NCBI GenBank assembly: GCA_029233925.1 | Contig: JARGOX010000006.1 | Coordinates: 1 to 64,000 of the forward strand | Origin: Rhizobiaceae bacterium | GTDB lineage: Bacteria; Pseudomonadota; Alphaproteobacteria; Rhizobiales; Rhizobiaceae | DNA: 64,000 nucleotides | Direction: 5' to 3' | In this document: positions 1 through 64,000 of the stretch, piece after piece | Layout: each line of letters opens with the position of its first letter | How positions within the stretch are numbered: position 1 is the first letter of the stretch | Program-made: the position numbers and the translations under genes | The notes under the pieces: model-generated | Told to the model about the DNA's origin: nothing | Seen by the model: the letters and a program-made list of their open reading frames with translations, nothing else | The model's database searches: none

Positions 1-157
1 TCCTCTCAGGAAGCATGGACCAAATCACAGATACACGGAAGATAGGACACTCTCCGCGCCGCCCCATTGTGGCTACATTCGCGCTAAGAACGACGGATTC
101 ACCTTTGAACCTGCACCACCGGGATACCTGCTCTGATCTTGCTGAACGCGTTTCAAA

Positions 158-1276
158 CTAAATCAGCTCAGTACGGGTCCAGTCGATCAAATCATTCAAA
201 TTGTGATCAGACCCCAGGGCGACTCTTCCGTTTTCAACTGTCACAACACCGTCCAGTATCTGTTCGCGCATCATCATAAAAAATGTCTGCTCTGCAGGAA
301 GGAAGGGTGCAGGAAGCGCCGATGAGAAGCTCAGGCTAATCAGGGTTCCCAATGCGCTTTCGGCAAACATACCTGAACATATGTCGGCTCCATGCCGTCC
401 TGCCAGCGCCACTATCGCCCCCGCTTCGTGAATACCAATCCGACCAGGCTTTACGCTGATCGCGGTCGCTCCGGCGTCAAGAAACGCGCTGGCTTGCTTA
501 GCTGAGATGCAGGGCGAGTCGACCAATATTGGAAGAGGCGTCGCCGCAAGCAGGTCAGAAAACGCCTTATCAGGTGTCAATTTGTAGGGATCTTCAGCCA
601 CGACCACACCCTCATCATGGAGTAGCTTCAAGTAGTCAGGGCACTCCTGCATCGTGTAGGCCTCATTCGCGTCAACCGTCAGTTCAACTTCTTTACCTAC
701 GGCAGCGCTAATCATTCGCAGCGCTGTGCGGTCCACTTCCATGCCTTGACCGCCCTTTATCTTCAGGACGCGAAATCCATATTGGGCAACCATGCTTTCT
801 GCTTCTTTGGCCATCATTTCGGGCGGCTGTCGCGTCACGCACCAGCTGACTTCAACATTGTCTTTGCCCCCAAGGCTTTGCCATAGCGGTTGTACCGATG
901 CATTCGCCGCGAGTGCCGCGCAGGCGTTTTGTACCAGACCTTTCGCAATGGGATTACTAGGAAATACAGCGAGCGCTGCGTCGATTGCTGAGGGATCAGT
1001 GATGTCTATTTTGTCAAATGCGGGAACAAGCAAGTCCCCAACCAGTGCCGCAAATGCGCGGACAGACAAACCGCACCAATTTGCTTTGATAGTTGACTCT
1101 GCGATCCCAACTGCGCCGTCTGCAAACAGTCTAAGGGCAATAAAATCGGCTGCGTCTTCATTCGAATTGAACCAGCGCACCGGACGGGAATAGGGTAACT
1201 GATAGTGACGCAGTTCAAATCTGTCTATCTTCATCCAACCCAACCAATTCCTGCTGTCTGTGCGTTTTGTTTGCAT
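158..1276 (-). CDS. Enolase-superfamily (muconate lactonizing/mandelate racemase type) enzyme
   Basis: A 372-residue protein of the enolase superfamily, whose members abstract a proton alpha to a carboxylate in cycloisomerases, acid-sugar dehydratases and racemases. The barrel signature is visible: a KxK pair (K172, K174), then metal ligands in TVDAN (D202), AEDP (E228) and VDSP (D253), and a lysine on the opposite face in SVKPGR (K276). Two catalytic lysines and no His-Asp dyad point to the muconate-lactonizing or dipeptide-epimerase branch rather than mandelate racemase. It lies 12 bases behind tctA, so it probably acts on what the TTT importer brings in. An internal ATG at 1234 (MKIDRF) matches the usual N-terminus of the family and may be the real start; neither start has a well-placed Shine-Dalgarno. 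The substrate cannot be deduced. Confidence 0.85.
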   Translation of the reverse strand: MQTKRTDSRNWLGWMKIDRFELRHYQLPYSRPVRWFNSNEDAADFIALRLFADGAVGIAESTIKANWCGLSVRAFAALVGDLLVPAFDKIDITDPSAIDAALAVFPSNPIAKGLVQNACAALAANASVQPLWQSLGGKDNVEVSWCVTRQPPEMMAKEAESMVAQYGFRVLKIKGGQGMEVDRTALRMISAAVGKEVELTVDANEAYTMQECPDYLKLLHDEGVVVAEDPYKLTPDKAFSDLLAATPLPILVDSPCISAKQASAFLDAGATAISVKPGRIGIHEAGAIVALAGRHGADICSGMFAESALGTLISLSFSSALPAPFLPAEQTFFMMMREQILDGVVTVENGRVALGSDHNLNDLIDWTRTELI

Positions 1277-1288
1277 ACGCGAACCGCA

Positions 1289-2824
1289 TCATTCTCCCAT
1301 TGCCGCCTGCTCAACCGGCTTAGACTTTGATCTTATGAACGACAGCAAAGTCCATCCCAGAATGACCGCTGTCACACACAGAAAGACTGCGCTGATTGGG
1401 CGGTCGACAAATGCTGTGAAATCGCCACCTGAAAAAATCAGTGTTCTTCGAAACTGAATCTCCATCATGGGACCAAGAACAAGGCCCAGAATAAGCGGAG
1501 CTGCAGAAAGACCCATGATCCGCATGCCGTAGCCGAAGAGCGAGAACAGCACGACCATCCACATATCGAACACCGAATTGTTTACTGAATAGAGGCCGAT
1601 ACACACCAGAAACAGTATCGCCGGATAGAGGATATAGTAAGGGATTGTCAGAATCCGGACCCAAAACCCGATGAACGGGAGATTGAGGATCAAAAGAAAC
1701 GCGTTTCCGATCCAGAAGCTCATGATAAGGCCCCAGAACATTTCCGGACGTTCCGTGACCATGCTCGGACCCGGGCTGACCCCATGAATCATTAGCACAC
1801 CAAGTATCAGAGCAAGCGCTGGACTGCCCGGAATTCCGAGTGTGAGCGTCGGTATGAAGGCTGTCTGATCTGAAGCATTGTTTGCTGCCTCAGGCCCGAT
1901 CAGGCCTTCAATCGCCCCGTGTCCGAATGCTTCAGGAGTTTTTGAAACGCGCTTTTCGGTGGCGTAGGACAGGAATGACGCGATCACTCCGCCAGTGCCG
2001 GGCAACGCACCAATAAATGATCCAATCGCCGCGCCCCGAATTGACGGCATCCAGAAACGGCGCATGTCATCGCGCGTCGGAATCATGGCGAGAAAACTGA
2101 TACTTTCGCGGCTTACATCGCCCTGTTTTACTGTGCGTATTGATGCAATGACCTCGGTAACACCGAAAAGGCCCATAGCGACAGCCAGCAGGCTGATCCC
2201 ATCACGCAGTTCAAGTAGGCCGAATGTATACCTGTGAACGCCAGAGTTAAGGTCCGTTCCAACGAGTCCAATCGCGATACCCACGAAAACCATTGCGATG
2301 CCTTTTATAGGCGAGCCCGGGCTTATCGTCGATGCTGCGACCAGTCCCAGCAACATAAGCGAGAAGTATTCCGCCGGGCCGAACTCCAGCGCGTATGCCG
2401 CGATGGTTGGCGCAAAAAGCATTATGACAAGGATACCAACGCTCGCCCCGAAAAAGCTTGACAAGGTAGTGATTGAAAGTGCGACCGCTGCCCTACCCTG
2501 ACGCGCCATTGGGAAGCCATCCAGGCAGGCAACAGCATTGGCGGGTGTGCCCGGCACGTTGAGTAGGATCGACGACATCGATCCACCATAGGTCGTGCCA
2601 TAATATATGCCGCCCAGCATAATTATGGCGGCGGTTGGCTCCAGATGAAATGTAATCGGAAACAACAATGACATGGACACGAGCACGCCGATGCCCGGCA
2701 GTGCACCTAAAAACGTGCCAAGAGTGACACCGATCGCACAAAAAAGCAGGTTTTCTAGTGAGAGCGCTGTCTCAAAACCGAGTGCCAGCTGTCCTAAAAA
2801 CTGTCCAAAAAGATCCGTACCCAT
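1289..2824 (-). CDS. tctA: TTT transporter large permease TctA
   Basis: The roughly 511-residue large membrane subunit of a tripartite tricarboxylate transporter, with about twelve hydrophobic segments. It has the TctA hallmarks: a glycine/proline-rich GALPGIG segment near residue 40, an NVPGTPANA segment, and a second GALPGTGG segment in the middle of the protein. TctA forms the ion-coupled channel that receives substrate from the periplasmic TctC. The chosen ATG overlaps the tctB stop as TGATG, which indicates translational coupling; an ATG 12 bases upstream is possible. The order tctC-tctB-tctA is complete here. The substrate is unknown, but carboxylates are typical of the family. Confidence 0.93.
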
Positions 2825-3312
2825 CAAAAAGGCCAATCAATAAGAGTAAACGGAAGCCCCAATGCCCATACAAATACGAGCCAAGCCAAAAGCACGAGGC
2901 CGATGGCAATCAAAAAGGCATGGCGGATTGTGAGTTTTTCGCTACCCAATGAGGCTATGGCCGTGAGCACGATAATGGCCGGTATCAGCCCGAAGAATTT
3001 GATTACAGTGGAAAACCCAGCCATTGCGGAAACCACCACCACGAGCGAGTGCCACTGGATAGGCTCTGAATTACCCTCTCCCGGGTCAATCGCGCGCCGA
3101 TATGCCAAGAATGTAACGGCTCCGTGCGCAACTCCCAAAATGAAAATCAAAAGACCAACAATTATCGGGAACATGCCGGGGCCCATGCTGGCGAAACTGC
3201 CCAGTGGCAGAAAAAGAGCGGCAAACGCAGCAAACAAAACACCGAATACGGTCAGGGCCGCTGCTGCTGCAAACTCCCTACGGAAATCAATATACATTGC
3301 ACTCCCCGACAT
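2824..3312 (-). CDS. tctB: TTT transporter small permease TctB
   Basis: A 162-residue protein with four predicted membrane segments, the size and topology of the TctB small subunit of TTT importers. The N-terminal segment begins soon after a short basic stretch (DFRREF), and the protein ends in the typical short hydrophobic tail. It lies between tctC and tctA and its stop codon overlaps the tctA start. A second ATG at 3297, preceded by GGGGAG, is an alternative start five codons downstream. TctB sequences diverge quickly, so the call rests on topology and position between two clear partners. Confidence 0.88.
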   Translation of the reverse strand: MSGSAMYIDFRREFAAAAALTVFGVLFAAFAALFLPLGSFASMGPGMFPIIVGLLIFILGVAHGAVTFLAYRRAIDPGEGNSEPIQWHSLVVVVSAMAGFSTVIKFFGLIPAIIVLTAIASLGSEKLTIRHAFLIAIGLVLLAWLVFVWALGLPFTLIDWPF

Positions 3313-3333
3313 TACCTCGTCGTCACGTAATCA

Positions 3334-3361
3334 CCCCGGGGCCAAAACGACAGCCCCGGGG
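3334..3361 (-). other. Intercistronic hairpin between tctC and tctB
   Basis: A perfect inverted repeat (CCCCGGGGC, 10-base loop, GCCCCGGGG) lies 19 bases after the tctC stop and before tctB. No T-tract follows, so it is more likely an mRNA-stabilising or processing stem-loop, or a partial attenuator, than a full terminator. It would allow more TctC than membrane subunit to be made. Confidence 0.6.
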
Positions 3362-3380
3362 ACAATACAATCTTCTTAAT

Positions 3381-4322
3381 CTACTTTGACAATGCCTTGC
3401 GCCAAGTTTCCGCCTGCGCGGCAACATCAGCACTTGAACCTTCAAGACCTAAATTGTCGAGCTTTACATGGATACGTTTGGCGTGATCTTTAACAGGATC
3501 AGTATTGATGGTTTTGTCAATTGCATCAGCAAGCGCTGCTTTGACTTCTGTATCCATATTCTTAGGCACGTTGAAGAGGAAATAGTTACGCAGTGGCAGA
3601 GTTGCCCCCTGCTCTTCAACCGTCATAGCGTCAGGAGCGTAGTCAGCACGGTCGTCCAACATATGTGCCAGCACCTTCATCCGGCCATCCAATACATATG
3701 CAACGTGAACGCCGCCAGAAATAGTTATGTCAGCGTGCCGGCCAGCGACGAGCTGCAGCGACTCCCCCGAACCCGATGTCTGAGCCGCAACGAAATTCAG
3801 CCCGATTTCTTCCGCTATCTGATCAAGCGCTAAAGTCAACTGCTCAGAAGTAGCGGAAAACTTTGCTGGACCGTTTTCCTTGGTGTACTCGACCAACTCA
3901 GCCAAATTGTCGAATGGGGCATCAGCTGCAGCAACAATTGCGTATGGGATGACGCTGAGCGTGCCGATGAAATCCACTGAATCCGGTTGCAGCTCGCCGG
4001 TTGACCCCGGCAGGAATGGCTGGATGGAAAACAAAGAAGTTGAAGACAACCCAACCGTGTATCCATCCGGCTCTGCATTGGCGACTTCCATCTGACCGAT
4101 TACGCCACTCGCACCTGGACGATTTTCCACAATGACTGTCCAGCCAGTCGCTTCCTCCATTGCGGAGGCAAATACACGACCAAAAGTATCGGTTGATCCG
4201 CCAGCGCCAAACGGGACAATTATCTTAACTGGCTCCTCTGGCGTCCACTGCGCGAAAACCGGCGACGATAAGCCCACCACGATTGCAGCACCAACTGCAA
4301 CTAAAAGACTCTTCCGAAACAT
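3381..4322 (-). CDS. tctC: TTT periplasmic substrate-binding protein TctC (Bug family)
   Basis: A 313-residue extracytoplasmic receptor of the Bug/TctC family, captured in the periplasm as part of a TTT importer. A Sec signal peptide is clear (MFRKSLLVAVGAAIVVGLSS, cleavage near VFA-QW). It is followed by the family's conserved start, KIIVPFGAGGSTDTFGR, and the VIVENRPGASG motif, which line the ligand pocket. A strong ribosome site (GGGAGG) precedes the ATG. It is the promoter-proximal gene of the tctCBA-enolase operon, and a LacI-like palindrome lies 85 bases upstream within a plausible promoter. The ligand is unknown. Confidence 0.93.
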   Translation of the reverse strand: MFRKSLLVAVGAAIVVGLSSPVFAQWTPEEPVKIIVPFGAGGSTDTFGRVFASAMEEATGWTVIVENRPGASGVIGQMEVANAEPDGYTVGLSSTSLFSIQPFLPGSTGELQPDSVDFIGTLSVIPYAIVAAADAPFDNLAELVEYTKENGPAKFSATSEQLTLALDQIAEEIGLNFVAAQTSGSGESLQLVAGRHADITISGGVHVAYVLDGRMKVLAHMLDDRADYAPDAMTVEEQGATLPLRNYFLFNVPKNMDTEVKAALADAIDKTINTDPVKDHAKRIHVKLDNLGLEGSSADVAAQAETWRKALSK

Positions 4323-4406
4323 TTTCGTCCTCCCTCTCTGGGTATTCCTCGGGTTAATTTCTTAGGCCACGCTCATGAGCAATGCCGTATGCACTATAGA
4401 CAATCT

Positions 4407-4420
4407 TTGAACCGGTTCAA
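4407..4420 (-). promoter_or_regulatory. LacI-family operator in the tctC promoter
   Basis: TTGAACCGGTTCAA is a perfect 14-base palindrome with the central CG typical of LacI-family operators. On the minus strand TTGAAC can serve as a -35 box, followed 16 bases later by TATAGT as a -10, so a bound repressor would block RNA polymerase. The lacI-type gene at 7831 is the obvious candidate regulator. Confidence 0.65.
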
Positions 4421-4834
4421 TATATTTTTTGATCTAATATGCCGTTGTTTTGCACCCAAACTGGCAGATGCCAATATCACCACCACATAGGCTTTTCTTC
4501 AGCTTCTCGAAATGGAGCAGAAGCGCCTTGCATTTTGAGGTGCGCTTTCGAAGCCGAACCCAATTGTGGGTATACACTTTCGCTATCCACGACTTATTAC
4601 AAGTAGGCACAATCCATACATATAGCACCTTTTGCTAATAGAAATATGCAATCCGTGCGTTTCCGACTCTTTTCTCACATAAGGTGTAACGAAAAACGAG
4701 CGAACGGACGACACTCGCGTTTACGACCAATTTCAGAGCTTTCAACTGTGAGAGCGATCACGCCGTCCAGCAGATTGAGTTACCCGTGAACTGCAGCCTC
4801 TCATCTGCGCCTCACCCAGAATTTGATGGACTTG

Positions 4835-4850
4835 AATGAACCGTTTCATT
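4835..4850 (+). promoter_or_regulatory. LacI-family operator in the dhaK promoter
   Basis: AATGAACCGTTTCATT is palindromic at 14 of 16 positions and shares the GAACCG core of the site at 4407. It lies 43 bases before the dhaK start and overlaps a possible promoter (TTGAAT at 4832, then TGTATG after 16 bases). The two sites together suggest one repressor controlling both divergent operons. Confidence 0.6.
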
Positions 4851-4892
4851 ATGTGTATGGTTTCAACTCGACAATCAAATTGAGAGAGTACT

Positions 4893-5897
4893 TTGAAGAA
4901 GCTTATTAACGCTCCCGAACGCTATGTGGATGAGATGCTGGAAGGTCTGACCTTAGCCCATCCAGAACTATCGCTGATTGGCGATCAAGGTCGTGTTGTC
5001 GCACGCTCTACTATCGCGCAGCCTGGCAAGGTCGGCATCGTCTCGGGTGGTGGATCAGGGCATTTACCGCTCTTTTGCGGTTATGTTGGTCATGGCTTGC
5101 TTGACGCCTGCGCCATTGGCAACGTTTTCGAAGGCCCCAACATGGCTTCATGCGAAGATGCTATTCGCCGGGCGGACTCTGGCGCAGGCGTGCTTTGCCT
5201 TTACGGGAACTATGGCGGCGACCGCATGAATTTCGATATGGCCAGCGAGCTGGTGGAGATGGACAGCATTGATGTGAAAACAGTGCTGGGCACGGATGAT
5301 ATCGCGAGCGCGGAGGCTGAGGAAGCAGCCAAGCGACGTGGCGTCGCGGGGCTGGTTTTTGCGTTCAAAACATCGGGTGCAAGAGCCGCAAAAATGGGCA
5401 CATTGGAGCAAGTCGCGCAAATTGCACAGGACACCGTTTCGCGCACCCGTACCATCGGCATGGGCTTGTCACCAAGCTTTTTGCCCGGGTCCAGCGTTGG
5501 TAGTTTTGAAATAGAACCTCATGAAGTTGAAATGGGCACGGGCATCCATGGAGAAAAGGGTATCTGGCGCGCGCCACTGCAAAAGGCGGATCAACTCGTT
5601 GACGAAATGGTCGAACGTCTACTGGACGAAAAGCCTGATAATATCGGGTCCGACGTTGCTGTTCTTGTGAATGGAATGGGAGCAACGTCGCTGGAGGAGC
5701 TTTTCATTCTTTACCGCCGCGTGAAACAGCGGCTCGACGGGTTCGGTTTTTCAATTCGCGTGCCGCTGGTCGGTTCATTTGTCACATCGATGGAAATGGC
5801 AGGGGCATCACTCAGTCTGTGCTTTTTGGACAAGGAACTTGAGACGCTTCTCAAAGCTCCCGCGTCTTGCCCGTTCTGGAAAGTCGGCGACATATGA
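4893..5897 (+). CDS. dhaK: Dihydroxyacetone kinase-type subunit DhaK
   Basis: A 334-residue protein of the DhaK (DAK1) family, which binds dihydroxyacetone or a related ketose covalently and positions it for phosphorylation by DhaL. The SGGGSGH loop (residues 51-57) and GNYGGDRMNFD (active-site acid D110) are present, and H219 in GTGIHGE is the histidine that forms the hemiaminal with the substrate carbonyl. The start is TTG, preceded by GAGAGAG at a suitable distance. It overlaps dhaL by four bases. Homologues also act on erythrulose and other short ketoses, so the substrate is not fixed. No PTS-type DhaM is encoded nearby. Confidence 0.9.
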   Translation: MKKLINAPERYVDEMLEGLTLAHPELSLIGDQGRVVARSTIAQPGKVGIVSGGGSGHLPLFCGYVGHGLLDACAIGNVFEGPNMASCEDAIRRADSGAGVLCLYGNYGGDRMNFDMASELVEMDSIDVKTVLGTDDIASAEAEEAAKRRGVAGLVFAFKTSGARAAKMGTLEQVAQIAQDTVSRTRTIGMGLSPSFLPGSSVGSFEIEPHEVEMGTGIHGEKGIWRAPLQKADQLVDEMVERLLDEKPDNIGSDVAVLVNGMGATSLEELFILYRRVKQRLDGFGFSIRVPLVGSFVTSMEMAGASLSLCFLDKELETLLKAPASCPFWKVGDI

Positions 5898-6505
5898 TTG
5901 TCACCGTTCAATCTCTGGCTGATGCCGTCAGGCGCATGGAAGCTGCCCTGTTAGCCGACGAGGCAAAATTGAACAGCGCGGATTCCCTTATGGGTGATGG
6001 CGACACCGGCAGCATGCTCACCAGGATGTTCACCGCAATTGCACATATTGATTTCGAGGCAATCGACGATATTGGGCAGGCATTCAGGGAAATGGCCAGG
6101 GCGGGATCGAGTACGACTGGCTCAAGCCTTGGAACGCTGATTATCGTTGCGCTCATCACGGTGGCGAAGGCCACAAATGGCAATACGTCACTTGATGCTC
6201 ATGATATCGCAGCGCACATCGGGGCGGCAAAATTGGCAATGATGACGCGCGGCCGCTCCGCTATTGGCGACAAAACAATCATTGATGGGCTCGACTTTGT
6301 GGAGCGCGCAATCGGCGACACGAGCACTGATGAGCCCTTGGCAATCCGTGCGGTCGTCGCCAGCCGCTTGGCTGTCGAGGACTTCCGAAACCGCACGTCT
6401 CGCGTTGGCCGCGCCCGGCTGCTGGCAGATCGCTCTGTTGGGCTTGATGACCCCGGCATGCTAGCGCTCTGCACCATAGTTCGCGCGATCGCTAATTCCG
6501 AGTAG
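5894..6505 (+). CDS. dhaL: Dihydroxyacetone kinase-type subunit DhaL
   Basis: A 203-residue nucleotide-binding subunit of the DhaL (DAK2) family. The Mg-binding aspartates D30, D35 and D37 lie in SADSLMGDGDTG, and the conserved GRSAIGDKTIIDGL and RVGRA..ADRSVGLDDPG segments of the nucleotide site are present. The ATG overlaps the dhaK stop (ATGA), which fixes the start and implies a 1:1 complex with DhaK. In Escherichia coli DhaL holds ADP that is rephosphorylated by the PTS protein DhaM. None is visible here, so this pair may use ATP directly, as fused ATP-dependent kinases do, or a distant phosphoryl donor. Confidence 0.9.
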   Translation: MIVTVQSLADAVRRMEAALLADEAKLNSADSLMGDGDTGSMLTRMFTAIAHIDFEAIDDIGQAFREMARAGSSTTGSSLGTLIIVALITVAKATNGNTSLDAHDIAAHIGAAKLAMMTRGRSAIGDKTIIDGLDFVERAIGDTSTDEPLAIRAVVASRLAVEDFRNRTSRVGRARLLADRSVGLDDPGMLALCTIVRAIANSE

Positions 6506-6543
6506 GGAAAATATCAAGTCACGAAACCATTCTGGAGGCATCT

Positions 6544-7743
6544 ATGGTCAATTTCACGCTCAGCAATCCAACAACAATCGTTTTTGGCAGGGGCGCAATT
6601 GACGCGCTTTCTGAGCATTTGCCTGCTGACTGTCGCGTCCTTCTGCTTTATGGGGGCGGCAGCATAAAACACAACGGTATCTATGACAGGGTCGCGGAAA
6701 AGATTGGGGACCGACCGTTTTTCGAATTTGGCGGTATCGAAGTCAATCCACACTATGAAACCATCTTGAATGCTGCGCAATTGGCACGTGAAAAACAGGT
6801 TGATTTCATCCTGGCAGTAGGTGGTGGTTCGGTTATCGATGCTGCCAAATTTCTGGCGGCGGTTGTTGCTTGTCCAGAGAGCGATCCATGGGGTCGCCTG
6901 CGCAATGAAGACTACCCGGATGATATTTTGCCGGTTGGCGTTGTTTTGACATTACCCGCAACTGGTTCTGAAAGTAATCCGGTGTCAGTTATAACCAGTA
7001 CGACACGTCACTTAAAGGTGCCCTTTTCAAGCGACAGGGCCAGACCAGCTTTCGCACTGCTGGATCCAGATACGATGTTAAGTCTGAGTAAACATCAATT
7101 GGCAAATGGTGTTGTTGATGCCTTCACTCACGTGCTTGAACAATACGTCACGGAACAAGGTAATACCCCAATTCAATATGGTTATTGCGAAGCAATACTC
7201 GGCACACTCATCGAATGGGGTCCTATCCTTTTAGAGCATAACTCTCTGGAGGCCCGGGAGAATACTATGTGGGCTGCCAATCAGGCCTTGAATGGACTGA
7301 TTGGATCAGGGGTTCGACAAGACTGGTCGACACACATGATCGGGCACGCGCTTACCGAGATCTACGGGATCGACCACGCACGGTCTCTTTCGGTCATTAT
7401 GCCCTCTCTCTACCGCTTCAAGTTTGAACAGAAAAAACAAATGCTCGCCCGGTATGGACGAAGGGTTTGGGAGCTCACAGATGGCGATGACGCGGAGGTG
7501 GCAATGCTGGCTATCAACCGCACTGAAGCCTTCTTTGCAGAAATGGGTACACCCATCAGCCCGAATGATCTTGGTTCAATCGTTATTTCAGCAGACGACG
7601 TGGTAGCCCATTTGGAGAGGGCCAATCAGACTGGTTTGGGAGAACACGGAGATATCGGCCCTCACGAGGTCGCAACAATCCTTGGTATGGCAAAAAATGG
7701 TGCAGACAAAGTCCAAATACGGCATTCACACACGACAAACTAG
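6544..7743 (+). CDS. Iron-type alcohol dehydrogenase
   Basis: A 399-residue group III, metal-dependent alcohol dehydrogenase related to YqhD/FucO/DhaT. NAD(P) binding is shown by GGGS (38-41) and GGGSVIDAAK (93-102). The metal ligands fit D192 and H196 in VVDAFTH, H264 in WSTHMIGH and H278 in GIDHARS, with the 4- and 14-residue spacing of FucO. A strong ribosome site (GGAGG) lies 38 bases after dhaL, so it belongs to the dhaKL operon. It probably interconverts an alcohol and an aldehyde or ketone upstream of the kinase. The specific substrate cannot be read from the sequence. Confidence 0.9.
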   Translation: MVNFTLSNPTTIVFGRGAIDALSEHLPADCRVLLLYGGGSIKHNGIYDRVAEKIGDRPFFEFGGIEVNPHYETILNAAQLAREKQVDFILAVGGGSVIDAAKFLAAVVACPESDPWGRLRNEDYPDDILPVGVVLTLPATGSESNPVSVITSTTRHLKVPFSSDRARPAFALLDPDTMLSLSKHQLANGVVDAFTHVLEQYVTEQGNTPIQYGYCEAILGTLIEWGPILLEHNSLEARENTMWAANQALNGLIGSGVRQDWSTHMIGHALTEIYGIDHARSLSVIMPSLYRFKFEQKKQMLARYGRRVWELTDGDDAEVAMLAINRTEAFFAEMGTPISPNDLGSIVISADDVVAHLERANQTGLGEHGDIGPHEVATILGMAKNGADKVQIRHSHTTN

Positions 7744-7830
7744 TATAGGCTCCATTTGCGCGGGGCCCATTTGCAATTCAAGAACGAACGATGTGAATGT
7801 GGCTAATCATTGTTCGAGTGTTGATGAGAA

Positions 7831-8865
7831 ATGAATAAATCCAGAAAACCGGCAACGATCAGTGATGTTGCAAAGCGGGCCGGCGTCTCTGTTGGCACGG
7901 TGTCCAATGTTTTGAACAACCGTGCCTCTGTGAGTGCTGAACGCTCCAAGCGCGTGATGAAGGCGATACAGGAACTAGGGTTTACCGGAAGCATGCTAGC
8001 AAAAGGCATGCGCGCGCAGAACAATTCGATAATCGGACTTTGCTTTCCCAATACGGGCTTTGCCAACCTTGCCTCGCTCGCCGACACTTTGGATGAACTA
8101 TCCGTTGCAGATAACTATGAACTCATCCAAGTTGTTAGCCGGTACGATTCTGACCGCGAGATAGCGCGAATCCGGCGACTTATCGCTTACAGGGCGGCAG
8201 GGCTTCTGCTTGTGCCGGGACTGGACCCACAGCGTGTTCTTGATCTCGTTTACGAGGCTGAACTTCCTACAGTTATAATCAATCGCATGGTTCCCAATGA
8301 AAGCAGGTTTGATCAGGTCACGCTTGACCACGAAAAAGGCATTATGGACGTCACCAATCAGCTTTTGCAGATGGGTCACACACACATTGCCCTGGCCGTT
8401 CAATACCCCCAACTTTCAGTTACTGAACAACGCAAGTCCAGCCTGAAATGGGCAATTGAAACAAGCGGTAAAGAAGCGCAATGGTCGGTTTTCGAGTGCG
8501 GCATTGACCGTGAGACATTTGAACAGAATTTCATAAAAATCATGCGCGCGACTGACAGGCCCACAGTGATGATTGCCTCGAACAGTCTGCTTGCTTCCTG
8601 GCTGATAAAAGCGATGCAAACCAATGGCATCAGATGCCCCGAGGACTTGTCACTCTTTGTATTGGAAGAGCCGGAATGGGCGGAATTCGTGCATCCATCT
8701 CTTTCATGTATTCAACAACCCGCGCGAGAAATCGGCCGGCTGGCATGGGACCGACTGCTCCATCGTATAAACGGCACACACGGAGAGCCCGTAACCCTAC
8801 GATGCGCAGGAAAAATCGTTTTCCGCGACTCGGTGGCGAAAATCACCCCCACCCCAAGCAAGTGA
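7831..8865 (+). CDS. LacI-family transcriptional regulator
   Basis: A 344-residue repressor-type protein. Residues 8-55 form the LacI helix-turn-helix and hinge (TISDVAKRAGVSVGTVSNVL), followed by a periplasmic-binding-like effector domain with the usual IIGLCFP and LLVPG strands. It is the last gene of the dhaK-dhaL-dehydrogenase operon, 87 bases downstream of the dehydrogenase. Palindromes with a LacI-type central CG at 4407 and 4835 are its likely operators, so it should control both the transporter and the kinase operons. The effector is unknown and may be a phosphorylated ketose. Confidence 0.92.
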   Translation: MNKSRKPATISDVAKRAGVSVGTVSNVLNNRASVSAERSKRVMKAIQELGFTGSMLAKGMRAQNNSIIGLCFPNTGFANLASLADTLDELSVADNYELIQVVSRYDSDREIARIRRLIAYRAAGLLLVPGLDPQRVLDLVYEAELPTVIINRMVPNESRFDQVTLDHEKGIMDVTNQLLQMGHTHIALAVQYPQLSVTEQRKSSLKWAIETSGKEAQWSVFECGIDRETFEQNFIKIMRATDRPTVMIASNSLLASWLIKAMQTNGIRCPEDLSLFVLEEPEWAEFVHPSLSCIQQPAREIGRLAWDRLLHRINGTHGEPVTLRCAGKIVFRDSVAKITPTPSK

Positions 8866-9682
8866 CCGGTTGCCGGTTTTCAGGGTATCGAAACAATCTG
8901 GGTGAAGTGAGCAAATTAGTGGTCGCTCAATGTCGAAGGCCGTTTGTTGTGTATGTCTATTAGCCCCGAAAATGAGGAATGTTACGCCAACTTCCCAAGT
9001 AATTTCCGGAACAGCGGGACGACCAGAGTGCGCATGGATCGAGAAATTCCATCAAATTCCAATCAATCATAAGGATTTGTACGGTTCCGCCAATGCATGG
9101 CGACATGAACCGTTGATTCCCCAGCGGTAGCTATTGCTTTGGACTGAAGTGAGACGTTTAGGATAGCATCAATTCTCAGCCGCAGGAATCTTGGTTCAGG
9201 ACGATCAAATTTAGATCAATTTTGATCTCTCAGTGCACGAATTTTGCACACACCCCGCTACAACCTTCTGATATTTATAGGTTTTACGTCCAGTCTATCA
9301 TCGGAGCGACGGCGAATTTGTGAGCGATGTATGTCAAGTATTTCAGCGTCTTTCAGAAAACCAATTCAGCACCAGCATCCGCTTCGTTAGATGGTCCTTT
9401 AGCGTTTTTGATCTCAATATGCACCGGTTTTTCAAGATTGGAAAGACAGCACCGATGCCTGCCATTGTCCGCACCAACAGGATTGCGTATGGGTCACCTC
9501 TTAATCCTGCTTTTTAGCACGCCATTCTCTTACGCCACCGATACTGATCAACGCCTGCGCTTCATGCAAGGTCTCAGATATACGACCGATGATGATCACA
9601 GAAATTTGGAAACAATCGATATCCCGGCAATCAGGTTGAAACAAGCGGTAGGAAAGCCAACCTGGATGCATCCTAGCCAAGC

Positions 9683-9730
9683 CGCAAACCTGTCCTAAAA
9701 AGCGGGACCACTTCACTTCGCAGGTTTGCG
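9683..9730. repeat. Inverted repeat with 10-base perfect arms
   Basis: CGCAAACCTG (9683-9692) and CAGGTTTGCG (9721-9730) are perfect inverted copies separated by 28 bases. It could be a hairpin, an operator or the edge of a lost mobile element. There is nothing further to choose between these. Confidence 0.4.
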
Positions 9731-9806
9731 ATCCAAACTCTTGCAGAGGATTTTCTTTTCAAAAACGTATACATTCATCACGCAATGAGCAGCTAAATAC
9801 CTTGAC

Positions 9807-9820
9807 TTCCGGTTTATACC
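9807..9820. promoter_or_regulatory. Candidate operator upstream of the ABC ATPase gene
   Basis: TTCCGGTTTATACC here is identical over 14 bases to the sequence upstream of the GH51 gene at 15867. Its core is CCGGT-TTAT-ACCCG, a near inverted repeat. It lies 36 bases before the ATPase start and probably links this gene to the rest of the arabinoside locus. Confidence 0.55.
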
Positions 9821-9855
9821 CGAGAGAATGGATAATATAATAACGGGAGGAACCA

Positions 9856-10929
9856 ATGGCAGAAATTGAACTCGCAGGGGTGTCCAAAAGCTTTGGCACC
9901 GTGAAAGTCATTGATGACCTTTCACTCACCGTAAACGATGGCGAGTTTGTCGTCTTTCTTGGCCCATCTGGTTCTGGCAAATCCACCCTATTACGCATGA
10001 TTGCCGGACTGGAAACGATAGACGGTGGCGCCCTGACAATTGGTGGCGTTCGCAGTGAACACCTTTCCCCCGGGCAGCGGGGTGTCGCCATGGTTTTCCA
10101 AAACTATGCGCTCTATCCGCATATGAGCGTGCGGGGGAACATGTCATTCGGTTTGCGCAACGTTGGTTTCAACAAGTCCGAAATTGAGACACGTGTCAAT
10201 GCTGCCGCTAAAATCCTGGAGATGGAAGAACTGCTCCATCGCAAACCATCCCAACTGTCCGGCGGCCAGCGACAGCGTGTTGCGATCGGCCGTGCGATTG
10301 TAAAAGAGCCTAAGGCATTCTTGTTCGATGAGCCGCTCTCCAACCTGGATGCCTCGTTGCGTGTGCGTACACGGGTTGAACTGGCGGAGCTGCACCATCG
10401 CATGAAAGCCACAATGGTGTATGTCACACATGATCAGACAGAAGCGATGACGCTGGCTGATCGCATCGTTGTGCTCAACGACCGCAAGATCGAACAAATC
10501 GGAACGCCGATGGAAGTCTATCTAAGACCCGCCTCGCGTTTTGTTGCGGGTTTTGTCGGAAGCCCTGGCATGAATTTCATGCAAGCCGACGTTGATACAT
10601 CCGCAAAACCAGTCGCTCGTATCGGCAATGGTGCCGAACTAAAGCTCGACCTTGAAATTCCCAGGTCCGGGTCTTACGAACTCGGCATTCGCCCGGAGGG
10701 TGTGCACGTGGCTTCAGACGGCAGCGCCGCCACAAAGGCAAAGGCAGGTGTTGTCGAACGCTTGGGTGAGCGCACGCTTATCTATTGCACACTCACCGAT
10801 GGCACTGAATTGATTGCGCAGGACACCGGGCGCTCAAATGTAGCACCAGGTGATGAAATCGATCTGGGTTTCGACCCCTCCGCCATTCACTTGTTCGATC
10901 AGAATGGTCAAGCCTACCACGCCACTTGA
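9856..10929 (+). CDS. ABC sugar importer ATP-binding protein (UgpC/MsmX/MalK type)
   Basis: A 357-residue ATPase of a carbohydrate ABC importer. It shows Walker A GPSGSGKS (36-43), Q-loop Q82, signature LSGGQ (134-138), Walker B FLFDEP (155-160), the switch histidine H192 in THD, and a C-terminal TOBE-type regulatory region. The GGGAGG ribosome site is well placed. The two permease genes and binding protein that it should energise lie on the opposite strand, converging on it from 11212, an unusual split. A shared operator-like motif supports co-regulation with them. Confidence 0.93.
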   Translation: MAEIELAGVSKSFGTVKVIDDLSLTVNDGEFVVFLGPSGSGKSTLLRMIAGLETIDGGALTIGGVRSEHLSPGQRGVAMVFQNYALYPHMSVRGNMSFGLRNVGFNKSEIETRVNAAAKILEMEELLHRKPSQLSGGQRQRVAIGRAIVKEPKAFLFDEPLSNLDASLRVRTRVELAELHHRMKATMVYVTHDQTEAMTLADRIVVLNDRKIEQIGTPMEVYLRPASRFVAGFVGSPGMNFMQADVDTSAKPVARIGNGAELKLDLEIPRSGSYELGIRPEGVHVASDGSAATKAKAGVVERLGERTLIYCTLTDGTELIAQDTGRSNVAPGDEIDLGFDPSAIHLFDQNGQAYHAT

Positions 10930-11086
10930 TCTGACTCACCGGGAATTCGAGCATGTCCACTTTATCGGGGCAAACCCAGTCGATCCGCCAGGAAGGCGGT
11001 AATGAGCGATGTTTTCGCATCGGTCGAGACGCCAGACAAAACGGGTGACGCAGCGGGCGGCCACTGGTCGCGAACCCTTCGGGCCA

Positions 11087-11178
11087 GCTGTTTTTTCGCC
11101 ACTATCCACGTCGTTTCGCTTGCCCGTACCTTAAGGTACGCGCTTCGCAAACCAACTTGATACTGACCAAAAAACAGC
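11087..11178. terminator. Complex inverted repeat between convergent ABC genes
   Basis: Perfect arms GCTGTTTTTT (11087-11096) and AAAAAACAGC (11169-11178) enclose a central 16-base palindrome CGTACCTTAAGGTACG (11125-11140). The T-runs on either strand and the position between two converging genes suit a bidirectional terminator, though it could also be a repeat element. Confidence 0.45.
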
Positions 11179-11215
11179 CGGCAGGGTGAATCAATGCAAG
11201 CCAGACATACTCTAA
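11165..11215. repeat. Dispersed intergenic repeat, copy 1
   Basis: This 51-base segment matches 17448-17498 at 44 of 51 positions, including the runs GTGAATCAATG and AAGCCAGACA. It ends exactly at the stop codon of the downstream permease gene, so the terminal TTAG is shared with that stop. It belongs to a small family of extragenic repeats. Confidence 0.6.
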
Positions 11216-12054
11216 CCCTTGATACCGGCAGATAGCGTAATTGCCTGCGTCACATGGCGCTGGAAAACCAGATATGCCAGAGCAACTGGCAGACCCGCCA
11301 GAACCGCTGCTGACAACTGACGGGCATAGTACACCCCAAACGCATCACTAACCTGGGTGATGCCAACGGTGATTGTCATCATCTCAGTTTTGGTAACGGC
11401 AAGGAATGGCCACAGGAAGGCGTTCCAGGCCCAGATAAAGGTCACGATGGAAAGTGCCGTGATGACCCCCCAGTTCATGGGAATATAGACGCGGGTTAGA
11501 ATGCGCCATTCAGACGCATTATCCATCGCCGCCGCCTCCCGGAACTCCTTCGGCACACTATCGAAGAATTGTTTGAAGATGATTATCACCACCGGATGGA
11601 TTAACTGCGGCAGGATAATGCCAGCCCAGCTATTCAAAAGCTTCATGCTGGCAATCAGCTCGAAATGATTGATGATCAGGGTTTGGGTTGGCACCATAAA
11701 GCTCGCGAGGATCAGCCACCACAAGGCGCGCCGAAACGGGAACTGAAGCTGCGATATTGCGTAGCCACAGAACAAGGAGGATCCCACAGTCAGTACAGTA
11801 ACGCCAAGCGCTGTGGCCAGCGAGTTGATATACCAGGCCCCGATTTGGGTTTGGGTCAGTGCAAAAGTGTAGTGGGAAAACGTCAATGTCTCCGGCCACA
11901 ACTCGATATAGGGCCGTACTGTTTCGTTTTCAGGTTTGAGAGATGAGATCACCCCCCAATAGAGTGGGAACGCCCAAAGCACTGCGATCAACACAGTTGC
12001 AAGCGTAATCAACAAACCCAGGACGTTCAGGCGCTTTGCTGTCACCGGGCTCAT
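11212..12054 (-). CDS. ABC sugar importer permease (MalG/UgpE/AraQ type)
   Basis: A 280-residue inner-membrane permease with six predicted helices. The cytoplasmic EAA loop reads EAAAMDNASEWRILTRVYIP, the site that contacts the ATPase. It is the second permease of the importer, and its ATG overlaps the upstream permease stop by four bases (ATGA). The gene order binding protein-permease-permease with a GH51 arabinofuranosidase suggests import of arabinose or short arabino-oligosaccharides. It ends in the final GIKG tail, with its stop codon inside a dispersed repeat. Confidence 0.92.
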   Translation of the reverse strand: MSPVTAKRLNVLGLLITLATVLIAVLWAFPLYWGVISSLKPENETVRPYIELWPETLTFSHYTFALTQTQIGAWYINSLATALGVTVLTVGSSLFCGYAISQLQFPFRRALWWLILASFMVPTQTLIINHFELIASMKLLNSWAGIILPQLIHPVVIIIFKQFFDSVPKEFREAAAMDNASEWRILTRVYIPMNWGVITALSIVTFIWAWNAFLWPFLAVTKTEMMTITVGITQVSDAFGVYYARQLSAAVLAGLPVALAYLVFQRHVTQAITLSAGIKG

Positions 12055-12935
12055 TTGGAACGGTTCCCGGACAATCGCGTCAATTGGAAATTGAGAACTG
12101 AAATAATAATCACGATCATGAACAGCACCACCGCTACGGCGGCGGCTCTGCCTCCCTGGTTGTTCTGGAAGGCACGCTGAAACACGTAATAAACCAGCAC
12201 AAGATTATCGTTAGCTCTCCCTCCAGTCGAGAAAAGATAAACCTGATCGAATATCTTCATCTGCAGGATCAACTGAATAGTCAGCACAAGTGCGGTGACG
12301 GGCCAGATCAACGGCCAGGTGATATTTCGAAATGTCGATAAACGCCCGGAATTATCGAGTGAAGCCGCCTCATAGATTTCAGCCGGGATAGAACGTAAAC
12401 CTGCCAAAAACAACAAAATTGAGAAGCCAGCCGTCCACCATATCGTGACAAATGCAACGGCGGGCATGAACCAGCCCGTCACCTTGAATACGGGCACGCG
12501 ATCCATACCGATCAGGTCAAACAGATGCATGGCGATGCCGAACTGGAAATTCAGTGTCCAGTCCCACAAGCGATACACGACGGATACAGGCAGAATGTAA
12601 GGCAAAAAGAAGAGTGCAAGAACCAGAGCTTGCAGCCTGCCATTCAAACGACTCACACCGAGCGCTATTGCCAGTGCGACCAGTGTGCCTGGCACCACCG
12701 TCAGCACAACGAAATAGAAGGTATTCCATAAAGACGTGTTGAAACGTCGGTCGCGCCCCAGGCGTTCATAATTCTCGGTCCCAACCCAGTCACCAGCGCC
12801 AATCAGGGGCGCATCAGTGAAGCTGATCATGAACATTTTGATTGTGGGATAGATGAAAATAAGACCATAGATCGCCACGAAGGGCGAAATCAGAAGCAAC
12901 GCCATAAGCGCCTCGCTACGCCTGTTTCTAAGCAT
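12051..12935 (-). CDS. ABC sugar importer permease (MalF/UgpA/AraP type)
   Basis: A 294-residue permease with six predicted membrane helices and an EAA motif in its cytoplasmic loop (IYEAASLDNSGRLSTFRNI). It pairs with the permease encoded at 11212, whose start overlaps this stop. It begins 78 bases after the binding-protein gene, the gap being occupied by a hairpin. The sugar range is inferred from the adjacent arabinofuranosidase and is not shown by the permease itself. Confidence 0.92.
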   Translation of the reverse strand: MLRNRRSEALMALLLISPFVAIYGLIFIYPTIKMFMISFTDAPLIGAGDWVGTENYERLGRDRRFNTSLWNTFYFVVLTVVPGTLVALAIALGVSRLNGRLQALVLALFFLPYILPVSVVYRLWDWTLNFQFGIAMHLFDLIGMDRVPVFKVTGWFMPAVAFVTIWWTAGFSILLFLAGLRSIPAEIYEAASLDNSGRLSTFRNITWPLIWPVTALVLTIQLILQMKIFDQVYLFSTGGRANDNLVLVYYVFQRAFQNNQGGRAAAVAVVLFMIVIIISVLNFQLTRLSGNRSK

Positions 12936-12978
12936 GGTCTATGACACCCCCCGAACGTTTGTAGACGCTTCAGTATAT

Positions 12979-13005
12979 CCAGGTCGCCTGGTTAGGGCGA
13001 CCTGG
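12979..13005 (-). other. Intercistronic hairpin after the ABC binding-protein gene
   Basis: CCAGGTCGCC and GGCGACCTGG form a perfect 10-base-pair stem with a 7-base loop, starting 8 bases after the stop of the binding-protein gene. No T-run follows, which fits an mRNA-stabilising element that favours the upstream gene. Confidence 0.65.
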
Positions 13006-13013
13006 AGTTTGAA

Positions 13014-14288
13014 CTACATGTCGTTGAGTTCGAACTTGATCTCTTTAACAGCTTCAGCCGGATCCATTTCGCCATTCAAAGTCGGAACGAAATAGGTCGA
13101 CATCACGTCAAAGATCGGACCGGCAATACCTGCCAGCGGAGACTTCGGATCGAAGATCATATTCTGCGTGAGCGGTGAATAGGTAGCATTCGGCTCCATG
13201 GCCTTGTACTCGGCTGATTCGGTCACAGGACCATAGGCAGGAATATGGCCGGCAGTCGCCCAGAAAAGGGAGTTCTTGGAAATCCAGCTCATCACTTCGA
13301 GCACCGCATCGTGCTTTGCATCGCTCATTTCCCGTCCCTTGTTGGCCGGGATTGCGAATGCGTGACTGTCAGCATAGGTCGAGGGATGATCGAATATGAC
13401 CGGCAATTCAACCGCACCCCATTCGAAGAGATTTCCTTGAGCGTGCAAATCAGTCATGGTGGGTACTTCCCACACACCATTGATCATCATCGCCGCTTCA
13501 CCCGAGGTGAAAAGCGCAACAGTGGCCGGATAATCCGTATAGGTCGACTGCAGCCCCTCTTTGGTCCACGTCTGCAGAACATCAAGTGCATTTTGCAATT
13601 TGACTGCATTGTCACCGACGAGGAATTCGCCGTCGGTCATCAATTCACCGTCCTGCTGCCCCATCAGCGAGTAGATTGTACGGAACATGAAGTTACCGTC
13701 AGCTGTCACGCTACCCAACGGAAACGTAATGCCGGCTTCCTTGAGAGCCTTCAGTGTTGCGGTGAAACCTTCACGGGAATCCAGGCCTTTCGGCCGACCA
13801 TCATCGGTCAACAAACCAGCTTTACCCAGAACATCCTTGTTATAGTAGAGAACGATTGGATGGGTATCGAGTGGTACAGCATACTGCTTGCCTTCATTGG
13901 TTACGGCATCCCAGGTGGAAGGGGCATAATCTGCCTCGCTCAGGTCCATCTTCTGCCGGTCAGCCTCGGTGATCTCCGTCAGAATGCCCTGCTCCACAGC
14001 CAACGGAATGCGGCTTGCGTGGTAGGTCATGATGTCGGGCGCCTCGCCTACGGCAGCCGAAGTTTGCACTTTGGAGTAGAACGGCAAGCCCCATTCCAGA
14101 GTGGTAGCGTCAATCGTAATGTCACCTTCGTGCGCTGCGTTGAAATCTTCTATCATCTGCTTCATGCGCACACCGTCACCACCGGCCAGGAAGTCCCACC
14201 AGACGACGGTCTCCTCTGCGAGAGCGGCGGTTGTTACCATTGATGCGGCCAAGCAAACGCCCGCAGCCAAACTCTTGAATCTTAACAT
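13014..14288 (-). CDS. ABC importer sugar-binding protein (family 1)
   Basis: A 424-residue extracellular solute-binding protein of the maltose-binding (family 1) type. A signal peptide ends near ALA-EE (residues 22-25). The mature protein starts ETVVWWDFLAGGDG and contains the typical DFNAAHEGD and NGVWEVP segments. It is preceded by a strong GGGAGG site and lies directly downstream of the GH51 gene. It should deliver a pentose or pentose oligomer to the two permeases. The related AraN proteins bind arabino-oligosaccharides, which fits the context but is not proven. Confidence 0.92.
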   Translation of the reverse strand: MLRFKSLAAGVCLAASMVTTAALAEETVVWWDFLAGGDGVRMKQMIEDFNAAHEGDITIDATTLEWGLPFYSKVQTSAAVGEAPDIMTYHASRIPLAVEQGILTEITEADRQKMDLSEADYAPSTWDAVTNEGKQYAVPLDTHPIVLYYNKDVLGKAGLLTDDGRPKGLDSREGFTATLKALKEAGITFPLGSVTADGNFMFRTIYSLMGQQDGELMTDGEFLVGDNAVKLQNALDVLQTWTKEGLQSTYTDYPATVALFTSGEAAMMINGVWEVPTMTDLHAQGNLFEWGAVELPVIFDHPSTYADSHAFAIPANKGREMSDAKHDAVLEVMSWISKNSLFWATAGHIPAYGPVTESAEYKAMEPNATYSPLTQNMIFDPKSPLAGIAGPIFDVMSTYFVPTLNGEMDPAEAVKEIKFELNDM

Positions 14289-14332
14289 CTATTTTCCTCC
14301 CTGTTTAAATCCAGCCTTCTCCGGCTGCTGAA

Positions 14333-15841
14333 CTAAAGTTGAATCCTGATCATTGAGTAAGAATAAGCTGGCACGGTGACGCTGAGTGAATTGCCATCCA
14401 GCCTGGCACCACTCACTGCTTCGGGTTTTACGTTGTCAGGATTGTCTTCGGTATTCTTCGCGTCCAGATCGTCATGTTTTATCAGTGTATGCTCAACGGA
14501 CTTTGCAGTCCCAAACCCTTCAAGAGCCATGCTGATTTCAATCGGCTCCTCACCGTGCCGATTGATCGCGAAGAATGTCAGAGTTCCAGCATCAGCATCA
14601 TGAACACCAGCAATGTCGAGATAGCTGACATTGGAGGCGACATCGGCATTGTAGGTTGCACAATCCACGTCAAGCCGCAGAGCCGTGCCGCGGCCGTGCC
14701 TGGAGGCAAACTGGAACGGATAGTAAATTGTCTGTTTCCATGCAGCACCACCCGGCGCCGTCATGATCGGCGCGATCACGTTCACAAGTTGCGCGATACA
14801 CGCAATGTGAACGAGATCGGACCGCCGAATGAATGTGTTGAGTATGCAACCCACCTGCAGCACATCTTCGAAATTGTAAATATCCTCAAGAAGCGCCGGG
14901 GCGTGCGGCCAGCCCCATTCTTTCATACGTTCAGTGTCTTGCTTACGCTCGTGATACCATACGTTCCACTCGTCGAATGAGATTTTAACGTCGTTTTTCG
15001 CGCGCTTCTTTGCCTTTACATAGTCGATCACACCGCCAACGGTTCCAATATAGCGATCCAGCTTCTCGGAAAGTGCAAGATACTCGGCGGTGTTTTTCTC
15101 GTAATTTTCGAAATACATATGCAAGGAGATGTAATCGACCTGCTCATAGGATTGCTCGAGAACAGTCGCTTCCCATTGGGGGAAACTCGGCATCTCAGAG
15201 TGAGACGATCCGCACACTATCAACTCGAGTTTGTCGTCGAATGCGCGCATAGCCTTCGCGGTTTCATTGGCCAGATGCCCATATTCCGCAGCACTCTTGT
15301 GACCGACCTGCCATGGGCCATCCATCTCATTTCCAAGGCACCAGAGCCGCACATCCCAGGGATCATTGCGCCCGTTCTTCTTACGCAGGTCTGACCAATA
15401 GCTGCCGCCGGGATGGTTGACATACTCAACGAAATTGCGCGCCGAATCGAGCCCGCGCGAGCCCAGATTGACGGCCAGCATCATTTCCGTATTCGCCGAC
15501 TTTGCCCATTCTGCAAATTCGTGAATACCGACCTGGTTCGATTCCGATGTGTGCCAAGCAAGATCAAGGCGGGTGGGACGCTCGCTCTGGGGGCCGATCC
15601 CGTCTTCCCAATTATAAGCGGAGACAAAATTGCCCCCCGGATAGCGACAAACCGGGGTATCCAGATCGCGCACAAGATCGATGACGTCACGGCGCATGCC
15701 GTTCTTGTCGGCAGTAGGGTGACCAGGCTCGTAAATTCCCGTGTAGACCGCACGGCCAAGATGCTCCAGAAACGAGCCGTAAACCCGTTTGTCAATCTCC
15801 GCTATCGCAAAGCGTGCATGTGTCGTTACTCGTGCCCGCAA
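14333..15841 (-). CDS. abfA: GH51 alpha-L-arabinofuranosidase
   Basis: A glycoside hydrolase family 51 enzyme of about 502 residues that releases terminal L-arabinofuranose from arabinan, arabinoxylan or their oligomers. Numbered from the chosen start, the acid/base glutamate is E172 in CLGNEMDGPW and the nucleophile is E291 in KISFDEWNVWY. The N-terminal VYGSFLEHLGRAVYTGIYEPG block and the RYPGGNF strand are diagnostic. There is no signal peptide, so it acts in the cytoplasm on imported oligomers. I chose a TTG at 15841 because GGGAGG lies five bases before it and it matches the family N-terminus; an ATG 24 bases upstream lacks such a site. Confidence 0.93.
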   Translation of the reverse strand: MRARVTTHARFAIAEIDKRVYGSFLEHLGRAVYTGIYEPGHPTADKNGMRRDVIDLVRDLDTPVCRYPGGNFVSAYNWEDGIGPQSERPTRLDLAWHTSESNQVGIHEFAEWAKSANTEMMLAVNLGSRGLDSARNFVEYVNHPGGSYWSDLRKKNGRNDPWDVRLWCLGNEMDGPWQVGHKSAAEYGHLANETAKAMRAFDDKLELIVCGSSHSEMPSFPQWEATVLEQSYEQVDYISLHMYFENYEKNTAEYLALSEKLDRYIGTVGGVIDYVKAKKRAKNDVKISFDEWNVWYHERKQDTERMKEWGWPHAPALLEDIYNFEDVLQVGCILNTFIRRSDLVHIACIAQLVNVIAPIMTAPGGAAWKQTIYYPFQFASRHGRGTALRLDVDCATYNADVASNVSYLDIAGVHDADAGTLTFFAINRHGEEPIEISMALEGFGTAKSVEHTLIKHDDLDAKNTEDNPDNVKPEAVSGARLDGNSLSVTVPAYSYSMIRIQL

Positions 15842-15866
15842 TCGTCCCTCCCATACATAACACACA

Positions 15867-15880
15867 TTCCGGTTTATACC
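15867..15880. promoter_or_regulatory. Candidate operator upstream of abfA
   Basis: TTCCGGTTTATACC continues into GG, giving the inverted repeat CCGGT-TTAT-ACCGG. The 14-base block is identical to that at 9807, and a weaker relative (TTTCCGGTAAATATC) precedes the regulator gene at 16907. It is the likely binding site of the ArsR-like regulator encoded next to it. Confidence 0.6.
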
Positions 15881-15960
15881 GGTATTCCTGTATCAGTAAG
15901 CGTCAGACAGCATGCGACGTCAAGCCTCATTTGTTAAATAGTATGATTATTTGATCCAGC

Positions 15961-16884
15961 TTAAATGAGAATGCGCAATACGATGTCCTGGTCATAATTT
16001 CCAAAGCCATGACCAAAAATGTTCATTCCACCCGGATGTTCGGCATCTTCTCGCACGCCGATCCGCATGCGAATGGAACGGTGCTGGTCCAGATTTATGT
16101 CGTCAAGAGTTACATTTGAAATCTTGACGCCATCCACATAGCTCCCCTCGCCATTGATGCGCCAGTTCTTCAGCTTACCATATTGAGAGCCGGCGAGCTT
16201 CCACCAGGAGGGTGTATAAACCCCGCGCTTGTCGCCGAAATCTCCCGGTGACGTCCATGTGCCAATAGCAATACCATTGACTTCCATGAAGATATCCGAA
16301 GGCCAGTTGGATGATGTCCCTGGCACTTCTGAGCTCAGTTCCATCGAAAACTCGATCGCTGTCGGCTTGGATCTGTTAAGCTTGGAATTATTGGGGAACT
16401 GATACTCCACATAGCCGCGCGTGAACCACAACAGGCCAGCCTTCATCCGATCCGGTTCCAGAAACGTGTCGGGAACATCAAGAAGTCCGATGACCCCCTC
16501 AGCCGAACAAAGTCCGCATGGGCCGGTAATCTCGCATCCGGTGTATAGCCCCAGCGGCATCGCAACTTCGATCGCGCCATCGTCAGCGTTTGCAACTTCA
16601 TCTCTAAAGCCGACCAGGATCTCGGTGAAAGCGGTACGGCAGACCTTTTGGCTGCCTTTGCGGGCCTTTCTGGTGTCCGTTGAGATCAGGCCCGCATCTT
16701 CAAGGATTTGCAGGTTAGACGAGACCGTTGATTGTGGAAGTCCGAGTTCTTCGGCAATTTGGTTGACGTTTTTCTCTTCCCCACCCCTCAAGAGTTTAAG
16801 AATTGAAACGCGTATCTCGCTAGCCAGCCCCTTGATGACGTCTGGGCGTTCAGCGGGGTCTATAACCAGAACTTTGGCACTCAT
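15961..16884 (-). CDS. ArsR-type winged-helix regulator with a large C-terminal domain
   Basis: A 307-residue regulator. Residues 15-75 form an ArsR-like winged helix (EIRVSILKLLRGG, then VNQIAEELGLPQSTVSSNLQ). The remaining 220 residues are far longer than in metal-sensing ArsR proteins and contain a cluster CEITGPCGLC near residues 119-128 that could bind a metal or form disulfides. The last third (EFSMELSSEVPG, DIFMEVNGIAIG) looks beta-rich, like a sugar-binding fold. It is upstream of the GH51 operon on the same strand and is the obvious regulator of arabinoside use. The effector is unknown. Confidence 0.85.
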   Translation of the reverse strand: MSAKVLVIDPAERPDVIKGLASEIRVSILKLLRGGEEKNVNQIAEELGLPQSTVSSNLQILEDAGLISTDTRKARKGSQKVCRTAFTEILVGFRDEVANADDGAIEVAMPLGLYTGCEITGPCGLCSAEGVIGLLDVPDTFLEPDRMKAGLLWFTRGYVEYQFPNNSKLNRSKPTAIEFSMELSSEVPGTSSNWPSDIFMEVNGIAIGTWTSPGDFGDKRGVYTPSWWKLAGSQYGKLKNWRINGEGSYVDGVKISNVTLDDINLDQHRSIRMRIGVREDAEHPGGMNIFGHGFGNYDQDIVLRILI

Positions 16885-16906
16885 TGTTATCCACCTGAGA
16901 AAACAG

Positions 16907-16921
16907 TTTCCGGTAAATATC
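16907..16921. promoter_or_regulatory. Weak operator-like site upstream of the ArsR-type gene
   Basis: TTTCCGGTAAATATC shares the TTCCGGT half-site with the motifs at 9807 and 15867 but lacks a good second half. It lies 22 bases before the regulator start and may mediate autoregulation. Confidence 0.35.
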
Positions 16922-17390
16922 AGACTTCATGATATGAATAAAGCGCCTCAGCAATTTTATTCTTGGCCTTTGTGCTGCATCTGGAAAATCAGGTTGCCAG
17001 CTTGTGTCAGCACACAGATCAACCCGACCTGCGTCACGCGAGACCCAACCACCTGCAGTATGAAGAGAAATTTGGTCGCGGATGAGGAATTTCCCCGCCC
17101 CTGACACGCGGATTATAGATACTGATACAGGCATAATGAAATCACCAGATTGGGAACCCAATGTCAAATCCATGTGAAAACTGGGTATCTGGAAAACTCT
17201 TGCTACGATTGGCTTGGTCTTTCGCTAAGGCCCTTTGCTCTCAATCCAGATCCAATTTATCGCCCCGTAACCGCCCATATCAGCAGGGACTTTTCCAGGC
17301 AGCCACGTAAAGACAAGGCAACGAAATCGGGAAAAACATTCAAGCCGCTATCTCCCGTCCTTAAAGCGCAGGGAGAGGGCGCCACGCGGC

Positions 17391-17498
17391 TTAGAGCATG
17401 TCTGGCTTGCAACGAGGCTAAAATCATGCCCGGACCAACATGATCCTGACAAAAAAACAACTGGCAGAGTGAATCAATGAAAGCCAGACACGCTCTAA
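17391..17498. repeat. Palindromic extragenic repeat, copy 2 with both arms
   Basis: The arms TTAGAGCATGTCTGGCTT and AAGCCAGACACGCTCTAA are inverted copies matching at 17 of 18 positions and enclose about 72 bases. The right half (17448-17498) matches the repeat at 11165. The structure resembles a miniature inverted-repeat element or a RIME/REP-like extragenic palindrome. No target duplication was established. Confidence 0.6.
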
Positions 17499-17654
17499 AA
17501 CCTCGAGGTGTGCTGTCGTATTCGATTGAGGCGAGACGCTCATTTAAAACGAGGGAGCAGGCTCCCCTATCACCAAAAACTGAAAGGATGAAATGGACAA
17601 TTGGGCAGACAGGGCTGGTCCAAAGCGACGCAGCCCACACCCGATGTCAAATAT

Positions 17655-18455
17655 TCAGCCCGTGTAACCAAGGCTCTTTGAGATCGAATCGGCGGCGGCC
17701 TTTACACGCGGCACGAGCTTGCCATCAATATCCAAACCCTCAAACGCCGATGTAGGCCCGGAAATATCAATGGCAGCCGCAATGCAGCCGGTGTCATCGA
17801 ATATGGGCGCACTGATAGAGTAGCCGCCCTTTGCCACGATTCCCTTGCTGACCACATAGCCGGCAGCACCTGCTTTAGAAACGCAATCAACGATTTCGTT
17901 AACCGTCGCGGGCGTCAGCTCCGTCAGCTTCGTGAGTTCGGCATCCTTGAACTTGTTGACAAGTTCGCGGACCGGATAGTTCGACAGCATCAGCCAGCCA
18001 AGGGGCGAGGCATAGGCCGGCCTGCGGGTGCCCACATTCACATTGCTGATATATCCGGATTTTGACTGAACACATTCCAGAAACAGGACTTCATCTTTTT
18101 CCAGAATTGCGAGGTGGCTGGAAATTCCGGTTTCGTCGCGCAACCTTGCCATCTCGGGTCGTGCAATTTCAATAATGTCCTGCGATGCAAGAAAAGAAAA
18201 ACCCAGGCTCAGCACACGCGCACCAAGACTGAAGGTACGATTATCGTCGGGGCTGGCGACAAAACCCATATCGTTGAGCGTATAAATCAACCGGAATGCC
18301 GAAGACCGGCTGACGCCGATAGCGCGACCGACTTCGCTCACGGTCATGGGTTTTTCATTTTTGGCGATAACTTCCAGAACACGCAAGCCACGAAAAAGGC
18401 CCGGCACGAAATATGTGCCATGGTTCTTGTGTTTTTCCTGAACTTGTTTGTCCAC
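17655..18455 (-). CDS. IclR-family transcriptional regulator
   Basis: A 266-residue IclR-type regulator. An N-terminal winged helix (residues 15-75; LRVLEVIAKNEKPMTVSEVGRAIGVSRSS) precedes the effector-binding domain with the conserved HLAIL, RRPAYASPLGW and YSISAPIFD segments. The GTG start at 18455 gives the usual family length; the open frame extends far upstream but that part has no family similarity. It lies downstream of the TRAP-TAXI genes on the same strand. It is the only regulator in the 17.6-30.6 kb catabolic block and is its likely controller. The ligand is unknown. Confidence 0.9.
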   Translation of the reverse strand: MDKQVQEKHKNHGTYFVPGLFRGLRVLEVIAKNEKPMTVSEVGRAIGVSRSSAFRLIYTLNDMGFVASPDDNRTFSLGARVLSLGFSFLASQDIIEIARPEMARLRDETGISSHLAILEKDEVLFLECVQSKSGYISNVNVGTRRPAYASPLGWLMLSNYPVRELVNKFKDAELTKLTELTPATVNEIVDCVSKAGAAGYVVSKGIVAKGGYSISAPIFDDTGCIAAAIDISGPTSAFEGLDIDGKLVPRVKAAADSISKSLGYTG

Positions 18456-18618
18456 GTGGCTGTAACTCTCACTTCTGGCTGTATATTTGACCGTAGCGAT
18501 AAAGCTGCTTGCGGAAAAACGCAATGTCAGCTTGCGGCCTCTGCCCCGCCCGTCAATTCCGGCACACTGAATCCGGCGGATATTAGGTGGCGTGCAGGCT
18601 CCCGGAAAGTCAACCGGG

Positions 18619-20577
18619 TCATGGTGCACGCAACATTTCAGGTTGATGGTTTGCCTTGTCGCGTATCGCGGAATAATAGCAGGCCAATGAACCCAGCAAA
18701 CCAACGCCGAGCCACACGATCCCCACGGACGCATCACCAATTGTTGCGTAAAACAAAAGGCCCGCCGTGACAAGCAACGCGACGCGGGTGCGCATACTCA
18801 GAGCCCAATGATAAAAACCGACCGTCGCAATGGGGATAAGCGCGAACATTACCATGCCGATCGCGAAATCAAATGCAACCTCATACCAATCCGGGCTAAG
18901 CAGGCTTGAGAAAGCGAACATGAAGGGAATGATGTAGAGGGCTTTAGCGATCTTCACACATTCCCAGCCAGTGCGCATAGGCGGTGCGTCGGCAATCCGC
19001 GCGCCGACAAAAGCCGTCATGCATATCGGAGGCGTGATGGTGCTGTCCTGGGCGAACCAGAATATGATCAGATGGGCCGCCAGCACGGTTATTCCCATAT
19101 CCTGCAGCGCGCCCGCTCCCAATGCCGCGATAATGACGTAGGATGCCGTCACGGGAAGGCCCATACCCACCACGTAGGACAGCAATGCAATCAGGATAAT
19201 CGCCAATACCGACGACCCGCCGGAATAGGTCAGGATGATGGATGTTACCTTGTTGAGAAGCCCCGTGTGCACGGTAACCGCGTAGATAAGCGCGGCGCTT
19301 GCCAGAAGTGCCGAGATCGTGGCGGCGACGCGCGCGCCGGCCTCAAGCGCTGTCAGCAACTGCGAAAGACTGAGCCTTGAATTCCTGCGTATGAAAGTGA
19401 TCAGAATTGTCAGCAGCACACAAGCCGCGCTGGCAAAAAACGGCGTAAAACTCATCACCAGCAACGCTATGAGAATGATCACCGGAATAAAAACATGACC
19501 ACCTTGCACAATGACGTTCAGCAACCGTGGCAGTTCATTTCTTGGCAGCCCCTGCATCCCGCGTTTTGCGGCAATTGTATCGGCGTAAAAATATATGGCC
19601 GCAAAGTAGAGCAGTGCTGGCGCAATCGAATAGATCAGAATGGTCACCAGCGGTACATCAGCCAGACTGGCCATGATGAAAACGCCGGTACCCATCAATG
19701 GAGGCATGAGACCGCCACCAACCGAGGAGACGACCTCGATCGCGGCCGCCTCGTAATTCCTGAAACCAAGCCGTTTCATCATCGGAATGGTCATCGTGCC
19801 GGTTGTGGAAACATTGGAGATGGAACTGCCCGACAGCATACCCATCAACGCGCTCGATACGACGGCAACCTTTGCAGGCCCACCGCGGCGGTGGCCCGCA
19901 ACCGATGACGCGAGATCGGTAAAAACCCTGTCACCACCAGAGATGCGCAAAAACACGCCAAACAGCAAGAATGTGAAAATGAATGTCGCCATGATGCCGG
20001 TGATGAAATTGAACATCCCTTCAGCATCCATGTACATTGTTTCGATGAAGTCCGGCAGCGAAAGGCCGCCATGCTCCAGTATTCCGGGCCAATAGGGCCC
20101 CGTCAGCGCATAGGATATGAAAATCAAATTCAGCACGACGATTGTGGCGCCAACCGTGCGCCGCGTTGCCTCGAAAATCGTGATCAGGGCTATTGCCCCA
20201 AATATCAGGTCGGTCGTCGGGATCGGGTCATAACCAACAAAGCGATCCAACCAATCATCTGCTCTGTAAATGGCCCAACCGAACGCCGCGGCGGCGCCGG
20301 TTGCCAATACCCAATCCAAGATTGTGGGTCCGGACGTCAATCGGGACTTGAGAGCGGGATAAAGCAACATGGTCAGTGGCACCATGAACATCAGGTGCAT
20401 GCCGCGCATGCGCACCTCACCCGGAGTAATGGTGAAAGCAAAATACAATGTGGCCAGTGTAATTGCGATGCAGAGAACACTGACAAGCAACCTGGTCGCA
20501 CCAGTCAGTTGACGTTGTTCAGGGGGGAACACATTGACTCGCAGGGACTGCGCTGCCTGATAAAAACTTGCTAACAT
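18619..20577 (-). CDS. TRAP-TAXI fused permease (small plus large subunit)
   Basis: A protein of about 652 residues combining the four-helix DctQ-like and twelve-helix DctM-like parts in one polypeptide, as is usual for TAXI-type TRAP transporters. The large-subunit hallmarks GMLSGSSISNVSTTGTMTIP and GLPVTASYVI lie in the middle and C-terminal halves. It sits 67 bases after its binding-protein gene, with a hairpin between. The ATG at 20577 begins the family-like N-terminus (MLASFYQAAQ); an upstream in-frame ATG at 20616 is less likely because it would overlap the hairpin. The substrate is probably the organic acid or amino acid degraded by the adjacent operon. Confidence 0.92.
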   Translation of the reverse strand: MLASFYQAAQSLRVNVFPPEQRQLTGATRLLVSVLCIAITLATLYFAFTITPGEVRMRGMHLMFMVPLTMLLYPALKSRLTSGPTILDWVLATGAAAAFGWAIYRADDWLDRFVGYDPIPTTDLIFGAIALITIFEATRRTVGATIVVLNLIFISYALTGPYWPGILEHGGLSLPDFIETMYMDAEGMFNFITGIMATFIFTFLLFGVFLRISGGDRVFTDLASSVAGHRRGGPAKVAVVSSALMGMLSGSSISNVSTTGTMTIPMMKRLGFRNYEAAAIEVVSSVGGGLMPPLMGTGVFIMASLADVPLVTILIYSIAPALLYFAAIYFYADTIAAKRGMQGLPRNELPRLLNVIVQGGHVFIPVIILIALLVMSFTPFFASAACVLLTILITFIRRNSRLSLSQLLTALEAGARVAATISALLASAALIYAVTVHTGLLNKVTSIILTYSGGSSVLAIILIALLSYVVGMGLPVTASYVIIAALGAGALQDMGITVLAAHLIIFWFAQDSTITPPICMTAFVGARIADAPPMRTGWECVKIAKALYIIPFMFAFSSLLSPDWYEVAFDFAIGMVMFALIPIATVGFYHWALSMRTRVALLVTAGLLFYATIGDASVGIVWLGVGLLGSLACYYSAIRDKANHQPEMLRAP

Positions 20578-20599
20578 CGCTTTTCCACACTTGCCAAAT

Positions 20600-20622
20600 G
20601 GGGCGATGCCTGGCATCGCCCC
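20600..20622 (-). other. Intercistronic hairpin after the TAXI binding-protein gene
   Basis: GGGGCGATGCC and GGCATCGCCCC are perfect inverted copies around a single T, giving a stem of nine or more pairs. It lies 22 bases after the binding-protein stop with no T-run, the same arrangement as after the other binding-protein genes in the window. Confidence 0.65.
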
Positions 20623-20644
20623 GATACGTACGGTTCAATCTGGC

Positions 20645-21640
20645 TTACATCCAGCCGCGCTCTTTATAGTATTTGACAGCACCCGAATGCGTAGGAATGG
20701 GATGTCCGATTGGCAAATCAGTGGGTTTCCAAGTTTTGAATCCACCATAGGCGGCAATGAGCCGATCATGATTTTCAGCCATGTCCTTGACCATGTTGTA
20801 GACAATCTCATCGTCCATATCAGCGGTTGTGAAGATGACGGTTGAAAGGTTCAACGATTTCACCGGCTCGGTTTGTCCATCATAGGTACCGACGGGAATG
20901 TCAAATGGCACATAGCCCCACTTGGTGACCATTGTCTCACGAACATGATCCGGCAGCGACAGTACACGGCCGTTTCTGGCTGACATTGCCTGCGTCAGAT
21001 CGCCGGAGTTCATGCCAACTGTATTGGTATAAATATCCAATTGACGGTTTTGAAACGCATCCACCTGCCCCTGTTGTGCGCCCTCGAATACATTGCTGCC
21101 CGACGCCGTCAGATCGTCATAGCTGAAGCCATAGGATTGGAGAATCTTCTCGATCGCAAAGTTGTTTGATGAGCCTTTTTGACCGACACCGATATTGATC
21201 TGCCCACCGTCGCCAAGCTTGTCAAACACGTCATCGTCAAGATTGTCAGCCAAAACAATATGAACGGTATTTGCCACGATATTTGCAACCATACGCAAAT
21301 TTTCGAAGCCTTCCCTTTCATAGATTTCGTTTTTCCCTTCATAAGCCAACTTCAAAAACGGGCCATATGAAAGTCCGAACTGCGCCTTGCCTGCGCCAAC
21401 CGCGAGCGGATTGCCGATTGCTCCCTTGCCGGGAATTGTGGTTACCGGCTGGCCATCATAATGCGCGTTGACCATCTCGGAAATAGCAGCAGCCGTTGGG
21501 TACCATGTGCCGGTTGGGCCGCCGGAAATAAACGAAGCAGCTTTATGCTCCTGCGCAATCGCCGCTCCGCTAATACCGATCATTGCGCCCGCAAAAGCGG
21601 CGCCCAACACAGTCAGTGTGCTTCTCTTCTTGAAATCCAT
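20645..21640 (-). CDS. TAXI-family TRAP solute-binding protein
   Basis: A 331-residue periplasmic receptor of the TAXI type. The signal peptide spans about residues 1-29 (MDFKKRSTLTVLG, cleavage near AIA-QE). The mature part has the defining FISGGPTGTWYPTAAAISEM segment, followed by NPLAVGAGKAQFGLSY. AAGGAGG precedes the ATG. It pairs with the fused permease immediately downstream. TAXI receptors with known ligands mostly bind glutamate-like acids, but the ligand here is not known. Confidence 0.92.
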   Translation of the reverse strand: MDFKKRSTLTVLGAAFAGAMIGISGAAIAQEHKAASFISGGPTGTWYPTAAAISEMVNAHYDGQPVTTIPGKGAIGNPLAVGAGKAQFGLSYGPFLKLAYEGKNEIYEREGFENLRMVANIVANTVHIVLADNLDDDVFDKLGDGGQINIGVGQKGSSNNFAIEKILQSYGFSYDDLTASGSNVFEGAQQGQVDAFQNRQLDIYTNTVGMNSGDLTQAMSARNGRVLSLPDHVRETMVTKWGYVPFDIPVGTYDGQTEPVKSLNLSTVIFTTADMDDEIVYNMVKDMAENHDRLIAAYGGFKTWKPTDLPIGHPIPTHSGAVKYYKERGWM

Positions 21641-21709
21641 CTTTCCAAATCCCTCCTTATTGCACGCGAATTCACCTTCGCGTCACTTCAGTCATTATGC
21701 AAGATATGT

Positions 21710-21723
21710 TTTGTATGTCAAAC
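21710..21723. promoter_or_regulatory. Operator-like motif upstream of the TAXI operon
   Basis: TTTGTATGTCAAAC resembles the palindrome TTTGTATACAAAC at 28380. Both lie near an identical decamer TGTTTTACAT (21726-21735 and 28358-28367). This suggests that one regulator acts at both ends of the catabolic block. Confidence 0.4.
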
Positions 21724-21739
21724 ACTGTTTTACATTCAA

Positions 21740-22519
21740 TCAAAAACGTCCGCAATCAACCCGGATAACCTCGCCCGTGATGCTCGACGAGGCATCGCTT
21801 GCGAGAAACAGCGCGGCACTGGCCACGTCTTCCGGCGCGACCCATCTTCTGAGCGCTGCAACGCTGGTATAGTTCTCTGCGACAATTTCCGCGACAGAAC
21901 GCCCCTCTGATTTTGCCCTCTTTTCAAGCAGACGATCCATGAGTTCACCGGAAACCGCGCCGGGCGCGAGGGCATTGACTCGAACGCCTGCGGGACCGAC
22001 CTCACGGGCCAGAGCTTCGGTCATCCCGACGATTGCAAATTTGGTCGCTGAATAGGCCGATCTTTGCGGATAGCCTTTCAAGCCCATCAGCGACGTCATG
22101 TTGATGATGGATCCGGATTTACGTGCGGACATTCTTGCGGCAGCCTGCTGCATGCAATTCAACGCACCGAACAGGTTCAGCTCAACGCATTCGCGAAACT
22201 GGCCCATGTCCATATCGGCAACATCCATAACCGGACCGCTCATGCCTGCATTGTTGACCAGAACATCGACCTGACCGAACGCACGCTCGGCAATGTCAAA
22301 CATGTCGTTTACCTGATCTGCCTTGGTGACGTCGCAGATATGTGCAGTGATATTGTCGCTGCCGTTCGCGACGGATTGAAGTGTGGAGCCTGTCCGCCCG
22401 GCAACCATTACCCGGGCACCTTGTCCGGCAAATAACGCTGCAATGGCTGCACCAATGCCTGTGCCACCGCCGGTCACTATTGTACCCAGACCCTTCAGTT
22501 GCATGTTGTCACTCATCAT
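21740..22519 (-). CDS. Short-chain dehydrogenase/reductase
   Basis: A 259-residue classical SDR. NAD(P) binding is shown by TGGGTGIG near residues 16-23 and NNAG near 90, and the catalytic Ser-Tyr-Lys set by MTSLMG and YSATK. The C-terminal region ends in ITGEVIRVDCGRF. The start is preceded by AGGA and lies six bases after the oxidoreductase gene, so it belongs to the long minus-strand operon. It should oxidise a hydroxyl or reduce a ketone within the unknown catabolic pathway. Confidence 0.93.
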   Translation of the reverse strand: MMSDNMQLKGLGTIVTGGGTGIGAAIAALFAGQGARVMVAGRTGSTLQSVANGSDNITAHICDVTKADQVNDMFDIAERAFGQVDVLVNNAGMSGPVMDVADMDMGQFRECVELNLFGALNCMQQAAARMSARKSGSIINMTSLMGLKGYPQRSAYSATKFAIVGMTEALAREVGPAGVRVNALAPGAVSGELMDRLLEKRAKSEGRSVAEIVAENYTSVAALRRWVAPEDVASAALFLASDASSSITGEVIRVDCGRF

Positions 22520-22525
22520 TTCATC

Positions 22526-23620
22526 CTAGTTTTGCTGAAAATTTCGCGCCGGATCGAACAGCGGCAATTCGGGTTCGACTCCCGCCACATAATCACCCAT
22601 CAGTTGGCCCAGATAGGGTCCGATCGTGTAGCCGCCGCGGACACACCCAAGAACATAGGCATCTTGATATCCGGGCAGTTTGCCCGCCAGGGGAAAGAAG
22701 TCCGGTACATTGGCTTCATAGCCCGTCCAGCTCCTGAGAATGCGGGCGCCGCCGAGTGCGGGCAAGACATGTTGCGCCAGCCTCAGATTGTGCAGGAGGT
22801 TAGGCGCAACAACGCTCCCTCGACCGGCGTCCGGACTTCCAACCCCCTGCCACCCGCCACCGATCAACACTGTGCCGTTCGGTTTCTGCTTCATCGTCAG
22901 AAGGCCTGTTGCGTGCCCAATGACTGTCGTCATCAAGTCCGGCATACGTTCGGTCACAGAAACGGTATTCACCCGCGCATTGATGGGCAGATCAACATCC
23001 AGCATCAATGCCGCACTCTTCAGCCACGCGCCGCAGGCGAGCAACAATTGGCGTCCGCGATACCTGTTCTGGCCGGCCGTGATTTCAAATCCGGAATCAT
23101 GCTCAATTCTGGTGACCTGCTGTTGCTCGAAAACATCAACACCAGATTCCATCAGACACTGCCGATAAAAATCACCTGTCAAACTGGAGTTGGAATAGCC
23201 GTCTTCGCCGCACCAACTGGCGGCCACGACATCGCCGGTGATGCCCGGTTCGATTTTTTCCAGCTCCGCCTTCGACACAAACGCAATCGGCGCGCCCGCT
23301 TCCCGCTTCAATTTCATGCGGGTGTAAAGCAGTTCCGCTTCCTGCTGCGTGAATGCCAATGTCAACCCGCCAGATTGCACGAAGCCGACCCGGTCACCGA
23401 ACCGGGTCCACAGACGGTGACCGCGCAAAGCGTATTGCATGAGATCGACGCGCTTGATCTGAAGGCTCAGGGTTCCGGCGTTTACACCGGAGGCGCCCTG
23501 CCCCAGCGCCGCGCGCTCTACCAATGCCACCCGCAAGCCGTGATCCGCAAGTCGCAATGCCGAAGCGCATCCCATGATACCACCGCCAACGATCACGATG
23601 TCATAGGGCGACCTGCTCAT
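22526..23620 (-). CDS. FAD-dependent amino/imino acid dehydrogenase, HcnC-like catalytic subunit
   Basis: A 364-residue D-amino-acid-oxidase-fold flavoprotein. The N-terminal Rossmann motif IVGGGIMGCASALRLADHG binds FAD, and the C-terminus has the closing GGYTIGPYLG segment of the family. It overlaps the next upstream gene by four bases and is the third member of an HcnA-HcnB-HcnC-like set. In known systems this subunit oxidises the C-N bond of glycine, opines, proline or D-hydroxyproline and passes electrons to the partner subunits. With the DapA-like lyase nearby, D-hydroxyproline dehydrogenase is one candidate, but no hydroxyproline epimerase gene is present. Confidence 0.85.
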   Translation of the reverse strand: MSRSPYDIVIVGGGIMGCASALRLADHGLRVALVERAALGQGASGVNAGTLSLQIKRVDLMQYALRGHRLWTRFGDRVGFVQSGGLTLAFTQQEAELLYTRMKLKREAGAPIAFVSKAELEKIEPGITGDVVAASWCGEDGYSNSSLTGDFYRQCLMESGVDVFEQQQVTRIEHDSGFEITAGQNRYRGRQLLLACGAWLKSAALMLDVDLPINARVNTVSVTERMPDLMTTVIGHATGLLTMKQKPNGTVLIGGGWQGVGSPDAGRGSVVAPNLLHNLRLAQHVLPALGGARILRSWTGYEANVPDFFPLAGKLPGYQDAYVLGCVRGGYTIGPYLGQLMGDYVAGVEPELPLFDPARNFQQN

Positions 23621-25062
23621 AGCGGCGACGGCTTTGACAAGGGCAGATCTTCATATTTGAAGTCTTTGGAAATATCGGCGAGCTGCAGCGGCCTGAAGGG
23701 CGTTCGACTGGAGACCGGCGCAAAGTCATGCAGCGGTTTGTTCAACCTTTCCGAGAGCATCCTGGTTGCTGCATCAGAACAAAAACGCCCGCCACAGGGA
23801 CCCATGCCGCACCTGGTAACAGATTTCAATCCATCAAGCGTGTGATTGCCAGCGTTGATTGCTGCATCCAACTGACCTGCAGTCACATCCTCACAGCGGC
23901 AGAAAATATCATCATCCGCAAGATCAGCAAACAGGCCGGGCTTCGGCTTCGTCAATGCATTCATCGCACGTCCGAGCTGCGCTGCAATCCTGTTTTCAGC
24001 GGCATTGTACAGTTTTCGGGCTGCTCCGCTTTTGGAACTGAGACCCTTGATCTGTGCGATTCTTTCACAAGCCGAAATCGCATGGGATTGTGCCGCCAAC
24101 GCACCGGACACGCCCGCAGCATCCCCCACGATGAAAAGATTGGTTCTGGAGGTCAGGCCAAACCGGTCGACAATGGGTCGCCAATAGCCCTGCTGCTTGT
24201 CGAATTGAAGTTCAACACCCAGATGTTGCGCATATTCATTGGCAGGGGTCAGTCCAAACCCCAAGCAAACCGCATCGGCATCAAAGGAGGATATCCTTTT
24301 TTGCGTGCGCTTCCATTGACGATCGACCCGACCGACCCGAACTTGCTCCACCTTGCAATTGCCTTTGATCCCGTAAACGCCGCAACCGCTCAGATAGGGT
24401 ATTCCATGCCACAGGACCTCACGCAACCAACCCAGCCCCAGCAACGCCTGGTCAGGGCGTAGAGCCAAATTGAAAGTCCGCAACAGCCAATCCGATGGTC
24501 GGTTGCAATCCACGATCGCTGCAATGGTTCCGCCGCGCGTGATGATTTCATGCGCCGCCACGAAGAGCAGCGGTCCTGCACCGGCGAGAACAATCTGTTT
24601 GCCAGGCAGCAGGTCCTGACCTTTCATCAAAGCCGTTGATGCGGCCAAACCCATCACCCCCGGCAATGTCCAACCGGATATCGGCACGACCCGTTCCTGC
24701 GCACCGGTCGCAAGGATCAATATGTCGGCACATATGGTCTGCGCCTTTTCATCTTTGGTCAGCGAACACACATATTGATCGCCATGCGCTTCGATATGCC
24801 ATACGCGCGCCTCGAAAAATTCGGTCACCTTCTCACCCGCCAACGCATGGCGCAGCTTTTCGCCCGCACCGGGTCGCGGAAATTTTCTGTCCGTTGCGTC
24901 GCGAAAAACCTGCGGAGCCCGCCAAACCTGACCGCCTGCAGCGCGATTTTCATCAATCAAGGCGACCTTCAGCCCGAGACGCGACACTTCCATTGCCGCG
25001 ACCGCGCCGGCGGGACCCGCGCCTATCACAACGACATCGAACAAAAGCGGATCTTCAGCCAT
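23617..25062 (-). CDS. NAD(P)/FAD-binding oxidoreductase, HcnB-like subunit with BFD-type iron-sulfur region
   Basis: A 481-residue pyridine-nucleotide-disulfide-type flavoprotein. It has VVIGAGPAGAVAAMEVSRLG at the N-terminus, a second dinucleotide motif (IVLAGAGPLLFVAAHE) in the middle, and a BFD-like [2Fe-2S] region near residues 385-440 with CRCEDVT and RCGMGPCGGRFC. It corresponds to HcnB or the alpha subunit of opine and hydroxyproline dehydrogenases. It overlaps its neighbours on both sides, by eight and four bases, so all three subunits are made together. Confidence 0.87.
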   Translation of the reverse strand: MAEDPLLFDVVVIGAGPAGAVAAMEVSRLGLKVALIDENRAAGGQVWRAPQVFRDATDRKFPRPGAGEKLRHALAGEKVTEFFEARVWHIEAHGDQYVCSLTKDEKAQTICADILILATGAQERVVPISGWTLPGVMGLAASTALMKGQDLLPGKQIVLAGAGPLLFVAAHEIITRGGTIAAIVDCNRPSDWLLRTFNLALRPDQALLGLGWLREVLWHGIPYLSGCGVYGIKGNCKVEQVRVGRVDRQWKRTQKRISSFDADAVCLGFGLTPANEYAQHLGVELQFDKQQGYWRPIVDRFGLTSRTNLFIVGDAAGVSGALAAQSHAISACERIAQIKGLSSKSGAARKLYNAAENRIAAQLGRAMNALTKPKPGLFADLADDDIFCRCEDVTAGQLDAAINAGNHTLDGLKSVTRCGMGPCGGRFCSDAATRMLSERLNKPLHDFAPVSSRTPFRPLQLADISKDFKYEDLPLSKPSPL

Positions 25063-25321
25063 AGTCCACGACGCTCACCACCTGGCCTTCGCGTGCCGGA
25101 GTTCTGCAGGCTTCAAGCCGTTTGCCGTCAATGTCCACCAGGCACTCCTGACAGATACCCATCCAGCAAAAGGCTCCACGCGCACCACCGCCGACGGGTG
25201 AGGACCGCAGTTCCACCACGCCGCACCGCAACAGGGCCGCAGCAATGGATTCGCCCTCAAAAGCTCCGTAGCTTATGCCCCTGAAGGTAAAATTGAACAT
25301 CGTTTGACCCGTTGCACGCAC
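25055..25321 (-). CDS. (2Fe-2S)-binding protein, HcnA-like subunit
   Basis: An 88-residue ferredoxin-like protein. C52, C57, C60 and C72 in FCWMGICQECLVDIDG and EACRTP supply the [2Fe-2S] ligands. FEGESIAAALLRCGV is the standard HcnA N-terminal segment. The start is GTG, with GGGAG seven bases before it. It is the electron-transfer subunit of the three-part dehydrogenase encoded together with the two flavoproteins downstream. Confidence 0.88.
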   Translation of the reverse strand: MRATGQTMFNFTFRGISYGAFEGESIAAALLRCGVVELRSSPVGGGARGAFCWMGICQECLVDIDGKRLEACRTPAREGQVVSVVDYG

Positions 25322-25337
25322 GAGTGATCTCCCGAAC

Positions 25338-26240
25338 TTACTGCAGCTCTATAGAGCGCATGGCCAAGGCAATTTCAGAGCGTTCGCTTGCTGAAAGCGG
25401 CAAAACCGGATCACGCGGAAATCCGGCAGGCAGTCCCTTGATTTCCAGCGCCGCCTTGAACGAAGATGGCCAGGTGCCCGTTCCCATCAACAACTCATAT
25501 ATTTTGGTGAGTTTCATATGTGTACGTATGTACTCGTCATCTGGAGCGCCGCTTGCCAGTTGAACAATCTTGCGAGCGGTGCCATCCAGAAGCTCCGGTC
25601 CCGTTGCAATGAAGCCTTTTGCCCCCAGCGCCATCGCCGGCAGGATATAGTGGCATGGCCCCACCATTATGGACATGCGATTCGCAAAGCGTTCCAGCAA
25701 ATGCGTGTGATGGAAAAAATCCCTGTGGCTTTCCTTTATGCCGATAACATTTGAAACGCCCATAATGGCCTCAATATCGTCGAGGCTCAAAGAATACCCG
25801 ACCCGTCGCGGCGAATTGTAGATGAGCAAGGGCAGGCCGACACGGTCATGAACTTCGCTGAACCGCCTCAGTATCTCATCGCGGGAACCGCGCAGCACAT
25901 AGGTGGGCGGCATCATCAGCAAAGCATCTGCACCATTGTTCTTCGCTGCAAGCGCATAATCGATGCTGGATGACAAGGTTGGTGCGGAACATCCGGCAAC
26001 CACAGGCAGATCGGCATTCATGCTCGCGCGCGCCTTTTCGACCAGCACCCCGCGCTCAGACGCGTCAAGCGCCCAGCTTTCGCCATTGTCACCAGCAACG
26101 CAAATCCCATCAGCACCCGAACTCACCAGCCACTTGACCATCACCGCAAAGTCGTCGATCAGAATATTCCCGTCAGCGTCAAAGGGCGTTGCAACCGCGG
26201 GGAAAAATCCATGGATTTGTTGTTTTGTAATCTTGTTCAT
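25338..26240 (-). CDS. DapA/NanA-family aldolase or lyase
   Basis: A 300-residue class I aldolase-fold protein of the dihydrodipicolinate synthase superfamily. The Schiff-base lysine is in IGIKES and the tyrosine in LLIYNSPRRVGY. The usual GTTGE motif reads GDNGE, so the carboxylate-binding loop differs from true DapA. The ATG overlaps the upstream stop (TGATG). Its neighbours argue against lysine synthesis and for a catabolic 2-keto acid lyase or a deaminase such as the one that acts on pyrroline-4-hydroxy-2-carboxylate. The precise reaction is open. Confidence 0.85.
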   Translation of the reverse strand: MNKITKQQIHGFFPAVATPFDADGNILIDDFAVMVKWLVSSGADGICVAGDNGESWALDASERGVLVEKARASMNADLPVVAGCSAPTLSSSIDYALAAKNNGADALLMMPPTYVLRGSRDEILRRFSEVHDRVGLPLLIYNSPRRVGYSLSLDDIEAIMGVSNVIGIKESHRDFFHHTHLLERFANRMSIMVGPCHYILPAMALGAKGFIATGPELLDGTARKIVQLASGAPDDEYIRTHMKLTKIYELLMGTGTWPSSFKAALEIKGLPAGFPRDPVLPLSASERSEIALAMRSIELQ

Positions 26241-27124
26241 CAAGAAGCCCAATTGTCCTTTCGACAAATAAATATTTCAGCATTTTGCGCCTCCACAATG
26301 TAGAGATTATCGTACGCGTCAAACGCTACGGATGTGGTGGAGGTGCCACGATCGGTATCGATCCGCGCAACCAGATCGCCGACAGGACTGTAAACATAAG
26401 CGCGCCCCGCCTGCGCCTGCGCGACGGCGAGGTGACCATCGCTGGAGACCGCAAGACCATCAGGCCCCAATCCGCCGGAAAGCCGGATAAAACGGCCAAC
26501 CATCGGCGGTTTTTCTGCGCCGTTTGTTTTCATTTTCCAGATTGCATTGTCGCGCGTCATCGCGACAAAAAGCGATTTGCCATCCGGCGAAAGGGCAATA
26601 CCATTGGGATAGGGCAACCTGTCCAGCAGGAGTTCCGGCGGTTGCCCGATAACACCGGAGAAAAGCTGCCCATAGGGAGCCGACAGACTTGAGCGTCCGC
26701 TATCCGTCACCCAATAGTGATTGTCATGGGCTACAATATCCGACAAACCATGAAACGCACTGGACCGCTCCGCCCCGGGCAATGGCGAGATGGTCCCTGC
26801 CCCGGGATCAAAGGCCAATAGCCCCTTGGAATAATCAGGCACCATAACAAGGCGATCAGAGATAACCTTTGCGGCGTGTGGCTCCCCATCATATTGGAAG
26901 CGCAGCGTCCATTTGCCCCTGGCGTCAACGCTGAAAAGTTTTCCATAGGCGACATCCGCAAGCCAAAGGTCCCCCACGCGGTCAAAAGACGGACCTTCGA
27001 TAAAGGAGTGTATGTGCTCCCCCGGCCGTGTCATTTTCGCCCATGCGCTCTGATCGCCATGGTGCAGCAACTCTTTGGGCGCGGCGGAAAAAAGATCCGC
27101 TGTCAGCGGCGTGACGGTCAACAT
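26240..27124 (-). CDS. SMP-30/gluconolactonase-family hydrolase
   Basis: A 294-residue six-bladed propeller of the SMP-30 family, which hydrolyses lactones with a bound divalent metal. Likely ligands are the glutamate in FIEGPSFD, the asparagine in YPNGIALSPDG and the aspartate in GPDGLAVSSDG. The start overlaps the end of the CoA-transferase gene by seven bases and its stop overlaps the DapA-like start. In this operon it probably opens a lactone or another cyclic ester formed after oxidation. Confidence 0.88.
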   Translation of the reverse strand: MLTVTPLTADLFSAAPKELLHHGDQSAWAKMTRPGEHIHSFIEGPSFDRVGDLWLADVAYGKLFSVDARGKWTLRFQYDGEPHAAKVISDRLVMVPDYSKGLLAFDPGAGTISPLPGAERSSAFHGLSDIVAHDNHYWVTDSGRSSLSAPYGQLFSGVIGQPPELLLDRLPYPNGIALSPDGKSLFVAMTRDNAIWKMKTNGAEKPPMVGRFIRLSGGLGPDGLAVSSDGHLAVAQAQAGRAYVYSPVGDLVARIDTDRGTSTTSVAFDAYDNLYIVEAQNAEIFICRKDNWAS

Positions 27125-28284
27125 GATACGACCACCCCGGCTTCTAAAAGTTCCGAAATTTCATTTTGCGACAGACCGAATTGGGCCAGAACGGGCAGCG
27201 TGTCCTGTCCAATCTGCCCAGGGGCAGTGTGCAAATCGGGTCCACCCGAATCAAAGGAAAACGCCGAACCACATGCGGTAAACCGCGCACCATCCCCATC
27301 CGTGACACTGGAAAACGGGCCGCCTTTCCAGCCGGAAACGGTTTCAATGGCTTCTTCCAAAGTTGAGACAACTTCGACAGGCACATCGATCTTTCGCAAT
27401 TGGTCGACCCAACTTTGCGCCGACTGCTGCGCAAATGATGCCGATAGTTTTTCACGCATCAGCGCAGCATGCGCCCAGATCTGAGGCCAGTCGCCATAGG
27501 CCGCGATCTCGCGATCACCAAGGAGAGTCCACAAACGCTTATGCTGTGCGAAAGTGAAGGCGCCGATGACAATGTCCCGGTCCTTGGTCTTGTAGCAGCC
27601 AAGATTGGGCTCGCTTGGCGCGGGTATCGCGTTTTCCGCATTCACCCGGCTACTGATTTCGGGTGCCATCGCCTGAAGCGCACTGCCCAGCATCGAGCAG
27701 TCAATCAGCGCACCTGTTCCTTCGCGTTGCCACCGGAACAGCGCCGAAGATATGGCAAGCGCGGCATTTTGCCCGGTCATGATATCGACAATCGATGCGC
27801 CCGTTTTCCGACCGCCCGTACTGTCCATAATACCGCTTAGCGCTTGAATTACATTGTCATAGGCCGGCAAATGTGACCGATCATTGCCCTGACCAAATCC
27901 GCTGATCGCACAATAGATGATCTGAGGATTCACCGCTGTGATCTCCGCATATCCGAGACCCAGACCGTCGAGTTTCTGCTGCCGGAAATTATGGACAAAC
28001 ACATGGCACTGCGCCACGAGCCTTTTGAGCAAGGTGACGCCGGCCTTCGTTTTCAGATTGATTGAAACATTCTTTTTGTTTCCCCCGAGAGAAGCATAGG
28101 TCAGTCCCATGTCACGGGCGTTGGCATCCGCGTCCAGACCACGCCCGCGTGTAATATCCGGAGACGCCGGATCCTCAACCTTGATAATTTCCGCCCCGAG
28201 CAACCCCAATTGGTAGGTGCAAAATGGACCCGCGAGCACATGGGTCAAATCAAGGACGCGTATCCCATCAAATGGTTGAGCCAT
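27118..28284 (-). CDS. Family III CoA-transferase (CaiB/BaiF)
   Basis: A 388-residue CoA-transferase. The first 40 residues (RVLDLTHVLAGPFCTYQLGLLGAEIIKVEDP) are the CoA-binding start of the family. The catalytic aspartate is probably the one in GASIVDIMTGQNAA near residue 165. It is the first gene of a minus-strand operon of up to ten genes, sharing a divergent promoter with the aminotransferase gene. It should activate an acid of the pathway as a CoA ester. Confidence 0.92.
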   Translation of the reverse strand: MAQPFDGIRVLDLTHVLAGPFCTYQLGLLGAEIIKVEDPASPDITRGRGLDADANARDMGLTYASLGGNKKNVSINLKTKAGVTLLKRLVAQCHVFVHNFRQQKLDGLGLGYAEITAVNPQIIYCAISGFGQGNDRSHLPAYDNVIQALSGIMDSTGGRKTGASIVDIMTGQNAALAISSALFRWQREGTGALIDCSMLGSALQAMAPEISSRVNAENAIPAPSEPNLGCYKTKDRDIVIGAFTFAQHKRLWTLLGDREIAAYGDWPQIWAHAALMREKLSASFAQQSAQSWVDQLRKIDVPVEVVSTLEEAIETVSGWKGGPFSSVTDGDGARFTACGSAFSFDSGGPDLHTAPGQIGQDTLPVLAQFGLSQNEISELLEAGVVVSC

Positions 28285-28378
28285 GTATCCTCCCTAATTG
28301 TTTTAATCCTTGCACCGAAACAAAACTCAAGTTCATCGGGCCTCAACTAACATTTTGTGTTTTACATATCAACCTACC

Positions 28379-28392
28379 GTTTGTATACAAAC
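28379..28392. promoter_or_regulatory. Palindromic operator in the divergent promoter
   Basis: GTTTGTATACAAAC is a perfect 14-base palindrome located 29 bases before the aminotransferase start and 95 bases before the CoA-transferase start. GntR-family operators often look like this, but the nearest regulator is IclR-type, and a related site precedes the TAXI operon. Confidence 0.55.
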
Positions 28393-28420
28393 TATTTACA
28401 AAAACGCGGGTAAGAAAAAC

Positions 28421-29770
28421 ATGACTTCAGTCCTCCATCGCAATCTCAATTCGGAACTGGCAACCGCCGTTTCCGGCCAGGGCGTCTACCTGACTGACCA
28501 GGACAATCGTCAATATATAGACGCTTCAGGTGGGGCGGCCGTCTCGTGCCTGGGACACAACAATGGCCATGTTAACGAAAAAATTTACCAGCAGTTGGAA
28601 AAGGTGGCCTTCGCCCACACGACGTTTTTTACCAATGCGCCCGCCGAAAATCTGGCTGACAGATTGATCGCTCGGGCACCGCAGGGCATCGGAGCCGGAC
28701 GCGTGATGTTTCTGGGGTCAGGATCGGAGGCAATTGAAGCATCACTCAAACTGGCATTGCAATATCAGTCTGAAATAGGGCAACACAAAAGAACACAATT
28801 TATCGCCCGCACCCTCTCATATCATGGCAACACGCTCGGTGCGCTCTCCATTGGCGGACACCCGCAGCGCCGCAAACTCTATGAACCAAGCCTGATAAGG
28901 ACTCACTTCGTATCACCTTGCAGCGCCTATCGTGGCATGGCGAAAGGCGAAACCGAAAGTGAATATGTCAGCCGCCTTGTCGAAGAATTTGAAAACAAGA
29001 TACTGGAGGTCGGCGCCGAAAATATCGCGGCATTCATCGCTGAACCAATTGCCGGTGCGACCTTGGGGAGCGCGCCACCTGCTACTGGCTACCTTGCGAA
29101 AATGAAAGCGGTCTGCGTGCGAAATGGCATCTTGTTCATTGCAGACGAGGTGATGTGCGGCAGCGGCCGGACCGGAACCTTCTTCGCGCAGGAACAGGAA
29201 GGATTTCACGCTGACATAACAACGCTCGCCAAGGGCCTGGGCGCCGGATTTCAACCGATCTCCGCAATTGTTGCAAGCGAAGAGGTTGTCGACGCGATCG
29301 CGCAAAATTCAGGACAATTGGCAAATGGCCATACTTATATGAGCCACGCCGTGGCCTGTGCCGGCGCTCTGGCTGTTCTCGATGTCATTGAAAACGAGAA
29401 CCTGCTTCAAAATGTACAGTCTATGGGCGACTATTTCCATGATCAATTGCGCGCCCGTTTCAGCCAAAACCCGCATGTCGGCGACATAAGGGGGCGCGGT
29501 CTGTTCTGGAGCCTGGAACTTGTCAAAGACAGGGAGACAAAGACTCCTTTCGGGACAGAACATCGGCTTGCAGCAAAGATCCTGCAAGGGGCACTCGGGA
29601 ACGGCATGATTTGCTACCCGTCGTCGGGTTGTATAGACGGCACCTTGGGCGATCATGTTTTGCTGGCCCCACCCTATATCGTGTCAGAGGCCCATATCGA
29701 CGAGATTTGCGACAAGCTGGAACGAACGATTTCGAAGGCCGTAAACGCATGTACTGGAGCAAAGCAATGA
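28421..29770 (+). CDS. Class III pyridoxal-phosphate aminotransferase
   Basis: A 449-residue fold-type I, class III aminotransferase. The PLP region is visible in SGSEAIEASLKLA, the aspartate in FIADEVMCGSGRTG and the Schiff-base lysine in TTLAKGLGAG. The start at 28421 matches the family N-terminus; a longer frame upstream has no similarity. It overlaps the beta-keto acid cleavage gene by four bases. Members act on omega-amino or beta-amino groups, so forming a beta-keto acid for the next enzyme is a reasonable inference. Confidence 0.92.
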   Translation: MTSVLHRNLNSELATAVSGQGVYLTDQDNRQYIDASGGAAVSCLGHNNGHVNEKIYQQLEKVAFAHTTFFTNAPAENLADRLIARAPQGIGAGRVMFLGSGSEAIEASLKLALQYQSEIGQHKRTQFIARTLSYHGNTLGALSIGGHPQRRKLYEPSLIRTHFVSPCSAYRGMAKGETESEYVSRLVEEFENKILEVGAENIAAFIAEPIAGATLGSAPPATGYLAKMKAVCVRNGILFIADEVMCGSGRTGTFFAQEQEGFHADITTLAKGLGAGFQPISAIVASEEVVDAIAQNSGQLANGHTYMSHAVACAGALAVLDVIENENLLQNVQSMGDYFHDQLRARFSQNPHVGDIRGRGLFWSLELVKDRETKTPFGTEHRLAAKILQGALGNGMICYPSSGCIDGTLGDHVLLAPPYIVSEAHIDEICDKLERTISKAVNACTGAKQ

Positions 29771-30648
29771 ACAGGAAGACCATCATCACCTGCGCTGTCA
29801 CAGGCAATTTGACGAAGAAGGAGCAACATCCAGGCCTTCCCATCACGCCATCCGAAATTGCCGCGTCGGCGCTGGAAGCCGCTGACGCCGGCGCTGCCAT
29901 CGTCCACCTGCACGCCCGCGATCCGCAAACAGGCCTGGGGTGCATGAACCTAGACACCTACATCGAGATTGTAGAGCGCATAGAAAAATGCAACCGGGAG
30001 GTCATCATCAATCTGACCACCGGCGAAGGCGGCCGATTTGTCCCTTCGCCCGGCGAACCACGCGTCGCCGGCCCCGGAACAACCCTTGCAACGCCTTTGG
30101 CGCGCACAGCGCATATTTCAAAAATCAGACCGGAAATCTGCACGCTGGACCTCAACACGATGTGGTCGGGTCAGGCGGCAGTGGTCAACAGCCCACAATC
30201 CGTCGCAGACATGGCGGAACAGATTTATGCGGCAAACACTTTGCCGGAAATCGAAATTTTTGACTCCGGTGACATAGCGCTTCTGCATGATCTCATAGCC
30301 CGCAAGATTATCAAAACGCCGGTCATGGTACAATTGGTCCTCGGCGTACGCTTTGGCGCGCAGGCAACGCCTGACACGATGATGTATCTGGTGCGACAAC
30401 TTCCCGCAAACGCCATCTGGTCGGCGTTCGGCATCGGCCGAATGGAATTTCCGATGGTCGCACAATCCTATCTGCTCGGCGGGCATGTGCGGGTGGGAAT
30501 GGAAGATAATCTGCACATCGCAAGGGGCAGGCTTACCAAGGGCAATGGAGAACTCGTCGAACGGGCAAAAACCATCGTTCAGTCGCTGGGTGGCGAAATA
30601 GCCAGCCCGCAGGAAGCGCGGGAAATGCTCTCAATCACTGCCGCCTAG
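29767..30648 (+). CDS. Beta-keto acid cleavage enzyme (BKACE, DUF849)
   Basis: A 293-residue BKACE-family protein, which condenses a beta-keto acid with acetyl-CoA and releases acetoacetate and a new acyl-CoA. The zinc pair H47 and H49 lies in IVHLHARD, and the third ligand is probably the glutamate of GMEDN near residue 245. The N-terminus KTIITCAVTGNLT is typical of the family. The ATG lies within the aminotransferase stop (ATGA), so the two products should be used together. The substrate side chain is unknown. Confidence 0.92.
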   Translation: MNRKTIITCAVTGNLTKKEQHPGLPITPSEIAASALEAADAGAAIVHLHARDPQTGLGCMNLDTYIEIVERIEKCNREVIINLTTGEGGRFVPSPGEPRVAGPGTTLATPLARTAHISKIRPEICTLDLNTMWSGQAAVVNSPQSVADMAEQIYAANTLPEIEIFDSGDIALLHDLIARKIIKTPVMVQLVLGVRFGAQATPDTMMYLVRQLPANAIWSAFGIGRMEFPMVAQSYLLGGHVRVGMEDNLHIARGRLTKGNGELVERAKTIVQSLGGEIASPQEAREMLSITAA

Positions 30649-30983
30649 CATTATGCCGGTCAGCGGTTATTTGACACTTTGATATCTTTTGTTGCTGTTG
30701 TTCATACGCTGCTGATGACGTTCAACCCAATCCATCCAAGGAACGTCACGATAAGGCACTGTTTGCTGTCTATGCACACAAGTTCAAGCGCGGATGAACC
30801 TTCAAAATATCCACAAAGCTTGCCTCGCCAAATCACCAGCGCCGCCTTTCTCACGTGTGAGATTGGTCAGCAAGTCACAAGCCATAAGGCCGAAACGCCT
30901 GTTGGGTTTGCGTTGAAACAACGGCTGGATCATCGGCACATTGGTTTTTCAGCGCCGTTTCAGGCACTGTGCTTTGGCGCAAC
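30649..30983. other. Intergenic region, nothing recognised
   Basis: These 335 bases lie between the converging BKACE and nnrU genes. An open frame runs through from 30679 but has no ribosome site and mostly overlaps nnrU in antisense. No gene, clear terminator or repeat was identified. Confidence 0.5.
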
Positions 30984-31667
30984 TCACGGCAGGGGCGATA
31001 CGCCCAGAACGATTGGATGCAGGATAAGAAGCACGACGAAAACGACAACACCTGCGTTTAGCCTGAGTAAGATTTCTGCCCACGAACCATGCTTGGAAAA
31101 CAACGGGGCCGCGGCAACAAGATCGCGCAAAGACCACCATTCCGGGCCACCCAGCAAGCGTTGTTTCCTGCGATCCACTATCTTCATGCCGACGAGGCCA
31201 AAGCTTGCGAATACACCGAACAGAATGACATGCGCGAGATCCCCATTGGGCAGAATATGGAAAAACGACCACAGCGTCAGCGCCCATAGCAATGGATGAC
31301 GTGTCCAACGAATCAAACCCGGTTGTTTCGGATCAAAACGCGCATTGTTGGCCCCACCAAAGGAAAACGGATTGGGGCGACCCAGGGTCAATGCCACCAG
31401 CAGACCTATTGCAAACATTCCGACGAAGGTCACATGTCTTTGCCAGGGCGTTTGATCCCAAAGCGCGACATAGGGTGCATTTGCTGCAGCAACAATCAGC
31501 CACGCCAGCATTGCAATGGACAAGATCGAATAGCTCAAGGTGAAACCGCGCGGCCCCAGTCTTTTCACAAGCCAGCGTTTGATTTTTGGTCGCACCGGCA
31601 GAGAGTGGGTCAGGAAAAAGGCCCCGAAAACAGCTGCGTAGAGGATCCAGCTCACGAAGACATCCAT
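30984..31667 (-). CDS. nnrU: NnrU family membrane protein
   Basis: A 227-residue membrane protein with about six hydrophobic segments, of the NnrU/isoprenylcysteine-methyltransferase-like family found with denitrification and nitric-oxide genes. The family motif PGLIRWTRHPLLWALTLW is clear. The start at 31667 lies 16 bases inside nnrS and gives the normal N-terminus (MDVFVSWILY). Its molecular role is not settled; genetic data in other bacteria link it to nitric-oxide reduction or signalling. Confidence 0.9.
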   Translation of the reverse strand: MDVFVSWILYAAVFGAFFLTHSLPVRPKIKRWLVKRLGPRGFTLSYSILSIAMLAWLIVAAANAPYVALWDQTPWQRHVTFVGMFAIGLLVALTLGRPNPFSFGGANNARFDPKQPGLIRWTRHPLLWALTLWSFFHILPNGDLAHVILFGVFASFGLVGMKIVDRRKQRLLGGPEWWSLRDLVAAAPLFSKHGSWAEILLRLNAGVVVFVVLLILHPIVLGVSPLP

Positions 31668-32860
31668 GGTTTTGGTCGCAGCAACAATCCGCCATAGGCA
31701 ATCGCAAAGCCGCCAAAGGCGCTGATCCACAACAGCGCGGAGAGGATGTAGAGCGTCAATGCAACGTCCGGGAACATCCCGGCAGCAAGACGGACCGAAA
31801 CCGACGAAATGAGCGCAAGGTAAATTGCCAGTGTCGCAGAATCGGCATGCAGAGCGCGGCCCGTATGTCCAAGCGTTGCTCGCGTCATGACAGCCAGGGT
31901 CATCAGTCCCGTTGCACCTGCCATCCACACGTGCTGGGGTGCGGCCAATCCCGATATCTCGGGGAAAAGAATATCCATTCCGACGAATAGTGCTCCAAGC
32001 GGAACCAGGCCATAACCAAGGTGCAGCACCCAGACCAGGGGCTCGCTCAAGGTGTTCAGCCCTTTCCAACGCACCAACCGGACGGTCTGAAAAATTCCCA
32101 CGAGCAACAACATGAGACCGGTAACGGGCCAGTCAGGCCAGAAGACCCAAAAAGCCAACCCCGCCAGGGTTATCATCAGAACCACCTTGTCAAATGCCTG
32201 CATCGGTGGAACCGGCCTTGCATCACTGCCGGATTTCACCAGCCAGTTGCGCGTAAACGACGGAACGATCCGCCCGCCAATCACCGAAATCATCATCAGC
32301 ACGGCGGCCAGTCCCAACCGCAAACCGATGCCCTGTGCCGCATAGGCACCCTGCCCCGCCTCCATGTGAAACAATAGATTGGCCAGGGTGAAAACCGTCA
32401 GCATCACCAATACGATGAGATTGCGCCAATTTCTGCCTGCCACTATTTCTCTTGCGATCAGCAGACCCAGGGCAATTGCAAACATCAGATCAATCAGTGC
32501 AACCAGGAGTGCAGGCATGAACGCGGAGAAGGCGATTGCCAAACGACCGGAAATCCATAGCGCCACCAATGCGCCAAGGCGCCAACCAAGGACCGGAAGA
32601 CGCCCGGTCCAATTGGGGACGGCTGTCAAAAGGAACCCTGCAATAATTGCGCTCAGGTATCCGAACAGGAATTCATGGGCATGCCATGAAACAATGTCGA
32701 AACGGGTCGGCAAGACGAGCCCGCCTGCGAGCATGGAGATCCACATCGCCATGGCAAAGGCGGCCCAAAGCGCACCCAGCAGAAAGAAAGGTCGAAACCC
32801 AAAAGACAGAACAGCCAGTCCGTCCCATTGGCGCATCTGTTCTGCAGTGGTCTTTGGCAT
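31652..32860 (-). CDS. nnrS: NnrS family heme/copper membrane protein
   Basis: A 402-residue integral membrane protein with about twelve helices. It has the NnrS start FRPFFLLGALWAA and conserved histidines in SWHAHEFLFGY, GLAAPQHVWMAGA and TLGHTGR, suited to binding heme and copper. NnrS proteins relieve nitrosative stress in other bacteria. It overlaps nnrU by 16 bases and follows the HTHP gene on the same strand. No nitric-oxide reductase is encoded in the window. Confidence 0.92.
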   Translation of the reverse strand: MPKTTAEQMRQWDGLAVLSFGFRPFFLLGALWAAFAMAMWISMLAGGLVLPTRFDIVSWHAHEFLFGYLSAIIAGFLLTAVPNWTGRLPVLGWRLGALVALWISGRLAIAFSAFMPALLVALIDLMFAIALGLLIAREIVAGRNWRNLIVLVMLTVFTLANLLFHMEAGQGAYAAQGIGLRLGLAAVLMMISVIGGRIVPSFTRNWLVKSGSDARPVPPMQAFDKVVLMITLAGLAFWVFWPDWPVTGLMLLLVGIFQTVRLVRWKGLNTLSEPLVWVLHLGYGLVPLGALFVGMDILFPEISGLAAPQHVWMAGATGLMTLAVMTRATLGHTGRALHADSATLAIYLALISSVSVRLAAGMFPDVALTLYILSALLWISAFGGFAIAYGGLLLRPKPWMSS

Positions 32861-33039
32861 CTCGGATGCCTTTCCTTTAGGGTCGTGGCCCGCGCCACAA
32901 TTTCGCGTTGCCGATAATGCGCTGCAGGATTGCTGATCCGGACTGGTGGCAGCACAGTGCCGGATTGTTCACGTCATTTGTTTTGCACAGCAATAGCATT
33001 GCGCCAGTTGGTTTTAACAAGCTTGCTATCAAGAGATAC

Positions 33040-33063
33040 GCCGTCACGATAACCCGTGACGGC
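33040..33063 (-). terminator. Hairpin after the HTHP gene
   Basis: GCCGTCACG and CGTGACGGC form a perfect 9-base-pair stem with a 6-base loop, starting five bases after the HTHP stop. No long T-run follows, so it may terminate only partly or stabilise the short HTHP message. Confidence 0.55.
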
Positions 33064-33068
33064 ATTCA

Positions 33069-33299
33069 TCATGCATCACGCCAGTGGTTATTGGCATGTG
33101 CAATCGTTGCAAAATGGGTCGCCACCACCTGTGAGACTGCAATCAATGCATTGGCGTCGGCCTCATAGACCTCGCGCAACCGCTCACGCACAGCGGCGTC
33201 AGGTTGCGTTTTCTTGACGGCAATGCGGGCAAGTTTGACGGCCAGATCATAGCCTTCACTCGGTGTCGCAGTGATAAGTGTTGGGAGCCAGTTATCCAT
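33069..33299 (-). CDS. Hexameric tyrosine-coordinated heme protein (HTHP)
   Basis: A 76-residue protein matching the HTHP family of marine alphaproteobacteria, which form a hexamer with tyrosine-ligated hemes and have peroxidase/catalase-like activity. Family segments present are WLPTLITATPSEGYDLAVKL, KKTQPDAAVRERLR, VYEADANALIAVSQVVATHF and ANNHW. The conserved tyrosine in EVYEADAN is the probable heme ligand. There is no signal peptide. An AGGACGAGAG ribosome site precedes the ATG. Its position beside nnrS and nnrU suggests a role in nitric-oxide or peroxide defence. Confidence 0.88.
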   Translation of the reverse strand: MDNWLPTLITATPSEGYDLAVKLARIAVKKTQPDAAVRERLREVYEADANALIAVSQVVATHFATIAHANNHWRDA

Positions 33300-33413
33300 T
33301 CTCTCGTCCTTTCATCAGAAATTCATTTCGCACGGGTTCGTGATGACCCACCGGACACCGTCATACCCGCAGAACAAAATCAGTCGGCGCCGTCGGGCGC
33401 AGACGATCCTGCC

Positions 33414-33440
33414 TTAATAAGTATTACAAATACCTATTAA
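33414..33440. promoter_or_regulatory. 27-bp inverted repeat, candidate operator for HTHP-nnrSU
   Basis: TTAATAAGTATT and AATACCTATTAA are inverted copies matching at 11 of 12 positions with a 3-base spacer. The AT-rich symmetric form resembles Rrf2/NsrR-type nitric-oxide-responsive sites. It lies 114 bases upstream of the HTHP start. The regulator itself is not in the window. Confidence 0.55.
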
Positions 33441-33656
33441 AACCTGTGGTTCATTCTGTAAACAGGTGTTCATGGCTTGCGGCGAAATGAACCGTTGGAT
33501 CAGCCTGATGACGATCAGAAAAACCGCAACGATGTTTTGCAGACAAGTTTACGATTTTATCCGGCCCGCAGCGCATATGCACGACGCCTCCATTTTTCAG
33601 GCATACCGAGTGTCCGCAACCCGTTGCATCCGCTATGAGCATCGTTGCCGTTTGCC

Positions 33657-33681
33657 GGAACTTTTGGGCACGGGAAGCGTT
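33657..33681 (+). promoter_or_regulatory. EcfG-type promoter for the DUF3008-mgtC genes
   Basis: GGAAC (33657-33661), 16 bases, then CGTT (33678-33681) match the alphaproteobacterial general-stress sigma factor consensus exactly. The -10 ends 36 bases before the DUF3008 start. Confidence 0.75.
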
Positions 33682-33717
33682 TTAAAGTCATGTGCAGCGA
33701 AACGACGGAGAAAAACG

Positions 33718-33906
33718 ATGCCTGCCAAATCGAAAGCCCAACAAATGGCCGCCGGCGCAGCCTTGGCTGCCGTGCGCGGTGAGACCGATGAAAGCGAACT
33801 GAAGGGTGCCTCCAGAGAGATGTTCGATTCCATGACGGAAGATGAACTGGAGGAACTTGCCTCAACCAGCCGCAAAGGAAAGCCCCGGCATGTCAAGGAT
33901 TCCTGA
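33718..33906 (+). CDS. DUF3008 family small protein
   Basis: A 62-residue, highly charged soluble protein of the DUF3008 family. It has the basic MPAKSKAQQ start, an ALAAVRGE segment, a LKGASREMFDSMTEDELEELAST core and a KGKPRHV tail. Its function is unknown; such proteins are often induced by stress. GGAG lies seven bases before the ATG, and an EcfG-type promoter lies directly upstream. The mgtC gene follows after 61 bases and is probably cotranscribed. Confidence 0.85.
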   Translation: MPAKSKAQQMAAGAALAAVRGETDESELKGASREMFDSMTEDELEELASTSRKGKPRHVKDS

Positions 33907-33967
33907 GCACCCGACTGACCTTTCAAACGCATTTGACACCCTCTTTGGTGCCCGGGCGGGGATTTGA

Positions 33968-34453
33968 ATGGAAGCCCTTTTCAACGACATCACACATACG
34001 CCGTGGTTGACCTTGCCGGTGATCACGGGCCGCATGCTTATGGCGCTTTTTTTCGGCGCACTCATCGGGTTTGAACGGGAGAAAAGGAACCGGCCCGCCG
34101 GATTGCGCACACACATTCTGGTGTGTCTGGCATCCTCATCTGTTGCCATCCTGACGATCGAGATTTCCAACATGCAGCAGTTCGCCGCTGAAAATGTGCG
34201 GATGGACCCGGTGCGCCTTGTCGAGGCGGTGACAGGCGGCGTGGCATTTCTGGCAGCGGGCTTCATCGTCTTTGCAAACGGGAAAGTGCACGGCCTGACG
34301 ACAGGCGCCGGCATGTGGCTCGCTGGAGCGGTCGGACTTGCATGCGGGCTTGGCCAGTTGCAGATCGCGGCGATCGCGACCTTGCTTGCCATCATCGTAT
34401 TGTGGCTGCTTGGCCGCATGGAAACGCGTCTGGATACCAGCCAGGGCGAATAG
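33968..34453 (+). CDS. MgtC/SapB family membrane protein
   Basis: A 161-residue inner-membrane protein with about four hydrophobic segments. It has the MgtC signature GRMLMALFFGALIGFEREKRNRPAGLRTH near residues 20-48 and the later VEAVTGGVAFLAAGFI. MgtC proteins help bacteria survive low magnesium and acid, in part by affecting the F-type ATP synthase. It lies between the DUF3008 gene and a small membrane-protein gene. A truncated and frameshifted relative of its C-terminal half is at 45125. Confidence 0.9.
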   Translation: MEALFNDITHTPWLTLPVITGRMLMALFFGALIGFEREKRNRPAGLRTHILVCLASSSVAILTIEISNMQQFAAENVRMDPVRLVEAVTGGVAFLAAGFIVFANGKVHGLTTGAGMWLAGAVGLACGLGQLQIAAIATLLAIIVLWLLGRMETRLDTSQGE

Positions 34454-34551
34454 TGCATTTAGAGTCAGCACCGTTAGGGGGAACGGGCAAACCGCAAATC
34501 ATGCGGAAGATAAAGGGACGTTACAGAGCTATTGGAAAAACGGAGAAAATC

Positions 34552-34824
34552 ATGAAAATGCCAAGGAACAACCGCAAAGAATCTGTAAAGCTCAATACCA
34601 CGGAAGCGCGCCAGGCGCGGCCTGCTTTCACGTTTCGGGTTTTGTTGATTGCCATGGGGCTGATCGTCATCACATTCGCCATTATTTATGTGATAGCCGA
34701 GACAGGCGACCCTGAAGAAACCGCATATGAGCGGCGTGAAAAAGGGGATATTACGAACATCCAGCCCTCGCCAGAGGAGTCGCCTGCGCGCAGTGAGACG
34801 TCTATCCAAAGCGATCGACCCTGA
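34552..34824 (+). CDS. Small single-pass membrane protein, paralogue A
   Basis: A 90-residue protein of unknown function. A basic N-terminal tail of about 28 residues is followed by one membrane helix (about 29-49) and an acidic C-terminal tail. It aligns almost without gaps to the product of the gene at 45572: ARQ at 19-21, FRVL at 28-31, AE at 49-50, GDI near 65 and IQ at 70-71 occur in both. GGAG lies six bases before the ATG. It follows mgtC and probably shares its stress promoter. Confidence 0.75.
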   Translation: MKMPRNNRKESVKLNTTEARQARPAFTFRVLLIAMGLIVITFAIIYVIAETGDPEETAYERREKGDITNIQPSPEESPARSETSIQSDRP

Positions 34825-34831
34825 TGTGATC

Positions 34832-35311
34832 CTATTCAGAGTTCCGGTCGATATCTTTGTCATCGGGGCCAAGAATCCGGCTCGAAAGCCATTGATAAAT
34901 GCCCAGGGCCACCAATCCGAACATAGCGGCCACGAACAGAACAGCCGGATAGATCGCCAGTGAGATATCTTCCCGTGTCGCCTTGAAGACCATCACCAGC
35001 GCCTCCAGGCTGGCGGCGATGACAATAATGGTCACGAACTTGGTAATCGACCGCCGTGATTCGGTTGATGAGCGCAATTCGCGATTGCGCAGAATTTCCT
35101 CCTCGGCGATGAACTTTGCAGTCTCGATTACAGCAAAACCGATGACCAGCAGGCTCACGCCACTCAGTGCTCCACTGACGAAAGAGCCTGAGAAAAAACC
35201 AACCGAAACATCCCATATCGCGATCACCAAGAATGCAAAGGCCAAAAGCATCAGCGCGATGGTTGCAACGAAAAAATATGCGCCTGCCAGCCTAGAATAG
35301 AGCTTTTCCAT
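34832..35311 (-). CDS. Four-helix membrane protein of unknown function
   Basis: A 159-residue protein with four clear hydrophobic helices and charged loops, including AEEEILRNRELRSSTESRRS between helices two and three. The size and layout recall PsiE-like phosphate-starvation proteins, but I cannot confirm that family. AGAAGG lies six bases before the chosen ATG. The gene converges on the small membrane-protein gene with an 7-base gap. An EcfG-like promoter (GGAAC-N16-TGTT) lies 37 bases upstream, so it is probably stress-induced too. Confidence 0.75.
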   Translation of the reverse strand: MEKLYSRLAGAYFFVATIALMLLAFAFLVIAIWDVSVGFFSGSFVSGALSGVSLLVIGFAVIETAKFIAEEEILRNRELRSSTESRRSITKFVTIIVIAASLEALVMVFKATREDISLAIYPAVLFVAAMFGLVALGIYQWLSSRILGPDDKDIDRNSE

Positions 35312-35348
35312 GTTGGGCCTTCTTTTGATATTGCTACATGGAACGGAA

Positions 35349-35373
35349 AACACCTGACGCGCTGAATTGTTCC
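35349..35373 (-). promoter_or_regulatory. EcfG-like promoter for the four-helix protein gene
   Basis: On the minus strand GGAAC (35373-35369), 16 bases and TGTT (35352-35349) match the EcfG consensus with one mismatch. The element ends 37 bases before the gene start. The rest of the 35312-35772 gap shows only the hairpin at 35720 and no gene. Confidence 0.55.
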
Positions 35374-35719
35374 AGAGGCGCGGAGAACGTGTTCCCGCCT
35401 GGAGGCGTTCCGACAGTCTCCACTCTCAAAACAGGGCGCTTTGGCGGGCCCCGATTTCACCGATTTTACGCTCATTGTATCCCGCCCTTTTTGCGTCGCT
35501 GCAGCAACGATCAGCGCTGCAGGCCGCACACGCGCAGGTCGTGCAAAGGGCTCGGGCCAACAACGACGCCCTCCTCGGCAGCCCCAGTTTAAGAAATTAC
35601 GTCGCTTCACCAGATCGCAGCGACTGTTTCGGCACGTATCATGGTTGATGTGGTTCTGGCCGTCAGTCCCCAGTTCGGGAGCCTTAGAGCATGCCTGCCA
35701 TCTACGACAATGCAAGACA

Positions 35720-35750
35720 AGCGGGCCGCACAATCCACGTGCAGCCCGCT
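35720..35750 (-). terminator. Terminator-like hairpin after gcd
   Basis: AGCGGGC-C-GCAC, a 7-base loop and GTGC-A-GCCCGCT form an 11-pair stem with one mismatch, 22 bases beyond the gcd stop. Only a weak T-rich stretch follows on the minus strand. Confidence 0.5.
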
Positions 35751-35772
35751 CAAAGCTCCCCGTGTGCAAACG

Positions 35773-38355
35773 CTATTCTTCGGGCAGTGCCCACGCGATC
35801 ACATAATCGCCGATCGGCGTTTCCATGAAGTGGTGCCCCCCCGGAGCCAGCGCGATAAACTGGCGACCACCCACTTCGTAACTGATCGGCGTCGTCTGCC
35901 CCCCGGCAGGCAGGACATCGCTCCAAACCGTTTCGCCAGTTTCAATATCAATGGCCCGGATGAGGTTATCTGTCGCCGCGGCGATGAAGATCAACCCGCC
36001 AGCGGTAATCAACGGGCCGCCGTTGTTTGGTGTGCCGATCTTGATGGGCAGCATGGACGGAATTCCGAAGGGCCCATTGGCGCGCGCCTGCCCGAGCGGT
36101 TGATCCCAAAGCGTTTCGCCGGTTTCGAGATCGATCGCCCGAATGCCGCCATAGGGTGGCTCTTTGCACATCAGCCCTGTCCATTCTTCCCGCCAGCCGG
36201 CATTGACGGAAATGGCATAGGGCGAACCCAACTGCGGACCCGCCTCGCCACCGGGACCCTCCGGCGAAAAGATAGGACGCACGCCATCTGCATCAGCCTC
36301 TGCACGGGGAACCAGCCGGTTGTAATTGGGCATGTCGTTATAGTTGGCGATCAGGATACCCCGTTCCACGTCAATGGCCATGGAACCCCAGTCCTGACCA
36401 CCATTGTATCCGGGGTACTGAATCCAGTGGCCATCCGACGTTGGCGGCGTGTAGATGCCCGCGTAATTTGCTCTGCGGAACTGGATACGGCACCATAACT
36501 GATCAAGGGGGGTCATGCCCCACATGTCGGCCGAATTGAGGTCTTGCTTTGCAAGGCTGTGATAGGCGGAAAACGGCTGGGTGGGAGAAAGATAATCCGG
36601 CTCCACACCCATGCCCGCAGGCACTGAACGTTCCTCAACCGGAAACAGGGATTCGCCGGTCTGGCGGTTGAGAACGTAAATCTCGCCCTGTTTGGAGGAA
36701 AGGACGATAGCCGGCACGGTTTCACCGTTCAGCGGGAAGTCGATCAAGGTTGGTTGAGAGCCAAGATCGTAGTCCCAGACGTCATTGTGGACGGTCTGGA
36801 AATGCCAGACTTCTTCCCCGGTCGCAACATCAAGCGCGACAAGAGACGTTGCATACTCATTTTCCGCAGCACTGCGGTTGCTGCCGTAATAGTCAACAGC
36901 CGAATTGCCGAGCGGCAGGTAGACCTGACCAAGCGCCTCGTCGCCCGCTGCGGTTGTCCACATGTTGGGCGTTCCGCGGGTGTAGACCTCGCCGTCCTCC
37001 GGTTTTCCCCTGAGATCGGGGTTGCCCAGATCCCACGCCCATACCAGTTCGCCGGTCACTGCGTCATAACCACGGATAACGCCGGAGGGCGAATCTTCCG
37101 CCTGTCCGTCCTTCACCTGCGCGCCCATCACGGCGACGCCGCGCACAATTGTCGGGGCTGACGTTATCGAATACCAACCGGGCACTGTCTCCCCCAGCCC
37201 GTCTTCGAGGTAAATCTCGCCGTTCTGGCCAAAATCCTGACAGGGTTGCCCGGTACGGGCATCCACCGCCAGAAGGCGCGCGTCCAGTGTTCCCCAGAGA
37301 ATGCGAGCTGAACAAAGGGACTGCTGGCCATCAGCTGCGGGGTTTTCAAAATAGGCAACGCCCCGGCATGTGGCGCCATAGGGGATGGCATCCACCGGCA
37401 CCTGCGGGTCATAGCGCCATTCTTCCCGCCCGGTTGCTGCATCAATTGCGATGGCGATGCCCATGGCCGAACACGTATAAAGATCATCACCGACCTTGAG
37501 CGGTGTGTTTTCCGGCGAATATTTGCCCTCGGCTTCAGCACTCGGCATGTCGCCAGTGCGGTATTGCCAGACCATTTTGAGCGTGCCGATATTGTCGCGA
37601 TTAATCTGGTCATTTGGCGAATAGCGCGCCGCATGGATTGAACCGCCATAGGCAGGCCAGTCACTGCCGGCTTCGCGCATGGCAAGGGCGGGGCGCCCCG
37701 GTTCCTGCATCAGGTCGTCCTGAACCGGAAATTGAGTTGACGTCGTCGGCGTCGGTTCCGGCGCATGGCGATCCCCCTTAACAGATTGCGCTTCATCCAC
37801 AGGGGCCAACGGAGCCGGCGCTGCACGATTGGCGGAGTTTTCGGGTGCAGCGACCGCCGGTGCCGTATTCTGGGCCGAAACCTGTGTCGTTTGCGAAACG
37901 GCGTAGGCCCCTGCCAGGCCGAACACCACGACAAGCACCAACGACACCAGCCCCGAACGCCCGGACGGCAGCCGGATAATGCCATTGCGCCGCCGAAGCA
38001 CGGGGATTGTCGCCAGCACCAGCACGAGTATGACAGTCGGCGCGACAAGCCGGGGCACCTGCGCCCAGCCATTCAGCCCGACCTCCCACAATGCCCAGAT
38101 CAGCGTGAATAGGTAGGTTGCCGCGTAGACAGAAACCGCCGTTATCGAACCGGCCAGTATCAGCGCCGCTGTTGCCAACAAGCCGACCCCCGCAAGGGCA
38201 TAATACCAGGATCCTCCGAGAATGATCAGCCAGATGCCGCCAGCAAGGATGGGCACACCAAACACCGTAATCACGCCTGCAAGCAACATGGTCAGCCAGT
38301 AGCCAATGCCGCGATGGTCACGAGTTGGGGTGGGTTTCATATCAATGGTTGTCAT
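35773..38355 (-). CDS. gcd: Membrane-bound PQQ-dependent glucose dehydrogenase
   Basis: An 860-residue quinoprotein. The first 145 residues hold about five membrane helices that bind ubiquinone. The rest is an eight-bladed periplasmic propeller with the quinoprotein motifs DWPAYGGS, AIDAATGREEWRYDP and GLIFIAAATDNLIRAID. It oxidises glucose or another aldose to the lactone in the periplasm and feeds electrons to ubiquinone. AAGGA lies eight bases before the ATG. It diverges from the oxidase operon, and each side has its own EcfG-type promoter. No PQQ synthesis genes are in the window. Confidence 0.93.
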   Translation of the reverse strand: MTTIDMKPTPTRDHRGIGYWLTMLLAGVITVFGVPILAGGIWLIILGGSWYYALAGVGLLATAALILAGSITAVSVYAATYLFTLIWALWEVGLNGWAQVPRLVAPTVILVLVLATIPVLRRRNGIIRLPSGRSGLVSLVLVVVFGLAGAYAVSQTTQVSAQNTAPAVAAPENSANRAAPAPLAPVDEAQSVKGDRHAPEPTPTTSTQFPVQDDLMQEPGRPALAMREAGSDWPAYGGSIHAARYSPNDQINRDNIGTLKMVWQYRTGDMPSAEAEGKYSPENTPLKVGDDLYTCSAMGIAIAIDAATGREEWRYDPQVPVDAIPYGATCRGVAYFENPAADGQQSLCSARILWGTLDARLLAVDARTGQPCQDFGQNGEIYLEDGLGETVPGWYSITSAPTIVRGVAVMGAQVKDGQAEDSPSGVIRGYDAVTGELVWAWDLGNPDLRGKPEDGEVYTRGTPNMWTTAAGDEALGQVYLPLGNSAVDYYGSNRSAAENEYATSLVALDVATGEEVWHFQTVHNDVWDYDLGSQPTLIDFPLNGETVPAIVLSSKQGEIYVLNRQTGESLFPVEERSVPAGMGVEPDYLSPTQPFSAYHSLAKQDLNSADMWGMTPLDQLWCRIQFRRANYAGIYTPPTSDGHWIQYPGYNGGQDWGSMAIDVERGILIANYNDMPNYNRLVPRAEADADGVRPIFSPEGPGGEAGPQLGSPYAISVNAGWREEWTGLMCKEPPYGGIRAIDLETGETLWDQPLGQARANGPFGIPSMLPIKIGTPNNGGPLITAGGLIFIAAATDNLIRAIDIETGETVWSDVLPAGGQTTPISYEVGGRQFIALAPGGHHFMETPIGDYVIAWALPEE

Positions 38356-38385
38356 GATCAGGATCCTTCATTGCTTCTCTTTTTC

Positions 38386-38410
38386 AACGATGACAATCCA
38401 GGACAGTTCC
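38386..38410 (-). promoter_or_regulatory. EcfG-type promoter for gcd
   Basis: On the minus strand GGAAC (38410-38406), 16 bases and CGTT (38389-38386) are an exact match to the EcfG consensus. The -10 ends 30 bases before the gcd start. Confidence 0.72.
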
Positions 38411-38430
38411 AGCCGACCCCAATTTTTTTT

Positions 38431-38455
38431 GGAACCAATCCCAATTCAACGTGTT
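38431..38455 (+). promoter_or_regulatory. EcfG-like promoter for the caa3 oxidase operon
   Basis: GGAAC (38431-38435), 16 bases and TGTT (38452-38455) match the consensus with one mismatch. The element ends 34 bases before the ctaC start and lies back to back with the gcd promoter. Confidence 0.6.
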
Positions 38456-38489
38456 TGAAAATTGACTGACCGGCGCTTTGGGGGAACGT

Positions 38490-39491
38490 GTGCACGATAC
38501 AAAACCCGAAATCACCATATCCTTCGGGCCATGCCTGCCGATCGCCGCCATGGGCTTGCTACTATCAGGCTGCGTCGGTCGCCAATCGGCTCTGGCGCCT
38601 GCCGGGCATGATGCCGAGCAGATTTCCAATCTCTTCTGGGTCATGACTGCGGGTGCCTCGATTATCTGGGCGCTGGTTCTCGGCACGGCTCTCGCTGCAA
38701 CTTTGGGTCTGTTCAAAAATCCGACACGGCTCACTCCAAACATCCTGATCGTCGGCGGTGGCGTTGTGTTTCCAACCGTCATATTGGGCATTTTGCTGAT
38801 CTTTGGGCTGCGCTTGCTGCCAAACTGGCAATCTGAACCCGACCGGCTGCAGATTCACGTGCACGGTGAGCAATGGTGGTGGCGGGTTGTCTACAGGGCG
38901 CCGGACCAAATTGAACCCGTTATCTCCGCCAACGAGATTCACTTGCCGGCCGGACAGGCGGTCGAGTTCGTTCTGACCAGCGCTGATGTCATACATTCGT
39001 TCTGGATACCTTCGATTGGCGGCAAGCTGGATATGATCCCCGGCCGCACCACGCGCCTGCTTCTGGAGGCAACAAGGCCAGGCGTTTATCGCGGCGTTTG
39101 CGCGGAATATTGCGGCACATCTCACGCAAAAATGGCCTTTGCCGTCGTCGTGCATGAGCCGAAAGATTTCAACGCATGGCTGGAAGACCGAACCTCCGAC
39201 CCAAACATAGGGACCGATGACCCGGGAAGAAAAATCTTCCTGTCATCCGGCTGTGCGGCCTGTCACCGGATCAGGGGTTTGACGGAGATCGGATCGGTGG
39301 GACCGGATCTCAGCCACATCGGCAGTCGCAGAACGATCGGCGCCGGGATCGCTGAAAACACCCCAAAGAATCTCGCACGCTGGATTACCGATCCCGCACA
39401 CATGAAACCTGCCGTCCAGATGCCCGCCTATCGAGCCTTGCCGCCTGAGGATATAGCGGCAATTGCGCGGTTTTTGTCAAACCTGAATTAA
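38490..39491 (+). CDS. ctaC: Cytochrome c oxidase subunit II fused to cytochrome c (caa3 type)
   Basis: A 333-residue lipoprotein subunit. The lipobox LLSGC places the lipidated cysteine at residue 28, followed by two membrane helices. The CuA domain has its histidine in VIHSFWIP and cysteines 204 and 208 in CAEYCGTSH. A C-terminal cytochrome c domain has heme motif CAACH (255-259). The fusion defines a caa3-type oxidase that accepts electrons without separate soluble cytochrome. GTG at 38490 with GGGGGA upstream was chosen; a TTG 12 bases earlier is possible. It is the first gene of the oxidase operon. Confidence 0.93.
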   Translation: MHDTKPEITISFGPCLPIAAMGLLLSGCVGRQSALAPAGHDAEQISNLFWVMTAGASIIWALVLGTALAATLGLFKNPTRLTPNILIVGGGVVFPTVILGILLIFGLRLLPNWQSEPDRLQIHVHGEQWWWRVVYRAPDQIEPVISANEIHLPAGQAVEFVLTSADVIHSFWIPSIGGKLDMIPGRTTRLLLEATRPGVYRGVCAEYCGTSHAKMAFAVVVHEPKDFNAWLEDRTSDPNIGTDDPGRKIFLSSGCAACHRIRGLTEIGSVGPDLSHIGSRRTIGAGIAENTPKNLARWITDPAHMKPAVQMPAYRALPPEDIAAIARFLSNLN

Positions 39492-39501
39492 GGCTTCAGC
39501 G

Positions 39502-42036
39502 ATGAAAAACGAGATGGCCCATCGACACGGCCCCGACCAGGACGATCCACGGATCCGTGCTGCGCAAGAAGCACGCCTTTCAAAAGCCTGGGAGACGCAT
39601 GGTGGTTGGCGTTACTGGTCGTCCGTCAATAACAGCGAAGTCGGCATCTGGTACATTGTCACGGCGTTCGGTTTCATGCTGTTTGCCGGCGTGCTCGGAC
39701 TGTTGATTCGTACACAGCTCGCTGTGCCTGATAATGAGTTTCTATCCGCCGAGACCTACAATCAGGTGTTCACGCTTCACGGAACGGCGATGATGTTCCT
39801 GTTTGCCGTGCCGATATTCGAGGCCGTCGCCATTCTCATACTACCCGCCTTGCTGGGCACACGCGACCTTCCCTTCCCGCGCCTTTCCGCGTTTGGTTAC
39901 TGGTGTTTCCTGATTGGCGGTATTTTCGTCTGCGGGTCCATTTTCTTCAACGCAGCACCGTCGGGCGGCTGGTTCATGTATCCCCCATTGACCACCAAAC
40001 AGGGGGGGATCGGCGCTGACATCTGGCTTCTGGGGTTATCATTTATCGAGGTCGCTTCCATTGCCGCTGCCGTGGAACTCATCGTCGGGGTTCTCAAATG
40101 TCGCCCGCCGGGCATGCATATCAACCTGACACCCCTTTACGGATGGTATGTGCTGATTGTCGGTGGCATGATCCTGTTTGCCTTCCCGCCGCTGATTGCC
40201 GGTGATTTTCTTTTCGAGATGGAACGGGCGTTCGACTGGCCGTTTTTCGACCCCGAACGCGGCGGTGATCCGTTGCTCTGGCAGCATCTGTTCTGGATTT
40301 TCGGACATCCGGAAGTCTACATCATCTTCCTGCCGTCCATCGCGCTGCTCGCCATGATCGTGCCGACTTTCGCCGGACGCCCGATTGCCGGTTACTCGTG
40401 GATTGTGCTTTCAGCGCTGGGAACCGGGTTCCTGAGTTTCGGCCTCTGGGTCCATCACATGTTCGCAACCGGCCTGCCCTCGATTTCACTGGGTTTCTTC
40501 TCAGCAGCCTCGGAAGCCGTCGCCATCCCTACGGGCATTCAGATCTTCGTATTCATTGCCACTTTGATGCTCGGCAAGGTGGTGCGCTCCGTGCCCATGC
40601 TGTTTGCTTTGGGGGCCTTGGCCATCTTTGTTGCCGGCGGTCTGACCGGGGTGATGGTTGCCGTTGCGCCCTTCGATTTTCAGGCGCATGACAGTTATTT
40701 CATCGTCGCCCACCTGCATTATACACTCTTCGGAGGCATGTTGTTTCCGCTGGTGGCAGGCATTTATTACTATTACCCCCTCATGACCGGCTACATGATG
40801 TCACGGCGCCTTGGCGTATGGGCCTTCTGGCTGATGTTCGCCGGCTTCAACATCTGCTTCCTGCCCATGCATCTGACGGGCATGCTCGGCATGCCGCGGC
40901 GCGTTTTTACCTACCCGGAAGATCTGGGCTGGAACACATTGAACCTCGTTTCGACAATCGGCGCGTTTGTTTTTGCAGCCGGTTTTCTGGTCTTTGTCTT
41001 CGACGCACTGCGACCAAAAAGCCATGCAGAAAAGGCATCGCGGAATCCCTGGAAAGCCGGAACCGTGGAATGGGCGCTCGAACTGCCGCCACGGTCGTGG
41101 GGCGCCCGCACAATTCCGCATATCGAAAGCCGATATCCGGCCTGGGATGATCACAGTTTCATGCGTAGGTATGACGAGGGTCGTTTCTATCTGCCCGATG
41201 CCGAAGAAGGACGACGCGAAGCTCTGGTCACCTCGGTGCTGGATGCGCAGCCTGTACAATGCATGCGCGTTGCCGGACCGACCTGGATAACGCTTGCGAC
41301 GGCCCTGTGCCTGGCCGGCGTCTTTATTTTCGCCACCTATCATTGGTGGACCGCAACCTTCATTTCCGGCCTGTTGACGCTGTGCTCTATTGTTTACTGG
41401 CTTTGGACGGGCACCGGCGAACATCCCGAAAAGGATGAAAAGGCCATCGGGATGGGGATGACGGCGCAGCTTTACATTTCGGGACCTCGCGCCACAGGCT
41501 GGTGGGCAATGTTCATTACCATGACGGGCGACCTGACGGCCTTTCTGGGCCTGATCTTCGGGTATTTTTTCTTCTGGACAGTGCACGATCAATTCCCGCC
41601 GCCGGACATTGACGGTCCGGGGTGGACATGGCCACTGGCGGCCGGTCTGTTGTTATGCGGATCCTGGGTGCTGACCTATGGCGCGCGCCTGTGGAACGCG
41701 CGCGGCGATATGTTGCTTTTTCGCATGGCTCTGCTTGCAGCGGTTTTGCTGGCGCTGGCCGGCATCGGCGCACTTGTGATGGGTCCGCTGGCCCACAGGA
41801 TGGATCCGACTGCGCATGCCTATCCGGCCATTGTCTGGGCGCTGGTTCTATGGACAGGCGCGCATGCCGCCGCAGGCGTGATCATGCAGCTTTATTGTCT
41901 CGCGGCCAGCTTTGCTGGCCGGCTGACACCTAAATACGATACCGACATCTGGAATGTTGCACTTTACTGGCACTTCATGGCCTTCACCGTCTTCGCCACA
42001 ACACTTGTCATAGGAGGCTTTCCGCTCGTCTCATGA
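39502..42036 (+). CDS. ctaD: Cytochrome c oxidase subunit I fused to subunit III
   Basis: An 844-residue fusion. Residues 1 to about 560 are subunit I, with the CuB/heme region FGHPEVYIIFLPS, HHMFATGLP and the heme ligands in VAHLHYTLFGG. After a soluble linker, residues from about 640 form a subunit III-like helix bundle (GWWAMFITMTGDLTAFLGL). It is the catalytic oxygen-reducing, proton-pumping core of the caa3 oxidase encoded with ctaC. Fused I/III subunits are known in some alphaproteobacteria. It overlaps the next gene by four bases. Confidence 0.93.
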   Translation: MKNEMAHRHGPDQDDPRIRAAQEARLSKAWETHGGWRYWSSVNNSEVGIWYIVTAFGFMLFAGVLGLLIRTQLAVPDNEFLSAETYNQVFTLHGTAMMFLFAVPIFEAVAILILPALLGTRDLPFPRLSAFGYWCFLIGGIFVCGSIFFNAAPSGGWFMYPPLTTKQGGIGADIWLLGLSFIEVASIAAAVELIVGVLKCRPPGMHINLTPLYGWYVLIVGGMILFAFPPLIAGDFLFEMERAFDWPFFDPERGGDPLLWQHLFWIFGHPEVYIIFLPSIALLAMIVPTFAGRPIAGYSWIVLSALGTGFLSFGLWVHHMFATGLPSISLGFFSAASEAVAIPTGIQIFVFIATLMLGKVVRSVPMLFALGALAIFVAGGLTGVMVAVAPFDFQAHDSYFIVAHLHYTLFGGMLFPLVAGIYYYYPLMTGYMMSRRLGVWAFWLMFAGFNICFLPMHLTGMLGMPRRVFTYPEDLGWNTLNLVSTIGAFVFAAGFLVFVFDALRPKSHAEKASRNPWKAGTVEWALELPPRSWGARTIPHIESRYPAWDDHSFMRRYDEGRFYLPDAEEGRREALVTSVLDAQPVQCMRVAGPTWITLATALCLAGVFIFATYHWWTATFISGLLTLCSIVYWLWTGTGEHPEKDEKAIGMGMTAQLYISGPRATGWWAMFITMTGDLTAFLGLIFGYFFFWTVHDQFPPPDIDGPGWTWPLAAGLLLCGSWVLTYGARLWNARGDMLLFRMALLAAVLLALAGIGALVMGPLAHRMDPTAHAYPAIVWALVLWTGAHAAAGVIMQLYCLAASFAGRLTPKYDTDIWNVALYWHFMAFTVFATTLVIGGFPLVS

Positions 42037-42437
42037 CCAACCATCTGCAGAAGGAAGTCAAACGCGAAACAGGAGAAGGCACCGACCTTTGGAGGGTCAT
42101 TCTTGCCCCGACCATCTGGGCTGTGCACTTTCTTGTCTGTTACGTGGGAGCGGCAATCTATTGCGAAAAGGCAGGGCGAATGGCTGATCTGCTACCGGTC
42201 CGCCTGATCGTCGGTACGGCCACATTCATTGCACTTGCAGGCCTGGCAGCGGTCTTTATTTCGCTATGGAAGGTTCGTGGCCTGTCTTCGGTCAACGATG
42301 ATTACAACTACGCGGGCAATACACCTGAAGAGCGGCATCGCTTTCTGTCTCACGTTGCCCTGATGCTCTGCGTTCTTTCTGGTGTGGCGATATTGTATGC
42401 GGCATTTCCCGCTCTCGTGCTGGAGGTTTGCAGATGA
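42033..42437 (+). CDS. Oxidase-operon membrane protein of unknown function
   Basis: A 134-residue protein with three predicted membrane helices (roughly 25-48, 58-80 and 107-130). It contains the segment ILAPTIWAVHFLVCYVGAAIYCEK and a soluble loop SSVNDDYNYAGNTPEERHRF. Its ATG overlaps ctaD and its stop overlaps the ctaG-like start, so it belongs to the oxidase unit. It occupies the place of a small subunit IV or an assembly protein, but I do not recognise the family. Confidence 0.75.
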   Translation: MTNHLQKEVKRETGEGTDLWRVILAPTIWAVHFLVCYVGAAIYCEKAGRMADLLPVRLIVGTATFIALAGLAAVFISLWKVRGLSSVNDDYNYAGNTPEERHRFLSHVALMLCVLSGVAILYAAFPALVLEVCR

Positions 42438-43066
42438 GGCACAGGATGGCCGTGATTGCCGGGATCTTCGTGCTGTTGCTTGTATGGGCCGGCCCCCTGC
42501 CCCTTTTGGCGCGGGGAAGTTTTGCTGCCCATATGTTCATGCATATGGGGGTCGTGGCCGTTGCCGCTCCCTTGCTGGCCTATGGTGTGTTGCCGCTTTT
42601 CACGCGATGGAGATGGGCCACAATGCTGTTTGCCTTTCCGATTGCCGCAAGCCTGCTTGATCTGGTGGTCATCTGGGGCTGGCATACCCCCCTGGCGCAC
42701 GAGGCGGCGCGAACCAGCTCCTTGACACGAACCGTCGAGCAATTTTCGTTTCTGGCGGTGGGACTTTTTCTGTGGCTGACCGCCTTGGCGGGCAGTTCGG
42801 GTCCCTCGCGCTTTCTTGCAGGTGCGGCGGCCTTGCTGTTCACCTCCATGCACATGACCATGCTCGGCGTGCTGATCGGGCTGATGCAAAATCCCATCTG
42901 CGCCGTACCACCGGCACGCCCACCGTTTGGCCTGACGATCATTGTCGACCAGCAGCTTGGCGGCCTGTTGATGCTGGGATTGGGTGGCTTGATTTATCTT
43001 GCTGCAGGACTTGTTCTCGTCGGAAAGGCGCTCCAGGAACCGGCAACAAAACAGGAGAACGCCTGA
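42434..43066 (+). CDS. ctaG: CtaG-like (Caa3_CtaG) cytochrome oxidase assembly protein
   Basis: A 210-residue membrane protein with about six helices, of the Caa3_CtaG family involved in assembling caa3 oxidases and not related to the CuB chaperone Cox11 of the same name. Conserved features are AAHMFMHMGVVAVAAPLLA, WGWHTPLAHEAAR and SMHMTMLGVLIG, with potential metal-binding His and Met residues. The ATGA overlap with the preceding gene fixes the start, and its stop overlaps the next start (TGATG). Confidence 0.87.
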   Translation: MRHRMAVIAGIFVLLLVWAGPLPLLARGSFAAHMFMHMGVVAVAAPLLAYGVLPLFTRWRWATMLFAFPIAASLLDLVVIWGWHTPLAHEAARTSSLTRTVEQFSFLAVGLFLWLTALAGSSGPSRFLAGAAALLFTSMHMTMLGVLIGLMQNPICAVPPARPPFGLTIIVDQQLGGLLMLGLGGLIYLAAGLVLVGKALQEPATKQENA

Positions 43067-44169
43067 TGAAAATGTCCGTGCGCCATATCGTCATTGGTCT
43101 GGGAGTCGCCGCTATGTGTGGCGCTGGCGTTTTCTGGCTGGGTCTCGTCAATGTCGGAGCAAGCACAGGACATTGGGCATTGACGGATTGGCTTCTGCAT
43201 ACCGCCATGCGCCGGTCGGTCCAGTTCCGCGCCGACACGCTTCCTCCAGAGGATTTTGCCAGTGAAGCCATGATCCGCCGTGGTGCGGCGCATTTTGAAA
43301 CCGGATGCGCCCCCTGCCACGGCAGCCCCGGTGCACCGCGCGGTGCCGTTGTGCGCGCCATGACACCTGAGCCGCCCGATCTCCTCGACCAGGTCGATCA
43401 ATGGACGGCGGCAGATCTGTTCTGGATCGTCAAACATGGCGTCAAATTTACCGGCATGCCGGCATGGCCGGCACCCGGTCGCGACGACGAGGTCTGGTCG
43501 ATGGTGGCATTTCTGAAATTCATGCCCTCTCTCGACGCGCAGGGGTACCACGGTCTCGCCTATGGCGCCGAAAAAATACCCAACGGGCGGCAACGTGTTC
43601 TTTCGGTTACGGCCAACCCTGCACTCGCCGACTGTGTCCGCTGCCACGGCCTTGATGGGCGCGGCGATGGCAATGGTGCGTTTCCCCGTCTCGACATACA
43701 GGACGAAGCCTATCTGCATGATGCGTTGCAGGCCTATGCAGGTGGCCACCGTTTCAGTGGCATCATGCAGGAAGCGACCGCAGGTCTGGATGGAGAAACG
43801 CTTGCCATACTTGCTGCATACTTTGCACAGCAAAGCGCCGGCAAGCCCTTTGCAACGGCACAGGAACCGTTGGAAGCAGAACGACTGCAACGCGGCAAAA
43901 TCATCGCTATGCGGGGTTTGCCGGACAACAATGTTGCTTCCTGTGCAGGCTGTCACGATCGGACCGGAACACAGAGCCGTTCGCAATTCCCGCGGCTTTC
44001 AGGCCAGTACCGCACCTATATCGAAACACAGTTGCGACTGTTTTCTACAAATACAAAACGAGGTGGCGGGCCTTTCGCAAATATCATGCGGCAGTCCAGC
44101 CACGCGCTTGAAGATGCAGACATTGAGGCTGTGGCCGCCTGGTATGCGATGCAAACACCCAACCCGTAA
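43066..44169 (+). CDS. Triheme cytochrome c
   Basis: A 367-residue membrane-anchored c-type cytochrome. An N-terminal hydrophobic segment serves as signal or anchor, followed by three heme motifs: CAPCH, CVRCH and CAGCH. The three domains resemble the small cytochromes that carry electrons to oxidases or accept them from dehydrogenases. It overlaps the ctaG-like stop by one base and ends the oxidase operon. It may link a periplasmic dehydrogenase or the bc1 complex to the caa3 oxidase. Confidence 0.9.
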   Translation: MKMSVRHIVIGLGVAAMCGAGVFWLGLVNVGASTGHWALTDWLLHTAMRRSVQFRADTLPPEDFASEAMIRRGAAHFETGCAPCHGSPGAPRGAVVRAMTPEPPDLLDQVDQWTAADLFWIVKHGVKFTGMPAWPAPGRDDEVWSMVAFLKFMPSLDAQGYHGLAYGAEKIPNGRQRVLSVTANPALADCVRCHGLDGRGDGNGAFPRLDIQDEAYLHDALQAYAGGHRFSGIMQEATAGLDGETLAILAAYFAQQSAGKPFATAQEPLEAERLQRGKIIAMRGLPDNNVASCAGCHDRTGTQSRSQFPRLSGQYRTYIETQLRLFSTNTKRGGGPFANIMRQSSHALEDADIEAVAAWYAMQTPNP

Positions 44170-44178
44170 TCTGTGCCG

Positions 44179-44203
44179 GGAACAATTTTGATCCTTTTCC
44201 GTT
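44179..44203 (+). promoter_or_regulatory. EcfG-type promoter for the SDR gene
   Basis: GGAAC (44179-44183), 16 bases and CGTT (44200-44203) match the consensus exactly. The -10 ends 23 bases before the SDR start and the whole element fits in the 57-base gap after the cytochrome gene. Confidence 0.75.
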
Positions 44204-44226
44204 GTTTGAAGGAAAGGAGACATCAG

Positions 44227-45075
44227 ATGAACAACACCACAAGCGACGCAAGGCAGAAGGATGATGGCGCCACCGAACGCAATATGCTGCCCAAACCCGA
44301 TTGCATGCCACGCTATGCCGGCAGCAAGCGTCTGGCAAACAAAACGGCAATTGTCACCGGAGGCGATTCGGGCATCGGACGCGCGGTATCGATTTTATTC
44401 GCACGGGAAGGCGCAAATGTCGCCATTGTGTATCAGCATTCCGATGAAGATGCGCGCGACACAGTTGGGATGATCGAAGAGGAGGGACAAAAGGCGATAT
44501 GCCTCAAGGGAGATATCGGCAGCAAAGCCTTTTGCACGGACATAGTGGCGCAGACAAAACAGGCCCTCGGAGCCCCTGACATTGTCGTCAACAACGCCGG
44601 TGAGCAACATCCCAAGGCGGATGTCGACGCCATTGACGAGGATCAGTTGCGCCAGACGTTCCAGACCAATATCTTCGGCCAGTTCTTTCTCACCCAGGCC
44701 GTATTGCCGGACCTGAAAGAAGGCTCTTCAATCATCTGCACCACATCGGTGACGGCCTATCGGGGACAAGACCTGCTGATTGACTACGCCTCCTCAAAAG
44801 GCGCAATCTTGTCCTTCATCCGTGCTCTTTCCCACAAGCTCGCTCCCAAAGGCATCCGTGTAAATGGTGTGGCGCCGGGGCCAATATGGACCCCGCTTAT
44901 CCCTTCGACTTTTCCGAAAGACAAAGTGGACTCTTTCGGCAAGAGCACACCCCTGGGCCGTGCCGGACAACCCAACGAGGTTGCACCCGCCTTTCTGTTC
45001 CTGGCCTGTGCGGATTCAAGCTATATCACCGGACAGGTCATTCATCCGAACGGAGGAGAGCCCGTCTCCAGCTAA
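44227..45075 (+). CDS. YghA/general-stress-type short-chain dehydrogenase
   Basis: A 282-residue SDR of the YghA and Bacillus general-stress-protein group. A polar N-terminal extension of about 40 residues with MLPKPDCMPRYAGS is typical. It is followed by VTGGDSGIGRAVS (cofactor), VVNNAGEQHP, TTSVTAYRG and the catalytic DYASSKG. The end PNGGEPVSS is also typical. AAGGAG precedes the ATG and an exact EcfG promoter lies 23 bases upstream. The substrate of this group is uncertain. Confidence 0.92.
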   Translation: MNNTTSDARQKDDGATERNMLPKPDCMPRYAGSKRLANKTAIVTGGDSGIGRAVSILFAREGANVAIVYQHSDEDARDTVGMIEEEGQKAICLKGDIGSKAFCTDIVAQTKQALGAPDIVVNNAGEQHPKADVDAIDEDQLRQTFQTNIFGQFFLTQAVLPDLKEGSSIICTTSVTAYRGQDLLIDYASSKGAILSFIRALSHKLAPKGIRVNGVAPGPIWTPLIPSTFPKDKVDSFGKSTPLGRAGQPNEVAPAFLFLACADSSYITGQVIHPNGGEPVSS

Positions 45076-45124
45076 GACACCTACGGCTTTCTTGGGTGCG
45101 AGGGGGGGGCGTGATCAGGGAAGG

Positions 45125-45327
45125 GTCGCCTTTCTGGCTGCCGGTTTCATCGTTTTGCCAATGGCAAGGTGCATAGAATAACGACGGGTGCAGGCATGTG
45201 GCTGGCGGGCGCGATTGGACTGGCGGGCGCCCTTGGTCCTCTGCTGATTGCAGCCATTGCCACTTTCCTCGCAATTATGGTCCTTTGTATACTCGGACGG
45301 ATGCAGGCGCACATGGATCATGAATAA
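45125..45327 (+). pseudogene. Truncated, frameshifted mgtC-like remnant
   Basis: Translation gives VAFLAAGFIV, then after one missing base near 45152 continues ANGKVHRITTGAGMWLAGAIGLA and on to GRMQAHMDHE with a stop at 45325. This matches the last third of the MgtC protein encoded at 33968 (VAFLAAGFIVFANGKVHGL onward). The first two-thirds of the gene are missing. It lies before a second copy of the small membrane-protein gene, as the intact mgtC does. Confidence 0.85.
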
Positions 45328-45523
45328 TCCGTACAGACCTCAGCCGATCCGAAAATATCTGAGGAAGGCATCCCTGTTCCAAGCAATTTCTGATCCGCAG
45401 CTTTCGCCTGGGTTCAACAATGCATGCTGCAAGAATTGCCTTGAAAGCATCCGGCAGTTTCATGCCCTTGAGCCAGCGTCAGATGCATATCCGTTTTGCG
45501 CATCATTCTTTCAAAAGTAAATT
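45328..45523. other. Short intergenic stretch, nothing recognised
   Basis: No gene is seen between the mgtC remnant and the promoter at 45524. A weak CCTCAG/CTGAGG pairing lies just after the remnant. Confidence 0.4.
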
Positions 45524-45548
45524 GGAACCTGAAGCGGGTTCGAGCGTT
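45524..45548 (+). promoter_or_regulatory. EcfG-type promoter for small membrane protein B
   Basis: GGAAC (45524-45528), 16 bases and CGTT (45545-45548) match the consensus exactly and end 23 bases before the start codon. Confidence 0.75.
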
Positions 45549-45571
45549 TGTTAAAAAAGCGGAGATTTTCA

Positions 45572-45823
45572 ATGAACAAACATACAAATGAATTCGAAAA
45601 GCCGGAAATGCTCACGAAAAATCAGGCGCGTCAGGGACAGACATCCTATGTATTTCGTGTGCTGATTGTCTCGATCGTACTGGTTTTCATACTTTTTCTC
45701 AGCGCTTACTTGCTGGCAGAATCAGATGACAATGACAGCGAGACTGCATCCCTTTTCACCGGTGATATCGTTGCAGAAATTCAACTGCCGACGTTGGCGC
45801 CAAATGCGCAGTTTTCGAACTGA
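45572..45823 (+). CDS. Small single-pass membrane protein, paralogue B
   Basis: An 83-residue paralogue of the product of the gene at 34552. A polar N-terminal tail with NQARQ is followed by a membrane helix (about 29-49) and an acidic tail, DDNDSETASLFTGDI. GGAG precedes the ATG at a good distance. It has its own exact EcfG promoter, whereas copy A lies behind mgtC. The function is unknown. Shared, ungapped features with copy A argue that both are real genes. Confidence 0.75.
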   Translation: MNKHTNEFEKPEMLTKNQARQGQTSYVFRVLIVSIVLVFILFLSAYLLAESDDNDSETASLFTGDIVAEIQLPTLAPNAQFSN

Positions 45824-45873
45824 ATTTGCTTTGCGAGCAGCGATGTACACTGCGCCGACCGTTCAGGTGGTGA

Positions 45874-45891
45874 GGCTGCAGGCGTGCAGCC
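45874..45891. terminator. Hairpin between convergent genes
   Basis: GGCTGCA, a GGCG loop and TGCAGCC form a 7-base-pair stem between the converging small-protein gene and the Lrp-type gene. It could serve both directions, though no T-run is present. Confidence 0.45.
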
Positions 45892-45899
45892 TACCTCAG

Positions 45900-46379
45900 C
45901 TAAAAGCCAAAATCCTTGACGGCCTCCATGGAGACAGAGGTAGACGTATTGGAAACATGCGGCAGAGTGGTAATCGTCTCACCCAGAATTTTGCGATAGG
46001 CCAGAATATCGGCCGTGCGGATTTTCAACAGATAGTCACATGACCCCGCGATCATGTGGCACTGCTCGATCTCGGGCACTTTTTGAACGGCTGCGTTAAA
46101 GGCCTTGAGTGCTGCTTCTCGGGTGTCCGATAGCGTCACCTCGGTAAAGGCCACATGCTCACGGCCCAGCTTGTGCGGGTTCAGCACCGCACGAAACCCC
46201 AATATATACCCCTCCTCCTGCAGCCGCTTCACGCGGCTTTGACAGGGGCTTTTTGACATGCCGATGCGTTTTGCCAGATCTGTGACAGGCAAACGCCCGT
46301 CAGCCGACAGAATTGCGATGATCTGCCTGTCAAAACGGTCCAATTGCCTCATATTGTCTGCAAGATCCAATTTCTCCAC
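45900..46379 (-). CDS. Lrp/AsnC-family regulator, probable proline-responsive regulator of putA
   Basis: A 159-residue Lrp-type regulator. An N-terminal winged helix (residues 12-60; LDRFDRQIIAILSADGRLPVTDLAKRIG) precedes the RAM ligand-binding domain with the conserved CHMIAGSCDYLLKI. It is divergent from putA across 110 bases, the standard arrangement of the proline-responsive activator PutR in alphaproteobacteria. The frame begins with GTG at 46379; an ATG at 46352 is an alternative start. Confidence 0.9.
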   Translation of the reverse strand: MEKLDLADNMRQLDRFDRQIIAILSADGRLPVTDLAKRIGMSKSPCQSRVKRLQEEGYILGFRAVLNPHKLGREHVAFTEVTLSDTREAALKAFNAAVQKVPEIEQCHMIAGSCDYLLKIRTADILAYRKILGETITTLPHVSNTSTSVSMEAVKDFGF

Positions 46380-46489
46380 CCTTTTCGACCCGTATTTCAG
46401 TCTTTTTGCCGTTCTTGCGAAAAAAATAAGGAAACATGACTTTCAATTTTGCGCAATACTGAAAATCCAAAGAGCATTTGAGGTTTTTC

Positions 46490-49400
46490 ATGGCTGACCT
46501 GACGCATCTCCGCAACATCATTCGCGAACACCATCTGGCGCCCGCCAAAACGCTACTGGAGCAGCTTGTGCGCTCCAGTGGCCCTGCCCCCGAAATACGC
46601 GACGCCATATCAAAGAAGGCCGAGGCGCTGGTTGAAACCATTCGCGCCGATAACCGCCCAGGGCTGATGGAAGTGTTTCTGGCCGAATACGGTCTATCGA
46701 CGCATGAAGGCATTGCCTTGATGTGTCTGGCGGAAGCTTTGTTGCGGGTGCCCGATGCACAAACCATGGATGACCTGATCGAAGACAAGATTGCGCCTTC
46801 CAGTTGGGGGCGGCATCTGGGCAAGTCCTCTTCCTCTCTGGTCAATGCCTCGACCTGGGCTTTGATGCTGACAGGCAAGGTGCTCGACGAGAATGCGTCC
46901 AAGGGCGTGACCCATGTGCTGCACGGCGCCATCAAGCGTTTGGGTGAACCGGTCATTCGGGTTGCCGTGAAGGCAGCCATGAAGGAAATGGGCAATCAGT
47001 TCGTTCTGGGCGAGAGCATTGCGGATGCCGTCAAACGCGGCCAGCCGATGAAGGCCAAAGGCTTTACCTATTCCTACGACATGCTGGGAGAAGCGGCGCT
47101 AACGGCAGCTGACGCTGACAAATTCTTCCATGCCTATTCCGACGCCATCACCACCCTTGGCAAGAATGCCGCCTCGACAGACAGTCGCGAAAACCCCGGC
47201 ATTTCGATCAAATTGTCCGCGCTGCATCCACGCTATGAATTCGGCCAGAAAGAGCGCGTGCTCGACGAATTGGTGGAGCGCGCCCTCGCCCTGACCCTGC
47301 TTGCCAGACATGCCAATATGGGCATCAACATCGATGCCGAGGAAGCCGACCGGCTGGATCTCAGTCTTGACGTGATCGAGGCCGTTTTGAGCGACGAACG
47401 CCTCGCCGGTTGGGACGGATTCGGCGTTGTGGTTCAAGCCTATGGCAAGCGCGCCGCCCCCGTCATCGACTGGCTCTATGCGCTTGCTGAAAAGCTTGAC
47501 CGGCGCATCATGGTGCGCCTGGCCAAAGGAGCCTATTGGGACACGGAAATCAAACGCGCCCAGGTAGAAGGCCTGCAAGACTTTCCGGTCTTCACGCGCA
47601 AATCCGCAACGGATGTATCCTATATCTGCTGCGCCGCCAGGCTTCTGGGCATGACCGACCGCATCTACCCGCAATTTGCCACCCACAACGCCACTTCGGT
47701 CGCGGCTGTTCTGGCGCTTGGCGAAAACAAATCCCAATATGAGTTCCAGCGCCTGCATGGCATGGGCGAAGTTCTGCATCGCAAGGTCATGGAAACCGAA
47801 AACACCCGGTGCCGCATCTATGCACCGGTCGGGCCGCATCGCGACCTGCTTGCCTATCTGGTCCGGCGCTTGCTGGAAAACGGCGCCAATTCGTCCTTCG
47901 TCAATCAGATTATCGACGAAAATGTGTCGCCTGCCCTGATTGCCACCGATCCTTTTGAAATCTTTGAGGAAGATATGGAGGACCCGGCACCCCACATCCG
48001 GTTGCCCGAAAACCTCTACGCACCGGAACGACGCAATTCGCGAGGCTGGGACCTGCATGATGCGCGCGACATTGCTGATATCGAACAGGCGCGCACGCCC
48101 TTTCTGAAGATCAAATGGCATGTTGAACCCTTGATGGCCGCACCCTTTGTCGGCTCCGCGCCAAATCCAATTCGCAATCCTGCCGATCCTGACGACCATG
48201 TGGGCACCGTGATTGAGGCCACTGCGCAGGACGTGGAAACGGCTTTGGCCTTTGCCGCGCCCTGGGATGATTGCCAGCCCGATCAACGCGCTGCAATTCT
48301 CGAGCGCGCCGCCGATCTTTACGAGGAAAATTTCGGCCTGTTTTTTGCAGCGCTGACCCGCGAAGCCGGAAAGGTTCCCGCAGACGCCATCGCAGAATTG
48401 CGTGAGGCAGTGGATTTTCTGCGATACTACGCCGCCCGCATTCCGGAATTGGAAAACCGCTCGGCGCGCGGCCTTTTTGCCTGCATATCGCCGTGGAATT
48501 TTCCTCTCGCCATCTTTACCGGCCAGATCGCGGCAGCCATGGCCGGCGGCAATGGCGTGCTGGCAAAGCCTGCAGACCCGACCCCCATCATTGCCCATAT
48601 CGCTGTGCAATTGCTGCACGAGGCAGGCGTCCCCCGTGCGGTCCTCCAGCTTCTCCCCGGTCGCGGTTCCATTGTCGGCGCAAAACTGGTCGCCGACCCG
48701 CGCATCGAAGGCGTCTGCTTTACCGGCTCCACGAACACCGGCCAGACAATCAACCGGTCCATGGCAGAAGATGCCGCCCCCGACGCGCTGCTGATCGCAG
48801 AGACAGGCGGTATCAATGCGATGATTGTGGATTCAACTGCACTGCCCGAACAAGCGGTGAAAGACATCGTCAATTCTGCCTTCCGCTCCGCCGGACAGCG
48901 CTGTTCGGCACTGCGTATTCTGTACGTGCAGGAAGACATTGCCCCTGCCTTTCTTGAAATGCTGTTTGGCGCCATGGATGAACTGGCGATTGGCAACCCA
49001 TGGGATTACACGACGGATGTGGGCCCGGTCATCACTCAGGGCGCCTGCAAGGAAATTCTGGACCACATCGAGTCAGCCAAAACCGAGGACCGCTTGATGA
49101 AACAGATTGAGGCGCCACAATCAGGCACCTTTGTCGGCCCGGCAGCGATCAAAGTTCACGGCATGCAGGACATGCAGCGCGAAATCTTCGGTCCGGTTCT
49201 GCACATCGCCACCTTCAAGGCGTCGGAAATCGGCCGCATTATCAAAGACATCAACAAGAGTCGCTTTGGTCTGACTTTCGGTCTCCACACCCGTATGGAT
49301 GATCGCGTCGAGAAGATCACCTCTGGTCTCAACGCGGGCAATATTTACGTCAACCGCAATCAGATCGGTGCCATTGTGGGCTCACAACCTTTTGGCGGCG

Positions 49401-49981
49401 AAGGACTTTCCGGCACAGGACCAAAGGCCGGCGGGCCCAATTATGTCCGGCGTTTCACCCGACCGGAGGTAACACAATCGATGCCCGTTGAACCCGCGCA
49501 ACCCCTGGACGTTCAAACAGTCCAGGCTGCCCTCAATGCGCTCGAACCGGTCCCGCGCAAACGGCTTCAGACCTTGGACCTGCCCGGTCCGACAGGCGAA
49601 TCCAATCGGCTTTCCTATTATCCGCGCGGCACCATCCTGTGCCTTGGACCAGTGCCGGACGATGCGGTCAAACAGGCAGCCATTGCACGCGACCGAGACT
49701 GCAACGCCCTGATTATATGTCACGATGCGACAGAAAAAACTGCCGTTGCAGGTTACCTTAAGCGCCAGGACCTTGCGGAATTATCAGGCTTTGACGGCGT
49801 TGCGCTTTGGAGCGATGCAGCCGATATCCGCGCTGCTCGCATCGCGCTGGCAAAGCGCGACGGGCCACTCCTGCCCTTGATGAATGACAGCGACATGGCG
49901 GATCGCTGCATCATCGAACGTCACGTGTGCATCGACACCACCGCTGCCGGAGGCAATACGTCTTTGTTGGCCGGGATCTGA
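46490..49981 (+). CDS. putA: Bifunctional proline dehydrogenase/P5C dehydrogenase
   Basis: A 1163-residue enzyme that oxidises proline to glutamate in two steps. The FAD-dependent proline dehydrogenase barrel covers roughly residues 160-460 (SIKLSALHPRYE, RIMVRLAKGAYWDTEIKRAQ, QFATHNATSV). The aldehyde dehydrogenase covers roughly 540-1000, with the nucleophile in SAGQRCSALR and the cofactor segment CISPWNFPLAIFTGQIAAA. A further C-terminal domain is present. There is no N-terminal ribbon-helix-helix DNA-binding domain, so regulation falls to the Lrp-type neighbour. GAGG lies six bases before the chosen ATG. Confidence 0.95.
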   Translation: MADLTHLRNIIREHHLAPAKTLLEQLVRSSGPAPEIRDAISKKAEALVETIRADNRPGLMEVFLAEYGLSTHEGIALMCLAEALLRVPDAQTMDDLIEDKIAPSSWGRHLGKSSSSLVNASTWALMLTGKVLDENASKGVTHVLHGAIKRLGEPVIRVAVKAAMKEMGNQFVLGESIADAVKRGQPMKAKGFTYSYDMLGEAALTAADADKFFHAYSDAITTLGKNAASTDSRENPGISIKLSALHPRYEFGQKERVLDELVERALALTLLARHANMGINIDAEEADRLDLSLDVIEAVLSDERLAGWDGFGVVVQAYGKRAAPVIDWLYALAEKLDRRIMVRLAKGAYWDTEIKRAQVEGLQDFPVFTRKSATDVSYICCAARLLGMTDRIYPQFATHNATSVAAVLALGENKSQYEFQRLHGMGEVLHRKVMETENTRCRIYAPVGPHRDLLAYLVRRLLENGANSSFVNQIIDENVSPALIATDPFEIFEEDMEDPAPHIRLPENLYAPERRNSRGWDLHDARDIADIEQARTPFLKIKWHVEPLMAAPFVGSAPNPIRNPADPDDHVGTVIEATAQDVETALAFAAPWDDCQPDQRAAILERAADLYEENFGLFFAALTREAGKVPADAIAELREAVDFLRYYAARIPELENRSARGLFACISPWNFPLAIFTGQIAAAMAGGNGVLAKPADPTPIIAHIAVQLLHEAGVPRAVLQLLPGRGSIVGAKLVADPRIEGVCFTGSTNTGQTINRSMAEDAAPDALLIAETGGINAMIVDSTALPEQAVKDIVNSAFRSAGQRCSALRILYVQEDIAPAFLEMLFGAMDELAIGNPWDYTTDVGPVITQGACKEILDHIESAKTEDRLMKQIEAPQSGTFVGPAAIKVHGMQDMQREIFGPVLHIATFKASEIGRIIKDINKSRFGLTFGLHTRMDDRVEKITSGLNAGNIYVNRNQIGAIVGSQPFGGEGLSGTGPKAGGPNYVRRFTRPEVTQSMPVEPAQPLDVQTVQAALNALEPVPRKRLQTLDLPGPTGESNRLSYYPRGTILCLGPVPDDAVKQAAIARDRDCNALIICHDATEKTAVAGYLKRQDLAELSGFDGVALWSDAADIRAARIALAKRDGPLLPLMNDSDMADRCIIERHVCIDTTAAGGNTSLLAGI

Positions 49982-50286
49982 TCACACTATCCCGAAAGGT
50001 TATGACAGGGTTCAGTCCGCATCCATTATGCGATATTATTCAGTCGCTTAATCTCTATGCGGAAGATCAATTGAGGGGTCATTTTGTCTTCGATAGCACA
50101 ACACCTTGCAGGCAGTAACAGGCACGCCATAAACTCATAGGCGACCTTGATGCAACCGATGACAGGATGCACGGCAAAAGACCGCAGCGCACCTGGTTAT
50201 AATCACCGCTTCATTCGTCAAAACCAGAGGCAGTACACGCTCGCCTTGCCGGTTTTCGGTTTTGCTGCAGCATCAAGATAAATGCG
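49982..50286. other. Intergenic region, nothing recognised
   Basis: These 305 bases lie between the converging putA and dctQM genes. I see no gene or strong hairpin; a mildly repetitive TGCCGGTTTTCGGTTTTGC occurs near 50250. Confidence 0.45.
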
Positions 50287-52230
50287 TTACATCAGTGAGG
50301 GCAGGAAAAGACAGATCTGCGGGAAGACCACTATGAAGGCGATCAGCACCAGATAGGCAATCCAGAACGGCAGGACGCCCCTGAAAATGTCATACATCGG
50401 CACATCCCTGGCGATGGCCGCAATGGCGAAGACATTGACACCGATGGGCGGCGTGACCACACCCAGTTCCACCATGATAACCACCAGCACCCCGAACCAG
50501 ACCGGATCGAACCCGGCGCTCATGGCGATGGGAAAAAACAGCGGAACCGTCAGCACCAGCGCCGGCAAGGCATTCATGAACATACCGATCACCACGTAGA
50601 ACAACAGGATCGCGATGACGATCTGATATTTGCCAAGTTGCATTGCAATGACGAGGTCCGCCAATTGCTGGGTCAGTCCACTGATGGCGATAAACCGGCT
50701 GAAGGCCGCAGCAAACATGAATATGACAATGATTGCCGCCGTCAGCCGCAGAGTCTGGACAATGGATTGCCAGAAGGCTGCAAGGGTGAGCCGCCGCATG
50801 AGAATTGAGATCAGCAAGGCGCCGAAAACGCCCATTCCGGCCGCCTCATTGGGCGTGACCAGACCGGAATATATGCCGCCAAGCACCAATAGGATGAGCG
50901 CCAGAACCGGCCATGTCCCAAAACTGGATTCAACACGTTCCTTCCAGCTGCTTTTTTCTCCACGCGGCGCCAAAGACGGGTTGAGGATTGCACGGACCGT
51001 AATCAAACCGATCAACAGGAGCGCGAATAGAAGACCCGGAATGACGCCTGCAAGAAACAGCTTGCCGATCGAGACCTCGGTAATCATGCCATAAACGATG
51101 AATGCCAGGCTGGGCGGGATCATCACGCCGATGGTCGCCGCACAGGCGATCGAGGCCGTCGCCAGTTTCATGTCGTAGCCGTAGGATCGCATCTGCGGCA
51201 GGGCAATCGATCCCATGCTGTAGACACCTGACAACGTGTCGCCCACAATCGATGACAGTCCGGCGCAGGCGACCGTGCTGGCCGATGCGAGGCCGCCGGG
51301 CAAGTGCCCGATCCAGCGATAGGCCGACCGGTAAAGTTGCTCGGCAAAACCCGATGCAACAACGATCAGTCCCATCCAGGTAAACAGCGGGACAACACTC
51401 CAGGTCTGATCGCTGACAACGTCAATGGTCGTGGTTCCGAGGCTGGTCAGACTGGCATTCGGGGTGATCAGCAGGCTCATGCCCATCACAGCCGTCAATG
51501 CCATCGAAGCGGCAACATGCACGCCCAGAAAAATGAGAATGAAGCAAAGGCTGATACTCAGGATGCCGCGCATGTTTCGGGAAAGTTCAAAGGGCAAACC
51601 GCTCGCGCTGAGGCTCAGATATAACAGCACTGCCACCAGCGCGACCCAGATCGCAAATACGAGAACCGCACGCCAGTCCTGAACCTTCACCACCGCGCCA
51701 AGCGCCGACAGGAAGTTGGCAAGCAGGGCCAGGGCAAACAGCAGCACGAACACCGCCGCCGCCACCACAAAAGGCCATTCCGGCAGTCCCAGCACGCCCG
51801 TGACGATGTGGTTGCTTTGAAGATACCGGACCTGCACGAACATGCGTACTGTCGTGATCACCATCACGCCAAGGGCGAGAAGCAAACCACCCGCCAGGGT
51901 TGGCAGGCGAACAAAATCGGGCATGACCCGCAGCAAGAGATCAACCTGAACATGATTGCGCGCGATCTCCACCACGCTGAGCGCGGACAAGGTGACAAGG
52001 ATCGTCATCAACCCGGTCATTTCCATGCCGCCCGGAACGACGATGGAGAACAGATTGCGCAAGATCACATCGCAAACGGTCAGACCCATCAGAACCACAA
52101 GGGCTGCCGCACCCAGATAGATGGCCACGCGATCCGGCCACACGAGAGCGCCCTTCAATCGCGTCGAGAATGCATCAAGAATTCCAACAACCCGCGTGTT
52201 GGTTGCAGCGTTTGGCAAGGCTTGCCCCAC
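50287..52230 (-). CDS. dctQM: TRAP transporter fused permease (DctQ-DctM)
   Basis: A fused small and large TRAP permease of about 647 residues. The N-terminal 180 residues are DctQ-like with four helices. The rest is DctM-like with GLSSIVGDTLSGVYSMGSIALPQM, IGVMIPPSLAFIVYG and GVVTPPIGVNVF. I chose a GTG at 52230 because AAGGG lies six bases before it. The open frame extends to 52290, but that extension would run through the hairpin after dctP. It forms a complete importer with DctP. The substrate is unknown. Confidence 0.9.
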   Translation of the reverse strand: MGQALPNAATNTRVVGILDAFSTRLKGALVWPDRVAIYLGAAALVVLMGLTVCDVILRNLFSIVVPGGMEMTGLMTILVTLSALSVVEIARNHVQVDLLLRVMPDFVRLPTLAGGLLLALGVMVITTVRMFVQVRYLQSNHIVTGVLGLPEWPFVVAAAVFVLLFALALLANFLSALGAVVKVQDWRAVLVFAIWVALVAVLLYLSLSASGLPFELSRNMRGILSISLCFILIFLGVHVAASMALTAVMGMSLLITPNASLTSLGTTTIDVVSDQTWSVVPLFTWMGLIVVASGFAEQLYRSAYRWIGHLPGGLASASTVACAGLSSIVGDTLSGVYSMGSIALPQMRSYGYDMKLATASIACAATIGVMIPPSLAFIVYGMITEVSIGKLFLAGVIPGLLFALLLIGLITVRAILNPSLAPRGEKSSWKERVESSFGTWPVLALILLVLGGIYSGLVTPNEAAGMGVFGALLISILMRRLTLAAFWQSIVQTLRLTAAIIVIFMFAAAFSRFIAISGLTQQLADLVIAMQLGKYQIVIAILLFYVVIGMFMNALPALVLTVPLFFPIAMSAGFDPVWFGVLVVIMVELGVVTPPIGVNVFAIAAIARDVPMYDIFRGVLPFWIAYLVLIAFIVVFPQICLFLPSLM

Positions 52231-52260
52231 AATATACCCTTTTCCGAAAGCACAGATGGA

Positions 52261-52295
52261 GCCTCGCGCCGGTGGAATCATCACCGACACGAGGC
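52261..52295 (-). other. Intercistronic hairpin after dctP
   Basis: GCCTCG and CGAGGC enclose CGGTG, a 7-base loop and CACCG, giving an 11-pair stem with a 3-by-3 internal loop. It starts 17 bases after the dctP stop and repeats the pattern seen after the other binding-protein genes. Confidence 0.55.
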
Positions 52296-52312
52296 ATGAC
52301 GCACAATCTCAA

Positions 52313-53323
52313 CTAGTTTTGATTATAAAGTTTCATCAGGCGCACGGCTTCGTCGAGGATTTCCTGCCCTGGCAGACCCTGGGCATCTGCCTTGGCCACC
52401 CATTCATCCCATTGCGGGCGCATTTTGCCGGCCAGTTCGGCCTGATCAGCCGCACTCAGGGTCAGAATGTTTTCCGCCGGTGAGCTTGCACTCGCCGCCG
52501 CAGCACTGTTGGTCGTGTTGTAGAGGAAATACATGGGCACGATGTCGGCGAGGTACTTCTGCTCATCCGGCGTCAGCTTGTTGAACGTATCCTTGTTCAT
52601 CACGGAGGAGTAGGTGCCGGGATTCAGATTGAGAAGGGTGTGGTAGGTCGTGACTTCATTGAGCTTGAAATTGTTCACCCAGCCCCAGGCTGCCAACACG
52701 CCGTCAATCGCCCCGCGCTGCAGGGCCAGATAGGCATCCGAGCCCACCATGACAGATGCACTTGCGCCAAGCTGTTCAAGCACTTTCACACCAGCCGAAT
52801 CCTGCGCACCGAACACTTTTCCCTTCAAATCCGCCAGGCTGCGGATCGCTTCAGGCGAGTGCAGATGCGAGCCCATCGCCACAAAGGTCGCCAATTCGAC
52901 CACGTTGTCCTGCTCGGTGAACAATTCACCCATTTGCGGATATTCTTCGCGCAGGCGCCAATAGACGACGCTGGCAATAGTCTGATTGGCCGACAGGCCC
53001 GGCAGGCTGAAAAGCTCCATCGGCAGAAACTTGCCCTGCAGAGCGGGGTGCCAGACAAAACCCAGGTCAAGCACGCCTGCCCCGGTCGCCTGCAGCCAAT
53101 CCTTGAAAGGCGTTACTGAATTGGGTGGAAAAAACTGCACCGTGGCGCGGTCGCCGGTGATCTCCTCGATTTGCGCGGCAAAGCGCCGGTCCATGTCGTT
53201 CCACGGGGTACCGTCCGGCGATGCAAATTGCATCTTGATTTCAATATTATCGGCCGCCAGAGATGGCGCACCCAAAAGAGTGGCCAGCGCCAATGCGGCG
53301 GCCATGAGCTTTCCATGTTTCAT
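52313..53323 (-). CDS. dctP: TRAP transporter solute-binding protein DctP
   Basis: A 336-residue periplasmic receptor of the DctP family. The signal peptide is MKHGKLMAAALALATLLGAP with cleavage near SLA-AD. Conserved points are the FPPNSV strand, the arginine-containing IRSLADLKGKVFG segment and the VAAWGWVNNFK region (here LAAWGW). GGGAGG precedes the ATG at 53323; the frame is open further upstream without family similarity. It is followed by dctQM. Its neighbours, a LysR gene and a divergent amidohydrolase gene, suggest a carboxylate or lactone substrate. Confidence 0.92.
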   Translation of the reverse strand: MKHGKLMAAALALATLLGAPSLAADNIEIKMQFASPDGTPWNDMDRRFAAQIEEITGDRATVQFFPPNSVTPFKDWLQATGAGVLDLGFVWHPALQGKFLPMELFSLPGLSANQTIASVVYWRLREEYPQMGELFTEQDNVVELATFVAMGSHLHSPEAIRSLADLKGKVFGAQDSAGVKVLEQLGASASVMVGSDAYLALQRGAIDGVLAAWGWVNNFKLNEVTTYHTLLNLNPGTYSSVMNKDTFNKLTPDEQKYLADIVPMYFLYNTTNSAAAASASSPAENILTLSAADQAELAGKMRPQWDEWVAKADAQGLPGQEILDEAVRLMKLYNQN

Positions 53324-53509
53324 CTTTTTCCTCCCGGTCCATTGCGGACCAATTGTTTCAATGCGCGAACAGGATCGTGCATGGCTGAAGGTCGACGTCG
53401 CCGACACGACTTGCAAAAGAGGATTTGCTGATGGCTTGAGCGTGACCTTGCTGGCGCGAATGTAATGCGCCCCAAGGAAAGGCAATACTTATTTGTTCTA
53501 ATGAAACCC

Positions 53510-54442
53510 TTAAGCGGAACTTAAAGCAGGTGCACATAACCGATTCCATTCTTCCTCTGTGCGTTGCAACTCCTGGAGAAAATAATCGTACAGAACCCGC
53601 GCCGGACGCGACAATGGCTTTTGCGCCGGATAAATCAGCGCCATATCCACACTCAAAGTGGAATCGGCAATGGGGTTGACCGTAATTCTGTCATTGCCCA
53701 ATTCCCGCAAGCCAATCCAGTAGGGCAGAATCCCCGACCAATCGGCCTGGCTGACAAACTCCAGACCGGCGGAAAGACTGTCGATCAGAATACGGCGCTC
53801 GATGGCAATCTCGCCACATTGAATGGCGTCTTCGATCTTCGGCCTCAGGCTGTTTTCCGCCGAAGGAACGAATAATTTTAACGGGACGGCATCGAGGCGA
53901 ACGGGTTTCATCTGCGTAAAACCACGCCGTGAACCGGTCAGCAACGAAATCTGATACCTGCCTATATGTTCCGAGGTCAGCCCCACATGCGGCTTGACAT
54001 ACTGTCCGACGTAAAAATCCAGCGAGCCGTTGAACGTTTCCGCAACCAGCGCATCAGCCGTGCCGCTGGCGATTTCGATGTCGACTTGCGGAAACTCCCG
54101 GGTGAAACGCACCAGGGCCTGCGGCAGGATGGATTTGGCAACGCCGGGCGCAAATCCGGCGGAAATCGTCCCCGTAAGACCGGCCTTGAAATCCTCGATC
54201 TCTATCTGTGCCTCGGATACGGCCTTGAGCACAGCCAGGCACCGGTCATAAAATCGTCGCCCGGCAGAGGTGGGGTTAACGCCCCTGCGCGTGCGCACAA
54301 AAAGGCTTGTGCCGAGTTTGGCCTCAAGGGCGCTCATTTGCTGGCTAATGCCGGGCGCCGTGCAGTTCAATCGGACGGCGGCCGCGCTGAGCGAACCTTC
54401 TTCGCACGCTGCAACGAAATACCGAATCTGCCTCAAATCCAT
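53510..54442 (-). CDS. LysR-family regulator 1
   Basis: A 310-residue LysR regulator. The winged helix starts right at the N-terminus (MDLRQIRYFVAACEEGSLSAAAVRL), followed by the effector domain with GTISAGFAPGVA. I chose the ATG at 54442 because it gives the standard family start; an ATG at 54463 lies within an operator-like palindrome. It stands upstream of dctP on the same strand and divergent from the amidohydrolase gene, so it probably controls both. Confidence 0.92.
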   Translation of the reverse strand: MDLRQIRYFVAACEEGSLSAAAVRLNCTAPGISQQMSALEAKLGTSLFVRTRRGVNPTSAGRRFYDRCLAVLKAVSEAQIEIEDFKAGLTGTISAGFAPGVAKSILPQALVRFTREFPQVDIEIASGTADALVAETFNGSLDFYVGQYVKPHVGLTSEHIGRYQISLLTGSRRGFTQMKPVRLDAVPLKLFVPSAENSLRPKIEDAIQCGEIAIERRILIDSLSAGLEFVSQADWSGILPYWIGLRELGNDRITVNPIADSTLSVDMALIYPAQKPLSRPARVLYDYFLQELQRTEEEWNRLCAPALSSA

Positions 54443-54462
54443 GTTCGATTCTCGAGGTGCCA

Positions 54463-54476
54463 TTAGTAATTACTAA
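54463..54476. promoter_or_regulatory. Palindromic LysR-type site
   Basis: TTAGTAATTACTAA is a perfect 14-base palindrome containing the T-N11-A pattern bound by LysR regulators. It lies between the divergent LysR and amidohydrolase genes, 21 bases before the LysR start, and suits autoregulation and activation of the amidohydrolase gene. Confidence 0.6.
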
Positions 54477-54590
54477 CACCTTCGTTAGAAAATATAAATA
54501 TCGCTTACGCCAGATTTGACCCTATGTTCATGCCCCGGGATAGACAATGGGCCCGATGGCGGGCAAACATGCAACGGCAGGAGGAATTGA

Positions 54591-55658
54591 ATGACGCCGC
54601 AGGAACGGGACTTCTGGGTGCGCCGGATGGGCGCGCGGCGCGCCTGGTGGGAGCGGCATCAAGAGGACATTGTCGCTACCGGTTGTGAGGTCATCGATGC
54701 GCATTTCCACCTCTGGGAGGCGCAGGAGCTGCCTGACCCATTGGGCAAGGGCAACAGGCTGCGAACAAGCCGCTACATGCTGGAAGAATTCCTTCAGGAC
54801 GCTCATAGCGGCCATGATGTCAGCGCCTGCATCTATGTGGAATGCGGCTCGGGACGCCTCACTAAGGGTCCTGAACATTTGCGCAGCACCGGAGAAACGC
54901 AGTTTGCCGTTTCCATGACCCGGCAATTGACTCGGATAACCGCCTCCCCTCAAATCAGAGCCATCGTAGCCCATGCTGACCTGAGGCATCCGGATCTGGA
55001 AGATGTGCTCGATTTGCATCGGGCAAAGGGCGCGGGCCTCTTCCGCGGCATCCGCCAGAGTATTGCACGGCTGGATGACCCTGCCGAAAGACTGATCGCC
55101 GGCGCTGCCGCACCGGGCCTGTCATCAGATCCGGATTTTCGACGTGGGGTGGCATTGTTGGGCGAACACGGCCTGACCTTTGATGCCTTCCAGTTCCACT
55201 TCCAACTCCCGGACCTTGTGAACCTGGCACGCGAGGCGTCAGGGACAACCATCATTATAAACCATCTGGGCGGGCCGGTCGGCTTTGCCAGAAATCGCAC
55301 GGTTGACGACGCGACATTCGCCTCCTGGGCACACAGCATTGAGCGGTTGGCCGAGCTTCCCAATGTCACCATCAAGCTCGGGGGTATGGCATCAATCGTG
55401 ACCGGCTACGATGGCCACCTGCGTGAAACGCCCCCATCATCATCAGATTTTGTTGCGGAACGCGGGGCCTGGTTTCACCACGCAATCAAGTGCTTCGGTC
55501 CCGAGCGCTGCATGTTTGGAACGAACTTTCCCGTCGACAGCACATCGATCTCCTATCGCGTGCTCTGGAACGCCTTCAAGATGATCGCCGCAGAATACGG
55601 GACAGCCGGTCGCAAGGCCTTGCTGTCGGAAACCGCCCGGAGCATATATCGCCTGTAA
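54591..55658 (+). CDS. Amidohydrolase-family metal-dependent hydrolase
   Basis: A 355-residue TIM-barrel hydrolase of the amidohydrolase 2 type, which includes lactonases and decarboxylases acting on small carboxylates. The first metal motif is VIDAHFHLW (residues 34-42). Further signatures are IINHLGGP and the terminal FGTNFPVDS that carries the catalytic aspartate. A strong GGAGG site precedes the ATG. It is divergent from the LysR gene that accompanies the TRAP importer and ends 18 bases before the converging second LysR gene. The substrate is unknown. Confidence 0.9.
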   Translation: MTPQERDFWVRRMGARRAWWERHQEDIVATGCEVIDAHFHLWEAQELPDPLGKGNRLRTSRYMLEEFLQDAHSGHDVSACIYVECGSGRLTKGPEHLRSTGETQFAVSMTRQLTRITASPQIRAIVAHADLRHPDLEDVLDLHRAKGAGLFRGIRQSIARLDDPAERLIAGAAAPGLSSDPDFRRGVALLGEHGLTFDAFQFHFQLPDLVNLAREASGTTIIINHLGGPVGFARNRTVDDATFASWAHSIERLAELPNVTIKLGGMASIVTGYDGHLRETPPSSSDFVAERGAWFHHAIKCFGPERCMFGTNFPVDSTSISYRVLWNAFKMIAAEYGTAGRKALLSETARSIYRL

Positions 55659-55676
55659 TGGCGCAAGCCGCGCTGG

Positions 55677-56633
55677 CTAAAGCGCCATGTCCTTTGCTTG
55701 GCCGCTGGTTGCCTCGATCATTGCCTGCCGCAGATTCCCCAGTTGCTCCATCCCATCATGCTCGGCCAGGGTGACAAAACAGATCTGTATCGGTGGCAGG
55801 TGCAAGTCAGGCAAGTCGAGTGCACACAGGCCTCCCGAGGCCATATGGGTATCGAGGGCCAGCCGCGGCACGCAGGTCAGAAGGTTGAGCTGCCGGGCCA
55901 GGACAATCAACGCATTGGGATCGGCCACCACTTCCACCGCCGGCAAAGGGCCAGGCAATCCATGATTGCGCAATCCTGTCTCCAGTGCGATGCGATTGTT
56001 GGAATCAACCGGCGGCAAGGCCCAGGGCCATTCCGCAAGGTCCCGGATCGAAAGATCGCTGCGCCCTGCCAATGGATGGGCGGCAGAACAGGCCAGTACC
56101 AGATCTGTGTGAACCAGGGGAACATGCCGCAAAACGGATGCCATCCCGGGTGAAACCTGATCCCAATCGACCCGTCCCACATAACAATCCAGTTCACCAT
56201 CCTGCAGCGCCATCATCATCTCCCCGACAACGCCGGTCTGAACCCTGAACCTTGTGCCGGAGCGCCCTGCATCAAGCCGGCGCAGAGCATCGGGCAGGAT
56301 TTGATACAACATCGCCGAATTTGTTCCGATGCGCAGCATCAGGGTCTGGTCCGCCTGCAATTCACTTGCCAGATGATCAAAACTGGCCAATCCGGACTGC
56401 GCCCGCTGAAGCGCTATTTGTCCCGCTGCACTGAGCGTCACGCCACGCGCGGAACGATCGATCAGCGTCACGCCGAATGCGAATTCGAGGTCTTTGACCA
56501 TCTGTGAAACGGCCGGTTGCGTCAGGTTGAGCACATTGCCGACGGCACGCAGGGACCGGTGCTGGTCGATAAGCGCCAACAAACGCAAATGGCGCAGGCG
56601 CAGCCGATCAAGATGTTGCGGTGAATAAGACAT
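55677..56633 (-). CDS. LysR-family regulator 2
   Basis: A 318-residue LysR regulator with the helix-turn-helix in residues 12-70 (LRLRHLRLLALIDQHRSLRAVGNVLNLTQPAVSQM) and a typical effector domain. It is divergent from tctB. A palindrome with the T-N11-A signature overlaps its start codon. It probably controls the tctBAC and CoA-transferase operon in response to the imported acid or its CoA ester. Confidence 0.93.
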   Translation of the reverse strand: MSYSPQHLDRLRLRHLRLLALIDQHRSLRAVGNVLNLTQPAVSQMVKDLEFAFGVTLIDRSARGVTLSAAGQIALQRAQSGLASFDHLASELQADQTLMLRIGTNSAMLYQILPDALRRLDAGRSGTRFRVQTGVVGEMMMALQDGELDCYVGRVDWDQVSPGMASVLRHVPLVHTDLVLACSAAHPLAGRSDLSIRDLAEWPWALPPVDSNNRIALETGLRNHGLPGPLPAVEVVADPNALIVLARQLNLLTCVPRLALDTHMASGGLCALDLPDLHLPPIQICFVTLAEHDGMEQLGNLRQAMIEATSGQAKDMAL

Positions 56634-56646
56634 AAGTAAAACTTAT
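56632..56646. promoter_or_regulatory. LysR-type operator overlapping the lysR2 start
   Basis: ATAAGTAAAACTTAT is a perfect inverted repeat with a 3-base centre and contains T-N11-A. It overlaps the start codon of the regulator gene and faces tctB, the usual place for an autoregulatory site. Confidence 0.6.
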
Positions 56647-56779
56647 CACATTCAAGAAAGTTTCGACTAGTTGTTTTCGCTGGTTCGGGGATAACTAATC
56701 GGGGAGGACGCATCTGACGATGGAAAACCGGAAAACGGACCAATCGCGATCAGCAAACAGTGCGGCATTGGGAGGTGAT

Positions 56780-57232
56780 ATGAGACGCGCGAATATCGTG
56801 TCCGGCATCATGCTGGCTCTTTTTGGCCTGGTCATGCTTTTTGCCGTCATTCCCTGGCAAATCGAGACTGCTCCGCCAGGCTTTGTGTCGCCACGTCTCG
56901 TTCCCAACATCACCATGGTGGTGGTCGTGGTGCTCGCGTTGCTGCTGGTCATTGCCAACTGGCGCGCACCGGTGAACGGGGATGACGCTGAAAACGCCTC
57001 CCCCATTGCCCGCGTGGAACTGATGGCCCTGCTCCGGATCGGGGCCATTTTCGCCCTGTCCATTGCCCTTTTTCGTTGGGTTTCATCCCTGGCGGCAGGC
57101 GCGTCTCTGATGGTTGTCACATTGCTGACCTTGGGGGAGCGGCGCCCACTCCCGCTTGTCGCCATTCCTGCCGCGATCCTGCTGGCAACCTGGTTCCTGT
57201 TCTACAAAGTGATCGGCACAGAAATCCTATGA
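56780..57232 (+). CDS. tctB: TTT transporter small permease TctB (second system)
   Basis: A 150-residue, four-helix TctB-type protein. The ATG at 56780 has GGGAGG four bases upstream and gives the usual TctB N-terminus (MRRANIVSGIMLALFG). The frame opens earlier at 56720, but that start has a poorly spaced ribosome site. It precedes tctA by seven bases. Unlike the first TTT locus, here the order is tctB-tctA-tctC. Confidence 0.88.
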   Translation: MRRANIVSGIMLALFGLVMLFAVIPWQIETAPPGFVSPRLVPNITMVVVVVLALLLVIANWRAPVNGDDAENASPIARVELMALLRIGAIFALSIALFRWVSSLAAGASLMVVTLLTLGERRPLPLVAIPAAILLATWFLFYKVIGTEIL

Positions 57233-57239
57233 GCGCCCC

Positions 57240-58736
57240 ATGGACCATTTGATGACCGGTTTCATGGATGTGCTCAATCCTGGCACGATCCTTTGGGTGG
57301 CAGCGGGGGTCACCCTTGGCTACATCCTTGGCGCAATTCCGGGCCTTGGCAAGGCGACCGGCGTTGCTGTTGCCATCCCGCTCACCTTCTATCTGACGCC
57401 GGTGGCAGCGCTTGGCATGCTGATCGGCATTGCCAAGGGCAGCGCTGCAGGCAGCGCGGTCTCCGCCATTCTCCTCAATACGCCAGGCGAACCATCCTCA
57501 GCGCCCACAGCACTGGACGGCTATCCGCTGGCGCGCCAGGGCAAAGCACAAAAAGCCCTGAAAATGGGACTGTTCGCTTCGGTCATTGGCGACTTCGTCT
57601 CAACATTGATTCTGATTTTGCTGGCCGCCCCCCTCGCCCGATACGCCCTTCTCATCGGTCCGGTCGAGCTCTGCGCTATCCTGCTGTTTTCCCTGACATT
57701 CATCGGCGGCCTTTCGGGCGGATCACTGACAAAGGGATTGATTGCAGCTGCCCTCGGCGTCTTTTTTGCCACGATCGGTCTGGAAACGGAGACCTTCATT
57801 CCCCGCCTGACGTTCGGCCTGCTGGAACTGGAAGACGGAATCTCGCTTGTGCCCATGGCGATCGGCATGCTGGCCGTCGCCGAAATGATCAACCAGGCCG
57901 GCAACATGAAGGCGCTCGACCGGGAGACGTCTGCAATTTCGGACAGCGCAGCACATGAAGACCGGGTGATCACCCGGGTTGAATGGCGCCGGAGCCTGCC
58001 GGTGATCGCCCGCGGCACCCTGATCGGTTCTGTCATCGGCATTCTGCCCGGATTGGGCGCCAGCGTTGCATCCTTCCTGTCCTATGGGGCGACAAAAAAC
58101 GCATCGAAAACCCCGGAGAAATATGGCACCGGCATGATTGAAGGCGTGGCCGCCGCAGAAAGTGCAGACAACGCCGTCGTCCCTTCAAGTCTTGTTCCAT
58201 TGTTTGCCCTTGGCATACCCGGCAGCGTCATCGCAGCGCTTCTGATATCGGCCTTCGTTCTGCATGGACTGACCCCGGGACCGCTGATGTTCCAGCAGCA
58301 GCCAAGGCTGGTCGCCGCCGTCTATGCTTCCATGATCCTGGCCAGCTTCATCATGCTGATCATCGGCTATACCTGCCAGCGCCTGTTCGCGCAGATCATC
58401 AAGGTGCCGCTGCGGCTGATCATTCCCGGCGTCCTGTTCCTGTGTTGTGTCGGCGCCTACATGGAAACGGGCAGCATCTTCTCGATCTACGTCATGCTGT
58501 TTTTTGCGTTGATCGGCTTCTTTTCACGCAAGCTCGACTTTTCCTTCGTCACTTTCCTGATCGGCTTCGTCATCGGCCCGAACCTGGAATTCACATTCCG
58601 CCAATCAATTCAGCTACTGGGCTCCGACATCACCAACCTGAAACATCACCCGATTTCGATTGTCTTCATCGTGCTGACATTGGCGACCGCCTGGTGGACC
58701 GGTCGCAGCAACAGCCGAAAGGCCGTTGTGAAATGA
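57240..58736 (+). CDS. tctA: TTT transporter large permease TctA (second system)
   Basis: A 498-residue membrane protein with about twelve helices. Hallmarks are GAIPGLGKATG near residue 40, LLNTPGEPSSAPTALDG, GILPGLGASVASFLSYG and ALGIPGSVIAALL. It is clearly homologous to the TctA encoded at 1289 but not closely similar. It lies between tctB and tctC. The substrate is probably the acid that the downstream CoA-transferase activates. Confidence 0.93.
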   Translation: MDHLMTGFMDVLNPGTILWVAAGVTLGYILGAIPGLGKATGVAVAIPLTFYLTPVAALGMLIGIAKGSAAGSAVSAILLNTPGEPSSAPTALDGYPLARQGKAQKALKMGLFASVIGDFVSTLILILLAAPLARYALLIGPVELCAILLFSLTFIGGLSGGSLTKGLIAAALGVFFATIGLETETFIPRLTFGLLELEDGISLVPMAIGMLAVAEMINQAGNMKALDRETSAISDSAAHEDRVITRVEWRRSLPVIARGTLIGSVIGILPGLGASVASFLSYGATKNASKTPEKYGTGMIEGVAAAESADNAVVPSSLVPLFALGIPGSVIAALLISAFVLHGLTPGPLMFQQQPRLVAAVYASMILASFIMLIIGYTCQRLFAQIIKVPLRLIIPGVLFLCCVGAYMETGSIFSIYVMLFFALIGFFSRKLDFSFVTFLIGFVIGPNLEFTFRQSIQLLGSDITNLKHHPISIVFIVLTLATAWWTGRSNSRKAVVK

Positions 58737-58796
58737 ATACGCTTCACCACACCGATGCATTTTTAAACCACTGCATATCCAAAAGGGAGGATAGTT

Positions 58797-59762
58797 ATGA
58801 CTGTTACAACAAGACGAAACATCCTGGGCGCCGCCGTCGCCATGACGATAGGCTGCACAGGACTCATGCCGGAAGCTGTGGCTGCGGACTACCCAGCAAA
58901 GCCCATCACCATGCTGGTCGGCTATGGCGCCGGTGGACAGACCGATCTGGTGGCGCGCGCGACGGCCAGGGTCATGTCCGCTGATCTTGGCGTACCGATC
59001 AATGTTGTCAACAAACCCGGCGCCGGTGGCGCGGTTGCTGCCAGCGAGTTGGAGAAGTCAGCAAACGACGGCTACACGCTACTGTTCCACTCCAATTCCG
59101 TGGTCAATTCCGCCCCCTTCATCATGAAGCAGGTCAGCTTCACGCCTGAGAGTTTTGAATATGCGGGCATGATCACCGCCTACCAGGTTGGTCTTGCAAC
59201 GCAAAAAGACTCTCCGTTCAGCACGCTTTCCGAATTTGTTATCTGGGCCCGGGAAAATCCCGGTTCCAGCTATGGCGCCTTGAGCCCTGAAGCACGCCTC
59301 TACATCCAGGAGATTGCCAAAAAGGAAGGCCTGGACATCAACATTGTGCCGCTCAAAGGTGGTGCAGGCATGATGAATGCACTGTTGGGCCGCCAAGTCG
59401 TTCTCGCCTTTTCCGGAGGCATTCACTACCGCAACCCGGACGAACTGAAAACGATCGCCTCGACAACAACCTTCCGTCACCCGTCCGCGCCGGACGCGCG
59501 GACAATTGAGGAAGAAGGTTATCCGCTCGGCATGGATTCACGCACGACCCTGTTCCTGCCAAAGGGCACGGACCGCGCCATTCTCGACAGGCTGTCCGCC
59601 GCGCTCAAGATGGCGGCCAGCGACGAGGAATTCAAGACGTTCACCGCCTCAGCCAATATTCCCATCATGTATCTGGACGTGGACGAAGCCTACAAGGAGA
59701 TGTCCGCAACCTACACGAAACACAAGGGTATCATGGAAGCGGCAGGACTCACTGCTCAATAG
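58797..59762 (+). CDS. tctC: TTT periplasmic binding protein TctC (second system)
   Basis: A 321-residue Bug-family receptor. The twin-arginine-like start MTVTTRRNILGAAVA could direct Tat export, which is less usual for this family than Sec. Cleavage is likely near AVA-AD. The family segments ITMLVGYGAGGQTDLVAR and INVVNKPGAGGAVA follow. GGGAGG precedes the ATG. A hairpin follows its stop before the CoA-transferase gene. Confidence 0.92.
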   Translation: MTVTTRRNILGAAVAMTIGCTGLMPEAVAADYPAKPITMLVGYGAGGQTDLVARATARVMSADLGVPINVVNKPGAGGAVAASELEKSANDGYTLLFHSNSVVNSAPFIMKQVSFTPESFEYAGMITAYQVGLATQKDSPFSTLSEFVIWARENPGSSYGALSPEARLYIQEIAKKEGLDINIVPLKGGAGMMNALLGRQVVLAFSGGIHYRNPDELKTIASTTTFRHPSAPDARTIEEEGYPLGMDSRTTLFLPKGTDRAILDRLSAALKMAASDEEFKTFTASANIPIMYLDVDEAYKEMSATYTKHKGIMEAAGLTAQ

Positions 59763-59773
59763 ACCCGATCAGC

Positions 59774-59802
59774 CGCTGCGGGCCCCATTGTTGCCCGCAG
59801 CG
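59774..59802 (+). other. Intercistronic hairpin after the second tctC
   Basis: CGCTGCGGGC and GCCCGCAGCG form a perfect 10-base-pair stem with a 9-base loop, starting 11 bases after the tctC stop. No T-run follows. This is the fifth binding-protein gene in the window with such a structure. Confidence 0.65.
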
Positions 59803-59830
59803 CACCTATTCTTCATATCCGGAGGCCCCC

Positions 59831-61033
59831 ATGTTCCAGCCGCTCAAAGGCACACGCATCATCGATCTGAGCCAGGTCCTCGCCGGACCCTTCGCAACCT
59901 ATCAAATGGCCTTGATGGGCGCTGAAGTGCTGAAGATCGAAAAGCCGGGCGAAGGCGATTGGACACGCACGGGTGGCGCGCTGCAGGACCTGTCGGATCT
60001 GCAAATGGGCCTGGGTTATCTGGCCCACAATGCGGCCAAAAAATCCGTCACGCTTGATTTGAAGTCTGCGGAGGGTCTCGAAATCATCAAGACCTTGATT
60101 GCGACGGCCGATGTCTTTGTGGAAAATTTCAAGCCGGGCGTTGCCGGCCGCCTTGGTCTTGGTTTTGAAACCGTCCGCGCCATTCGCCCCGACATTGTAT
60201 ACTGCTCAATCTCCGCCTACGGGCAGGATGGCCCGTTGAGCCGTCGCCCGGCCTATGATCACGTGATCCAGGGCATGTGCGGCATCATGCTGACTACCGG
60301 TCAACCGGGCGGCCCGCCCACCAAGGTGGGTGCTCCCTATGTGGATTATGCAACCGGCATGAACGCGGCCATGGCCGTCATGGCCGGATTGATGGAAGTG
60401 CAACGCACCCAAAAAGCCGTACAGATTGATGTAGCCATGCTTGATACCGCTCTCATGCTGATGGCGTCACTGATGAGCCAGCACCTTTCGGCCGGATGGA
60501 AACCGGTTCAAAATGGCAATGAGGCCTGGAGCGCCAGTCCATCATCGGGTGCATTTGATACTGCGGACGGAACACTGATGCTGGCCGCAAACAATGACGT
60601 GCAGTTCCGCAAACTCTGCCTGGCACTGGGACGAAGCGACATTTTTACAGATCCGCGCTGGCAATCGCCACAGGCCCGCCAGCGAAATGACAAGAGCCTT
60701 CGCCTTGTTTTGAACGAAGCGTTTCTGACCCAAAGCGCTGCACACTGGGAAGTCCTTCTGGCACAGGCCGATGTGCCGGCGGCGCGCGTGCGTGGGCTTG
60801 ACGAAGTCCTTGCCGAGCAACAGGTCGCGGTACGCAGCCTGCTCAGCGAAATTCATGTTGACGGTCACGATGGTCCTATCCACATTCCCGCGATGAGCTT
60901 CAAGGCCAATCGCCAGAACAATGCGCCCGCCTTCCCGCCCTCAAAGCTGGGTGCCGACACGGATGAGGTCCTGCGCGCACTCGGCATCGCGGATGAACGG
61001 CTCGCCGCCTTGCGCAATGCCGGCATTATCTGA
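59831..61033 (+). CDS. Family III CoA-transferase (CaiB/BaiF)
   Basis: A 400-residue CoA-transferase with the family start GTRIIDLSQVLAGPFATYQMALMGAEVLKIEKPG and the likely catalytic aspartate in GAPYVDYATGMNAA near residue 175. GGAGG precedes the ATG. It lies last in the tctBAC operon, so it probably activates the imported carboxylate using a CoA donor such as succinyl-CoA. It resembles the product of the gene at 27118 in fold but is a separate paralogue. Confidence 0.93.
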   Translation: MFQPLKGTRIIDLSQVLAGPFATYQMALMGAEVLKIEKPGEGDWTRTGGALQDLSDLQMGLGYLAHNAAKKSVTLDLKSAEGLEIIKTLIATADVFVENFKPGVAGRLGLGFETVRAIRPDIVYCSISAYGQDGPLSRRPAYDHVIQGMCGIMLTTGQPGGPPTKVGAPYVDYATGMNAAMAVMAGLMEVQRTQKAVQIDVAMLDTALMLMASLMSQHLSAGWKPVQNGNEAWSASPSSGAFDTADGTLMLAANNDVQFRKLCLALGRSDIFTDPRWQSPQARQRNDKSLRLVLNEAFLTQSAAHWEVLLAQADVPAARVRGLDEVLAEQQVAVRSLLSEIHVDGHDGPIHIPAMSFKANRQNNAPAFPPSKLGADTDEVLRALGIADERLAALRNAGII

Positions 61034-62037
61034 ACGCGAGCCAACGAATTCCGACACCCGGAGGGCGGATCAGCGCCCCGACCCGGTCAAATCCTGGCAG
61101 GAAAAAATACCTCGCGTTCAGAAGAGTGCCTTTGCCTGCCTCCCGCCCCCAACTATTCAACTCGGAAGGCGTCACAGCGGAGGAAAGCGCTTCGCCGTGG
61201 ATGTGCTTGCCCATAAGGTGCGTTAATTCGCAACCTCCCCCCCCTTGATCTGCGGGATGCGGTTCTGGTGCTTGAACTGTGTATCAGGCTTACAGCGCGC
61301 CAGGTCGCGGAAAGACCAGACACAGTAAAAAACCGGGCAAAAATGCAAAAGGCGTAGAGCCAGTTGGCCGCCTTCGAGCATCCGTCCGAAAGCTTCGAAT
61401 TGGCAAGGGTACGCGAGCAAGCCCTCACGCGCCGATGCACTGGGGTGCTAGAATTTCCTATATGTTGCCGCCCTGACAAAGATTGACGACACCTGATTAT
61501 AACTGTCGGGCAGCGCCCGGGCTGAGATGATCGATACCGGTGGCAGTATACCCAGTGGCAGTGCAATGCTCCACAGATGGTCCGCCCCGTTCTCCGCTCA
61601 GTCGGTGTCATTGTGGTGCGCCTGTGCATTGGCATAGGCTGCGGCCAGCCCGAAACCATTGGCGGTTCCGCCACCGCCAAGAGCCTGAATGATATAGTCA
61701 ACGACTTTGCAGGTCATGTTGGGCACGGCAATCTTGATCATCGCGCTTTACGGCCTGGCTTCCTTGTTGCCAACCGTGTCCATCATATGTGCCGCACGCA
61801 ACGTCAAAAGCCGTATGGCAACCTGGGGTCGCCTTCGCCGGATAACGCCAAGTCCCGAACAGCTTACCACAGTCACGGGAAGGCTTCCCTTCCCTTGCTC
61901 CGGCGTCAATCCGACAGGTTGTTCCTGATCTCTTGCGGGGTTGTTACAGCCCAATCAAAGGCAATGGTGCCTTGTCAGAAAACGCGTCATTTCGCCGTCA
62001 AAGGCTTCGAGCAAACCAGTGGAAAGCCAAAATAGAA
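61034..62037. other. Degenerate region between CoA-transferase and RpiR genes
   Basis: About 1 kb without an intact gene. The best-supported content is the acyl-CoA dehydrogenase remnant at 61550-61825. The 61250-61480 part has short regulator-like stretches on the plus strand, too poor to call. Several short open frames here are products of decay. Confidence 0.65.
61550..61825 (-). pseudogene. Acyl-CoA dehydrogenase C-terminal remnant
   Basis: Three reading pieces on the minus strand match the C-terminal domain of acyl-CoA dehydrogenases in order. LLTLRAAHMMDTVGNKEAR ends at a stop at 61748. A shifted frame then gives AMIKIAVPNMTCKVVDYIIQ, LGGGGTANGFGLAAAYANA, and a stop at 61598. GADHLWSIALPLG follows that stop. 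The flavin and catalytic N-terminal regions are absent. It may be the lost partner of a CoA-dependent pathway next to the CoA-transferase. Confidence 0.8.
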
Positions 62038-62889
62038 TCAGTTCTGGCGCGCAGGCCCCTCGCCGCATCGACCTATGCTGACGATGATCGATTGGCACAG
62101 AACCATGGCGGGCACCAATCCGCGAAAATGCCCCAGCTTTGCTTCCCTGACGAAGAGTGAGTGCTTTGAAAAGGGAACAAGCGGACTGAACTCATTGTCC
62201 GTGATGGACAGAACGGCACGTTTTTTCTTGAAGGCCTTTTCGGCAAGCTCAATCGTGTCTCGCGTGTAGTCGTCAAAACTGATCATCAGCAGCACGTCAT
62301 CTTCATGCATGGCATAAAGCTGTTCCTCGCGCATGGCGCCAACATTGTCGATCAGGAAAACCCGTTTGCCAATCGATGCAAGACCATAATAGCAGTAGGT
62401 TGCCACGCTGAATGCGCCGCGGCCGCCGGACACGTGAACGGCAGGCGCGTCGCGCAAGGCTTTCACGACATCATTCAAGGGTGCCTGTTTTTGCTGATCC
62501 ACAACCTGCATCAACGATATGTAGGCAGACCCGGCAAAGGCCTCGAGCACACTGTGTGGATCGGTGATATCGAGCGGAGAGTTTGCGTCCACCGCCTTTT
62601 CCGAAATGCCCTTCAGCCGTTCGGCGTAGCTGAGCCTTGGGCCGATCATGCGTTCGCGAAAGACCGATTGCAGCTCGGAAAAACCCGTCAATTCCAGTTC
62701 TCTGGTAAACCGTGTGACAGCCGATGGCTGAACGCCCGCCGCCATGGCGATTTTTGAGATCGACAGGATCGCGATGTCATCCGGGTTGTTCAAGATGTAA
62801 TGCGCCACGGCCTGCAGCTTCGGCGGAAGCTGGTCCTTGCGTGATTTGAGACGATCGACAAAACCACTGTAATTGATTGTTTCAGCCAT
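62038..62889 (-). CDS. RpiR/MurR-family regulator, probable inositol regulator
   Basis: A 283-residue regulator with an RpiR helix-turn-helix (residues 20-75; LPPKLQAVAHYILNNPDDIAILSISKIAMAAGVQPSAVTRF) and a C-terminal SIS sugar-phosphate-binding domain (VHVSGGRGAFSVA, DDVLLMISFDDYTRDTIELA). AGGA precedes the ATG. It follows iolB on the same strand after 99 bases. RpiR-type IolR proteins control myo-inositol genes in many alphaproteobacteria, which fits here. Confidence 0.9.
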   Translation of the reverse strand: MAETINYSGFVDRLKSRKDQLPPKLQAVAHYILNNPDDIAILSISKIAMAAGVQPSAVTRFTRELELTGFSELQSVFRERMIGPRLSYAERLKGISEKAVDANSPLDITDPHSVLEAFAGSAYISLMQVVDQQKQAPLNDVVKALRDAPAVHVSGGRGAFSVATYCYYGLASIGKRVFLIDNVGAMREEQLYAMHEDDVLLMISFDDYTRDTIELAEKAFKKKRAVLSITDNEFSPLVPFSKHSLFVREAKLGHFRGLVPAMVLCQSIIVSIGRCGEGPARQN

Positions 62890-62988
62890 CCAATTTCCTA
62901 GTTATGAGGTGTATCCGCCGCCCACGGAAGCGTCCTCTACTCCTGCAATCGTAACACCCATCCATTCATATCAACCCCATCTACAGGA

Positions 62989-63792
62989 TCACGATTCCAA
63001 TATCCATTGATGTTGTGGGTCATTGTAAAATTGCCAGGCCCGTTTGGGGCCGGCCATGACATTGAGATAATAAAGATCATAGCCATGCACGGTTGCGACC
63101 GGATGATAGCCTCTTGGAACCAGCACCACATCGCCATTTTCAATCGTCACGGTTTCATCGAGGCTTCTGTCATCGGTGTAAATCCGCTGAAAGGCAAATC
63201 CCTGGCTGGGCTCCAGGCGGTGATAATAGGTTTCAACAAGCAATGATTCCTGCGGCAGATTATCCACATCATGTTTGTGCGGCGGATAACTCGAAGAATT
63301 TCCCGCAGGTGTGATGACTTCAACAACCAGCAGGCTCTCAGCCGGTTCGGTTTCCGGCAAGATGTTGCATACATGGCGGATATTGTTGCCCTTGCCACGT
63401 TTCTCCATGGACATCTTGTCCGTCGGGATCCGGCGAACCGGATAGGTGCCCTTGCCAGGCGCTTTACAAACCCCCAGTTCCAGATCGCCCGTCGCTGTGA
63501 CTGCATAATCCGATCCCGGCGGCAAATAGACAGCATCCGGCGCTACTGGATCAAACACCGACGTGCGTGTTCCCAGCCCGTTGAATGCCTGACCGTCCAC
63601 TGTGATATTTCCGTGACCTGCCAACACCACCAGACAAATTTCAAAGGCACCGCTTTTGCCCTTGATGGCCTGGCCGTCGTAGAGCTTGAATACTTCAAAC
63701 CCCACGTAGTCCCATCCGGCCGATTGCGGCGTGACTGAAATGGTTCGACCCTGCCGGTCGGGCGTCTCGCCCTTGATCAGAAGCTTGCTCAT
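62989..63792 (-). CDS. iolB: 5-deoxy-glucuronate isomerase
   Basis: A 267-residue IolB, a cupin-fold isomerase converting 5-deoxy-glucuronate to 5-dehydro-2-deoxy-gluconate in myo-inositol catabolism. Characteristic segments are SAGWDYVGFEVFKL, SSSYPPHKHDVDN with the metal-binding histidines, ESLLVETYYHRLEPSQGFAFQRIYT and VLVPRGYHPVATVHGYDLYYLNVMAGPKRAW. Its ATG overlaps the stop of the upstream kinase gene (ATGA). Confidence 0.94.
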   Translation of the reverse strand: MSKLLIKGETPDRQGRTISVTPQSAGWDYVGFEVFKLYDGQAIKGKSGAFEICLVVLAGHGNITVDGQAFNGLGTRTSVFDPVAPDAVYLPPGSDYAVTATGDLELGVCKAPGKGTYPVRRIPTDKMSMEKRGKGNNIRHVCNILPETEPAESLLVVEVITPAGNSSSYPPHKHDVDNLPQESLLVETYYHRLEPSQGFAFQRIYTDDRSLDETVTIENGDVVLVPRGYHPVATVHGYDLYYLNVMAGPKRAWQFYNDPQHQWILES

Positions 63793-64000
63793 GCGGATAG
63801 TCTCCGGGAGGTCTTGTCACGGGCGTTCCAGACGGCGATCAGATTTCTGAAATTCATCTCGACAGCCGCAATCGTTTGCGCGGCATCCGCCCTGCCCGAC
63901 AACCATTCTTCGGCCGGTCCATTGATCAGGGTACGACCGACCGCAAATCCCTTGCAAACGGCATGGTTGGCGCTCAATGCAAAATCTGCAGCGAGAATCT
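63789..64000 (-). CDS. iolC: 3' end of IolC-type 5-dehydro-2-deoxygluconokinase (partial)
   Basis: The C-terminal 69 residues of a protein whose gene runs off the window. The segment KGFAVGRTLINGPAEEWLSGRADAAQ matches the DUF2090 domain found at the end of long, fused alphaproteobacterial IolC kinases. The kinase domain lies outside the window. It overlaps iolB by four bases, so the two are cotranscribed. With little sequence available the call depends on this motif and on iolB. Confidence 0.7.
   Translation of the reverse strand, partial: ILAADFALSANHAVCKGFAVGRTLINGPAEEWLSGRADAAQTIAAVEMNFRNLIAVWNARDKTSRRLSA

Follow-up and report, generated by a model that had tools for sequence, protein, structure and literature searches.

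A candidate EcfG-type general-stress island containing a caa3 oxidase and a PQQ dehydrogenase in a Rhizobiaceae bacterium

Does the general stress response of this bacterium reach into respiration? The question is raised by a 12-kb island (33657..45823) in the window, i.e., the whole stretch of 64,000 nucleotides analysed here. A preliminary description had placed a promoter of the general-stress sigma factor EcfG before every transcription unit of this island, including a terminal oxidase operon and a gene for a quinoprotein dehydrogenase, and had proposed an alternative respiratory chain that this factor turns on under stress.

Genes and promoter elements of the island

A pattern scan confirmed six GGAAC-N16-(C/T)GTT elements, all with a spacing of N16, and bore out the division into four exact (CGTT) elements and two with TGTT. 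The six measured distances between element and start codon span 23–37 nt as previously described, and all six units of the island carry an element, two of them in the TGTT form. The features along the island are as follows (aa, amino acids).

33657..33681, + strand: EcfG-type element GGAAC-N16-CGTT, 36 nt 5' of the DUF3008 gene (ATG 33718)
33718..33906, + strand: DUF3008 protein, 62 aa (PF11450, E 1e-30)
33968..34453, + strand: MgtC-family membrane protein, 161 aa (PF02308, E 6.8e-34)
34552..34824, + strand: small membrane protein 1, 90 aa, with a single hydrophobic segment and a core centred on ARQ
34832..35311, - strand: 159-aa hydrophobic protein, earlier labelled four-helix
35349..35373, - strand: EcfG-type element GGAAC-N16-TGTT, 37 nt 5' of the 159-aa protein gene (ATG 35311)
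35386..35411, - strand: extra match GGAAC-N17-CGTT just upstream of the preceding element, role uncertain, kept in a same-genus genome (G002)
35773..38355, - strand: gcd, membrane-bound PQQ-dependent dehydrogenase of the glucose/quinate/shikimate family, 860 aa (TIGR03074, PF01011)
38386..38410, - strand: EcfG-type element GGAAC-N16-CGTT, 30 nt 5' of gcd (ATG 38355)
38431..38455, + strand: EcfG-type element GGAAC-N16-TGTT, 34 nt 5' of ctaC (GTG 38490)
38490..39491, + strand: ctaC, caa3 oxidase subunit II, CuA domain and haem c domain
39502..42036, + strand: ctaD, oxidase subunit I, 844 aa (over the TIGR02891 cut-off)
42033..42437, + strand: 134-aa protein of the oxidase operon, no family in Pfam/NCBIfam searches
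42428..43066, + strand: CtaG-type oxidase assembly factor (PF09678, E 2.2e-22)
43072..44169, + strand: c-type cytochrome with three CxxCH motifs, ending the oxidase operon (PF13442, PF00034)
44179..44203, + strand: EcfG-type element GGAAC-N16-CGTT, 23 nt 5' of the SDR gene (ATG 44227)
44227..45075, + strand: short-chain dehydrogenase (SDR), 282 aa (PF13561, E 1.7e-54)
~45118-45327, + strand: relic of a second mgtC gene, read from the sequence, without an element of its own
45524..45548, + strand: EcfG-type element GGAAC-N16-CGTT, 23 nt 5' of small membrane protein 2 (ATG 45572)
45572..45823, + strand: small membrane protein 2, 83 aa, with a single hydrophobic segment

Judged from its genes, the oxidase is of the caa3 type (A-type), with CuA and haem c on subunit II and a COX1-family subunit I. 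The ctaC product matches COX2 and Cytochrom_C in Pfam, scores over the TIGR02866 cut-off and contains the CuA motif and one CxxCH; the last 285 residues of the ctaD product weakly resemble subunit III (best chain E 0.005) and match no Pfam family; and 79 of 80 oxidase loci contain a relative of the 134-aa protein. Because another subunit I, 39% identical to that of the island, is encoded on contig C34, the island oxidase is a second one in this genome; no element was present within the 5 kb examined around the C34 gene. The gcd product scores 917 bits against the TIGR03074 cut-off of 833 and so belongs to this family. The best NCBIfam match of the SDR, previously labelled YghA-type, is PRK06701, under its cut-off. 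Small membrane proteins 1 (34552) and 2 (45572) are paralogues with 27% identity; searches of Pfam and NCBIfam returned no match for the former, and a Pfam search returned none for the 159-aa protein, relatives of which were found in 4 of 375 other genomes of the class.

The elements of gcd and ctaC stand back to back, and a search for sigma70-type sites before all six units found none. The internal genes (mgtC, the gene for small protein 1 and those of the oxidase operon downstream of ctaC) would rely on the first promoter of their unit.

Spacing, conservation and the sigma factor

Six matches to a short motif might reflect chance or base composition. The window contains 9 matches to GGAAC-N16/17-YGTT versus 1.85 expected from shuffles; besides the six elements and the N17 match at 35386..35411 (-), these comprise single matches at 25459 (-) and 59064 (-). 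In the island, GGAAC..[CT]GTT has 6 matches at N16 versus a mean of 0.51 and a maximum of 3 at other spacings (37 spacings, 2–40 without 16 and 17). A whole-genome motif scan for enrichment, the check suggested in the preliminary description, gave a background of ~45 strict matches for each spacing across 6.1 Mb (totals of 606 and 663, each from 14 spacings) and 4 strict N16 matches in the 12.3 kb of the island versus 0.09 expected (Poisson P (>=4) = 2.7e-6, uncorrected for how the region was chosen). Among the 100 of 116 genome matches listed, the island is the second-densest cluster, the locus of the PhyR, NepR and EcfG genes being denser. A reversed-pattern control yielded 117+122 matches genome-wide, more than the 43+73 of the true pattern; because its base order differs, this control was set aside and other spacings were used instead. 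Consistent with a chance origin, 32 of the 37 other strict N16 places inspected singly lie inside open frames of at least 150 codons and resemble background, and by the same crude measure 2 of the 6 island elements do so as well; at 8 of these 37 places the start codon of a frame of at least 150 codons is 10–120 nt away, and these may be further real targets. The excess over 0.09 expected matches, the absence of the effect at other spacings and the recurrence of the spacing-specific signal in relatives nevertheless speak against chance, which we rejected based on shuffles and on other spacings genome-wide, in the island and in relatives, and which we regard as highly improbable.

The signal in relatives was evaluated by comparing N16/17 with 35 other pairs of neighbouring spacings. 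Upstream of ctaC, the element is present in 17 of 67 alphaproteobacterial loci from 11 genera or groups (control mean 1.09, maximum 6), these 17 loci not being independent as they include three from Mesorhizobium and four from Sphingomonas; outside the Alphaproteobacteria it is present in 0 of 13 loci. It also precedes relatives of the SDR gene (14/28; control mean 0.34, maximum 2), gcd (6/10; control mean 0.54, maximum 3; tested over 1330 bases, with the 6 matches coming from four genomes, two of one genus) and the DUF3008 gene (4/14; control mean 0.26, maximum 2). Of four relatives of the 159-aa protein gene, one has it. For the small membrane protein, a two-row search gave three weak relatives and a five-row profile matched 42 of 385 genomes, its own included; 29 of the profile-matched loci were tested, many matches being weak and perhaps not all true relatives, and the element is present in 10 of 26 (control mean 0.29, maximum 2), or in 13 of 29 once the three profile-building loci are included. 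The element ends within 120 nt of the matched start in 10 of the 14 SDR cases and 6 of the 10 small membrane protein cases. As a further control, 498 additional genes from the 67 alphaproteobacterial oxidase loci gave 21 N16 and 2 N17 matches versus a mean of 1.83 per other spacing, so that neighbours of the oxidase are enriched in the element too.

Conservation within the genus tells little because only one of seven other same-genus genomes (G002) carries the oxidase, and its island is 97–100% identical except for gcd. In G002, the elements at 33657, 35349..35373 and 38431 are identical, those of gcd and the SDR gene are kept with one spacer change each, and a stretch similar to the mgtC relic is present. 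The G002 contig ends before the place corresponding to the 45524 element.

Genes for PhyR (PRK09191, 375 bits, cut-off 240), NepR (PF18557, E 3.1e-14) and EcfG (PRK12516 and PRK12547, both over cut-off) are together at C14:150–152 kb, and the divergent N16-CGTT elements between phyR and nepR have the same strict motif as the island. In this partner switch, phosphorylated PhyR binds NepR, thereby freeing EcfG. According to the portions of the sources available, the island motif equals the EcfG consensus GGAAC-N16-CGTT of R. etli (PMC3892343) and Sphingopyxis (PMC7083833), and it is similar to RpoE2 promoters that have been mapped in S. meliloti (PMC6180224). We also considered that the elements are real ECF promoters driven wholly or partly by a different ECF sigma factor whose consensus overlaps, such as an EcfG paralogue or an ECF26-type factor. 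In the available portions of the respective papers, 27 RpoE6 targets overlap the RpoE2 regulon in S. meliloti (PMC6180224), and at least two EcfG-like genes occur in half of the completed alphaproteobacterial genomes (PMC3892343). However, phyR and nepR-ecfG carry the island motif in this very genome, and in relatives EcfG-like sigma genes adjoin some of the island families (Paracoccus amoyensis, L090; G100, L262; G380, L261), making another sigma factor an unlikely driver. Control of the island by EcfG is likely on sequence grounds, being well supported by the motif and its spacing, its presence in front of each unit, a PhyR-NepR-EcfG locus in the genome and spacing-specific conservation upstream of five families in other alphaproteobacteria. 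Points that weigh against it are the TGTT form of two of the six -10 boxes and the 50 of 67 alphaproteobacterial caa3 loci in which the strict element is missing.

Gcd and the caa3 oxidase as one chain or as separate stress genes

Our preferred explanation, which we hold with considerable confidence, is a general-stress island in which EcfG would drive six transcripts, and caa3 and Gcd would help the stressed cell gain energy. Phosphorylated PhyR would bind NepR, and the freed EcfG, with RNA polymerase, would start transcripts at the six elements, a use that we infer for this organism: DUF3008-mgtC-small protein 1, the 159-aa protein, gcd, the caa3 operon from ctaC through the c-type cytochrome gene, the SDR, and small protein 2. 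With quinone, bc1 and cytochrome c as the route, caa3 together with Gcd may allow cells under starvation or stress to obtain energy efficiently when substrate is scarce.

The proposed switch to an alternative respiratory chain is supported in part, EcfG control being well supported and the oxidase being a second one; the chain itself exceeds the data because of the lack of a PqqC match (in a search that gave none in its controls either), the rarity of gcd near the oxidase and the absence of the strict element from 50 of the 67 alphaproteobacterial caa3 loci. That Gcd and caa3 would form a working chain is what we infer from their genes. Alternatively, EcfG controls the island while gcd and the caa3 genes serve separately in the stress response and were brought together by their common regulation, in which case Gcd may be inactive without external PQQ; we give this possibility barely less than an even chance. 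It has its regulatory part in common with the preferred explanation. In agreement with separate genes, 4 of 80 relatives have a long gcd match close to the oxidase (in 14 of the 80, a flank is shorter than 9 kb), a search of the genome for PqqC gave no match, although it gave none in any of its 14 controls either, gcd of G002 matches only piecewise and in different frames, and the available portion of the report on the RpoS-dependent caa3 of P. aeruginosa does not mention gcd (PMC5436846). Paracoccus onubensis (L079) was dropped as a gcd neighbour, its gcd match covering 60 residues only. By contrast, where gcd and oxidase genes do adjoin, elements are found near both or either: Devosia submarina (L018) has an element before ctaC with gcd nearby; Primorskyibacter flagellatus (L059) has elements upstream of mgtC and of ctaC, and another ~57 nt ahead of the aligned gcd start; Sulfitobacter sp. 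EhC04 (L095) has one ~45 nt upstream of gcd, and ctaC follows two genes further along the same strand; and G040 (L133), with gcd and oxidase together, has one before the first operon gene.

Significance and comparison with known systems

The kind of regulon is already known, and its reach into respiration may be new. In literature on EcfG/RpoE2 together with caa3, coxMNOP or glucose dehydrogenase, no title or start of an abstract among the papers listed states that caa3 or gcd is under EcfG control. The words cytochrome and oxidase are absent from the main text of PMC3892343, PMC3616915 and PMC7083833, the word oxidase is absent from the available text of PMC6599016, and the available portion of PMC2912261 gave nothing on EcfG with caa3 or gcd; such silence is weak evidence for novelty. 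Should EcfG directly target the oxidase and the quinoprotein dehydrogenase in several orders, respiration too would be altered by the general stress response. Related genes have this kind of promoter in a sizeable share of the alphaproteobacteria sampled, so stress may change how these bacteria respire. Many EcfG targets lack a known function; here, the small membrane protein family and DUF3008 gain a regulatory context, and exact sites for measurement are supplied. More tentatively, and with a probability that we place somewhat below even, EcfG might directly drive in Alphaproteobacteria a dedicated starvation respiratory module, a 'stress island' moving from genome to genome. The module would comprise a caa3 oxidase, accompanied in some cases by a PQQ dehydrogenase, SDR, MgtC, DUF3008 and small membrane proteins of the ARQ type, would sometimes lie beside its own EcfG-like sigma gene, and would be an independently reached counterpart of the RpoS-dependent caa3 of Pseudomonas.

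The island resembles the EcfG (RpoE2, SigT) regulons of Alphaproteobacteria in the consensus GGAAC-N16/17-CGTT, the nearness of elements to start codons and the PhyR-NepR-EcfG locus. RpoE2 targets of S. meliloti include many of unknown function and the short-chain dehydrogenase SMa0187, according to the available portion of PMC6180224. Compared with these regulons, the island adds two putative targets, the operon of a terminal oxidase and the gene for a membrane-bound PQQ dehydrogenase, and has an element at all six units within 12 kb. By analogy, the nearest precedent is the caa3 of P. aeruginosa (coxBA-PA0107-coxC), which is expressed under starvation from a promoter dependent on RpoS, the sigma factor of stationary phase (PMC5436846, available portion); the island differs in its promoter and in the predicted use of the ECF factor EcfG instead of RpoS. 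The Thermus-type caa3, in which subunits I and III are one chain (2yev), is similar in the haem c domain on subunit II and the long C-terminal part of subunit I, and the island ctaD matches 2yev_A over residues 36-534, whereas its C-terminal part is only weakly like subunit III, and regulation and neighbours differ.

Putative EcfG promoters of the island

In a pattern scan of the window we found all six putative promoter elements for EcfG, the general stress sigma factor, at the positions that the preliminary description had named, four as GGAAC-N16-CGTT (strict elements) and two as GGAAC-N16-TGTT. The description had also placed the end of each element 23 to 37 bases 5' of the start codon of the next gene, and this distance holds in all six transcription units, within each of which co-transcription of the genes is predicted from strand and spacing:

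33657-33681 (+), element of unit 1: DUF3008 gene, mgtC and the gene for small membrane protein 1
35349-35373 (-), element of unit 2: gene for a 159-aa hydrophobic protein
38386-38410 (-), element of unit 3: gcd, for a membrane-bound PQQ dehydrogenase
38431-38455 (+), element of unit 4: caa3 oxidase operon with ctaC (subunit II), ctaD (subunit I), the gene for a 134-aa protein, ctaG and a c-type cytochrome gene
44179-44203 (+), element of unit 5: short-chain dehydrogenase (SDR) gene
45524-45548 (+), element of unit 6: gene for small membrane protein 2, a paralog of small protein 1

The island is flanked by an NnrS gene to the left and by Lrp-type and putA genes to the right; before these neighbours the window contains no match to GGAAC-N16/17-[CT]GTT. 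A simple sigma70 scan found no sigma70-type site before the six units and a single match in 13 kb, inside gcd. An extra GGAAC-N17-CGTT match (35386-35411, -) lies directly upstream of the 159-aa protein's element and is retained in G002, a genome of the same genus. Of note, an mgtC relic (~45118-45327) without an element lies 5' of the gene for small protein 2, which suggests duplication of the mgtC-small protein pair.

Genome-wide frequency of the element and the sigma factor locus

In the whole genome, GGAAC-Nk-CGTT has ~45 matches per spacing (606 over 14 spacings and 663 over 14 in a second count), and spacings 16 and 17 combined give 116 strict matches, a modest excess; the reversed pattern gave 239 matches versus 116, and we disregarded it because it makes a poor control. 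For the 12.3-kb island, the genome background predicts 0.09 strict N16 elements; four were found (P = 2.7e-6, uncorrected for the choice of region). The genome scan with GGAAC-N16/17-CGTT that had been proposed shows a cluster in excess of chance. With GGAAC..[CT]GTT, the island contains six N16 matches, and 37 other spacings have a mean of 0.51 and a maximum of 3. Among the 100 of 116 genome matches listed (56 of them N16), the island with its four strict elements is the second-densest cluster, and the densest, with nine, surrounds phyR, nepR and ecfG (C14:147-166 kb), where the best 12.3 kb contains six. At 35 loci around other strict matches, 32 of 37 places lie inside open frames of at least 150 codons on either strand, a crude test that two of the island's own elements also fail; a plausible start codon follows in 8 of the 37.

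NepR is encoded at C14:151367 beside PhyR (PRK09191, 375 bits) and an ECF factor that scores above the PRK12516 and PRK12547 cut-offs and has a PhyR_sigma2 domain in Pfam. The phyR-nepR gap contains two strict elements back to back, a layout that recurs in the island between gcd and ctaC. The region C14:147-166 kb (L010, L011) is a second candidate stress island. Two strict elements also lie near each other at C1:115749 and 116455 (L012), one of them ~34 nt upstream of a DUF892 gene (PF05974), and a DUF892 gene also adjoins an EcfG-like gene in Paracoccus amoyensis (L090).

Stress sets EcfG free by way of PhyR and NepR, and the freed EcfG would start the six island transcripts. Of the earlier claim that EcfG drives the island, the elements are confirmed and the control itself is, from the sequence, likely.

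Elements and gene neighbourhoods in relatives

Among the best 80 of 594 oxidase relatives, an element (N16 or N17) precedes ctaC at 17 of 67 alphaproteobacterial loci versus 0 of 13 others; 35 other spacing pairs average 1.09 in the 67 loci, with a maximum of 6. The 17 loci span 11 genera or groups (Devosia, Aliirhizobium, Ensifer, Sinorhizobium, Mesorhizobium, Rhizobium, Cereibacter, Paracoccus, Primorskyibacter, a Paracoccaceae MAG and Sphingomonas). Because 50 of the 67 caa3 loci are without an element, EcfG-type control is not universal. In sampled genomes of the class, own copies excluded, elements precede 14 of 28 SDR relatives (12 family labels), 4 of 14 DUF3008 relatives, 1 of 4 relatives of the 159-aa protein and 6 of 10 gcd relatives (four genomes, over 1330 bases), with an element in all four closest gcd relatives (64-67% identical). 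For the small proteins, 29 loci gave 10 of 26 plus all three that had built the profile. The element ends at most 120 nt from the matched start in 10 of the 14 SDR and 6 of the 10 small-protein cases and farther away in the remainder.

The 844-aa subunit I is matched at E 1e-100 or better in 31 of 61 genomes, own included, a count that takes in ordinary subunit I. Because G002 alone among seven other genomes of the genus has a match, the island oxidase is accessory. G002 retains all five testable elements, two with one spacer change, which says little because the neighbouring proteins, gcd apart, are 97-100% identical. Its gcd (L126 7230-9740) matches as four segments that lie in different frames (79-98% identity, versus 97-100% for the other island proteins), reflecting decay or an assembly error.

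Of the same 80 oxidase loci, 14 have a flank shorter than 9 kb; four (L018, L034, L059, L095) have a long gcd match nearby, six an mgtC relative (31-53% identical), six an SDR at ≥44% and one DUF3008. Primorskyibacter flagellatus (L059) has elements upstream of mgtC and of ctaC, and also ~57 nt ahead of the aligned gcd start. Sulfitobacter sp. EhC04 (L095) has one ~45 nt before gcd; that element could also serve the oxidase, because gcd, one more gene and ctaC succeed one another on one strand with gaps of ~61 and ~7 nt. Devosia submarina (L018) has an element before ctaC and none before gcd on the strand of gcd. In G040 (L133), a gcd relative adjoins an operon with ctaD at 48% and a strict element directly before its first gene. 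P. amoyensis (L090) combines in 12 kb the oxidase, the DUF892 gene, an SDR, DUF3008 and an EcfG-like sigma gene that has an element of its own. G100 (L262) has a PQQ dehydrogenase, DUF3008, an SDR and an EcfG-like gene in ~9 kb, with DUF3008, the SDR and the EcfG-like gene preceded by elements. The sigma proteins of L090 and L262 are each 42% identical to the EcfG encoded at C14 in the genome of the window, and we call them only EcfG-like because their scores do not reach the curated cut-offs of the closest NCBIfam models. In G380 (L261), a small-protein relative adjoins phyR and a sigma gene, with elements before them; in G075 (L264), DUF3008 adjoins an oxidase operon and the nearest same-strand element is ~400 nt upstream of DUF3008. 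Among other genes near the oxidase in the 67 alphaproteobacterial loci, 21 of 498 have an N16 element and two an N17 element, versus 1.83 on average for each other spacing, as if stress genes gathered there.

The proposed respiratory chain and known systems

Judged from the CuA and haem c domains of subunit II and from CtaG in the operon, the island oxidase is of the caa3 kind. The C-terminal part of subunit I has a weak likeness to subunit III (E 0.005) and no Pfam match. A second subunit I gene in this genome (C34) is 39% identical to the island copy, with no element in the 5 kb scanned there. Gcd scores above the TIGR03074 cut-off; PqqC had no match in this genome in a search that also matched none of 14 controls. 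From these protein families we infer that PQQ-loaded Gcd would oxidise a periplasmic sugar and reduce ubiquinone, with the electrons then reaching caa3 by way of bc1 and cytochrome c. That this would form an alternative respiratory chain under stress is plausible, if tentative.

Both the EcfG regulons and their motif are well established, as in R. etli (PMC3892343), Sphingopyxis (PMC7083833), Sphingomonas (PMC6599016) and S. meliloti (PMC6180224, PMC3616915), and the available portions of these five papers do not name caa3 or gcd as an EcfG target. In the titles, abstract openings and main-text passages searched, we found no statement of EcfG control over either. In the available text of PMC5436846, the caa3 promoter of P. 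aeruginosa is RpoS-dependent, starvation induces the genes, a caa3 mutant has low relative fitness in that condition, and the caa3 chain has the highest proton-gradient capacity among five oxidases. The RpoS-dependent caa3 of P. aeruginosa is the closest precedent for the proposed stress-driven caa3 oxidase here.
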